Shown: positions 1 through 36,933 of the stretch, one piece after another | Layout of the letters: the number at the start of each line of letters is the position of its first letter | Position numbering within the stretch: the first letter of the stretch is position 1 | Source of the DNA: Loktanella sp. DSM 29012 | GTDB lineage: Bacteria; Pseudomonadota; Alphaproteobacteria; Rhodobacterales; Rhodobacteraceae | Direction: 5' to 3' | Length of the DNA stretch: 36,933 nucleotides | Assembly (NCBI RefSeq): GCF_900110705.1 | Contig: NZ_FOEJ01000011.1 | Location: 1 to 36,933 of the forward strand | Position numbers and translations under genes: made by a program | The notes under the pieces: model-generated | The model's database searches: none | The model's input: only the letters and a program-made list of their open reading frames with translations | Told to the model about the DNA's origin: nothing

Positions 1-69
1 GGCCTGACACCGCGCGAATATGCTAACCGGTCAAACGAAGACCAAAACCTGAACAGAGCTAACTCATAA
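1..69 (+). CDS. IS3-family transposase OrfB, C-terminal fragment
   Basis: Frame 1 reads GLTPREYANRSNEDQNLNRA and stops at 67-69. The LTPREYA segment followed by a short Asn-rich tail is the usual end of many IS3-family OrfB (DDE) transposases. Only the last 22 residues are inside the window, so the catalytic domain cannot be inspected. The stop lies 26 bases before the terminal repeat at 83-95, the expected arrangement for the right end of an IS3 element. Confidence 0.7.
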   Translation, partial: GLTPREYANRSNEDQNLNRANS

Positions 70-95
70 ATGAGGACTCTCTGGGGAGCAGGTCA
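1..95 (+). mobile_element. Right end of an IS3-family insertion sequence (truncated by window edge)
   Basis: The window opens inside an IS3-family element. The reading frame 1-69 encodes the last residues of the transposase and the terminal inverted repeat GGGGAGCAGGTCA ends at 95. The exact reverse complement of this 13-mer opens the element at 36839, so the same kind of IS sits at both edges in the same orientation. Sequence after 95 continues in the middle of another, older IS3 transposase, which indicates that this element inserted into that one. Confidence 0.75.
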
Positions 96-832
96 ATGAG
101 AACGAGATGATCGCTGATCTGTTGGTCGGCCTGACCGAAGCCCGCAAGACGTGGGGATTTGGGCTGTGTTTCCTTCATCTGCGCAACGTGAAGGGGCACC
201 CGTGGAACCACAAACGCGTCTACCGCATCTACTGCGCCCTAGAACTGAACTTGCGGATCAAGCCGCGCAAACGGTTAAAGAGGGACGTGCCAGACGCTCT
301 GGCCGTGCCCGAGCGACCGAATGTGACATGGTCGATGGATTTCATGGCAGATCGGCTTGAGGACGGTCGGGCCTTCCGGCTGCTGAACGTGCTGGATGAC
401 TTCAACCGCGAAGGTCTGGGGATCGAGGTCGACTTCTCCCTACCGGCCGAGCGGGTCATCCGCAGCCTGAATAATATCATCGAGTGGCGGGGCAAGCCCA
501 AGACGATCCGCGTGGACAACGGCCCGGAATACATCAGTCAGGCCCTGTTGGATTGGGCCGAAGAGCAGGGCATCGCCTTGGCCCACATCCAGCCAGGTCA
601 ACCGCAACAGAACGCCTACATCGAGCGCTACAACCGCACGGTCCGGCACGAATGGCTGGACCAATACATCATCAACAGCATCGAGGAGGCCCAGCATTTC
701 GCCACCCAGTGGCTCATTCGATCATTCTCTTGAACCAGTGGCGTTCATGATCTCATCTTGAACAACAACGACCGCCCGAACATGGGCATCGGCGGCATCA
801 CGCCTGCAATGAAACTGAAGATGGCTGCGTAA
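96..832 (+). pseudogene. IS3-family transposase OrfB remnant (5' truncated, premature stop)
   Basis: An open frame from about 92 to 733 (first ATG 107) encodes most of an IS3-family DDE transposase: the HTH_21-like stretch with [10 protein letters not shown], then the integrase core with Asp in WSMDFMAD, Asp in RVDNGPEY and Glu in [13 protein letters not shown]. The N-terminal half is missing because the IS3 end at 1-95 joins here. The frame stops at 731-733, but the same frame resumes with NNDRPNMGIGGITPAMKLK and a proper stop at 830-832. The stop lies in an imperfect tandem duplication of roughly 30 bases (two copies starting near 702 and 733, each beginning CCAGTGGC and ending CTTGAA), which adds about a dozen codons where relatives have only two or three. 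The gene is therefore dead. Confidence 0.8.
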
Positions 833-1113
833 GTTCTACGACCAAGTCCCGTTAAAAACGGGAGGATTACCGTGCAGCTTCACCAAACCGGCCATTTATC
901 CATGGCGCAGCATTTTCGGAGGGTCGAGGTCGGCAGAGCGGGACCTTCCTGGCGGTAGTCTCAATTCCGAGAGGCCTATGACAAGACCTTTGGAATATTA
1001 TCGGCCTGCGGGAATGTGGATCGTATGCGATCACATCTGGATCATTTCGGACAAGTTAAGATTTTGACCATTTGGGTCAGCGCTGTCATGCGATCGGATC
1101 GCGCGAAGCAGGA
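833..1113. other. Gene-free stretch between IS3 remnant and the GMC operon
   Basis: No convincing coding sequence or RNA was seen in this stretch of about 280 bases. Short open frames here have no recognisable family features. It is probably decayed DNA left by IS activity next to the 3' end of the GMC dehydrogenase gene. Confidence 0.5.
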
Positions 1114-1142
1114 CGGTCGCGCCGGACGAACCGGCGCGGCCG
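1114..1142 (-). terminator. Candidate hairpin terminator after the GMC operon
   Basis: A GC-rich hairpin with arms 1114-1125 and 1131-1142 (11 of 12 pairs Watson-Crick, the other a possible G-U pair) and a 5-base loop lies 6 bases beyond the GMC dehydrogenase stop codon. On the minus strand it is followed by a T-poor sequence, so it may be a weak intrinsic terminator or an mRNA 3'-end stabiliser. Confidence 0.5.
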
Positions 1143-1148
1143 TTACGT

Positions 1149-2720
1149 TCAGATGTTGCCGCGCGACATCTCGGCGGCGATGTGTTCGGCCTGACGGATG
1201 GCCAGCGCCACGATGGTGAGCGTCGGATTTTCCGCAGCACCCGTGGTGAACTGCGATCCGTCAGAGATGAACAGATTCGGCACGTCATGCGCCTTGCCGT
1301 TCTTGTCCACCACGCCGTCCGCCGCGTTCGCCGACATCCGATTGGTGCCCAGGTTGTGTGTCGACGGATAGGGCGGGGTGGGCAGAACGCGCGTGGCCCC
1401 AAGCGCCTCATACATCGCCATGCCGGTCTTGAAGGCGTGGTCGCGCATCGCGATGTCGTTGGGGTGGTCACTGAAGTTGACATTGGCGACCGGCAGTCCG
1501 TGCTGATCTTTCACGTCCATGTTCAGCGTCACGCGATTGCTTTCCTGCGGCATGTCTTCGCCCACGATCCACATGCCGGCCATGTTTTCATAGCTATCCA
1601 GCGCGGTCGTGAATTCACGCCCCCAGCTGCCCGGGTCCATGAAAGCGGCCATGAACGGCAGGCCAAGGCTTAGCGTTTCCAACTCGTAGCCGCCGACGAA
1701 ACCGCGTTCGGGGTTGTGGCCCGCCTCGTCCTGCATGATGCCCGCCATGGTCGTGCCGCGCCACATCTTCACCGGTTTGTCGAAGATGCCGTAAACCGAT
1801 CCCGTGACGTGGCGCATGTAGTTGCGCCCGACCTGTCCGGAAGAGTTCGCCAGCCCGTCAGGGAACATCGACGACGCAGAGTTCAACAACAGACGCGGGC
1901 TTTCAAAGGAGTTGCCCGCGACGCAGACTATCCGTGCCTTCTGCATCTGCAGGTTGCCGTCCTTATCGAAATATTCGACGCCCGTGACCTTGCCGCTGGC
2001 GTCGTGCAGGATGCGCGCGACGTGGGCGCGCTCTCGCACTTCCATGTTGCCCGTGGCCTCGCCCTCGGGCACCTCGGTGTAGGCGGTGGACCACTTGGCG
2101 CCCCACTTGCAGCCCTGAAAGCAAAAGCCGGTCTGCTGGCACATCATCCGGTCGCCGGTCTCGTCCGAGTTGATGGCCATGTGGCCGGTGCTGACCTCCA
2201 TCTTGCCGATGGCCTTGGCTCCGGCCTCGAACACCTTGTAGTTGTTGTTGCCGGGCAGGCCGGGACGGCCGCCAGTTCGCGTGACGCGCATCTTCTCTTC
2301 GGCGCGGGTGTAGAAGCTGTCTATCTCGCGCGGGTCGATGGGCCAGTCCATCAGGTTTGCACCGGCGACGTCGCCGTAGGTCGTGCGTGCCTTCCATTCA
2401 TGATCCTGGAACCGCAGGGATGCACCGGCCCAGTGGGTCGTCGTGCCGCCCACGGCCTTTACGATCCAGGCGGGCAGGTTCTTGAAATCGCGGGACACAC
2501 GCCATTCGCCGGACGTCGTGCGGGTGTCGGTCCAGGCCAATTGCCCAAAGCTGTCCCATTCATCGTTGATGAAGTCCTGCGGCAAGTAGCGACCGCCAGC
2601 CTCCAATGCGACGACGCTGATGCCCTTCTGGGCCAGTTCGTTGCCCAGCGTGCCGCCGCCGGCGCCTGTTCCGATGATAACGACGACGCTGTCGTCGTTC
2701 AGATCAAATGGTGCTGCCAT
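1149..2720 (-). CDS. GMC-family FAD-dependent dehydrogenase (gluconate 2-dehydrogenase large-subunit type)
   Basis: A 523-residue flavoprotein expected to oxidise an alcohol or sugar hydroxyl. The N-terminus has the FAD-binding dinucleotide fold with GTGAGG at residues 17-22 and an acidic Glu about 23 residues later (ALEAGG). The C-terminal GMC catalytic region shows THNLGTNRM (His455) and AENPTLT (Asn498), the usual His/Asn pair. Length and motifs fit the large subunit of membrane-associated gluconate/2-ketogluconate/sorbitol dehydrogenases. It has no signal peptide of its own; such subunits are exported with the Tat-signal-bearing small subunit, which is encoded 15 bases upstream (2736-3260). 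The third partner usually found, a multihaem cytochrome c subunit, is not in the window; the next sequence downstream is IS debris. The substrate cannot be told from sequence. Confidence 0.9.
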   Translation of the reverse strand: MAAPFDLNDDSVVVIIGTGAGGGTLGNELAQKGISVVALEAGGRYLPQDFINDEWDSFGQLAWTDTRTTSGEWRVSRDFKNLPAWIVKAVGGTTTHWAGASLRFQDHEWKARTTYGDVAGANLMDWPIDPREIDSFYTRAEEKMRVTRTGGRPGLPGNNNYKVFEAGAKAIGKMEVSTGHMAINSDETGDRMMCQQTGFCFQGCKWGAKWSTAYTEVPEGEATGNMEVRERAHVARILHDASGKVTGVEYFDKDGNLQMQKARIVCVAGNSFESPRLLLNSASSMFPDGLANSSGQVGRNYMRHVTGSVYGIFDKPVKMWRGTTMAGIMQDEAGHNPERGFVGGYELETLSLGLPFMAAFMDPGSWGREFTTALDSYENMAGMWIVGEDMPQESNRVTLNMDVKDQHGLPVANVNFSDHPNDIAMRDHAFKTGMAMYEALGATRVLPTPPYPSTHNLGTNRMSANAADGVVDKNGKAHDVPNLFISDGSQFTTGAAENPTLTIVALAIRQAEHIAAEMSRGNI

Positions 2721-2735
2721 GATCCGTCTCCCCCC

Positions 2736-3260
2736 TCAAAGCCAGTTGATGTCGTCGAAGCCGCGATTGATGTAGCCACCCTGGGAATAGCTCTCACCCT
2801 CGTAGCCAAAGATCGGCCAGATCGCCTTCTGGTTATAAAGCCCCGTAACCAGACCACTGCGGATCTGCTGAAAGAAGTCGGTGTCTTCCATGCTGCGCAG
2901 GATCTTCACGCGGTCCGCTTCCCACAGGGTGCCAAGGTAGCTGTCGAAACCTGCTTCGCGGGCAGCCTCGTTCAGCCCGGCGATGCCGGCCTCGATACCT
3001 TCGGCCCCCTCGTTGGTGTCGTACATCTGCACGGCGGTGGCGTAGTATTCGTCGGCCACCTTGTCGTGCGGATAGATGTCACGCGCCATCTGCGTCAGCG
3101 TGGCAAAGGTTTCCGGGCTCAGGGCCTTCATCTCCACCGCCCATGCGGCGTCTGGTGCGGCGATGAAGCCAGCCCCCACCACAAAGGTCGCCCCCGCCGC
3201 CGTCGCACGCGACAGAAGCTGGCGCCGCGTCATGCCCTTCGGGCTTGTCGTCGTTTCCAT
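2736..3260 (-). CDS. Gluconate 2-dehydrogenase subunit 3 family protein with Tat signal
   Basis: A 174-residue small subunit. The N-terminus carries a twin-arginine signal (TRRQLLSRA) followed by a hydrophobic Ala/Gly-rich stretch ending near AAWA, so the folded protein should be exported to the periplasm through Tat. The rest, with FATLTQMARDIYPHD near the start of the mature part, matches the gluconate 2-dehydrogenase subunit 3 family, the small chaperone-like partner that carries the GMC flavoprotein subunit across the membrane. It is the middle gene of the minus-strand operon, 21 bases after the VOC gene and 15 bases before the GMC gene. No cytochrome subunit accompanies the pair. Confidence 0.88.
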   Translation of the reverse strand: METTTSPKGMTRRQLLSRATAAGATFVVGAGFIAAPDAAWAVEMKALSPETFATLTQMARDIYPHDKVADEYYATAVQMYDTNEGAEGIEAGIAGLNEAAREAGFDSYLGTLWEADRVKILRSMEDTDFFQQIRSGLVTGLYNQKAIWPIFGYEGESYSQGGYINRGFDDINWL

Positions 3261-3281
3261 ATCGTCTCCTCCCTTATGTGA

Positions 3282-3677
3282 TCACTTGAAGCGACCGGCG
3301 CGGGCCAGCACTTCGATCTGATAGCCGTCCGGATCGGCCACGAAAAAGAACCGCCCCACCAGCTCCCCCGCTGGGGCGAATTCCACGAGTTTACGGGGAT
3401 TGAGGCCTTCCGCCTCGAACCGGGCATGTTCGGCGTCGAGATCATCGACTGACACGGCAAGGTGGCCGTAGCCGTCGCCAAGGTGGTAGGAGTCGGTGCG
3501 CCCCTTGTTGATCGTCAGCTCCAGCTCAAAGTCGCTCTCGGCGTTGGCCAGATAGACCAGCGTGAAGTCCGGAAAATCGAGACGGTCTGCGATCGTCAGT
3601 CCGAACGCCTTTTCGTAGAACGCGACGGAACGCGCCTCGTCCAGCACGCGGATCATGGAATGAATTGTCTTGGCCAC
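3282..3677 (-). CDS. VOC-family glyoxalase I-like protein (lactoylglutathione lyase type)
   Basis: A 131-residue vicinal-oxygen-chelate enzyme. From the GTG start at 3677 the predicted metal ligands fall where they do in E. coli GloA: His6, Glu51 or Glu53, His72 (GYGHLAV) and Glu122 (YQIEV). Glyoxalase I isomerises the hemithioacetal of methylglyoxal and glutathione to S-lactoylglutathione in the cytoplasm. GTG was chosen because a strong Shine-Dalgarno (GGGGGAGAGG) lies just upstream; the in-frame ATG at 3701 would sit before that site. It appears to be the first gene of the operon with the Tat small subunit and GMC dehydrogenase, suggesting detoxification of a reactive carbonyl linked to that dehydrogenase. 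An alternative is another VOC lyase or dioxygenase with a different substrate. Confidence 0.82.
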   Translation of the reverse strand: MAKTIHSMIRVLDEARSVAFYEKAFGLTIADRLDFPDFTLVYLANAESDFELELTINKGRTDSYHLGDGYGHLAVSVDDLDAEHARFEAEGLNPRKLVEFAPAGELVGRFFFVADPDGYQIEVLARAGRFK

Positions 3678-3732
3678 CGGCCTCTCCCCCTCTTTGGTCA
3701 TGGGGACAGGCTAGGACGGGGCGACCGGGGGC

Positions 3733-3756
3733 CGGGTAGTATGGACCTACTACCCG
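3733..3756. promoter_or_regulatory. 9-bp-arm dyad upstream of the VOC-GMC operon
   Basis: CGGGTAGTA at 3733-3741 and its exact reverse complement at 3748-3756 flank a 6-base spacer. The dyad lies 55 bases upstream of the VOC start and 29 bases beyond the ribbon-helix-helix gene stop. No T-run follows in the minus direction, so an operator is more likely than a terminator. The cognate protein is unknown. Confidence 0.45.
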
Positions 3757-3785
3757 CGTATTTTATCGCGGCGCAATGATCGGCC

Positions 3786-4079
3786 CTATTCGGCAGCGAT
3801 CTCGAAACGTGGGGTGGTGATGGAGGATTCCATGAATTTCAGACAGGCACAGCGCAGCAGCGACGTGAAATTCTCTGGCTCTCCACGTAATTCAAGAACC
3901 TCGGCGTGCAACTTCGAGATGAACATCGGCGTTGTCACGCCGTCACGTTCAGCGATCTGATCGATCACCCCCCAAAAGGCGTTTTCAAGCCGAATGCTGG
4001 TGCTTTGGCCGTTCAGCCGCAGGCTGCGTGTCTGACTGGCGTAGCGGTGCGGATCCTGATCGGCAAAGACATGGCACAT
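3786..4079 (-). CDS. Ribbon-helix-helix domain protein
   Basis: A 97-residue protein from ATG 4079, which has GGGGGAAA 5-12 bases upstream; the open frame extends further upstream but that extension is Arg-rich and lacks a ribosome site. The segment TRSLRLNGQSTSIRLENAFW, then an Ile-rich helix and TTPMFISKLHAEV, matches the small alphaproteobacterial ribbon-helix-helix (RHH_4-like) proteins: a beta-strand with basic and polar residues for DNA contact followed by two helices, with a C-terminal LLRCACLKFME helix. Probably a dimeric DNA-binding regulator, but targets are unknown. It sits upstream of the VOC-GMC operon in the same orientation and divergent from the GntR gene. Confidence 0.75.
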   Translation of the reverse strand: MCHVFADQDPHRYASQTRSLRLNGQSTSIRLENAFWGVIDQIAERDGVTTPMFISKLHAEVLELRGEPENFTSLLRCACLKFMESSITTPRFEIAAE

Positions 4080-4144
4080 CTGATTTTCCCCCCAAGAGCG
4101 TGGCGCCGATCGACCAAAGGCCCACCGTGCGCGACGTATCGTAT

Positions 4145-4156
4145 TTCGTATACGAA
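4145..4156. promoter_or_regulatory. Perfect palindrome, candidate GntR (FadR-type) operator
   Basis: TTCGTATACGAA is a perfect 12-bp palindrome in the 149-base divergent gap between the ribbon-helix-helix gene and the GntR gene. It has the GTATAC-like core typical of operators for FCD-domain GntR regulators. A partial second copy (TATCGTAT) lies just upstream at about 4137-4144. It could mediate autoregulation and control of the divergent genes. Confidence 0.6.
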
Positions 4157-4228
4157 CTGCGCGAACCTGTCTATCGGGCCAGCGCAATTGTGATATGGCG
4201 GTGATGAAAAAGCGTGCAGGACGGTGAC

Positions 4229-4906
4229 ATGGAGACGGTGAAACAGCGACGCAGCCTCGTGGAGGAGACCTACGACATCCTTGTCGATGCGATCTGCACT
4301 GGCGAAATCCGGCCGGGTGAACGGTTGAACCAAGACGATATCGCCTCCAGGCTCAATGTCTCGCGCCAGCCCGTCAACAGTGCCATCTCGATCCTCAAGG
4401 CCAACGGCCTGGTCGAGGATACCGGCCGTCGCAGCGTCATCGTGACGCCCTTCGACCGCCACCTGTTTCGCGCGATCTATGACTTTCGGGTCGTGATCGA
4501 GCCCTTTGCGGTGCGGCAGGCCGGCAAGACCCTGACGCCCGCCGACCGGGCAATGGCGGACGCGGTCCTGCGCGCGGCTGATGACGCACGGCGTGACGGC
4601 AGTTTAAGTCGGCTGGTGCAAGCCGACATGAAGTTTCACGAGATGATCTATGGCTGGAGCCGCAACCCCGTCATCGAGACCTCAATGCGGATGAATTGGC
4701 ATCACATCCGTCGGTCAATGGCCGAAATTCTGAGGGATCCCGCTGCAATCTCTTCTGTCTGGGCGCAGCATTTCGATATCGTGGAGGATCTCTTTGCAGG
4801 CGAAATTGAAAGCGCTGCTTCGAAAATGGAGAAACACATCCGGCAATCGTATGACGCGGTTATCCGTGTGATTGAAACAAACGAGACGGACAGGATCAAG
4901 GTCTGA
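4229..4906 (+). CDS. GntR-family transcriptional regulator, FCD (FadR/VanR) subfamily
   Basis: A 225-residue regulator. Residues 1-75 form the winged helix-turn-helix (QDDIASRLNVSRQPVNSAIS, then LKANGLVEDTGRRSVIV as wing). The remaining residues are the all-helical FCD ligand domain; Asp133, His137, His181 and His203 match the usual metal-binding set (DMKFHEMI, HFDIV, EKHIR). Ligands of the family are commonly small organic acids or sugar acids. ATG 4229 is preferred over the upstream GTG at 4214 because AGGACG sits 6-11 bases before it. A GntR-type palindrome lies at 4145-4156, so it probably regulates itself and the divergent RHH/VOC/GMC genes. An IS5-family element begins 13 bases after the stop. 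Confidence 0.87.
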   Translation: METVKQRRSLVEETYDILVDAICTGEIRPGERLNQDDIASRLNVSRQPVNSAISILKANGLVEDTGRRSVIVTPFDRHLFRAIYDFRVVIEPFAVRQAGKTLTPADRAMADAVLRAADDARRDGSLSRLVQADMKFHEMIYGWSRNPVIETSMRMNWHHIRRSMAEILRDPAAISSVWAQHFDIVEDLFAGEIESAASKMEKHIRQSYDAVIRVIETNETDRIKV

Positions 4907-4918
4907 AGGGGTTTTCTT

Positions 4919-5962
4919 GGCTCTGTTGCACGAAGCCCTTGGGGGATTCACCTTGTGAATCCAGCGTGATAGCTGGATGGCATGAGTAGACCGAGACCTC
5001 CGACTTATAAGATCAAGAACTGGAGGGCCTACAACGAAGCGCTCAAGCGCCGGGGTTCGCTGACGATCTGGTTCGATCCCGAGATGACGTGGGAGGCCAG
5101 GCCGACGGGCAAGCGGGGCCGGCAGCCCACTTACAGCGACGCCGCCATCCAGACCTGATGATGAAAGTCCTGTTCGGCATGGCGCTCCGGCAGACGACGG
5201 GCTTTGTCGAAAGCCTTCTGCAGTTGAGCGGGCTGGACTGGTCGGTGCCGGATTTCAGCACGCTTCCACGCCGCCAGAAGGCCCTCGCCGTAAGCATCCC
5301 GTATCGGGGATCGGAGGGGCCGTTGCACCTCTTGATCGATAGCACCGGGATCAAAGTTGAGGGTGAAGGCGAGTGGAATGCCCGCAAGCATGGTGGCGCC
5401 AAACGCCGCATCTGGCGCAAGGTTTCCCTCGGGATCGATGAGAAAACACTGGAAATCCGGGCGGTCGAGTCCACCAGCAGCGGTATCGGCGATGCGCCCA
5501 TGCTGCCGGAGTTGCTCGGCCAGATCCCGCCCGATCAAGAGATCGGCAACGTCACCGCAGACGGGGCCTACGATACGCGCAAGTGTCACGACGCCATCGC
5601 CGATCGCGGGGCCTATGCCGTCATACCGCCCCTCAAGAATGCTAAGTTCTGGAAGCCCGGCAGCGCGGGCGCCATTGCCCGCAACGAGGCCCTTCGCGCA
5701 TCGAAACGCCTGGGCCGGAATATCTGGCGGAAATGGAGCGGCTACCATCGCCGAAGTCGCGCCGAGACCAAGATGCATGCATGAAGCTGTTGGGCCAACG
5801 CCTCATGGCGCGAGAGCCCGACCGCCAGGTCGCCGAGCTTCAGATCAGTGTCGCCGTCATGAACGGTTTCACCGCGCTCGGCATACCTGTGACCGAGCCC
5901 GTGGGATAAGTGTGTCCGGGGAAGGGGTAGCTTGGCCATCCTACGATTCGTGCAACAGAGCC
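4919..5962 (+). mobile_element. IS5-family (IS903-group-like) insertion sequence, 1044 bp, inactive
   Basis: Perfect 16-bp terminal inverted repeats GGCTCTGTTGCACGAA (4919-4934) and its reverse complement (5947-5962) enclose one degenerate transposase gene. The length, single gene and GGCTCTGTTG-type ends fit the IS903 group of IS5. No convincing target duplication is visible: the flanks are GGTTTTCTT on the left and CTGCCGGAC on the right. This suggests a later rearrangement or deletion on one side. Confidence 0.85.
4982..5910 (+). pseudogene. IS5-family DDE transposase with two frameshifts
   Basis: ATG 4982 opens a typical IS5 transposase N-terminus (MSRPRPPTYKIKNWRAYNEA) that runs to SDAAIQT and then hits TGA near 5156; the protein continues in another frame from MMKVLFGMALRQTTGF, consistent with loss of about 4 bases. 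The DDE core is present: Asp in LLIDSTGIK, Asp in VTADGAYDT and a C-terminal SRAETKMH with Glu. A second shift of one base near 5775-5780 separates KMH from the expected tail KLLGQRLMAREPDRQVAELQ, which ends at 5910. Two independent breaks argue for a dead gene rather than programmed frameshifting. Confidence 0.85.
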
Positions 5963-6103
5963 CTGCCGGACGGAGAATGCGATACTTGGAAGCCCCAAAT
6001 TTCCTTGAAGACTGACATCGTTCTTTCCCCACTTCGTATCAGGGCGGCATAGCAGGTGTTGCGGATGTATATGAGATCTGAGCTAAGGGGTCAGATGCAT
6101 CGC

Positions 6104-6370
6104 TTAAGACGCAGCCGTTTTCAGTTTCATTGAAAGCGTGATGCGGCCAATGCCCATATTCTTATGATCGTCATTGAAGTCGAGTGCCGGCGTAGCGAAG
6201 TGCTGGGAATCCTTGTTACCAGTGATGTTGTATTGGTCCAGCCAGTCGTACCGGACGGTGCGATTGTTGGGCTCGATCCAGGCGCTCTGTTGCGGCTGAC
6301 CGGACTTGATATGGGCAAAGCCCATCCGAGTTCCTCAGCCCAATCCAACAGTACCTGGCCGATCTGGCGT
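6104..6370 (-). pseudogene. IS3-family transposase C-terminal remnant
   Basis: On the minus strand, one frame gives GQVLLDWAEELG and, after a frameshift near 6325-6335, another gives SGQPQQSAWIEPNNRTVRYD followed by WLDQYN and MGIGRITLSMKLKTAA, ending at 6104. It parallels the C-terminal part of the IS3 remnant at 96-832 ([42 protein letters not shown]). The catalytic Glu is kept in WIEPNN but most of the core is gone. It lies right behind the 3' end of the MFS gene. Confidence 0.78.
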
Positions 6371-6427
6371 GCCCAAGGCAGGACGAGCTGCATCGTCACA
6401 ATGCTGCATCGAGCCCAACTGATCCAA

Positions 6428-7696
6428 TCAGGCGTCCACTGCTTTTGCTTCGCGTTCTGCCTCAGCATTTTCGACGGCCCATTCGCCGGCCGCCTCGATC
6501 GCGACAGGAGATGCAGTCGGAAGGACGTTTAGATAACTATCGGTTTCATCGACCGTTGCGATGGTCCGCTGTGTCATCCTGTAAAGCGCATAAAGCGCGA
6601 TGGCGACAAACGTAACACCCAGCACCAGCCAGAATGCCCTTGGTTCCAAGGTTTGCATGGCCCAACCGGTCACCAGCGGGCCAATGATCGCGCCCAATCC
6701 AAAGGTAAAGACAAGACCGCCTGACGCAGCGGGCATATCTGATGCAGACAGTGAATCGTTCGTATAGGCCAACAGCAAGGCATATAGTGGGGTGGTGACA
6801 CCACCGGCAAAAAATGCAGCAATCATCAGCATCGATATGCCACCGTCTGTCGCCCATCCGAGCAGACATGCGGTGCTGCCCATGACGGCAAGACCAAAGA
6901 TCAGCCTGCGCCGGTCCATCCGGTCCGATAACCAGCCGATCGGATATTGCATCGCCAATGCACCAGCAAACAACATGGCAATGAACATCGAAATCTGATT
7001 GGCCGTCAGGTCGATCTTGGTGCCGAAAACGGCCCCCATGCCTGATTGGGTCGCATAGACGCTGCCAAGCAGGAATATGCCTACCGTTCCCAGTGGCGAG
7101 CCCTTGAACAGGTCACGCAAAGGCATGGGTTTGGCGACTTCGACCATCGGAACCACGGCGGCAGACAGCAGAATGGGCGCGAATGAAACCGACACGAGGA
7201 TAGAGGCACAGATAAAGAGCACAGACGTTCCGGCGTCGCCCAGCGTCAGCAGCCCCTGTGCGCCAATAATGCCAAGGGTCTGCGCGATCATGTAGGCCGA
7301 AAGAACTTTCCCGCGTGTCTCATTGGTGGCAGCGGCATTCAGCCAACTTTCCGCAGCGACATAGATGCCCGACATGCAAAACCCGACGAGAACGCGAAGC
7401 ACAGTCCAGGCCCAAGGCTCTGTCAGAAGCGGCAGCGCAATCAATGCCGCCGACATGAAACTGCCAAGTGCTGCGAAGACGCGCACATGGCCGACACGTT
7501 GGATCATCAACGGCGTAAGACGCGCACCGGAAAGAAAGCCGAGAAAATAGCCGGAGGTCACGATGGCCAGTTCGCTCGACGTAAACCCTTCGATGCCGCC
7601 ACGCAGGCCGATCAGGGTAAAATGCATGCCGTTTCCCAGCATGATCAAAACGATACCCAGCAGAAGGGCCCAAACCCCAGAAAGAACTTTGATCAT
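6428..7696 (-). CDS. MFS transporter (YcaD-like)
   Basis: A 422-residue integral membrane protein with about 12 hydrophobic segments in two six-helix halves. The loop between helices 2 and 3 has GARLTPLMIQRVGHVRVFA and the equivalent loop in the second half has GWLSDRMDRRRLIFG, the repeated MFS signature. Helix 5 contains the AAESWLNA stretch typical of the YcaD-like group of small-molecule exporters and importers. The last 40 residues are a charged Ala/Glu-rich cytoplasmic tail. It is a single gene divergent from the LacI operon; the substrate cannot be inferred. The 3' end abuts IS3 debris, so the tail may have been altered by that event. Confidence 0.85.
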   Translation of the reverse strand: MIKVLSGVWALLLGIVLIMLGNGMHFTLIGLRGGIEGFTSSELAIVTSGYFLGFLSGARLTPLMIQRVGHVRVFAALGSFMSAALIALPLLTEPWAWTVLRVLVGFCMSGIYVAAESWLNAAATNETRGKVLSAYMIAQTLGIIGAQGLLTLGDAGTSVLFICASILVSVSFAPILLSAAVVPMVEVAKPMPLRDLFKGSPLGTVGIFLLGSVYATQSGMGAVFGTKIDLTANQISMFIAMLFAGALAMQYPIGWLSDRMDRRRLIFGLAVMGSTACLLGWATDGGISMLMIAAFFAGGVTTPLYALLLAYTNDSLSASDMPAASGGLVFTFGLGAIIGPLVTGWAMQTLEPRAFWLVLGVTFVAIALYALYRMTQRTIATVDETDSYLNVLPTASPVAIEAAGEWAVENAEAEREAKAVDA

Positions 7697-8007
7697 GGAA
7701 CGCCCATTTTCCTCTAGCGATCTTGTTCGCTGACTGCATGAATATGTCAGGAGTATTTACTTGCTTTCGCTGCACCGCCGCATCGGTTCGCAAATGCGAC
7801 AGTAAAGAATAATGCAAGATGGTCTGTCTGATTTGGTCGACGCGGCCCCCTACAGCGCTCTTGGCTCCGGAAAACATGAATATCAGCCTTTTGCTTGCTC
7901 GCGGTCGAAGGCAAAATCGATCCCCATCTCGATACTGAGCGTCCGTGTGCATGCTGCGGCGTGCAGGGCGCGACAAAGACCTTGACCAACCAGAGAACAG
8001 AGAGGTA
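7697..8007. other. Divergent intergenic region upstream of the MFS and LacI genes
   Basis: No gene is visible in this stretch; short open frames here lack family features. It should hold the promoter for the minus-strand MFS gene and, near its right edge, that of the LacI operon, whose tandem operators follow at 8008-8035. Confidence 0.5.
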
Positions 8008-8035
8008 TGACATCGGTGTCATGACATCGGTGTCA
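8008..8035. promoter_or_regulatory. Tandem LacI-type operators
   Basis: Two identical, directly adjacent copies of TGACATCGGTGTCA occupy 8008-8021 and 8022-8035. Each is a 14-bp dyad with perfect TGACA/TGTCA arms around TCGG, the form expected for a LacI-family site. They lie 43 bases upstream of the LacI start. A third half-site (TGACAC) is at 8045-8050. The likely role is autoregulation of the whole sugar operon. Confidence 0.7.
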
Positions 8036-8078
8036 TTGGCGGCGTGACACGTTGCTGACGGTGTGGGGGAGGATCATC

Positions 8079-9170
8079 ATGAGTACGATCTACGACGTGG
8101 CCAAGGCGGCCGGCGTTTCCCCCAAGACCGTCAGCCGGGTGCTGAACGGCGATGCGCCGGTCAAGGCAGAGACGGCCAAGATCGTGCACGCTGTGATTGC
8201 GGAACTGGGCTATGCGCCGTCATCGGCTGCCCGTGCAATGCGGTCCAACAAATCGGGGTTGATCGGCCTGATCACCGGCGCGATTTCTGTTGATGCGTCA
8301 CAACCTGACACGACGGGCCTGCCTGATCTATTCATCGTGCAAGGCGTCCAGAAAGCGATGGAGACCAGCGGAAAGACCCTGCTGATCGCCGATAGCGGTG
8401 GCCGCCCCGACAGGGTTCCGGGCCTGATGCGGACGTTTGAACAGCACAGGGTCGAGGGCATCATCTATGTCGCCGACCACCACCGCAGTGTTTCGCTGCC
8501 GCCGGTGTCGGCGCAGACACGGCTGGTCCTGGCGAACTGTTATGACGATACCGGCACGCCTTGTATCCTGCCGCACGACCGCAGGGGCCAGGAAATGCTG
8601 ATCGCCGATCTGATCGCAAAGGGTCATCGCCGTATCGCCTATCTGACGTTGAACGCCGAATTGGACGCGACGCGCCTGCGCACGCAAGGTTACCGCGATG
8701 CTTTGTCTGCTGCGGGCATCTCTTATGATCCTGAACTGGTGATCGTGGCTGGCATCGGCACGACCGATCAGGATGCCGAGGTGCAGATCCTGTGGGATGC
8801 CATCGATCGCATTCTGTCGCTTGACGTGCCGCCTACGGTCATCTGTTTCGGCAACGACCAGATGGCGATGCGCGCCTACGGGATCTTGCGGTCGCGCGGT
8901 CTGAACCTGCCGGATGACATCAGTGTCACGGGTTACGACAACTACCGCACGATTACCCAAACGCTCTACCCGACGTTGACGTCGGTAGAATTGCCCTATC
9001 ACGCCATGGGCGTGCGGGCGACGCAGCTGTTGCTGCGCATGATCGACGATGCCGATGACGTGCCGGTTGCGCCGGTGCTTGTCAGCGGCCCCGTACAGAG
9101 CGGTCAGTCCGTGAGGACCATGCCGACACCTATCACCAAACTGACGTCAATCGGGAGGATGACACAATGA
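8079..9170 (+). CDS. LacI-family transcriptional regulator
   Basis: A 363-residue LacI-type repressor and first gene of the sugar operon. Residues 1-50 hold the helix-turn-helix and hinge (TIYDVAKAAGVSPKTVSRVL, then RAMRSNKSGLIGLI), followed by a periplasmic-binding-protein-like effector domain (residues about 60-340) with the ICFGNDQMAMRAYGILRSRG segment typical of the family. ATG 8079 is used because GGGGGAGG lies a few bases upstream; an in-frame TTG nine codons earlier lacks a site. Its stop overlaps the binding-protein start (ATGA at 9167-9170), indicating translational coupling. It probably binds the tandem operators at 8008-8035 and is released by the transported sugar or a derivative. 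Confidence 0.92.
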   Translation: MSTIYDVAKAAGVSPKTVSRVLNGDAPVKAETAKIVHAVIAELGYAPSSAARAMRSNKSGLIGLITGAISVDASQPDTTGLPDLFIVQGVQKAMETSGKTLLIADSGGRPDRVPGLMRTFEQHRVEGIIYVADHHRSVSLPPVSAQTRLVLANCYDDTGTPCILPHDRRGQEMLIADLIAKGHRRIAYLTLNAELDATRLRTQGYRDALSAAGISYDPELVIVAGIGTTDQDAEVQILWDAIDRILSLDVPPTVICFGNDQMAMRAYGILRSRGLNLPDDISVTGYDNYRTITQTLYPTLTSVELPYHAMGVRATQLLLRMIDDADDVPVAPVLVSGPVQSGQSVRTMPTPITKLTSIGRMTQ

Positions 9171-10432
9171 AAATGCGAACAACCCTAGGCGCGGCCCTGC
9201 TGGCCACGACCGGCTGGGCCACGATGGCCGCAGCCCAGACCGAACTGTCCATGTGGTATCACGGTGCTGGCAACCCGCAAGAAGCCGAAGTGCTGAACCA
9301 TATCGTCGCGGATTTCAACGCCAGCCAGTCCGACTGGAACGTGGTCGTCGAGAGCTTTCCGCAGGAAAGCTATAACGACTCTGTCGTTGCGGCCGCCCTC
9401 GCAGGCAACCTGCCTGACATTATTGACGTCGACGGCCCCGTCATGCCGAACTGGGCCTGGTCCGGTTATTTGCAGCCGTTGCAAATCGACGAATCCACGA
9501 TCGAAAACTTTCTACCCGGCCCCAAGGGCTACTGGGACGGAGAGCTGTATTCCATTGGCCTGTGGGACGCGGCCGTCGCTCTTGTGACGCGCCAGTCGAT
9601 CCTGGACGATCTGGGCCTGCGCACGCCGACGCTGGAAGAACCCTGGACGCTGGAAGAATTCAACGCGGCACTGGATGCAGCAAAGGAGTCAGGCAACTTT
9701 GAGTATGCGCTTGATCTGGGCATGGCATGGACCGGCGAATGGTATCCCTATTCGTTCAGCCCGTTCCTGCAATCCTTTGGTGGCGATCTGGTCGATCGTG
9801 ATACCTATCAGACCGCCGAAGGCGTGCTGAACGGCGAAGAGGCGATGGCCTTCGGTGATTGGTGGCAGGGCTTGTTCGCGAATGATCTGGCACCCGGCAC
9901 CAGCCAGGATCCCGCAGCCCGCGAAACCGGTTTTCAGGACGGCAAATATGCCTTTAGCTGGAACGGCAACTGGGCGGCGATGAACATCATGAACACCTTC
10001 GAAGATACGGTGTTCCTGCCCGCCCCGGATTTCGGCAATGGCCCCAAGATCGGCGCGGCAAGCTGGCAGTTTGGCGTGTCCTCGGCATCGGAACATCCTG
10101 ACGGCGCGTCCGCTTTCATCGAGTTCGCGTTGCAGGACGAATATCTCGCCGCGTTCTCGAACGCGATTGGTCTGATCCCGCCCACGACATCATCGGCGCA
10201 GATGACCGAGAACTATCAGGACGGCGGCCCGATGGCGGTGTTTTATGACCTGACCGAGGCGCAAGCGATGGTCCGCCCCGTGACCCCCGGCTACGTGGTC
10301 CAGGCAAAGGTCTTTGAAAAGGCGCTGGCCGACATCGCAAACGGTGCTGACGTTGCCGACACGCTGGATGCTGCGGTGGACGAAATCAACGCCGACATCG
10401 AGCGCAACGCGGGCTACGGCCACACCGAGTAA
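9167..10432 (+). CDS. Sugar ABC transporter, periplasmic binding protein (family 1)
   Basis: A 421-residue extracellular solute-binding protein. A Sec signal peptide covers residues 1-23 (LGAALLATTGWATMAAAQ), after which the mature protein begins with TELSMWYHGAG. The two-lobed family 1 fold is suggested by the early NHIVADFNASQSDWNVVVES segment, LPDIIDVDGP, and Trp/Tyr-rich sugar-stacking stretches (WTGEWYPYSFSPF, FSWNGNWAAMN). It delivers an oligosaccharide or disaccharide to the permeases encoded next. A stable hairpin follows the stop, which may keep this transcript more abundant than the permease messages. Confidence 0.92.
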   Translation: MKMRTTLGAALLATTGWATMAAAQTELSMWYHGAGNPQEAEVLNHIVADFNASQSDWNVVVESFPQESYNDSVVAAALAGNLPDIIDVDGPVMPNWAWSGYLQPLQIDESTIENFLPGPKGYWDGELYSIGLWDAAVALVTRQSILDDLGLRTPTLEEPWTLEEFNAALDAAKESGNFEYALDLGMAWTGEWYPYSFSPFLQSFGGDLVDRDTYQTAEGVLNGEEAMAFGDWWQGLFANDLAPGTSQDPAARETGFQDGKYAFSWNGNWAAMNIMNTFEDTVFLPAPDFGNGPKIGAASWQFGVSSASEHPDGASAFIEFALQDEYLAAFSNAIGLIPPTTSSAQMTENYQDGGPMAVFYDLTEAQAMVRPVTPGYVVQAKVFEKALADIANGADVADTLDAAVDEINADIERNAGYGHTE

Positions 10433-10439
10433 GCGCAAA

Positions 10440-10466
10440 TCCGGGGGCCACAGGCTGGCCCCCGGA
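10440..10466 (+). terminator. Intercistronic hairpin after the binding-protein gene
   Basis: Perfect 11-bp arms, TCCGGGGGCCA at 10440-10450 and its complement at 10456-10466, with a 5-base loop. It lies between the binding-protein gene and the first permease and has no T-run, so it is more likely an mRNA 3'-protecting hairpin or partial attenuator than a full stop. Confidence 0.55.
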
Positions 10467-10488
10467 CACGATTGAGGAGGGGGAACGC

Positions 10489-11559
10489 ATGGCATCGAAA
10501 CTGACCACATCCAACCGCGCTGGCTGGGGCTTTGCCCTGCCGGGGTTCGGATTGATCGCACTGTTCATCGTGATCCCCTTCTTTTTCGCATTCTACCTTT
10601 CGCTGACGAACCAGCGGCTGATTTCACCCAATCCCACGGAATTCGTCGGGCTGAGCAACTACGAAAATCTGCTGTCCATCGGCGTGCTGACGCTGGAGCC
10701 GGAACGCGACGACGCGGGCACAATCATCCGCGACGACGATGGATTGCCCGAATATCCGCGCGTCCGCAGTTTCACCCGCAACAACCCCGATTTCCCGCAA
10801 TACGCTGGTATGCAGGAATGGTTCCGCTGGCAGTCTGGCGACACGGCAAAGGTCGTTGTGGCGACCGACGTGGTGTTCTGGAAAAGCCTTTGGAACACGG
10901 TCAAATTCGTGCTGGTGGTGGCACCCGTGCAGGCCGGTCTGGCGCTGTGCCTTGCGCTGCTGATCAACCAGCGGCTGCGTGGCATCAACGTCTATCGCGC
11001 AATCTATTTCATGCCTGTCGTTGTTTCCATCGTCGTGGTGTCGTTGCTGTGGCGGTTCCTCTATTCCCCCGACAGCGGCCTTTTGAACAACATGCTGCAA
11101 GGGCTGACGTTCGGCATATTCGAGCCGCGGGATTGGCTGGGTAATCCGGACACGGCTCTTGGGTCGATCATGGCCATGTCGATCTGGCAGGCCGTCGGAT
11201 TTCACATGGTCATCTGGCTGGCCGGACTGCAAACGATCAGTCCGATGCTGTACGAGGCAGCCAGCATCGAAGGCGCCAGCAAGTGGCAGACCTTTCGCTA
11301 TGTCACCTGGCCGGGACTGCGCAACACCGCCGTGCTAGTGCTGATCGTCATCACCATGCAGGCCTTTGCCCTGTTCGCGCAGATCGACGTGATGACCAAC
11401 GGCGGCCCGCTGGACAGCACAACGACGCTGGTCTTCCAGACGGTTGAACGCGGCTACGGCAAACAGGACATCTCTGGCGGTGCCACGATCAGCGTGATCC
11501 TGTTCCTGCTGGTCCTGACGATATCTCTGATTCAACGATTCTTGACGCGGGAGCGCTGA
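10489..11559 (+). CDS. Sugar ABC transporter permease (MalF/UgpA type) with enlarged first periplasmic loop
   Basis: A 356-residue inner-membrane permease. The first transmembrane helix (GFGLIALFIVIPFFFAFYLSL) is followed by a long hydrophilic loop of about 80 residues (roughly 42-125) before NTVKFVLVVAPVQ, whereas most family members of 290-310 residues go almost directly from FVGLxNY to the next helix. The C-terminal BPD_transp_1 domain has the EAA loop EAASIEGASKWQTFRYVTWP that docks the ATPase. It pairs with the permease at 11563-12441. The loop insertion recalls the large P2 loop of MalF, though it is shorter and its sequence was not recognised. Confidence 0.9.
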   Translation: MASKLTTSNRAGWGFALPGFGLIALFIVIPFFFAFYLSLTNQRLISPNPTEFVGLSNYENLLSIGVLTLEPERDDAGTIIRDDDGLPEYPRVRSFTRNNPDFPQYAGMQEWFRWQSGDTAKVVVATDVVFWKSLWNTVKFVLVVAPVQAGLALCLALLINQRLRGINVYRAIYFMPVVVSIVVVSLLWRFLYSPDSGLLNNMLQGLTFGIFEPRDWLGNPDTALGSIMAMSIWQAVGFHMVIWLAGLQTISPMLYEAASIEGASKWQTFRYVTWPGLRNTAVLVLIVITMQAFALFAQIDVMTNGGPLDSTTTLVFQTVERGYGKQDISGGATISVILFLLVLTISLIQRFLTRER

Positions 11560-11562
11560 ACC

Positions 11563-12441
11563 ATGGCCACCATTTCCGCTGACAATCACGGTTTGCGCCT
11601 GGCTGTGCGTTATGTCGTCCTGACGCTGATCGCCGTGATCTTTATCTTTCCGCTGCTGTTCATGGTGATGTCCAGCCTCAAGCCCAGCGACCAATTGCTG
11701 CGCGACACCGCCAGCCTGCGGGCGTTTCTGCCAGTGGGTGACATCGGGTTCGACAACTACACCGATGCATTCTCGCGCGCACCAGTGGGGCTGTTCGTCT
11801 TCAATTCCGTCCTGGTGACCGGGGTGACGGTGTTGCTGTCGCTCTTTCTGTGCTCGCTTGCCGCGTTCAGCTTTGCCTTTCTGAAATGGAAGGGCCGCGA
11901 CCTGTTGCTCGGGATCATCATCGCCACCCTGATCGTTCCGTTCGAGACCATCGCGATCCCGCTTCTTCTGCTGGTCAGCAAGCTGCCGTGGATCGGGCTG
12001 GAGGGACTGCAATTCGGCTGGCTGAACACCTACCGCGTGCAGATCATCCCATGGATTGCCGACGGTCTGACGGTGTTTCTGTTCGTGCAATACTTCAAGG
12101 ATCTACCGCGCGAATTGATCGAGGCCGCCCGCGTCGAAGGCGCGTCATGGTGGCAAATCTACCGCCGCGTAGTCATGCCGCTGGCAGGCCCTGTGCTGGC
12201 GACCGCCGCGATCCTGAAGTTTCTGGTGATGTACAACCAATACCTGTGGCCACTGATCGTGGTGCAACAGGAAAGCTACCGCCCCGTGATGGTCGGGCTG
12301 CAATACTTCTTTCAGCTCGACACCGCCTGGGGTGAAATCATGGCCTATCTGACGATCATCACGGTCCCGGTGCTGGCCTTCTATCTTGTCATGCAACGGG
12401 CGTTCATCTCGTCCATTGCCTCTACCGGCGTGAAAGGTTGA
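11563..12441 (+). CDS. Sugar ABC transporter permease (MalG/UgpE type)
   Basis: A 292-residue permease with six hydrophobic helices. The N-terminal VVLTLIAVIFIFPLLFMVMSSLKP is characteristic of the MalG-like carbohydrate permeases, and the EAA loop is EAARVEGASWWQIYRRVVMP. It starts three bases after the previous stop, so translation is probably coupled. It forms the heterodimeric channel with the 10489-11559 product, energised by the ATPase encoded at 13445-14509. Confidence 0.92.
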   Translation: MATISADNHGLRLAVRYVVLTLIAVIFIFPLLFMVMSSLKPSDQLLRDTASLRAFLPVGDIGFDNYTDAFSRAPVGLFVFNSVLVTGVTVLLSLFLCSLAAFSFAFLKWKGRDLLLGIIIATLIVPFETIAIPLLLLVSKLPWIGLEGLQFGWLNTYRVQIIPWIADGLTVFLFVQYFKDLPRELIEAARVEGASWWQIYRRVVMPLAGPVLATAAILKFLVMYNQYLWPLIVVQQESYRPVMVGLQYFFQLDTAWGEIMAYLTIITVPVLAFYLVMQRAFISSIASTGVKG

Positions 12442-12447
12442 ACGCTC

Positions 12448-13440
12448 ATGGTTCTCGCACTCAAAGATCACTTTGTCTGGGACAGTTGGTATATTCGCGA
12501 CGGTGACACCTGGCATGGCTACTACCTCAAGGCGCCTCGGTCGCTGGGCGACCCCGAACTGCGCCATCTGAATGCAAGCATCGGCCACGCGACCAGCACC
12601 GATCTGGTGAACTGGGACCAGCAAGGGCACACCTTCGGTCCCGCCGAGGGGCCCGCCTGGGACGACTACACCACCTGGACGGGGTCCGTGGTGCGCGGCG
12701 ATGATGATCTGTGGCACCTCTATTACACCGGAACCAGTCATGCAGAGGATGCGCTGTATCAGCGGGTCGGTCATGCGACATCGACCGATTTGCATAACTG
12801 GACGCGTGTGGGTGACGGTCTGGCGCTGGACCTCATGGGCGAGAATGCACACCACTATGAGGCCGATCACATGGTCGGATTCTGGCACGACCGCGCCATG
12901 CGCGACCCTTGGGTCATGAAGGATCCCGACGGCGATGGATGGTTGATGTATTTCACCGCCCGCAAGGCGGACGTGGCCGAGCCGAACGCTGGCGGCTGCA
13001 TCGGGTTCGCGACCTCGCCCGACGGCTATGACTGGACGCTGCAACCGCCCGTTTTTGTCGGCGGCTACGGCCAGTTGGAAGTGCCGCAGGTCTTTGAAAA
13101 AGACGGCCACTGGTTTTGCCTGTTCTGCACGGCGGCAGAGCATTTCAGCAAGGAGCGCGCTGAAACGACGCAGACTGGTCCTACCACGGGCAACCACTAC
13201 CTGATCGGCGACAGCCCGCGCGGGCCTTGGCAGCTGGCACCCGAATTTCTGGACGGTGCGCTGCCCCCGGCCCGCTATGCGGCACGGATCGTGGATACCG
13301 ACGACGGGCTGTTGATCCTCGGCTTTGCCGACCGGCCCGGAGGCGGTGATTTCGTAGGCCACGTCATGGACCCCGAACCGGTGCGGGTCACGGACGACGG
13401 GCTGCTGGAACTCGTGCCGCAACGCATGGCGGCGGAGTAA
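12448..13440 (+). CDS. Glycoside hydrolase, GH32/GH68-like five-bladed propeller (fructosidase-like)
   Basis: A 330-residue enzyme lacking a signal peptide, hence cytoplasmic. Motifs fit the beta-propeller fructosidase clan: an N-terminal Asp in VWDSWYI (Asp12, candidate nucleophile), MRDPWVM (RDP at 152-154, transition-state stabiliser) and QLEVPQVF (Glu211, candidate acid/base). Repeated GHATSTDLxNW segments at about 46 and 108 mark successive blades. It lies between the permease and ATPase genes, so it probably hydrolyses the imported sugar, perhaps a beta-fructoside. The assignment to clan GH-J rather than GH43 rests on the RDP motif; a GH43- or GH130-like activity cannot be excluded from sequence alone. 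It is shorter than typical GH32 enzymes, which carry an extra C-terminal beta-sandwich. Confidence 0.78.
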   Translation: MVLALKDHFVWDSWYIRDGDTWHGYYLKAPRSLGDPELRHLNASIGHATSTDLVNWDQQGHTFGPAEGPAWDDYTTWTGSVVRGDDDLWHLYYTGTSHAEDALYQRVGHATSTDLHNWTRVGDGLALDLMGENAHHYEADHMVGFWHDRAMRDPWVMKDPDGDGWLMYFTARKADVAEPNAGGCIGFATSPDGYDWTLQPPVFVGGYGQLEVPQVFEKDGHWFCLFCTAAEHFSKERAETTQTGPTTGNHYLIGDSPRGPWQLAPEFLDGALPPARYAARIVDTDDGLLILGFADRPGGGDFVGHVMDPEPVRVTDDGLLELVPQRMAAE

Positions 13441-13444
13441 GGTT

Positions 13445-14509
13445 ATGGCTGACGTAAAACTGCGCGACATTCGCAAAAGCTATGGCGCAACAGAGGTCAT
13501 CAAGGGTGTTGATATCGACATCGCCGACGGTGAATTCGTCGTTTTTGTCGGGCCGTCCGGTTGTGGCAAATCGACCCTGCTGCGCATGATCGCCGGGTTG
13601 GAAGATATCACCGCAGGGACGCTGGAAATTGATGGCGTGCGTGTCAACGATCTGGAACCATCCCGGCGCGGCATCGCCATGGTGTTCCAAAGCTACGCGA
13701 TTTTTCCGCATATGACCGTGCGCGAAAACGTGGCCTTTGGCCTGACGATCAACAAGGTATCCAAGGCCGACAAGGAAGCCGCCGTCGCAAACGCCGCGCG
13801 GATCCTGCAAATGGAACACCTGCTGGACCGCCGCCCGTCAGAACTGTCAGGCGGCCAACGTCAACGCGTGGCCATTGGACGGGCCATCGTGCGCGATCCC
13901 AAGGTTTTTCTGTTCGATGAACCCCTGTCAAACCTCGATGCTGCCCTGCGCATGGATATGCGGATGGAGATCGGCAAGCTGCATCAGGATCTGGGCGCCT
14001 CGATGATCTACGTCACTCACGATCAGGTCGAGGCGATGACCCTGGCCGACAAGATTGTCGTGCTGAAGGACGGCCAGGTCATGCAGGCCGGTGCGCCGAT
14101 GGACCTGTATCACAACCCCGCTAACCTGTTCGTCGCGGGTTTTCTGGGCGCGCCGTCAATGAATTTCATTCCCGTCAGCGTCACGGAGGTTGGTCCGGAC
14201 ACGGTTACTGTCAGCAGCCCGTCACTCGATGCCATTTCCGTCCCGCGCAAGGGCCGAGACTTTACCACGGGCCAGACCGCAACGCTGGGTGTGCGTCCGC
14301 AATACTTGCGCCCTGTCGGGGCCGACGCGGGTATGTTGCACGGAACAGTCGTTCTGACCGAACGCCTCGGGTCGGAAACCGTAGTCGATGTCAAACTTGC
14401 TAACGGCAGCAAGATCATCGCGGCCCTGCCGCAGGATATGGTTATGTCGCCCGGAGAGGCGGTATCCTTCACTTTTGCACCCGATCAGGCACACGCTTTC
14501 CCGGAGTGA
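13445..14509 (+). CDS. Sugar ABC transporter ATP-binding protein (MalK/UgpC type)
   Basis: A 354-residue ATPase. Walker A is GPSGCGKST near residue 38, the ABC signature is LSGGQRQRVAIGRA, Walker B is VFLFDEPLSNLDA and the switch His is in VTHDQ. Beyond about residue 240 is the C-terminal TOBE/MalK regulatory region. It closes the LacI sugar operon, starting four bases after the hydrolase stop, and should energise the permeases at 10489-12441. Such MalK-type ATPases are sometimes shared among several sugar importers. Confidence 0.93.
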   Translation: MADVKLRDIRKSYGATEVIKGVDIDIADGEFVVFVGPSGCGKSTLLRMIAGLEDITAGTLEIDGVRVNDLEPSRRGIAMVFQSYAIFPHMTVRENVAFGLTINKVSKADKEAAVANAARILQMEHLLDRRPSELSGGQRQRVAIGRAIVRDPKVFLFDEPLSNLDAALRMDMRMEIGKLHQDLGASMIYVTHDQVEAMTLADKIVVLKDGQVMQAGAPMDLYHNPANLFVAGFLGAPSMNFIPVSVTEVGPDTVTVSSPSLDAISVPRKGRDFTTGQTATLGVRPQYLRPVGADAGMLHGTVVLTERLGSETVVDVKLANGSKIIAALPQDMVMSPGEAVSFTFAPDQAHAFPE

Positions 14510-15178
14510 GTTCGTTATCGTCGCATCCTGGCAAGCGGCGGCGCGCCAAGCGGGACAGGTCGTTGGTCTGAATTCAAATATACACGTCAAAGCTGACTTT
14601 GGCCCACGCGTCACGTTTGGCTGATGCCAGTAAAGTTTACGTCCACTGCGACAGCACTGTCTGACGTTTGATAGTCGCAACGCATGCGCGTGCTGTCCGT
14701 ACAACCGCCGTCAAGTTGCTCAAGTGGCTGCCAGCGTCCGCTTCCCGCAGGGTCGGTCGTCATGCTGAATGTCCGGTATGGGCCGATTTTGTTGCAAAAC
14801 TCCCTGCCCAGCGCGGACAGACCTCGGACCAGATGTCTGTTCTGCCGATGATCGATTTTGAACTGACGGGAGGGGGCGACCCTTGTCGCGAACGGGTACT
14901 CTCGAAATACTGCCGGTTTCGAGCGTAGCCGCGTTTTTCAATAAAATCGGCGGCGAACAGGCTTTCCCATCAATACCCATCACTTCCAGCCGCATCGCGC
15001 TCCCTGACCTGTCGCTCTTTGCGTTAATTGGCACCGCACTGCCGTAACACTCTAATAGTAGCCCGACCAATCGTATCGGATCCTTGTGGGGTTGGCAGGC
15101 GGCCCACGCAATCTACCTTCCTCCACGAACTGACGCCGAACGCCATCGTGCATCTATACCACCGGAAGGAAATCATCC
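14510..15178. other. Long gene-free region with possible decayed mobile DNA
   Basis: These 669 bases have no convincing gene on either strand. The composition is less GC-rich than the neighbours, and all open frames are short and low in family features (the longest is a 116-residue minus-strand frame at 14720-15070, judged spurious). It presumably contains the promoter of the osmoprotectant operon at its right end and may be decayed IS or recombination debris. No clear terminator follows the sugar operon. Confidence 0.45.
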
Positions 15179-16090
15179 GTGAAGACATACCTCATTCCCG
15201 CCGCGGGACTGTTCGCAGCCTTTGCCGCCGCAGCACAGGCCCAGACCGAAATCACCGTCTCGTCCAAGATCGACACAGAGGGTGGGCTATTGGGGAATAT
15301 CATTGCCCTTGCACTAGAAGATGCCGGGATGCCGGTCGAGCGGCGGCTACAGCTTGGTGGCACGCAGGTTGTCCGCGAGGCTCTTCTGGCGGGGCAGATC
15401 GACATTTATCCGGAATACACGGGCAATGCTGCCTTCTTCTTCAATGAGGCGGACAGCGATGTCTGGAAGAGCCCGCAGGAGGCGCACGACCGCGCCGCAG
15501 AACTCGACGCCGAGGCAAACAACATCACCTGGCTTGAAAGCGCGCCGGCCAACAACACGTGGGCCATCGCAGTCACGGGTCCGCTGGCCGAAGAGAACGG
15601 CCTGTCCACCATGTCGGATTTCGGCGCGTGGGTTTCAAGCGGGGGTGATGTGAAGCTGGCGGCCTCGACAGAGTTCGTTTCGTCCCCGGCTGTCCTGCCG
15701 GCCATGCAGGAAACCTACGGCTTCGCGCTGTCGGAGGACCAGACCGTGATCCTGTCGGGTGGCGACACGGCGGCAACGATTCAGGCCGCGGCACGCGGCA
15801 CGTCGGGCGTGAACGCCGCGATGGTCTACGGCACCGATGGCGGCATCGGGGCCACAGGTCTGGTCGTCATGCAGGACGACAAGGGAGTACAGCCGGTTTA
15901 CGAGGCGACCCCTATTGTGCGCGCCGACGTGCTGGAAGCATATCCGGACATTCCGGCGGTACTTAACCCGATCTTCACCTCTCTCGATATGGAGACGTTG
16001 CAAGAGCTTAACGGCCGCATCCAGGTCGGTGGTGAGCCGGCCGAAGCCGTGGCCCGCGACTACCTGACACAAAACGGCGTCTTGGATTGA
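15179..16090 (+). CDS. osmF: Glycine betaine/osmoprotectant ABC transporter, binding protein (OsmF/YehZ-like)
   Basis: A 303-residue periplasmic protein starting at GTG 15179, with GGAAGGA about 10 bases upstream. The signal peptide is residues 1-22 (YLIPAAGLFAAFAAAAQAQ). The mature part begins ITVSSKIDTEGGLLGNIIAL, continues with VVREALLAGQIDIYPEYTGN, the OpuAC/OpuBC-type family signature, and contains LAASTEFVSSPAVLPAMQET. It should bind glycine betaine, choline or a related quaternary ammonium solute. The gene order here (binding protein, permease, ATPase, permease) matches E. coli yehZ-yehY-yehX-yehW. Confidence 0.88.
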   Translation: MKTYLIPAAGLFAAFAAAAQAQTEITVSSKIDTEGGLLGNIIALALEDAGMPVERRLQLGGTQVVREALLAGQIDIYPEYTGNAAFFFNEADSDVWKSPQEAHDRAAELDAEANNITWLESAPANNTWAIAVTGPLAEENGLSTMSDFGAWVSSGGDVKLAASTEFVSSPAVLPAMQETYGFALSEDQTVILSGGDTAATIQAAARGTSGVNAAMVYGTDGGIGATGLVVMQDDKGVQPVYEATPIVRADVLEAYPDIPAVLNPIFTSLDMETLQELNGRIQVGGEPAEAVARDYLTQNGVLD

Positions 16091-16094
16091 CGGC

Positions 16095-17285
16095 TTGATC
16101 GCCGCAGGACGATCCACATCGAACGCCTGGCGGGGGTTTTCCCCGCCAGGCGTATTTTTCGCGGTCCTTGGAATGGCCGCGCTGCTGAGCCCGTTCATGA
16201 CCATCGCCGCGAACCGCATCGTAGCTGGCGAAAGCGTGATGGCATGGCACGTCGCCAGCCCTGCCGAGACGCTGCCCGGCGTTGCTGCAGTCGTGCTGGG
16301 CCTTCTGTTCGGCATCCCATCGGGGCGGCAAGACCTGCGCCTTTGCGGCGCGCTTCTTGGCCTTTGCGGTATCTTGTGGCTGCTCATGCAGGGTGCCCCG
16401 GCGCTTCTGGACAGCGCCGCCGGTGACTATGCGCGCGTCTCGCCCGCCATGGGCTTTTGGTGCTTGCTGTTGATCTTGACCCTGATGATGGCCGACGCGC
16501 TGACCCAGATGGCACCGGGGCCGATTGCCCGCGCCGGACTGCTGGCGGCCGTGCTTTGCTCTCTGGCGCTGATCCTGTGGTCGGGCGCGCTTGCGCCGCT
16601 GTCCATCCTTCAGGAATACGCTGGCCGCCGCGCGCAATTTGCGGACGCGGTGTTGCGCCATCTCGCGTTGGCCTTCGGCTCGCTCGCCACGGCGGCGGTC
16701 ATCGGTTTCCCTCTCGGCATCGTCTGTTACCGCCGCGCGCAACTGCGCGGCAGCGTGCTTCCGGTGCTCAGCCTGCTGCAAACCATTCCGTCGCTTGCCA
16801 TGTTCGGACTGATGATCCCGATCCTCGGCTGGGTCGGTGACAACATGCCCGGAGCGCAGGCGATCGGCATTGCAGGGATCGGCTTTGCCCCGGCTTTCTT
16901 GGCGTTGGTCCTTTATTCGCTTCTCCCGGTCGTCGGGAATACCGTCGCTGGCCTCGCCTCGGCTCCGGCCGCCGCCCGCGACGCGGCGCGCGGGATGGGT
17001 ATGACGCCGACGCAGCGCCTTTTGCGGATTGAACTCCCTCTTGGCCTGCCTGTCATCCTGACTGGTCTGCGCATCGTTTTGGTGCAGAACATCGGGCTTG
17101 CGGTGATCGCGGGCCTGATCGGTGGTGGCGGGCTTGGCACATTCGTCTTTCAGGGCCTCAACCAGACAGCCACCGACCTGATACTGCTGGGCGCACTGCC
17201 AACGGTCGCGCTGGCGCTGACCTCAGCAATCGTGATGGACATCCTCGTCGAGCTGGCCCAACCGATCCCGAAGGATTCCCCATGA
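16095..17285 (+). CDS. yehY: Osmoprotectant ABC transporter permease (YehY-like)
   Basis: A 396-residue permease, longer than the partner permease because about 190 N-terminal residues add several extra hydrophobic helices before the transport domain, as in E. coli YehY. The BPD_transp_1 domain begins around VLRHLALAFGSLATAAVIGF and has AARDAARGMGMTPTQRLLRI, the EAA-type coupling loop, then ELPLGLPVILTGLRI and IGGGGLGTFVFQGL. The frame opens at TTG 16095, four bases after the OsmF stop; this weak start is uncertain, but no nearby ATG gives a better one without losing the first helix. Its end overlaps the ATPase start. Confidence 0.85.
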   Translation: MIAAGRSTSNAWRGFSPPGVFFAVLGMAALLSPFMTIAANRIVAGESVMAWHVASPAETLPGVAAVVLGLLFGIPSGRQDLRLCGALLGLCGILWLLMQGAPALLDSAAGDYARVSPAMGFWCLLLILTLMMADALTQMAPGPIARAGLLAAVLCSLALILWSGALAPLSILQEYAGRRAQFADAVLRHLALAFGSLATAAVIGFPLGIVCYRRAQLRGSVLPVLSLLQTIPSLAMFGLMIPILGWVGDNMPGAQAIGIAGIGFAPAFLALVLYSLLPVVGNTVAGLASAPAAARDAARGMGMTPTQRLLRIELPLGLPVILTGLRIVLVQNIGLAVIAGLIGGGGLGTFVFQGLNQTATDLILLGALPTVALALTSAIVMDILVELAQPIPKDSP

Positions 17286-18217
17286 TCGAGATTGATAATC
17301 TGACCAAGATCTACGGTGACACCCATGCTGTCGATGCCGTGACCATGAGGGCCGAAACAGGCTCGATCACCGTGATCGTCGGCACTTCGGGATCGGGAAA
17401 GACGACGCTCCTGCGCATGATCAACCGGCTGGAAGAGCCGACTTCCGGCGAGGTGCGGATCAACGGCGAGCCGACCCATGTCGAGAAGCCTCACTTGCTG
17501 CGCCGCCGCATCGGCTATGCCATTCAGGGGCACGGGCTATTCCCCCACCACACCGTGGCGCGCAACATCGCCGCCGTGCCACTGCTGCTGGGATGGAAAA
17601 AACAAAAGATCCGCGACCGCGTCGACGAGCTGCTGAGCCTCTTCTCGATGGAGCCAGCGGCCTTTCGCGATCGCTACCCGGCCGAGCTATCCGGTGGACA
17701 GCAACAGCGCGTCGGCGTGGCGCGCGCTCTGGCGTCACGGCCTGAACTTCTGCTGATGGACGAACCGTTCGGCGCGCTCGACCCGATCATCCGGGCGCAG
17801 GCGCAGGATGATCTGCGCCGCATCCAGCAGCGATTGGGATCGACCATCATGCTCGTCACGCATGACATGGAAGAGGCGATACGCCTTGGGGACAAGGTCG
17901 CGGTGATGGACGGTGGCCGACTGGTGCAGCATGCCGCGCCGGCTGAGATCATCGCCGCGCCCGCCACGGATTTTGTCCGCGACATGGTGGGCGATGTCGA
18001 AAGGCCGCTGCGTCTTTTGTCGCTGATCCCCCTGGTAGAACTCATTGAAGACGGCCCAGCCGACGGCGATGCCCTGCCAGCAGACGCCAGCCTGCGCGAT
18101 GCGCTCTCGGCCTGCCTCTGGACCGGGCGCTCTGCCGTGCCGGTCACCCGCGAGGGTATCGTCGTTGGCCGCGTCACATTTGAGGCGATCCGCAACCGCG
18201 CGGAGCTGCACGCGTGA
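17282..18217 (+). CDS. yehX: Osmoprotectant ABC transporter ATP-binding protein (YehX-like) with CBS-like tail
   Basis: A 311-residue ATPase overlapping the previous stop by four bases (ATGA). Walker A is GTSGSGKTT, signature LSGGQQQRVGVARAL, Walker B LLLMDEPFGALDP and switch VTHDMEEA. The VTHDMEEAIRLGDKVAVMDG stretch is typical of the betaine/proline (ProV/OpuA) ATPase group. After about residue 235 a C-terminal region (DASLRDALSACLWTGRSAVP) resembles a single CBS motif, the element that senses ionic strength in OpuA-type ATPases. It is too short for a full CBS pair. Confidence 0.9.
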   Translation: MIEIDNLTKIYGDTHAVDAVTMRAETGSITVIVGTSGSGKTTLLRMINRLEEPTSGEVRINGEPTHVEKPHLLRRRIGYAIQGHGLFPHHTVARNIAAVPLLLGWKKQKIRDRVDELLSLFSMEPAAFRDRYPAELSGGQQQRVGVARALASRPELLLMDEPFGALDPIIRAQAQDDLRRIQQRLGSTIMLVTHDMEEAIRLGDKVAVMDGGRLVQHAAPAEIIAAPATDFVRDMVGDVERPLRLLSLIPLVELIEDGPADGDALPADASLRDALSACLWTGRSAVPVTREGIVVGRVTFEAIRNRAELHA

Positions 18218-18948
18218 ATGTGGGACTGATCCTGCGCCCGTTGCTGGTCCTGCTTCTACTGGCGCTCGTGCTGCGACCGGAGTGGTTTACGCCCATCTTT
18301 GCACCGCTGGCGCCGCCGGGTGCCCCAACGATCTATGCCCGAAGCTCGCTGCTGTCTCTATCGCTCAGCCACCTCGGCCTCGTTGCCGCGGCAACTTTCG
18401 CGGCGACCATCGTGGCTGTGTCGCTCGCCATTTTTGTTACGCGCCCGGCAGGCGCGGCCTTCAAGCCGCTTTCGCGCACCATCGCCAACATGGGTCAAAC
18501 GTTCCCGCCCGTAGCCGTGCTCGCCCTTGCCGTGCCTGCGCTAGGATTCGGCAGCGGGCCGACGCTGGTGGCGCTGTTCCTCTACGGACTTCTGCCGATC
18601 TTTGAAAATTCCGTCACCGCCCTGACGACACTGCCGCCTGCAACGATGGATGCAGCGCGCGGCATCGGCCTGAACCGCTGGCAACGGCTTTTACGGGTCG
18701 AATTACCGCTGGCCTTTCCTGTGATGCTCACAGGTATCCGGCTTTCGGTGGTGATCGCCCTTGGCACCGCCACCATCGGCTCTACCGTCGCTGCCCGCAC
18801 GCTGGGTGAGGTGATCATCGCGGGGCTTCTGACCAACAACACCGCCTTTGTTCTACAAGGCGGCCTGATCGTTGGCCTGTTCGCCGTGCTGATCTACGAC
18901 GCTCTCATTCAGCTCGAGACATTTCTTGCCAGACGAACCGGCGCTTGA
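18214..18948 (+). CDS. yehW: Osmoprotectant ABC transporter permease (YehW-like)
   Basis: A 244-residue permease starting with GTG 18214, overlapping the ATPase stop by four bases. It has about six hydrophobic helices and the coupling loop MDAARGIGLNRWQRLLRVEL followed by PLAFPVMLTGIRLSVVIALG. It is the second half of the channel with the 16095-17285 product and closes the osmoprotectant operon. No clear intrinsic terminator follows it. Confidence 0.88.
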   Translation: MNVGLILRPLLVLLLLALVLRPEWFTPIFAPLAPPGAPTIYARSSLLSLSLSHLGLVAAATFAATIVAVSLAIFVTRPAGAAFKPLSRTIANMGQTFPPVAVLALAVPALGFGSGPTLVALFLYGLLPIFENSVTALTTLPPATMDAARGIGLNRWQRLLRVELPLAFPVMLTGIRLSVVIALGTATIGSTVAARTLGEVIIAGLLTNNTAFVLQGGLIVGLFAVLIYDALIQLETFLARRTGA

Positions 18949-19209
18949 AGATACCAGATTGCCAACACCTGAAGGCCGGCGAACTTTGAGGGTTCAGCGT
19001 AAGAAAAATATGCGCACAAATCAGTCCGAACGACCTGATATCCTCATGGTCGTGCGACAATTCGCAAATGATACCCAGATGTCTGGCGCAGTCGCCGTTT
19101 AGGGACAATCCGCATGCCGCGCGACCTTTACGACCGCGTTCAAAACGCAGCGCTGCGGGGTCAAGAGCATGCGCGAAGCCGGCCACGACACCCAGCCCAC
19201 ACGTCTAGA
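18949..19209. other. Gene-free stretch after the osmoprotectant operon
   Basis: No convincing gene. A 93-residue minus-strand frame (18905-19186) crosses the end of the permease gene and lacks any family signature. Together with the recombinase scrap at 19210-19302 this looks like a recombination scar. Confidence 0.45.
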
Positions 19210-19302
19210 TTACAATAGCTTGGGCGATGACCAGCGCGGATTCAGCTCAACGCCGACGTATCTGACAGTGCTGTCCATCCTGGTGTGACCCAACAGCGGT
19301 TG
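19210..19302 (-). pseudogene. Tyrosine recombinase (integrase) C-terminal fragment
   Basis: The minus strand encodes QPLLGHTRMDSTVRYVGVEL and ten further residues, then TAA at 19210-19212. LLGHTRMDSTVRY is the C-terminal hallmark of phage/integron-type tyrosine recombinases: His in LGH and the nucleophilic Tyr in VRY. Only about 30 residues remain; upstream the sequence switches directly to the end of the LysR gene (stop at 19305-19307). It is too short to be functional and marks a past integration or recombination junction. Confidence 0.72.
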
Positions 19303-19304
19303 CC

Positions 19305-20150
19305 TCACCCGAATGCTTCGGTGATCCGGTCCAATGCACGCCTTACCTCTGCAAGATGGCGATCCTCGTTGTGGGTCACCAGCCATTGGTCATGGCCAAG
19401 CTCGTCCACGATAGGTCCGGCCCTCTCCAGCTCTGCATAGGCATCTCCAACGAAGGTCGGCAAGATCACCCTGCCCATCTTGCGTAGGGCCAGATCGAGC
19501 GCCAGCCGTGGCGTGTCGGTTTCTACGGAGATCGCGTTTCCGCATCGCCTGGTTACCCATCGCGCCGATGGGGTGTCCGCCCGGACAACGATCCAGTCAT
19601 GTAAGGTGCCTCGCGTGGAGTAGGGGGCGAACTCAACCCGCCGCAGTTGATGACCGGCCAGGCCGTCATCGGTCGGCCGCTGCGAACGAAAGCCGATCGC
19701 CGCCTCGCGCCGGGGAATGGATAGGACATCTTCTTGTTGAAGCAGCCGTACGCGAAGATCGGGGGGATCGCCGGTCAAGGCAGCTATCCGGTCCGCGAGT
19801 GCGAGCATTGTCCATGTCCCTGCGGTAATCCTCACAACTGGAAGCGCGTCCTGCGGGGCGGGTCTTGCCGCACGCGCGATGACGGACTCGGCACGCGAGA
19901 GATCGGCCTGCAATCTCTTGCCATCCTCTGTCAGGTCGTAGCCATGCGTTCGCCGCACGAAAAGTTCGCGGCCAAGCTTGCGCTCAAGGGCCCGCATGCG
20001 TCGCCCGAGTGTCGGAGCGCTGGACCCGGTGTCACGCGCAGCCGCCGACAGCCCGCCGTGGCGCGCGATGGCGAGGAATGCAGCCATGTCATTCCATTCG
20101 ACGGGATCATCCTGTTGCCCGCGCCCGTCACCCCGTATTCTTTCACCCAT
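19305..20150 (-). CDS. LysR-family transcriptional regulator
   Basis: A 281-residue regulator. The winged helix-turn-helix lies at about residues 17-75 (FLAIARHGGLSAAARDTGSS, then LGRRMRALERKLGRELFVRR); the remainder is the substrate-binding effector domain. ATG 20150 is the only good start, with AAGGGA about 9 bases upstream. It is divergent from the aldo/keto reductase gene (84-base gap), the classic layout of a LysR regulator and its target. The effector half has about 200 residues and looks complete. The gene ends two bases from an integrase fragment, so its last codons could have been altered by recombination. Confidence 0.88.
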   Translation of the reverse strand: MGERIRGDGRGQQDDPVEWNDMAAFLAIARHGGLSAAARDTGSSAPTLGRRMRALERKLGRELFVRRTHGYDLTEDGKRLQADLSRAESVIARAARPAPQDALPVVRITAGTWTMLALADRIAALTGDPPDLRVRLLQQEDVLSIPRREAAIGFRSQRPTDDGLAGHQLRRVEFAPYSTRGTLHDWIVVRADTPSARWVTRRCGNAISVETDTPRLALDLALRKMGRVILPTFVGDAYAELERAGPIVDELGHDQWLVTHNEDRHLAEVRRALDRITEAFG

Positions 20151-20161
20151 GAAATGATCCC

Positions 20162-20188
20162 TTCATTCCGTGTCGTTCCGGATATGAA
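20162..20188. promoter_or_regulatory. Imperfect inverted repeat between LysR and aldo/keto reductase genes
   Basis: TTCATTCCG at 20162-20170 and CGGATATGAA at 20179-20188 form an inverted repeat with one unpaired base. It sits in the 84-base divergent gap and is a candidate LysR binding site controlling both genes. Confidence 0.35.
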
Positions 20189-20234
20189 ATCTAGCAGTTA
20201 GTTTTGCGGCAACCGAAATCGAAGGGAAACCGCC

Positions 20235-21296
20235 ATGAACACGCCGACCAGCAACGTCAAAAATACTGACATGCCCTGTCAACGCTTGGGCGAAAAGGGT
20301 CCGACGGTGTCGCGCCATGCCCTTGGGACAATGACCTTTGGGGCCGAGACCGATGAGGGGGAAGCGCATAACATGCTGGACCTCTTCGTCGCACGTGGTG
20401 GCACTTTGATCGACACGGCAGACGTCTATTCGGACGGCGCTTCCGAGGAGATGATCGGACGATGGGGCGTGGCCCGTGGCGGGATGGATGACCTGATTGT
20501 CGCCACCAAGTGCCGCTTCAGCGCCACGCCAGGCAGCCGGGGCGGCTCGCGCCGTGCGGTGCTCAAGCGCGTCGACGCTAGTCTGGAACGACTAAAGCTG
20601 GACGCCATCGATCTGTTCTTTATCCACGGTTGGGACGACGAAACTGATGTCGCAGAAACGTTGGGGGCGCTCGGCGATCTTTTGCGGGCAGGCAAGATCC
20701 ATCACGTGGGCTGGTCGAATGTCACAGGCTGGCAGCTCGAACGGATCTGTCGCATCGCCGAGGCGAACGGCTTGCCTGTGCCCTGCGCCTTGCAGCCACA
20801 ATACTCGCTTCTCGACCGCGGGATCGAGTTGGAGGTGCTCCCCTGCGCGCTGGAGAACGGGATCGGTCTGATACCATGGTCGCCCTTGGGTGGCGGTTGG
20901 CTGACCGGCAAGTATGCTGCCGACGAACGCCCCACCGGCGCAACCCGTCTGGGCGATGATCCGAACAGGGGCGTGGAGGCCTATGAGACGCGAAACACCG
21001 AGCGGACCCACAACATTCTGCGCGCCACCTCCGCAGTGGCAGCGCGGCACGGCAGGCCGATGTCGCACGTCGCGCTTGCATGGCTCGCCAGCCGTCCAGG
21101 GGTTGCGTCAATCCTGCTCGGTGCGCGGCATGCAGACCAACTGGCGGACAATCTCGATGCGGTCGGACTCGCGCTCGACCAAGAGGATATCGAAGTGCTC
21201 ACGCAAGCGTCTTGCACGCCGCTACCAGACTACCCCTACGGATTTGTGCGTGACTGGTCAGGTGTCGTGCACTGGGACCGGTTCGATGCCCCGTAG
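20235..21296 (+). CDS. Aldo/keto reductase
   Basis: A 353-residue NADPH-dependent oxidoreductase of the (beta/alpha)8 aldo/keto reductase superfamily. The catalytic tetrad is visible: Asp60 and Tyr65 in IDTADVYSDG, Lys92 in IVATKCRF and His131 in FFIHGWDD. The C-terminal cofactor-binding part includes SILLGARHADQLADNL. The length and the early RLGEKGPTVSRHALGTMTFG fit the group that reduces aldehydes and ketones or acts on sugars. ATG 20235 has GAAGGG about 9-14 bases upstream. It is probably controlled by the divergent LysR gene. The substrate is unknown. Confidence 0.9.
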   Translation: MNTPTSNVKNTDMPCQRLGEKGPTVSRHALGTMTFGAETDEGEAHNMLDLFVARGGTLIDTADVYSDGASEEMIGRWGVARGGMDDLIVATKCRFSATPGSRGGSRRAVLKRVDASLERLKLDAIDLFFIHGWDDETDVAETLGALGDLLRAGKIHHVGWSNVTGWQLERICRIAEANGLPVPCALQPQYSLLDRGIELEVLPCALENGIGLIPWSPLGGGWLTGKYAADERPTGATRLGDDPNRGVEAYETRNTERTHNILRATSAVAARHGRPMSHVALAWLASRPGVASILLGARHADQLADNLDAVGLALDQEDIEVLTQASCTPLPDYPYGFVRDWSGVVHWDRFDAP

Positions 21297-21773
21297 CGTG
21301 CGAGTGTCAGCTCAACGCCGTTGTCCTTCAATAACAATTGGATCTCCGGCTGACGATCGCAACTGACAAGGCGCAACGCTATCGCGGGTTATCCGCGAGA
21401 TAAATCATCGCGACGCCCCATGTTTAGACACCATCCGGCGCATTGAGAAAAAATGCCGCAACAATCGGCTCGGCAGCGTTCATGCTGCCATGAAATCGCT
21501 GCCTGGATACTTTCAGTGCTTCCGATCCTTGTGATCAGCCAAAGCGACCCGGAGTGGGATCGGAACGATCAGAACAATCAAACGCGGCCACATCCATCAC
21601 AAAACATCAGGGGTCCTTGGCGGAATTCAGGTTTTCCATCAACTGTTTGCTAGCCCACGATCTTCTGTGGCAATGCCACCTGAATCAGGCCTCAGGCAAG
21701 CAACGCAACAGTCCTGTTTGGCCCCCAATGCGCTAAAACGACGCTGCGGAACAGAGAAATTGGAATTGTGTTG
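21297..21773. other. Gene-free stretch between aldo/keto reductase and the catabolic island
   Basis: These 477 bases hold no convincing gene; open frames are short and without family signatures. The region separates two convergent genes (aldo/keto reductase on plus, hydroxy-acid dehydrogenase on minus). No strong bidirectional terminator was recognised. Confidence 0.45.
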
Positions 21774-22937
21774 CTACACGTTGGCGCGGAATTGGCGGGT
21801 CACTTCGGTGCTGAGTTGCGAGGCCTCAACCGCCTCAAAAGACGCAACTCCGATCTGACCCAAGGCGCGGATCAGTTCCAGTTGCAGGATGTCGAAGGCA
21901 CGCTGTGCCCCCGCCGCGCCGCCGGCACCGACGCCGTAGGCAAGGGCGCGACCCGTCATCGTGAAATCTGCCCCGAGTGCCTTTGCGCGCAACACATCAG
22001 CGCCGCGCCGGATGCCGCTGTCGAGAATGATGGTCATGCGGCCCGCGACGGCCTTTGCAATGGCGGGCAATGCCTCGATGGTGGGGGGGCCGAACGCCAC
22101 CTGACGGCCGCCATGGTTCGACACGATGATACCATCGCACCCGAGTTCGGCGCAGGTTCCGGCGTCCTGGGGATGCAGGATACCTTTGACCAAGAGACGG
22201 CCCTTCCATCGGGCGCGCAGTCTCTTTAGGTCCTCCCAGTCGAAACCCGGTGTGATGAGGGTCTTTTGCACCTCGGCGTAGGATGTCGCACTTTTCAACA
22301 GGTCGGCATAATTCGCGACGTTCGGCGTGCCATGTTGCAGGCTGGTCAGCGCCCAACGCGGGTTCAACGCGCATTGCAGGATGACCTCTGGGGTGAACTT
22401 GAACGGCACGGCAAGCTGGTTGCGGATATCGCGGTCGCGCTTGCCTGCGGCGGGGACATCAGCCGTTACCATAAGTGTGGTATATCCTGCCGCCTCTGCC
22501 CGTGCGATCAGGCCTTCGGTCACATCCGCATCGCTGGACACATAAAGCTGGAACCAGCCGTTGCCGTCCGCAGCTTCTGCAAGTTGTTCCAGGGTAGTGG
22601 ATGATGCGGAGCTGGCGGCATAGGGCATGTTTTGCGCCTTGCACAAGCGTGCCAGCGTCAGATCGGCCCCCGGCCAGAACGCGTTCAGCATCCCTATTGG
22701 TGCCATGCCGAAAGGCACGTCGAACGTTTGTCCAAGGACAGTGGCGCGCGTGTTGATCGTGGACACATCGACCATGTAGCGCGGCGTGAGCTCTACCTCT
22801 TCAAAGGCTGCCACGTTGCGATGCATATTGCGTTCATTCTCCGCACCGCCGTCAACGAGATCGAAAGCGAAACGCGGGATGCGGCGTTTCGCACGCAACC
22901 GCAGATCTTCGATGGAGGCTGCGCGATCCAAACCCAT
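21774..22937 (-). CDS. FMN-dependent alpha-hydroxy-acid dehydrogenase (L-lactate dehydrogenase-like)
   Basis: A 387-residue flavoenzyme of the LldD/glycolate oxidase/mandelate dehydrogenase family, which oxidises L-2-hydroxy acids to 2-keto acids. Seen: VDGGAENE in the N-terminal region, PFGMAPIGMLNAFWPGADL, the FMN-site Tyr in WFQLYVSSD, the substrate/FMN signature SNHGGRQ with catalytic His, and DSGIRRGADVLRAKALGADF for phosphate binding. The start overlaps the stop of the preceding SDR by one base (TGATG), so it is translationally coupled as the last gene of the minus arm. In context it could oxidise L-lactate or a similar hydroxy acid released by the FAH-family enzyme at 35688-36542. Confidence 0.9.
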   Translation of the reverse strand: MGLDRAASIEDLRLRAKRRIPRFAFDLVDGGAENERNMHRNVAAFEEVELTPRYMVDVSTINTRATVLGQTFDVPFGMAPIGMLNAFWPGADLTLARLCKAQNMPYAASSASSTTLEQLAEAADGNGWFQLYVSSDADVTEGLIARAEAAGYTTLMVTADVPAAGKRDRDIRNQLAVPFKFTPEVILQCALNPRWALTSLQHGTPNVANYADLLKSATSYAEVQKTLITPGFDWEDLKRLRARWKGRLLVKGILHPQDAGTCAELGCDGIIVSNHGGRQVAFGPPTIEALPAIAKAVAGRMTIILDSGIRRGADVLRAKALGADFTMTGRALAYGVGAGGAAGAQRAFDILQLELIRALGQIGVASFEAVEASQLSTEVTRQFRANV

Positions 22938-23680
22938 CAGATGGACCAGCCGCCATCAACGGCGAACGCTTGTCCCGTGGTGAACGCCGCCATATCGCCA
23001 GCGAGGTAGCAGACCATTTCGGCAATTTCCTCGGGCTGGCCAAGGCGGCCCATCGGCTGGCGGTCCTTGAAGGCGGAAAGCGCCTTTTCAAAATCACCCG
23101 TCGCGGTCAGGCGATCATTCAGTGACGGGCTTTGGACCGTACCGGGGCAGATGGCGTTGCAGCGAATGCCCTGTTTGACGAAATCAGCCGCAATCGCCTT
23201 GGTCATGCCGATGATGGCGGCCTTTGACGCACCATAGGCAAAGCGGCGCGGCGCGCCCTTTTCGCTGGAAACGATGGATGCGATGTTGATGATCGATCCC
23301 GCGCCCTTGTCCAGCATCCCCGGCAGCACGGCACGTGTGATCCGGTACATGGCCTTGGCGTTCAGGTCGAATGCGCGGTCCCAGACATCTTCGTCACAAT
23401 CAAGGATGGTGCCGTCATGCACCCAGCCTGCGCAATTCAGCAGGATGTCGACAGGGACCACCGACCCGACAAGCGTCTGGACGGCATCGGCATCCAGCAC
23501 GTCCAGCGCGTGGCCCGTAATGTTCGGCAAGGTATCGGCAAGTGCCGCCACCAGATCCCCGTTCAGATCGGTAGCGATGACATGCGCGCCGCGTGCCGCA
23601 AGCGCTGCGGCGCTGGCGCGTCCGATGCCGGCACCCGCTGCGGTGACAAGTGCGGTTTTTCCTGCAAGTGACTGATCCAT
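22937..23680 (-). CDS. SDR oxidoreductase, 2-keto-3-deoxy-L-fuconate dehydrogenase-like
   Basis: A 247-residue classical short-chain dehydrogenase. NAD motif TAAGAGIGRA (residues 13-22), NCAGWVHDGTIL, the catalytic Ser in NIASIVSS, and YGASK with catalytic Tyr and Lys. The stretch NAKAMYRITRAVLPGMLDKG and the IRCNAICPGTVQSPSL segment closely resemble 2-keto-3-deoxy-L-fuconate dehydrogenases of the non-phosphorylative L-fucose pathway (and the related BDH2 group). That reaction makes the 2,4-diketo acid cleaved by FAH-family hydrolases, one of which is encoded in the divergent arm. ATG 23680 is chosen on a good GGAGAA site; the open frame continues upstream antisense-free but only by chance, overlapping the KduD gene. 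Confidence 0.85.
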   Translation of the reverse strand: MDQSLAGKTALVTAAGAGIGRASAAALAARGAHVIATDLNGDLVAALADTLPNITGHALDVLDADAVQTLVGSVVPVDILLNCAGWVHDGTILDCDEDVWDRAFDLNAKAMYRITRAVLPGMLDKGAGSIINIASIVSSEKGAPRRFAYGASKAAIIGMTKAIAADFVKQGIRCNAICPGTVQSPSLNDRLTATGDFEKALSAFKDRQPMGRLGQPEEIAEMVCYLAGDMAAFTTGQAFAVDGGWSI

Positions 23681-23691
23681 TGTCTGTTCTC

Positions 23692-24456
23692 CTAACGGGC
23701 GAGCCAGCCGCCATCGACGGTGACGGTGCTGCCGTGGCAATACGATGCGGCGTCGGAGGCCAGAAAGACGGCGGCCCCCGCGATTTCGGATGGTTCGGCA
23801 AAGCGGCCTGCGGGAATGCGGTCCAGCAGGGCCTGCGATCGGTCTGGATCGTCGCGCAATGCCTGTGTGTTGTCCGTGGCGGTGTAGCCAGGCGCGATGC
23901 TGTTCACATTGACCCCGTGCGGCCCCCATTCGTTGCAAAGCGCCTTGGTCAAACCGACGACCGCGTGCTTGCTGGACGCATAGGCCGGAACGCGCAGACC
24001 GCCCTGAGAGGCCAGCACCGACGACACAATGATGATCTTGCCAGACCCTTGGGCCACCATGCGCTTGCCAGCGGCCTGGCTCAGCAACCAGACGGAATCG
24101 AGGTTCACCGACAGCACGCGCCGCCAATCCTCGAGTGGCATGTCGGTACTGTCCTCGCGGTGAATGATGCCCGCGTTGTTGACCAGAATATCCAGCCCGC
24201 CCAAGGCGTCACTGGCAAAGCTGATGACCTCCTCAGCCGCCGCCTTGTCCATCCCGGAAAAGTCGGCCTTCACGGCGGCACCCTTGACGCCGAGAGCTTT
24301 GACTTTGGCCAGCGTTTCATCGGGGGCATGGCTGCGGTAGGTCAGCGCCACATCGGCCCCGGCGGCGGCAAGGCCGAGGGCAATGCCCTCGCCGATGCCG
24401 GTTGCCCCGCCGGTGACCAATGCGCGACGACCCGTCAGATCGAACGGATTGCCCAT
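23692..24456 (-). CDS. kduD: SDR oxidoreductase, KduD-like (2-dehydro-3-deoxy-D-gluconate 5-dehydrogenase type)
   Basis: A 254-residue short-chain dehydrogenase with TGGATGIGEG, NNAGIIHREDS, the catalytic Ser in VSSVLASQGG and YASSK. The combination of GIIHREDS, LASQGGLRVPAYASSKHAVV, GLTKALCNEW, ATDNTQALR and the ending VDGGWLAR is the KduD pattern; KduD interconverts 2-keto-3-deoxygluconate and its 2,5-diketo form in pectin and alginate-type uronate catabolism. Related 2-deoxy-D-gluconate 3-dehydrogenases look alike. It lies one base from the M24 gene and 11 bases from the next SDR in the minus arm. The role in this island is probably oxidation of another hydroxyl of the same sugar acid. Confidence 0.82.
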   Translation of the reverse strand: MGNPFDLTGRRALVTGGATGIGEGIALGLAAAGADVALTYRSHAPDETLAKVKALGVKGAAVKADFSGMDKAAAEEVISFASDALGGLDILVNNAGIIHREDSTDMPLEDWRRVLSVNLDSVWLLSQAAGKRMVAQGSGKIIIVSSVLASQGGLRVPAYASSKHAVVGLTKALCNEWGPHGVNVNSIAPGYTATDNTQALRDDPDRSQALLDRIPAGRFAEPSEIAGAAVFLASDAASYCHGSTVTVDGGWLAR

Positions 24457-24457
24457 C

Positions 24458-25768
24458 TCAGTAACGGTTCGCGATGGGCAATTCTTCGGCCGGGAACAGG
24501 CTGATGACCTCGCAGCCGGTTTCCGTCACGACGACTTCTTCCTCGATCCGTGCGGCGGAATAGCCGTCGGTGGCGGGGCAGTAGGTTTCAAGCGCGAACA
24601 CCATGCCGGTCTTGATCTCCATCGGGTGATCCATCGACACGGCGCGGCTGATGATCGGGCGTTCATGCAGTGCCAAGCCCAGACCGTGGCCGAATTGCAG
24701 ACCGAACGCCTGATCTTCGGTCTCGAACCCCAATTCCTGCGCCGTTGGCCAGACCGCGGCCACCTTGTCGGTGCTGACGCCCGGTTTGATCATCGCGATG
24801 GATGCATCGATCCATTCGCGCGCCTTGACGTAGGCATCGTTCTGCGACGGCGTCGCGCGGCCCACGTTGAAGGTCCGGTAGTAGCAGGTGCGGTAGCCCT
24901 GATAGGATTGCAGGATATCAAAGAACGCCTGATCGCCCGGCCGGATCAATCGGTCGGTGAAGTTGTGCGGATGCGGGTTGCAGCGCTCTCCGGAAATGGC
25001 GTTGATCGCCTCGACGTCGTCGGATCCCATCTCGTAGAGCATCTTGTTTGACAGCGCGACGATGTCGTTTTCGCGCACGCCGGGTTTCAGCTCTTCGTAG
25101 ATCATGTGGTAGACGCCATCGACCATGGCCGCAGCCTGCGTCAGAAGCTGGATTTCGTCCCAGTTCTTGATCTCGCGCGCCGATAGCATGATTTGCTGAC
25201 CGTCGACGATGTTCAGGCCTTCCTCTTTCAGCGCGTGGAACATCGCGGTTTCGGCATAGTCCACGCCGACCGGCATATCGCCCATGCCCGCATCGCGGAT
25301 CAGACCCGCAATCTGCTTGGCGTATTTCTGCATGAGACCGAACTCGGGCGGGATCGTGCCGCGCATGCCGACGACACCGGCCAAACAATGCGACGGCTCC
25401 AGCCAGTCGGAATGGCGCTTGTGATGCTGTGCGGCGGACCCAAAGTCCCAGACGTAGGGGCTTTCGTCGCCGGTCAGCAGACAGAAACGGCACATCTTGT
25501 CCCGTTCCCATTCGCCGATCTTGGTCGCCGACACGTAGCGGATGTTGTTCACGTCGAACAGCAGCAGGGTGCCTGCACCGGACGCCTTCAGCGCCTGTTC
25601 GGTCCGGGCAAGGCGGTAGCGGCGCAGGCGGTCGTGGTCGATGCGGCGTTCGAAATCGACGGACATGTGACCGTGGGCAGGCAGCTTGTCGCGCCATTCC
25701 CAGTTCGGCTCCAGATCCATCGGGGTGAGAAGGTTCGGCATAAGGGCATTGCCCGGACGTTCTGACAT
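24458..25768 (-). CDS. M24-family (creatinase/aminopeptidase P fold) protein with substituted metal ligand
   Basis: A 436-residue two-domain protein: an N-terminal creatinase-type domain (about 50-200, LLLFDVNNIRYVSATKIGEW, VWDFGSAAQHHK) and a C-terminal pita-bread domain (about 205-430). The usual dinuclear ligands would be Asp, Asp, His, Glu, Glu. Asp284 (AFFDILQSYQGY), His361 (FGHGLGLALHE), Glu394 (ALETYCP) and Glu409 (ARIEEE) are kept, but the second Asp, expected in a GYxxDxxRT context, is Cys295 (GYRTCYYRTF). The overall look recalls non-peptidase members such as creatinase, ectoine hydrolase DoeA and the DMSP lyase DddP of roseobacters. Being inside a sugar-catabolic operon, a hydrolytic or lyase role on a small molecule is more likely than peptide cleavage; the reaction is unknown. 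Confidence 0.82.
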   Translation of the reverse strand: MSERPGNALMPNLLTPMDLEPNWEWRDKLPAHGHMSVDFERRIDHDRLRRYRLARTEQALKASGAGTLLLFDVNNIRYVSATKIGEWERDKMCRFCLLTGDESPYVWDFGSAAQHHKRHSDWLEPSHCLAGVVGMRGTIPPEFGLMQKYAKQIAGLIRDAGMGDMPVGVDYAETAMFHALKEEGLNIVDGQQIMLSAREIKNWDEIQLLTQAAAMVDGVYHMIYEELKPGVRENDIVALSNKMLYEMGSDDVEAINAISGERCNPHPHNFTDRLIRPGDQAFFDILQSYQGYRTCYYRTFNVGRATPSQNDAYVKAREWIDASIAMIKPGVSTDKVAAVWPTAQELGFETEDQAFGLQFGHGLGLALHERPIISRAVSMDHPMEIKTGMVFALETYCPATDGYSAARIEEEVVVTETGCEVISLFPAEELPIANRY

Positions 25769-25833
25769 GGAAAACTCCTTTCGGGTGCGAACAGGCGCCC
25801 CCGGATTGCTACTGAAAATTTGGATATTGGGCC

Positions 25834-26643
25834 TTAGGTCGTCGCCCAGCCGCCATCGATAGAGATCATCTGGCCGGTCATGTAGTCGCTGTCATCCGAA
25901 ACGAGGAAAGACGCGGTGCCGACGATATCCTTGGGGTAGGACACCCGCTTGATGACCAAGGCGCTGTTGACGATATCCTCGTAGGCTTGGCCTTCGCGCT
26001 CTTTGAAGCCGATCTCGACCAGGTCCTTGTCAAGCTGCTCCCACAGCGGTGTGACCACAACGCCCGGCGCATAGCCGTTGACGGTGATGTTGTGTTCCGC
26101 CAGCCCCAGCGCGCCGCATTCGGTCAGGGCAAGGCAGCCGTATTTCGACGTGCAATAGACGGTGACGTCCACCAGCGGCTTCTTTGACGCGATGGAGCCT
26201 ACGTTGATCAGCTTGTAGGGGTGATCCTCCATCGGGCCCTGCTTGATCATCTGGCGGGCGACTTCCTGCATGCCCAGCCACATCGCCTTGGTGTTGACGT
26301 TCATGATCATGTCCCAGTTGTCTTCATCGATATCCATAAAGAACCGGGGCTTGTTCAGACCTGCATTGAACACGCCAACATTGATGGACCCGAATGCCTC
26401 GACGGTCGCGGCAACGGCGGCGGCGTTGTCCTCACGCTTGGTCACGTCCATCCTGACTGCAATCGCGCGGCCGTTGCCGGCGGCATTGATTTCATCCGCG
26501 ACGGATTGCGCCATGTCGAGGTCAAGATCGCCGATGCAGACATTGGCACCCTGTTCGGCAAACGAACGTGCGTTGGCTTCTCCCATGCCGCGTGCGGCAC
26601 CGGTGATGAGAATGTTTTTACCTTCAAGGCGATTGGGGTCCAT
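25834..26643 (-). CDS. SDR oxidoreductase (sugar/polyol dehydrogenase-like)
   Basis: A 269-residue classical short-chain dehydrogenase with TGAARGMGEA, the NAG motif in FNAGLNKPRF, catalytic Ser in NVGSIASKK and YCTSK. It shares unusual stretches with the SDR of the plus arm at 29748-30545: DNWDMIMNVN versus DNWNFIMGVN, GMQEVARQMIKQG versus GMQEAARQMIAQG, and GVVVTPLWEQLDKDL versus GVVATEMWEQVDQDL. The pair are therefore paralogues. It lies 24 bases after the fused regulator gene and is the first enzyme of the minus arm. Polyol (sorbitol or galactitol) or sugar C1 dehydrogenase activity is plausible; the substrate is not known. Confidence 0.87.
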   Translation of the reverse strand: MDPNRLEGKNILITGAARGMGEANARSFAEQGANVCIGDLDLDMAQSVADEINAAGNGRAIAVRMDVTKREDNAAAVAATVEAFGSINVGVFNAGLNKPRFFMDIDEDNWDMIMNVNTKAMWLGMQEVARQMIKQGPMEDHPYKLINVGSIASKKPLVDVTVYCTSKYGCLALTECGALGLAEHNITVNGYAPGVVVTPLWEQLDKDLVEIGFKEREGQAYEDIVNSALVIKRVSYPKDIVGTASFLVSDDSDYMTGQMISIDGGWATT

Positions 26644-26667
26644 CGGTCTCTCCTCCTGACGTGATGA

Positions 26668-28404
26668 CTAACTTCGTGATAGGATGGCGTCCGCGCGACC
26701 TTGCGCGCGGCGCAGGGCGTCCTGCGGGGTAATGATCCCGCGGAGCATGTCGTGAAATTCCTCGCCACAGATCTGGATGATCTGGTCGATCTCAGGGACC
26801 GGCGGGCGCGGCCAGAATTGCAATTCGTCGCGCCATGACATCGCATCCACCGCCTCAAAGATGGGCGACAGGCGCTGCACATCGGGGTCCGATCCGACGG
26901 AATAGCGCGGGTTCGTCCGGCTGCCGTTCTGCACATACATCTTCTGGGCCGCGGGCGAGGTGAAGGCCAGCAGCGCCTCCACCGCGGCCGGAATCCGGTC
27001 TTCGGCCAGATTGGCCGGAATCCCCATCAGGTATCCCCCCACGGGCGCAATAGGCGCGCCGCCTGGCCCAGCGGGATGCGGCAGGTATCCGGTCTGGTCC
27101 TTTGCTGGCGATGCCTCGTCCAGCTCGAAGTAAGGCGCAAGCAGGGTATAGCCGTAGGCCATCGCGATCCGGCCTGCCGCGTAGGGGCGGATGCGTTCAT
27201 ACCAGGACATCGACAGGATATCAGGCGGCGAATACTGCAACAGGTCCTTGAGGAACTGCGCCGCCTGCAATCCCGCAGGCGTGTCGATGGTCACGCGGTA
27301 GTCACGTTCAGCCAGATCCTTTGTCTCGAAGCCGCCGGCGTTCGGCTTGAGGTCAAGAACTGGCTGGCCAAAGTCGGCCAGTGTCATCAGCACCGTATGG
27401 CCAAGAGCCGTGCCGCGCGCCGCGTTCCAGGCGATCCCGTGAATCCCGCGATGCGGATCGTGCAGCGCCTTTGCGGCACGCAGCAGATCGCGCGTCGTGG
27501 CGGGCGGCTCCAGTCCCGCCTTCGCGAGCAGATCCTTGCGATAGAACAGCAGTTCCGGCGTGGTCTGTGCAGGCACGCCGTAGGCACGACCACCCCAATG
27601 CACAGCCTGCCATCCCGCCGTGTGGAAATCCGACGGGTCGATCCGCCCGATATCCATGATCTGGTCCAGCGGCATAAGGACATTTTGCTGCGCAAAATCG
27701 CCCACCCAAGGCAGGTCTACGGCGATGATGTCGTAGGCACTCGCCTTGCGTTCGGCGTTGCGCATGATCTCGGTGCGCAGGCGGTCGATTGAAAAGGCGC
27801 GCTGGTGAATTTGCGTGCCGATCGTCTGTTCGAATTGACGTTTGAGGTTGTCCATCACCATGAACGTCGGGTCGCCATGCACCAGAACGCGTAGCCCGCC
27901 GGGCAGCTTCAGCGGGCTTTGAAGCACCTTCATCGGCGGGATCGATTTGGCGGTCAGATATGAATCGCCGTAGTAGTAATCGGACACGTCCGCCGCGACG
28001 CTGCTGCCAAATTGCGTGACGGCGAGGCGCTGCACCCGCTGCGTCAGCTGGGTCCACTGGTCAAGAAGGGCCATGCTTGGATGCAGGGAAAAGCTTTTGC
28101 CGGTGGCGGTGCGCGGCCGTTGGTCGATCAGCCCTGCTTCCTGCATGTCCTTGATGCGGCGGTTGGCGGTGGCATAGGGGGCGCGACTGGCCCCGATCAG
28201 CGACGTCATGGTGACAAGCCGCCCTTCGATGTGTCCGCGGATCAGATGCATGGAAATGCGCAAGTTGGGACTTGCCGCGAACAGATCCGACGCACTTTCC
28301 AGCTCGTCGCCAAGGCTTTCCATGAACGACAGGACACTCACCATGTCCGCCTTGACCTGAGGCGGCACGACAAGGTCGAAATTTTCCCCCCTCATCACGT
28401 TCAT
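26668..28404 (-). CDS. Fused regulator: N-terminal winged helix-turn-helix plus ABC solute-binding-protein domain
   Basis: A 578-residue protein from ATG 28404 (ATG 28395 or 28497 are alternatives; the frame is open to 28620). No signal peptide or membrane helix, so cytoplasmic. Residues about 45-115 form a MarR-like winged helix: VTMTSLIGASRAPYATANRR, IKDMQEAGLI, then a basic wing DQRPRTATGKSFSLHPS. Residues about 165-560 look like a full family 1 extracellular solute-binding protein: LRVLVHGDPTFMVMDNLKRQ, YDIIAVDLPWVGDFAQQNVL, the lobe-crossing GGRAYGVPAQTTPELLFYRK, DLLAKAGLEPPATTRDLL and the C-terminal VEALLAFTSPAAQKMYVQNG. This resembles a transcription regulator that senses sugar with an importer's binding domain. 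It opens the minus arm and faces the transporter genes across a 44-bp dyad. The adjacent importer uses a different (RbsB-type) binding protein. Confidence 0.88.
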   Translation of the reverse strand: MNVMRGENFDLVVPPQVKADMVSVLSFMESLGDELESASDLFAASPNLRISMHLIRGHIEGRLVTMTSLIGASRAPYATANRRIKDMQEAGLIDQRPRTATGKSFSLHPSMALLDQWTQLTQRVQRLAVTQFGSSVAADVSDYYYGDSYLTAKSIPPMKVLQSPLKLPGGLRVLVHGDPTFMVMDNLKRQFEQTIGTQIHQRAFSIDRLRTEIMRNAERKASAYDIIAVDLPWVGDFAQQNVLMPLDQIMDIGRIDPSDFHTAGWQAVHWGGRAYGVPAQTTPELLFYRKDLLAKAGLEPPATTRDLLRAAKALHDPHRGIHGIAWNAARGTALGHTVLMTLADFGQPVLDLKPNAGGFETKDLAERDYRVTIDTPAGLQAAQFLKDLLQYSPPDILSMSWYERIRPYAAGRIAMAYGYTLLAPYFELDEASPAKDQTGYLPHPAGPGGAPIAPVGGYLMGIPANLAEDRIPAAVEALLAFTSPAAQKMYVQNGSRTNPRYSVGSDPDVQRLSPIFEAVDAMSWRDELQFWPRPPVPEIDQIIQICGEEFHDMLRGIITPQDALRRAQGRADAILSRS

Positions 28405-28530
28405 ACCCCCGGTTGCAGCCTTTCGCTTTGCGTGGCCTTGGCCACGTGAATTGTTCGATTTGGATGATTTTGAAATCGTCACTAGATGTGCCCTCATGTA
28501 GACGCGGGTTGGTTGCCGGAATATATCGCG

Positions 28531-28574
28531 AAAATATCCAGGTCGGACTAATATTAATCCATTATGGATATTTT
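28531..28574. promoter_or_regulatory. 44-bp concentric dyad, candidate operator of the fused regulator
   Basis: Outer arms AAAATATCCA (28531-28540) and TGGATATTTT (28565-28574) are perfect inverted repeats. Inside, GGACTAATATTAATCC (28545-28560) is a 16-bp palindrome with one mismatched pair and exactly the same centre (between 28552 and 28553). The region is markedly AT-rich for this window and sits between the two divergent arms, where it could control both. Repeated ATCC/GGAT half-sites suggest multimeric binding. Confidence 0.6.
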
Positions 28575-28700
28575 TTGTGACGCCCACAGGCCGCACGCCG
28601 GGCAAGGTCGTGCCAGTCACACCGGCATGCCGGAGGGTGATTCCCCTTGGGAGAGTGGGGACAGGACATCAAAGTCCGAGACATCTTGGAGGAGATAACA

Positions 28701-29669
28701 ATGACACTACGCACAATCCTGACCGCGACGTCTGCAACAGCAGCGTTGGCCATTGCCGGGTCCGCTTATGCAGAAGCCCACAGCCCGATGCGGATCGGCA
28801 TCACGCAGAACAACGTCGGTGTGGACAGTTACCAGACGACCTATGAAAACGCGTTCATCGCCGCAGCAGAAGCCAATGAGAACGTCGAAGTCGTCGTTCT
28901 GGACGCAGGCGGCGACGTGGCCCGCCAGATCGCCCAGATGGAAGACCTGATCCAGCAGGAAGTCGATGCCATCATCATCTGGCCGACAAACGGCGAAGCC
29001 GTCATTCCCGCCGTCCGCAAGGCCGCACAGGCCGATATCCCGGTTGTCGTGACCAATTCCAACATCGCCGAAGCCGGTTTCGATTTCGTCGCGACGTTCT
29101 CTGGCCCTGACAACATCACGCAGGGATCGCGTTCTGCCGAGATCATGTGCGACCGCTTCAAGGCCCTTGGCATCGAGAACGAGGCTCGGGTGGTGCAGAT
29201 TTCAGGCCAGCCCGGCTACACTACGGCGATCGAGCGTCAAAAAGGCTTTGACGACCGTCTGCCCGAGGTTTGCCCGAACGTCACGCTCGTCGAAACCCAG
29301 CCAGGCGACTGGAACCGTGAAAAGTCCCAGCAGGTGATGGAAGCTTTCCTGGTCAAGTATGACGACATCGACGGTGTCTATGCCGGCGACGACAACATGG
29401 GCGTCGGCGCATTGAACGCTGCCCTGGCCGCAGGGCGTGCCGAGGGCATCACCTTTGTCGGCGCAACCAACTTTGCCGTCGGATACGAGGCGATGGAGCG
29501 TGGAGAGTACTGGGGTTCGATCTATCAGTCGCCAGTGGACGACGCCGAGGCGGCGCTTCAGTCCGCGATTGATCTGATCAACGGTGAGGAACTGCCGTTC
29601 CTGAACTATTTCGACACGCCGAAGATCACGCAGGACAACATGTCTGACTTCACGAAGCCCGTATTCTAA
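28701..29669 (+). CDS. Sugar ABC transporter, periplasmic binding protein (RbsB-type)
   Basis: A 322-residue periplasmic binding protein, start ATG 28701 chosen by GGAGGA 8 bases upstream (the open frame begins earlier without a site). The signal peptide is residues 1-24 (LTATSATAALAIAGSAYAEA). The mature part is the two-lobed Peripla_BP_4 fold of ribose, galactose and related sugars: MRIGITQNNVGVDSYQTTYE, DLIQQEVDAIIIWPTNGEAV, GQPGYTTAIERQKGFDDRL, DGVYAGDDNMGVGALNAALA. It is the first gene of the plus arm and presumably delivers the island's substrate to the permeases at 30591-32579. Confidence 0.92.
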   Translation: MTLRTILTATSATAALAIAGSAYAEAHSPMRIGITQNNVGVDSYQTTYENAFIAAAEANENVEVVVLDAGGDVARQIAQMEDLIQQEVDAIIIWPTNGEAVIPAVRKAAQADIPVVVTNSNIAEAGFDFVATFSGPDNITQGSRSAEIMCDRFKALGIENEARVVQISGQPGYTTAIERQKGFDDRLPEVCPNVTLVETQPGDWNREKSQQVMEAFLVKYDDIDGVYAGDDNMGVGALNAALAAGRAEGITFVGATNFAVGYEAMERGEYWGSIYQSPVDDAEAALQSAIDLINGEELPFLNYFDTPKITQDNMSDFTKPVF

Positions 29670-29681
29670 GGGCTACCCCAT

Positions 29682-29711
29682 CGGACGGGGCGCACCCGCG
29701 CGCCCCGTCCG
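29682..29711 (+). terminator. Intercistronic hairpin after the RbsB-type gene
   Basis: Perfect 12-bp arms, CGGACGGGGCGC at 29682-29693 and its complement at 29700-29711, with a 6-base loop, 12 bases after the binding-protein stop. No T-run follows at once, so it likely protects the upstream message or partly attenuates transcription of the later genes. Confidence 0.55.
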
Positions 29712-29747
29712 TCACGACACTCACTACATTTTACGGGGGACCGCGTC

Positions 29748-30545
29748 ATGGGACGTGTGACTGGACGGTCGTGCATCGTCACCGGTGCTGCACAGGGCAT
29801 TGGCCGCGGCATCGCAGAGGCGCTGCTGGACGAAGGCGCTGACGTTTGTTTTGCGGATATCAACGGTGACAAGGTGAGAGATGTCGCGCAGGCGAACACC
29901 GACAGAGCGGCGCGCAACGGTGGCAAGGTCACCCACGCACAGGTCGATGTGACCGACAGGGCTTCCGTCAAAGCGATGATCGCCCATACGGTCGAGGTCT
30001 TCGGCAAGCTGGACGTGAAATTCAACAACGCCGGCGTGAACAGACCCATGAATTTTCTGGACGTCACCGAGGACAACTGGAATTTCATCATGGGCGTTAA
30101 CGGGCTGGGCTGCATGATCGGCATGCAAGAAGCCGCCCGGCAAATGATCGCCCAGGGCACGGGTGGCAAGATCGTCAATACCGCTTCGATCGCCAGCCGT
30201 CAGGGATTTGACAACGTGGCACCCTATTGTGCCAGCAAATTCGCCGTGGTCGCGTTGACCCAATCAGGTGCGCGCGATCTGGCAAAACACAATATCACCG
30301 TCACAGGCTTTGCGCCGGGCGTCGTCGCGACCGAGATGTGGGAGCAGGTCGATCAGGACCTGATGGCAATCGGTGCCGCGGAACGACCCGGACAGGCGAT
30401 GGAAGAGTTCTCGTCCGAAATCCTGCGCGGCCGCGTCGCGAAAACCGAGGATATCACGGGAACGACGACCTATCTGGCGTCGAAAGACAGCGACTACATG
30501 ACCGGTCAGATCGTCATGATCGATGGTGGCATGACTTTGGTTTGA
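29748..30545 (+). CDS. SDR oxidoreductase (sugar/polyol dehydrogenase-like), paralogue of the minus-arm SDR
   Basis: A 265-residue short-chain dehydrogenase: TGAAQGIGRG, NNAGVNRPMNF, catalytic Ser in NTASIASRQ and YCASK, ending YMTGQIVMIDGG. It resembles the enzyme at 25834-26643 over the whole length, including the DNWxxIM, GMQEAARQMI and WEQVDQDL segments. Lying between the binding protein and permease genes, it probably carries out the first oxidation of the imported sugar or polyol. Which of the two paralogues acts at which carbon cannot be read from the sequence. Confidence 0.87.
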   Translation: MGRVTGRSCIVTGAAQGIGRGIAEALLDEGADVCFADINGDKVRDVAQANTDRAARNGGKVTHAQVDVTDRASVKAMIAHTVEVFGKLDVKFNNAGVNRPMNFLDVTEDNWNFIMGVNGLGCMIGMQEAARQMIAQGTGGKIVNTASIASRQGFDNVAPYCASKFAVVALTQSGARDLAKHNITVTGFAPGVVATEMWEQVDQDLMAIGAAERPGQAMEEFSSEILRGRVAKTEDITGTTTYLASKDSDYMTGQIVMIDGGMTLV

Positions 30546-30590
30546 CGAACGCCTGACAGGGCAGGGTCTTTGGCCCGTGGGAGGGGAAAT

Positions 30591-31565
30591 ATGGCGAGCA
30601 TGACGAAAGCAGACATCGGGGGGATGCTGGCGCGGCAAGGCATCTTGATTGCCTTTGCGGTTTTCATCATCGGATTTACCATCGCGAACGACCGGTTTCT
30701 AAGCCCTGACAACGTGATGGGCGTCATCCGGTCTTCTGCGATCCTCGGGGTCATGGCGCTCGGCGTGACCTTCGTGGTGATCAGTGGGAACCTTGATTTG
30801 TCCGTGGGGTCGATGATGTCGTTTTCGACAATCGTCGTTCTTGATTTGCACGACAAGATTGGCCCGTTCCTAGCGATCCCGGCGATGTTCGCGATGACGC
30901 TGTGTCTTGGCGCGTTCATCGGGTTTCTCGTCGGTTACCTGAAACTGAACTCTCTCATCGTGACACTGGGGATGCTATCGGCGATCCACGGTCTGACGCT
31001 GACCTATTCTGGTGGTCAGAATATGGACATTGCTGACAAGGAAGGCACCTGGTTCGGCGTTTTTGGTCAGGGGTCCGCTTTGGGCATTCCTGTGCCCATC
31101 CTGATTTTCCTGGCCTTGGCTGCATTATTGGGCATCATCCTCGCGAAAACGGCGTTCGGGCGAAAGGTTTACGCCGTGGGCGGAAACGGCACCGCCGCGA
31201 CGTTTTCCGGGATCAAACGCGCCCGCATCGTGTTCCTCTGCTACATCATGTCGTCCGCCTGCGTGGCCGTAGCGGGCCTGATACAGGCGAGCCGGTCGAT
31301 GGGGTCGCAAAACACAGTGGGGCAGGGGCTTGAACTGGATGTCCTGGCTGCTGTGATCTTGGGTGGCGCGTCACTGCTCGGCGGGTCCGGCACGATTTTC
31401 AAGACCGTCATTGGCGTGCTGATTCTTGGTTTCATCCAGAACGGTCTGCTGCTGCTTGGGCTGCAATTCTATGTCCAGAACGTCGTGACATGGGTCATCA
31501 TCATTCTTGCGGTCTGGCTCGATATCGCGGCCAAACGTGGCAAGCTTTGGTCAAACATCGCGTAG
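30591..31565 (+). CDS. Sugar ABC transporter permease (RbsC-type)
   Basis: A 324-residue permease from ATG 30591, with GGGAGGGG upstream; the frame opens seven codons earlier without a site. About ten hydrophobic helices with the BPD_transp_2 pattern: VTFVVISGNLDLSVGSMMSF near the N-terminus and, toward the end, LDVLAAVILGGASLLGGSGT, the conserved coupling region of RbsC-type permeases. It is followed by a second, related permease, so the channel is probably a heterodimer rather than the RbsC homodimer. Confidence 0.92.
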   Translation: MASMTKADIGGMLARQGILIAFAVFIIGFTIANDRFLSPDNVMGVIRSSAILGVMALGVTFVVISGNLDLSVGSMMSFSTIVVLDLHDKIGPFLAIPAMFAMTLCLGAFIGFLVGYLKLNSLIVTLGMLSAIHGLTLTYSGGQNMDIADKEGTWFGVFGQGSALGIPVPILIFLALAALLGIILAKTAFGRKVYAVGGNGTAATFSGIKRARIVFLCYIMSSACVAVAGLIQASRSMGSQNTVGQGLELDVLAAVILGGASLLGGSGTIFKTVIGVLILGFIQNGLLLLGLQFYVQNVVTWVIIILAVWLDIAAKRGKLWSNIA

Positions 31566-31577
31566 GGGAGCGGGAAG

Positions 31578-32579
31578 ATGGAAGCTGGAAATCTGTCCAA
31601 AATTCTGAAGAACAGCGCGATCTGGGGTTTTATCGTGCTCGAGCTGATTTTCTTCAGCATCGCTGGTGAATTCCTGTCGCTGTCCGACAAGGCGTTCATG
31701 GATGTCGACAACATGCTGTTGCTGCTCAAACAATCCGCCCCCATCGGCATCATCGCCATGGGCATGACCATCATCATGGTCAACGGCAACATCGACCTGA
31801 GCGTCGGCGCGATCTTTGCACTGTCTGCGGTGATCCTGCTGGATAGCCTGTCGTGGTCAGTCTTTGCCGGTCTGGGCGATTGGGTCATCCCGGTGTCATG
31901 GACGCTGGCCCTGCTGACCGGCGTTGCTCTGGGCGCGATCAACGGGTTGATCGTTTGGAAAACCGGTGTCGATGCTTTCATCGTCACGCTGGGTTCGATG
32001 CTGGGCTTTCGCGGTCTGGTGTTCATGTATAATGGCGAAAACCCTACCTCGAGCCTCAACTGGACGCTCGTTGATTTTGCAGAGGCGCAGTTCCTGGGCT
32101 TTCACACGGCCACCTGGTTTCTGGCCGTCGTCACGCTGATCATCTGGTATATCATGACCCGCACCGTCCACGGGCGGAACGCCTACGCCATCGGTGACAA
32201 CCGCGAGGCCGCGGTCAATGCAGGCATCAAGGTCGGCCCGCACATGCTGATCAATTTCATGATCATCGGTTTCCTGTCGGCGCTGTCTGCGGTCGTGTTC
32301 TATTCCGAGTCCGGCTCGGTCAATCCGAACGACGGCCAGCTTTATGAGTTGTGGGTCATCACGGCGGTCGTGCTGGGCGGAACCAAGCTGACCGGCGGCT
32401 CGGGTTCGATCGTGTCCACGCTGGGCGGTGTCCTTGCCATTCAGTTGTTGCGCAAGGGGCTGGGACACATCGGTGCCGACACTTCTACAGTCAATCTAGT
32501 CATCGGCTTGATCCTGATCGCCGTCCTGTTCCTGGACCGCCAGTTGAACGCCAAGGGCAAAGAGGAGTTGAAGATATGA
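31578..32579 (+). CDS. Sugar ABC transporter permease (RbsC-type), second subunit
   Basis: A 333-residue permease of the same BPD_transp_2 family. MTIIMVNGNIDLSVGAIFAL and ELWVITAVVLGGTKLTGGSG correspond to the same two signatures in the first permease. It starts 12 bases after the first permease stop and its own stop overlaps the ATPase start by four bases. Together they form the membrane channel for the sugar bound by the 28701-29669 product. Confidence 0.92.
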   Translation: MEAGNLSKILKNSAIWGFIVLELIFFSIAGEFLSLSDKAFMDVDNMLLLLKQSAPIGIIAMGMTIIMVNGNIDLSVGAIFALSAVILLDSLSWSVFAGLGDWVIPVSWTLALLTGVALGAINGLIVWKTGVDAFIVTLGSMLGFRGLVFMYNGENPTSSLNWTLVDFAEAQFLGFHTATWFLAVVTLIIWYIMTRTVHGRNAYAIGDNREAAVNAGIKVGPHMLINFMIIGFLSALSAVVFYSESGSVNPNDGQLYELWVITAVVLGGTKLTGGSGSIVSTLGGVLAIQLLRKGLGHIGADTSTVNLVIGLILIAVLFLDRQLNAKGKEELKI

Positions 32580-34090
32580 CCGATCACATTCCCGCCTTGC
32601 GGCTTGAGGGGATCGTCAAGACGTTCCCCGGTGTGCGCGCCCTGGATGGTGTAGCCCTGTCGGTCATGCCCGGCGAGGTGCATGCCCTGATGGGCGAAAA
32701 TGGGGCCGGAAAATCGACCCTGATGAAGGTGTTGGGCGGTATCTATCAGCCCGACGAAGGTCAGATCATCGTGTCAGAGGTGCCGACGGTCATGACCTCG
32801 CCGCTACAAGCGAAATCAAAGGGCATCGTCTTTATCCATCAGGAGCTCAGCCTGGCCGAGGAATTGACGGTCGCGGAAAACATCTACCTTGGCGAATTGC
32901 CGCGCCGGTCGTTCGGACGCGTGGATTGGACGATGCTTTATGCGCAGACCGATGCGATCCTGAAAAAGCTCAAGGTCGGGTTCAACGCAAAAACCATTGT
33001 TGGTGATCTGTCGATCGCCAACCAGCAAATGGTCGAAATCGCGCGCGCGCTGACCGTCGATGCCAAGGCCGTCATTTTCGACGAACCCACAGCGTCCCTG
33101 ACCGACGCGGAAAAGGTCGTGCTGTTCGACGTGATCTCTGACCTGCAGGCGCAGGGTGTCGGGATCATCTATATTTCCCACCGGATGGAGGAAATCTTCA
33201 AGATCACCGACCGGATCAGTGTTCTGCGCGACGGATCCTATCGCGGCACTCTGAACACCCGCGACACGACCGAGGAAGAGGTGACCCAGCTGATGATCGG
33301 CCGCGCGCTCGATTTGACGCGCAACGAAAGCCACCACACGCTCGGCGATGTCGCACTCGAGGTGCGCGGCCTGTCCTGTGGTGATCTTTTCAAGGACGTC
33401 AGTTTTGAGGTGCGGCGCGGCGAGGTTCTGGGCTTTTACGGCCTGGTCGGCGCGGGTCGCACCGAGATTGCCGAGACGCTTTTCGGCCTGCGCGACCCTG
33501 ACGGCGGTGTCATTCTACTGGACGGTGAAGAGGTGCGCGTCACCTCGCCGGCGGATGCGATCAGCAAGGGCATTTCGCTGGTGCCCGAGGATCGCAAGGG
33601 GCAGGGCCTCGTGCTGGGCATGAATTGTCGGGACAATATGACCCTGCCGCAGGTCGGCAACTTGTCGTCCGGCCCCTTCGTCGCACCCGGCGCGGAAACG
33701 GCGATTTTTGACAAGTATAAGGAAAAATTGGATATCCGCACACCAGGATGGAAGCAAACGGTGGGCAACCTGTCGGGCGGCAACCAACAGAAGATTGTCA
33801 TTGGCAAATGGCTGTCGATGAATCCCAAGGTGTTGATTGTGGATGAACCGACACGCGGCATCGACGTTGGTTCGAAATCCGAAATTCACACCCTGATCCG
33901 CGAGCTGGCGGCCCAAGGCTATGCCGTCATCGTCGTCAGCTCTGAAATGCCTGAGGTTTTGCACGTCAGCGACCGCATCGTCGCGATGTTTTCTGGCCGT
34001 GTCATGCGGACCTTCACGTCAGACGAGGTGACCGAAGAAAGTCTAATTCAGGCAATCTCAGGGATAGCCCCCACCCAAAAGGTGGCGTAA
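32576..34090 (+). CDS. Sugar ABC transporter ATP-binding protein (RbsA-type, two ATPase domains)
   Basis: A 504-residue tandem ATPase from ATG 32576, which overlaps the permease stop (ATGA); the longer open frame to 32351 only shadows the permease gene. Domain 1 has Walker A GENGAGKSTLMK, signature LSIANQQMVEIARAL and Walker B AVIFDEPTASL; domain 2 has a degenerate Walker A VGAGRTEIAET, signature LSGGNQQKIVIGKWL and Walker B VLIVDEPTRGID. The degenerate second P-loop is normal for the RbsA/MglA group. The stop is directly followed by the next ATG (TAAATG). Confidence 0.94.
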   Translation: MTDHIPALRLEGIVKTFPGVRALDGVALSVMPGEVHALMGENGAGKSTLMKVLGGIYQPDEGQIIVSEVPTVMTSPLQAKSKGIVFIHQELSLAEELTVAENIYLGELPRRSFGRVDWTMLYAQTDAILKKLKVGFNAKTIVGDLSIANQQMVEIARALTVDAKAVIFDEPTASLTDAEKVVLFDVISDLQAQGVGIIYISHRMEEIFKITDRISVLRDGSYRGTLNTRDTTEEEVTQLMIGRALDLTRNESHHTLGDVALEVRGLSCGDLFKDVSFEVRRGEVLGFYGLVGAGRTEIAETLFGLRDPDGGVILLDGEEVRVTSPADAISKGISLVPEDRKGQGLVLGMNCRDNMTLPQVGNLSSGPFVAPGAETAIFDKYKEKLDIRTPGWKQTVGNLSGGNQQKIVIGKWLSMNPKVLIVDEPTRGIDVGSKSEIHTLIRELAAQGYAVIVVSSEMPEVLHVSDRIVAMFSGRVMRTFTSDEVTEESLIQAISGIAPTQKVA

Positions 34091-34957
34091 ATGCGGATCG
34101 GTTTTGCGGGATTGGGTCGGATGGGTCAGTGCATGGCCCGAAACCTGATCGGCGCCGGACATGATGTGCGGGTCTGGAACCGGACCGCTCAGACATCCCG
34201 TGACTTTGCCGCGGCAGAGAGCTGCATCGTGGCACTGACACCCGCCGATTTGGTCGGTCAGACGGACATCGTGGTGACGATGCTTGCCGATGACGCGGCC
34301 TCTGACGCGGTGCATTTCGGCGTCGACGGCCTTTTTGCCGTGAAAGGTGCGACGGTCATCGTTGAAATGGGAACGATGAGTCCCGACCACATCGCGAAGC
34401 TATCGAACAATGCCCCCGAAGGCGTCCGCGTAATTGATGCGCCCGTTTCAGGGGCGACCCAGGCGGCTGCGGATGCCGATTTGCTTGTCATGGCCGGCTG
34501 CGAAAAGGGCGACGCAAATCTGACGGCGGTGTTTGGTGCCATAGCCCGCGAAACCATCTATCTGGGTCAGGCCGGATCGGGTTCCGTCATGAAACTTGCC
34601 GTGAATTCATTGATCCACGGGATAAACCAGACCTTGGCAGAAGCGTTGACGCTGGCGGAATCATCGGGCATCGCAGCCGAAACAGCCTTTGACGTGATCG
34701 AAGCCTCCGCCGCCTGCGCCCCAATGCTGAAATACCGCCGCCCGCTCTATTTGAACGAACCGGCACATGATGTGACATTCACGGTATCTCTGGCGCGCAA
34801 GGACATGGAAGTCACGGCCAGGCTTGCCGAACGGCTTGGCACCGCGATGCCGCAGGGCCGCACCACACTTGCCAAGCTGATCGAAGCGGAGGCCGCCGGA
34901 TACGGCGCGCGCGACATGGCGTCAATGCTGGACTACATGCGAAGGGATACGCAATGA
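34091..34957 (+). CDS. NAD(P)-dependent 3-hydroxyisobutyrate dehydrogenase-family enzyme
   Basis: A 288-residue beta-hydroxyacid dehydrogenase (GarR/MmsB family). The N-terminal Rossmann motif is GLGRMG at 7-12, followed by DAPVSGATQAAADADLLVMA (from residue 116) and the catalytic Lys168 in GSVMKLAVNSL. Members reduce tartronate semialdehyde or oxidise 3-hydroxyisobutyrate and related acids. It begins directly after the ATPase stop and its end overlaps the ThuA-like gene by four bases. In this island it may reduce or oxidise a short semialdehyde or hydroxy acid from sugar-acid cleavage. Confidence 0.88.
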   Translation: MRIGFAGLGRMGQCMARNLIGAGHDVRVWNRTAQTSRDFAAAESCIVALTPADLVGQTDIVVTMLADDAASDAVHFGVDGLFAVKGATVIVEMGTMSPDHIAKLSNNAPEGVRVIDAPVSGATQAAADADLLVMAGCEKGDANLTAVFGAIARETIYLGQAGSGSVMKLAVNSLIHGINQTLAEALTLAESSGIAAETAFDVIEASAACAPMLKYRRPLYLNEPAHDVTFTVSLARKDMEVTARLAERLGTAMPQGRTTLAKLIEAEAAGYGARDMASMLDYMRRDTQ

Positions 34958-35691
34958 AGGCAGCACTTTTTGTCGGCGGCTGGGAAGGCCATGCGCCGAC
35001 ACAGTTCGCGGGTTGGTACAAGGACCTGCTCGAAGCGAACGGCTTCACGGTCGATGTGCATGACACGCTTGCACCGCTGGAGCGACCCGAAGATCTGGAG
35101 GATGTCGATCTGATTACGCCGATCTGGTCGTCTGCACGATCCGGTCATCGCGAAGAATTCGGCAATATGACGAAAGCGCAGGAAGATGGTCTGTTGAAGC
35201 TGATCGCTGGCGGCTGCGGCATCGCAGGCTGGCACGGTCACATGGGCGATGCCTTCCGCGACCGCCCGACCTATCACTTTTTGATCGGCGGGCAGTTCGT
35301 GGCGCATCCGCCGGGCTGGCCGGACAATCTGCAACCGCGCGAGGATTATGTCGATTACGATGTGACCATCTGCAAGCCTGACGATCCGATCGTCAGGGGC
35401 ATCCGAAGTTTCCGCCTCAAGACAGAGCAATATTACATGCTTGTTGATCCATCCAACGAAGTGCTGGCGACAACCACCTTTTCTGGCGATCATTTGTGGT
35501 GGATCGAAGGCACTGTCATTCCCGTTGTGTGGAAGCGCCGCTGGGATAAAGGGCGGGTATTCTACTGCTCGATCGGGCACGAACTCGATGATCTAAAGGT
35601 GCCGGAAGTCACCGAAATCATCCGCCGCGGGGCGCTTTGGGCGTCACGACGGTGCATCAACACTGAAAATGACAAAAGGGACATGACATGA
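34954..35691 (+). CDS. ThuA-like protein (trehalose utilisation family)
   Basis: A 245-residue protein of the ThuA family, which has a class I glutamine amidotransferase-like fold without the usual amidotransferase Cys. Seen: KAALFVGGWEGHAPTQFAGW, IAGGCGIAGWHGHMGDAFRD, and WKRRWDKGRVFYCSIGHELD near the C-terminus, matching the family's conserved GxHxG and GRVF.xSxGH segments. ThuA of Sinorhizobium acts with ThuB in 3-keto-disaccharide metabolism, but the chemistry of most members is unknown. No Gfo/Idh/MocA partner (ThuB-like) is in the window. It overlaps both neighbouring genes by four bases, so it is tightly coupled in the plus arm. Confidence 0.85.
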   Translation: MKAALFVGGWEGHAPTQFAGWYKDLLEANGFTVDVHDTLAPLERPEDLEDVDLITPIWSSARSGHREEFGNMTKAQEDGLLKLIAGGCGIAGWHGHMGDAFRDRPTYHFLIGGQFVAHPPGWPDNLQPREDYVDYDVTICKPDDPIVRGIRSFRLKTEQYYMLVDPSNEVLATTTFSGDHLWWIEGTVIPVVWKRRWDKGRVFYCSIGHELDDLKVPEVTEIIRRGALWASRRCINTENDKRDMT

Positions 35692-36542
35692 AACTTCTTC
35701 GCTACGGCGCTGCGGGTGCTGAGAAACCGGGTCTTTTGGACGACGATGGCCGTGTGCGTGACCTGTCCGGCGTCGTGCCCGACATCGCGGGAGAGGCACT
35801 GCGTCCATCGGGGCTGAAGGCATTGCAGGCGATTGATCCCTCGACCCTGCCGTTGGTCGATGGCACGCCGCAGGTCGATCTGCGCCTTGGGGCTTGTGTC
35901 GGCGGTATCGGCAAATTCGTGTGCATCGGCCTGAACTATGCCGACCACGCCGAAGAGGCCGGCATGCCGATCCCGGCAGAGCCCATCATCTTCAACAAAT
36001 GGACGTCTGCCGTTATTGGGCCAAACGACGACATTCAGGTCCCGCGCGGTTCAATCAAAACCGATTGGGAGGTCGAGCTGGGCGTCGTGATCGGCGAACC
36101 CGGTTCCTACATAGACGAAGCGAATGCGATGGATCACGTCGCTGGCCTGTGCGTGATCAACGATGTGTCCGAACGCGACTTCCAGTTGAACCGCGCGGGC
36201 ACCTGGGACAAAGGTAAGGGCTGTGACACCTTCGGTCCGACCGGGCCGTGGCTTGTGACACTGGACGAAATTGCCGACATGGATGATCTGGACATGTGGC
36301 TGGATGTCGACGGCAAACGGATGCAGACGGGTTCGACAGCGACCCTGATCTTCAAGATCCCGCACCTTGTGTCCTATTGCAGTCAGTTCATGAGCCTGCA
36401 ACCCGGCGACATCATTTCAACCGGCACACCACCCGGCGTCGGTATGGGTCAAAATCCGCAGCAGTTCCTGCATGGTGGTGAAGTGGTAACGCTGGGTATT
36501 GCCGGCTTGGGTGAGCAGAAATCGAAAGTGCGGCCCGCCTGA
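35688..36542 (+). CDS. Fumarylacetoacetate hydrolase-family enzyme (2,4-diketo-3-deoxy-L-fuconate hydrolase-like)
   Basis: A 284-residue hydrolase. The FAH fold is shown by CIGLNYADHAEEAG (active-site His), EVELGVVIG with the two metal-binding Glu residues, INDVSERDFQ with the third acidic ligand, and TGTPPGVGMG near the end. RAGTWDKGKGCDTFGPTGPW is the stretch shared with sugar-acid FAH enzymes such as 2,4-diketo-3-deoxy-L-fuconate hydrolase, which splits the diketo acid to pyruvate and L-lactate; ureidoglycolate lyase-type relatives look similar. With the dehydrogenase at 22937-23680 it would give the last two steps of that pathway. It is the last gene of the plus arm; a strong terminator follows. 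Confidence 0.86.
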   Translation: MKLLRYGAAGAEKPGLLDDDGRVRDLSGVVPDIAGEALRPSGLKALQAIDPSTLPLVDGTPQVDLRLGACVGGIGKFVCIGLNYADHAEEAGMPIPAEPIIFNKWTSAVIGPNDDIQVPRGSIKTDWEVELGVVIGEPGSYIDEANAMDHVAGLCVINDVSERDFQLNRAGTWDKGKGCDTFGPTGPWLVTLDEIADMDDLDMWLDVDGKRMQTGSTATLIFKIPHLVSYCSQFMSLQPGDIISTGTPPGVGMGQNPQQFLHGGEVVTLGIAGLGEQKSKVRPA

Positions 36543-36550
36543 TTAAATGA

Positions 36551-36583
36551 CAAGGGCCACGGCCCGCAAAGCCGTGGCCCTTG
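36551..36583 (+). terminator. Rho-independent terminator of the plus arm
   Basis: Perfect 13-bp arms (36551-36563 and 36571-36583), core AAGGGCCACGGC, with a 7-base loop, 8 bases after the FAH-family stop and followed by GTTTCGG. The position and stability fit an intrinsic terminator, although the T-run is short. Confidence 0.75.
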
Positions 36584-36776
36584 GTTTCGGGCCGTATGAC
36601 CAATGACAGGCATGGTGTCTGGACCCCGTTTTCCGTTCGTGCACGTTTGCGCGCCATCCGTCGTCTGGCGAAGGCGCAATCCAATGCTGTAGAAAGATAC
36701 GGGCGGCGTCCGGTCGCCCCAAGGTTTGATGTGTCCGCAACGATACAGTCTGGGGCCGTCCATGTCGGATGTTAGA
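36584..36776. other. Gene-free stretch before the right IS element
   Basis: No convincing gene; a 64-residue plus frame (36581-36775) overlaps the terminator and lacks family features. Confidence 0.45.
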
Positions 36777-36816
36777 GCAGAATTCCAACGCACCTATGGG
36801 TGCGTTGGAATTCTGC
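36777..36816. repeat. Perfect 18-bp inverted repeat (hairpin)
   Basis: GCAGAATTCCAACGCACC at 36777-36794 is followed after the 4-base loop TATG by its exact reverse complement at 36799-36816, then CTTTCCTC. It lies between the catabolic island and the right IS3 end. It could be a second terminator or a mobile-element-derived repeat. Confidence 0.6.
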
Positions 36817-36838
36817 CTTTCCTCGTGGAAACCGGATC

Positions 36839-36933
36839 TGACCTGCTCCCCTAAAAAGTCCGCGATTTGGGGTTAGTCTGTTCCTTGTAAAGGAGACGGA
36901 CGATGAAGCGATCAAGGTTCACGGAAGAACAGA
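36839..36933 (+). mobile_element. Left end of an IS3-family insertion sequence (truncated by window edge)
   Basis: The element begins with TGACCTGCTCCCC at 36839-36851, the exact reverse complement of the terminal repeat at 83-95, followed by an AT-richer leader and the start of orfA. This is the left end of the same type of IS3 element whose right end opens the window, in the same orientation. Confidence 0.78.
36903..36933 (+). CDS. IS3-family transposase OrfA, N-terminal fragment
   Basis: ATG 36903 with AAGGAGA about 6-12 bases upstream encodes MKRSRFTEEQ before the window ends. This is the usual beginning of the OrfA helix-turn-helix protein of many IS3-family elements, which is joined to OrfB by programmed frameshifting. 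Only ten residues are visible. Confidence 0.75.
   Translation, partial: MKRSRFTEEQ

Follow-up and report, generated by a model that had tools for sequence, protein, structure and literature searches.

One gene in the window (the whole 36,933-nucleotide stretch of Loktanella sp. DSM 29012 DNA that we analyzed) very probably encodes, as judged from sequence comparison and structural modeling, a MarR-like winged helix followed by a linker and a whole SBP_bac_1 solute-binding protein (SBP) domain. Its frame is open throughout on the minus strand and codes for 578 residues (Table 1). We consider it likely that the product is a cytoplasmic one-component regulator that would use the winged helix on tandem DNA dyads and the complete transport-type SBP as its ligand sensor, thereby controlling an importer–SDR operon as well as its own operon. 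With less assurance, we lean toward the broader view that the protein represents a class of one-component regulators that has been overlooked and that occurs in Alphaproteobacteria and, sparsely, outside them. This class would descend from a single event in which a MarR-like winged helix was joined to a complete CUT1-class receptor, its several clades would govern catabolic operons for sugars, cyclitols and phenol-linked compounds, and it would have been hidden by the name 'extracellular solute-binding protein'. Both folds, the lack of a visible export signal, the conserved fusion, the gene neighborhood and the conserved tandem dyad are well supported by computation; we infer cytoplasmic location, DNA binding, dimerization, ligand binding and the identity of the ligand.

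Table 1. Features of the regulator gene and its surroundings (window coordinates; counts refer to the 80 orthologous loci described in the text).
Feature	Position	Strand	Details
HTH-SBP regulator	26668..28404	-	578 aa from ATG start
Possible basic N-terminal extension, 26 residues	28405..28482	-	In-frame GTG at 28482
MarR-like winged-helix DNA-binding domain (predicted), flanking helices included	28009..28362	-	Residues 15-132
Predicted recognition helix	28138..28176	-	Residues 77-89
Linker	27904..28008	-	Residues 133-167; pLDDT <50 at 133-152
Whole two-lobed SBP_bac_1 (MalE/UgpB-class) sensor	26671..27903	-	Residues 168-578
Predicted operator, two dyads	28537..28568	.	28537-28547 and 28558-28568; 21-bp repeat
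RbsB-class (Peripla_BP_4) ABC importer receptor, divergent from regulator	28701..29669	+	79/80 loci
SDR dehydrogenase (SDR_c)	29748..30545	+	71/80 loci
CUT2-type importer: two permeases and ATPase	30570..34090	+	Permeases 30570-31565 and 31578-32579; ATPase to 34090; starts provisional
SDR dehydrogenase (SDR_a), directly downstream of regulator	25834..26643	-	78/80 loci
M24 (creatinase/DddP-like) protein	24458..25768	-	74/80 loci

Pfam searches of the whole protein matched SBP_bac_1 at residues 220–487 (E = 4.4e-29; 102.9 bits against a cut-off of 26) and SBP_bac_8 (1.7e-22), which were the only two families listed at E values up to 1; both were present in 27 of 27 family members. PADLOC gave no match. 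The closest solved chain by sequence was the trehalose/maltose-binding protein 1eu8 (3.9e-28, query residues 195–575), followed by the sugar receptor 5iai (3.7e-27, query residues 171–572). A full transport receptor thus begins near residue 168. A Foldseek search with the full-length AlphaFold2 model (pLDDT 81.9) matched whole SBPs, with TM scores by target of 0.89 (5iai) and 0.85 (1eu8). The Pfam and Foldseek matches thus bear out the description, in an earlier note on this DNA, of a binding-protein domain of about 400 residues belonging to the MalE/UgpB class. The same note had held that the sensor was not borrowed from the adjacent importer, and this was also correct: the neighboring receptor is of the RbsB class (Peripla_BP_4), which rules out derivation of the sensor from that receptor. 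Two distant members of the family (L133 and L136) adjoin a CUT1 importer that is served by a separate receptor of the SBP_bac_1 type, and that receptor is only remotely related to the sensor.

AlphaFold2 modeling of the N-terminal domain alone, using an N-terminal alignment, gave a pLDDT of 89.6 and a pTM of 0.83. The model comprises helices at residues 15–38, 46–59, 66–73, 77–89 and 111–132 and strands at residues 93–97 and 105–109, and the full-length model repeats these elements. The MarR-like winged helix that the earlier note had placed at about residues 45–115 corresponds to the core of this predicted domain; the opposite outcome, an N-terminal part lacking a winged helix, did not occur, and the fold was instead predicted at high confidence. 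The top Foldseek chains for the N-terminal model were mostly of the MarR family (MexR, PefR and HcaR), with modest scores (best E = 9.3e-4, one match at or below 0.001, TM about 0.5 and rmsd mostly 7–14 Å).

At the level of sequence the N-terminus of the window protein fell below every curated Pfam cut-off, with MarR_2 the best at 14.1 bits against 27. Across the family, when E values up to 5 were allowed, the MarR_2 model matched 18 of the 27 full-length members (lowest E = 2.8e-5); with N-terminal pieces and E values up to 1 it matched 21 of 26 (lowest E = 1.2e-5). It lay below its own cut-off in each member whose individual table was inspected. Of seven more members scanned, two (L137 and L127) scored above the curated cut-off of HTH_IclR. 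An alignment of 38 sequences (the window protein and 37 of the 80 loci) showed the first 14 residues to be variable, with conservation from about residue 15 onward and with P76, A78, R82 and R83, at the predicted recognition helix, invariant.

The orthologous loci were collected by scanning one genome per species (84,980 species) for short peptide patterns and keeping the best 80 of 259 relatives; these 80 are 67–85% identical to the window protein and keep the fusion throughout. Conservation of gene order, which the earlier note had proposed as a check, was found in 79 of the 80 loci, where the regulator is divergent from the RbsB-class receptor gene. At the sole locus without a receptor gene (L071), the sequence breaks off 450 bp upstream of the regulator match. 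The importer permeases are present in 75 and 74 of the 80 loci and the ATPase in 73, while a kduD-like SDR, a second SDR and an FMN enzyme each occur in 31–34 of them; all counts of neighboring genes include loci cut by contig ends. Median identities are 83–91% for the importer, SDR_a, SDR_c and M24 genes and 71% for the regulator, which is thus less conserved; a 6-phosphogluconate-dehydrogenase-like gene falls below the regulator (64%, 21 loci). The SDRs, FMN-dependent dehydrogenase, M24 protein, FAH-type hydrolase and ThuA suggest that the substrate of the operon may be a sugar or polyol. The M24 protein scored 123.5 bits against the NCBIfam DddP model, for which the cut-off is 600, and it travels with the regulator into distant genomes (about 65% at L095 and L096, 60% at L157).

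Alignment of the divergent intergenic regions revealed that the dyad reported in the earlier note at 28,531–28,574 is present and is in fact a tandem pair of dyads. The resulting pattern, TCCRNNNYGGA-N10-TCCRNNNYGGA, has 16 specified positions and a repeat of 21 bp, equal to two turns of DNA. We counted it over 80 such regions (that of the window and 79 others, leaving out L071, whose contig lacks the receptor gene). Scored by its best site, a region had no mismatch in 28 cases, one in 35, two in 14 and three in 3, which places 63 of the 80 at no more than one mismatch. All 80 had a site with at most three mismatches in 16, as compared to 8 of 400 dinucleotide shuffles; since we derived the pattern from the very regions, themselves related, in which it was then counted, and the shuffles ignore kinship, this 80 of 80 demonstrates conservation and not independent discovery.

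The core of the predicted operator lies 132 bp from the ATG of the importer receptor, 132 bp from the ATG of the regulator and 54 bp from the upstream GTG. A sigma-70-like promoter was not recognized around it, and a terminator scan was likewise empty. In the 3.4-Mb genome of the organism this operator is the sole zero-mismatch site, with one more site at one mismatch; its uniqueness is only modest evidence, because the reversed control pattern matched three forward and three reverse sites at up to one mismatch, against two for the true pattern. A second match to the pattern within the window, with two mismatches, is found at 24,248–24,279. A blastn search of the 296-bp intergenic region against 72,556 plasmid records returned a single match, which corresponds to the operator (28,524–28,575) and at E = 0.07 is weak when taken alone.

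Among 19 further family members, described below, the tandem site was found with one mismatch upstream of L129 and L130 and with three upstream of L131. L130/L157 lies outside the class; its regulator is 52% identical, and its importer genes 75–82% identical, to those of the window. Upstream of the remaining 16 the tandem site was not found, with at least 24 of 200 shuffles matching as well. Related dyads were seen at L093 and L095/L096: a looser pair precedes the operon of the paralog in the organism's own genome, and a TATTCANNNTGAATA dyad stands at L095/L096. The failure of 16 of the 19 further members to keep the exact site would fit a regulator that acts elsewhere, with the tandem dyad being the site of another protein. 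We regard this as unlikely, given that the dyad stands at the divergent start of the regulator in all 80 regions, that the only exact site in the genome is this one and that it is kept outside the class, and that none of the 18 genes read on the homologous Phaeobacter plasmid is annotated as another regulator. The importer operon beside the predicted operator is instead probably under the control of the HTH-SBP regulator.

In the mechanism that we propose, a presumed dimer of the MarR-like winged helix would bind each of the two TCCR-N3-YGGA dyads, which lie two helical turns apart between the regulator gene and the divergent importer operon. The C-terminal SBP would close on a small sugar-like or polyol-like ligand, which could be either the imported compound or a product of the neighboring dehydrogenases. 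Closure would alter DNA binding or promoter contact, and the altered contact would control both the importer–SDR operon and the regulator's own operon, with the protein acting as a repressor or as an activator. A cytoplasmic DNA-binding protein might also use its SBP domain to contact a partner protein, such as an importer subunit, and not a free ligand, as could be argued purely from the evolution of the SBP fold for docking on permeases. To this we assign a slightly smaller chance still than to a site belonging to another protein: the adjacent CUT2 importer has a receptor of the RbsB class, so that a domain of the MalE/UgpB class is not expected to dock on it, and where family members adjoin CUT1 importers, their sensors do not resemble the receptors of those importers. 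On the reading as a ligand sensor, a whole MalE-class receptor can be converted to a cytoplasmic sensor, which bears on the evolution of regulators from transport proteins, and its large, ready-made ligand pocket could be of use for biosensor work. The conserved pairing of operator and gene makes the claim testable in culturable marine bacteria.

The architecture has counterparts among several known protein families. LacI/GalR proteins are regulators of sugar metabolism whose sensor resembles a transport receptor, and they combine a PBP-I (RbsB-like) sensor with a LacI helix-turn-helix. The window protein resembles them as a putative sugar regulator with a receptor-like sensor; neither the LacI helix-turn-helix nor Peripla_BP_1/3 was listed for it by Pfam at E up to 1. 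The term 'sugar-sensing', as used in the earlier note, is one that we infer from the receptor class and the neighboring genes. MarR proteins are usually small and lack a separate sensor domain; the window protein resembles them, with modest scores, in the predicted fold of its N-terminal domain and the flanking helices, but differs in having a large sensor domain attached. Its entire C-terminal domain resembles the CUT1 solute-binding proteins (1eu8 and 5iai), from which it departs in that an export signal is not visible, a winged helix is fused to it and the neighboring importer is not of the CUT1 type.

LysR regulators also carry a winged helix. Their companion domain is mainly PBP-II-like (PMC5882156), and the likeness to the window protein lies in this pairing of a winged helix with a PBP-II kind of domain; the window protein differs in that its sensor, at about 410 residues, has the full size of a transport SBP, and neither HTH_1 nor the LysR substrate domain was listed for it (Pfam, E up to 1). 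The contrast with LacI alone, as drawn in the earlier note, is incomplete in omitting LysR proteins with their PBP-II-like companion domain (PMC5882156). More generally, many domains with SBP Pfam signatures are described, in a survey of solute-binding proteins (PMC9602780), as the sensor domains of sensor kinases, transcriptional regulators and other receptors.

A further parallel is found in DsvR of Vibrio, a homolog of SgrR, in which a helix-turn-helix is joined to SBP_bac_5 (PMC13060122). The window protein has the same order, with the helix-turn-helix at the N-terminus and the solute-binding domain following it, but its sensor is SBP_bac_1 rather than SBP_bac_5 and its gene adjoins a CUT2 importer and dehydrogenases rather than sgrS/setA. 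Neither SBP_bac_5 nor SgrR_N (PF12793) was listed for it by Pfam at E up to 1, and SgrR_N gave a weak match (12.7 bits against a cut-off of 24) in the distant member L137. The passages on SgrR in a review of SgrS (PMC4021124) contain no account of its domains. The nearest known kinds are thus SgrR (helix-turn-helix and SBP_bac_5) and LysR (PBP-II sensor). The suggestion in the earlier note of a separate, little-described class is in this respect overstated: the fusion of a helix-turn-helix to a solute-binding domain has a precedent in SgrR/DsvR (PMC13060122). The window protein itself does not match the domains that define SgrR, LacI or LysR proteins. In the open-licence literature we recognized nothing that describes a winged helix–SBP_bac_1 fusion, nor any experiment on the family. 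Firmicutes may also have proteins in which SBP_bac_1 is joined to a helix-turn-helix of the GntR type, and such fusions, if real, would reduce the novelty of the window protein.

The occurrence of the family is patchy across the sampled genomes. Counting the organism's own genome each time, matches were found in 23 of 196 genomes of the order (at 1e-60), in 9 of 289 genomes of the class (at E = 1e-20) and in 6 of 398 genomes of the phylum (at 1e-50), one of these last being outside the class. Three of the nine class matches (G056, G065 and G128) comprise the receptor part only and, with the N-terminal domain absent, were ruled out as family members. The organism's own genome contains a second copy at 33% identity, and two of its 15 SBP_bac_1 matches have the N-terminal domain by profile. 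The HTH-SBP architecture was found in 19 further distinct proteins, among which L129 and L131 are orthologs; the more distant relatives are 25–52% identical, keep the same architecture and reach Paraburkholderia. In the pool of sensor matches from which these 19 came, those with E values of 4e-68 or lower all have the N-terminal domain, and those at 8.6e-57 or higher all lack it. In a tree of the sensor domains, built from 27 HTH-bearing rows together with 9 ordinary receptors, one change best accounts for the split between the groups (support 90/85; 91% of bootstrap trees). The tree favors a single origin of the fusion but, with the ordinary receptors few and long-branched, does not establish it.

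The translation start may be the in-frame GTG at 28,482, which would add 26 residues to the protein. Each of the 80 regions has an in-frame ATG, GTG or TTG 20–35 codons upstream with no stop codon between, and in the examples inspected these upstream start codons follow a purine-rich stretch. The divergence at the three codon positions upstream of the ATG is nevertheless flat (0.36, 0.29 and 0.36 in eight close relatives), with no excess at the third position, and the start may be either the ATG or the GTG. In the window the N-terminus is hydrophilic from either one.

Hydropathy and inspection of the 200 residues that follow the upstream GTG, taken as residue 1, revealed no signal-peptide-like stretch. 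Within this region the most hydrophobic 15-residue stretch scored 1.16, as compared to 1.61 and 1.56 at the starts of two exported receptors; a third exported control, the window receptor at 9,167, scored only 1.25, so that the hydropathy measure is weak by itself. The absence of a signal peptide noted earlier is therefore upheld, with one of three controls scoring hardly higher. The 200 residues scanned extend past the start of the receptor domain, and a downstream start with a signal peptide did not appear.

Plasmid records gave 36 matches, of which 34 span 80% or more of the query, with identities of 25–75% and with many near-copies among them. Twelve of the plasmid matches are from Phaeobacter, and others are from Skermanella, Agrobacterium, Rhizobium, Sinorhizobium, Shinella, Aminobacter and two Paraburkholderia records. 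Among the 34 full-length matches, 28 carry an annotated name (26 'extracellular solute-binding protein', one 'ABC-type sugar transport system, periplasmic component' and one hypothetical) and six are unlabeled; none is named as a regulator. These 26 names and the one periplasmic name, together with the completeness of the SBP domain, would suit a conventional exported SBP whose N-terminus had been extended in error, which we reject as highly improbable given that the region from about residue 15 is conserved as protein in the aligned orthologs and distant members, that it is modeled as a winged helix with no signal-peptide-like stretch by hydropathy and inspection, and that the adjoining importer has its own receptor of a different class. 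On our preferred reading as regulators, the HTH-SBP proteins have been systematically misnamed; filed as exported receptors, they would drop out of regulator counts.

Inspection of nine of the matching regions revealed ABC importer genes in seven. An intradiol ring-cleavage dioxygenase is encoded in five of the nine, near distant family members (L132, L134, L136, L138 and L139), and a maleylacetate reductase is also found near L134, L136 and L139, which hints at hydroxyquinol catabolism. Two genomes (at G302:C50 and G368:C13; L127 and L128) each contain two differing HTH-SBP paralogs about 6 kb apart on opposite strands, and these genomes also carry an ortholog elsewhere. In Phaeobacter inhibens an orthologous cluster (L131) is located on the 61-kb plasmid pP92_e, followed by genes for a 2-oxoacid dehydrogenase complex (E1 alpha, E1 beta, E2 and lpdA) and a succinate-semialdehyde dehydrogenase. 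The window itself contains, at 8,052–10,432, a LacI regulator beside an ordinary SBP_bac_1/SBP_bac_8 receptor, a conventional counterpart to the HTH-SBP protein.
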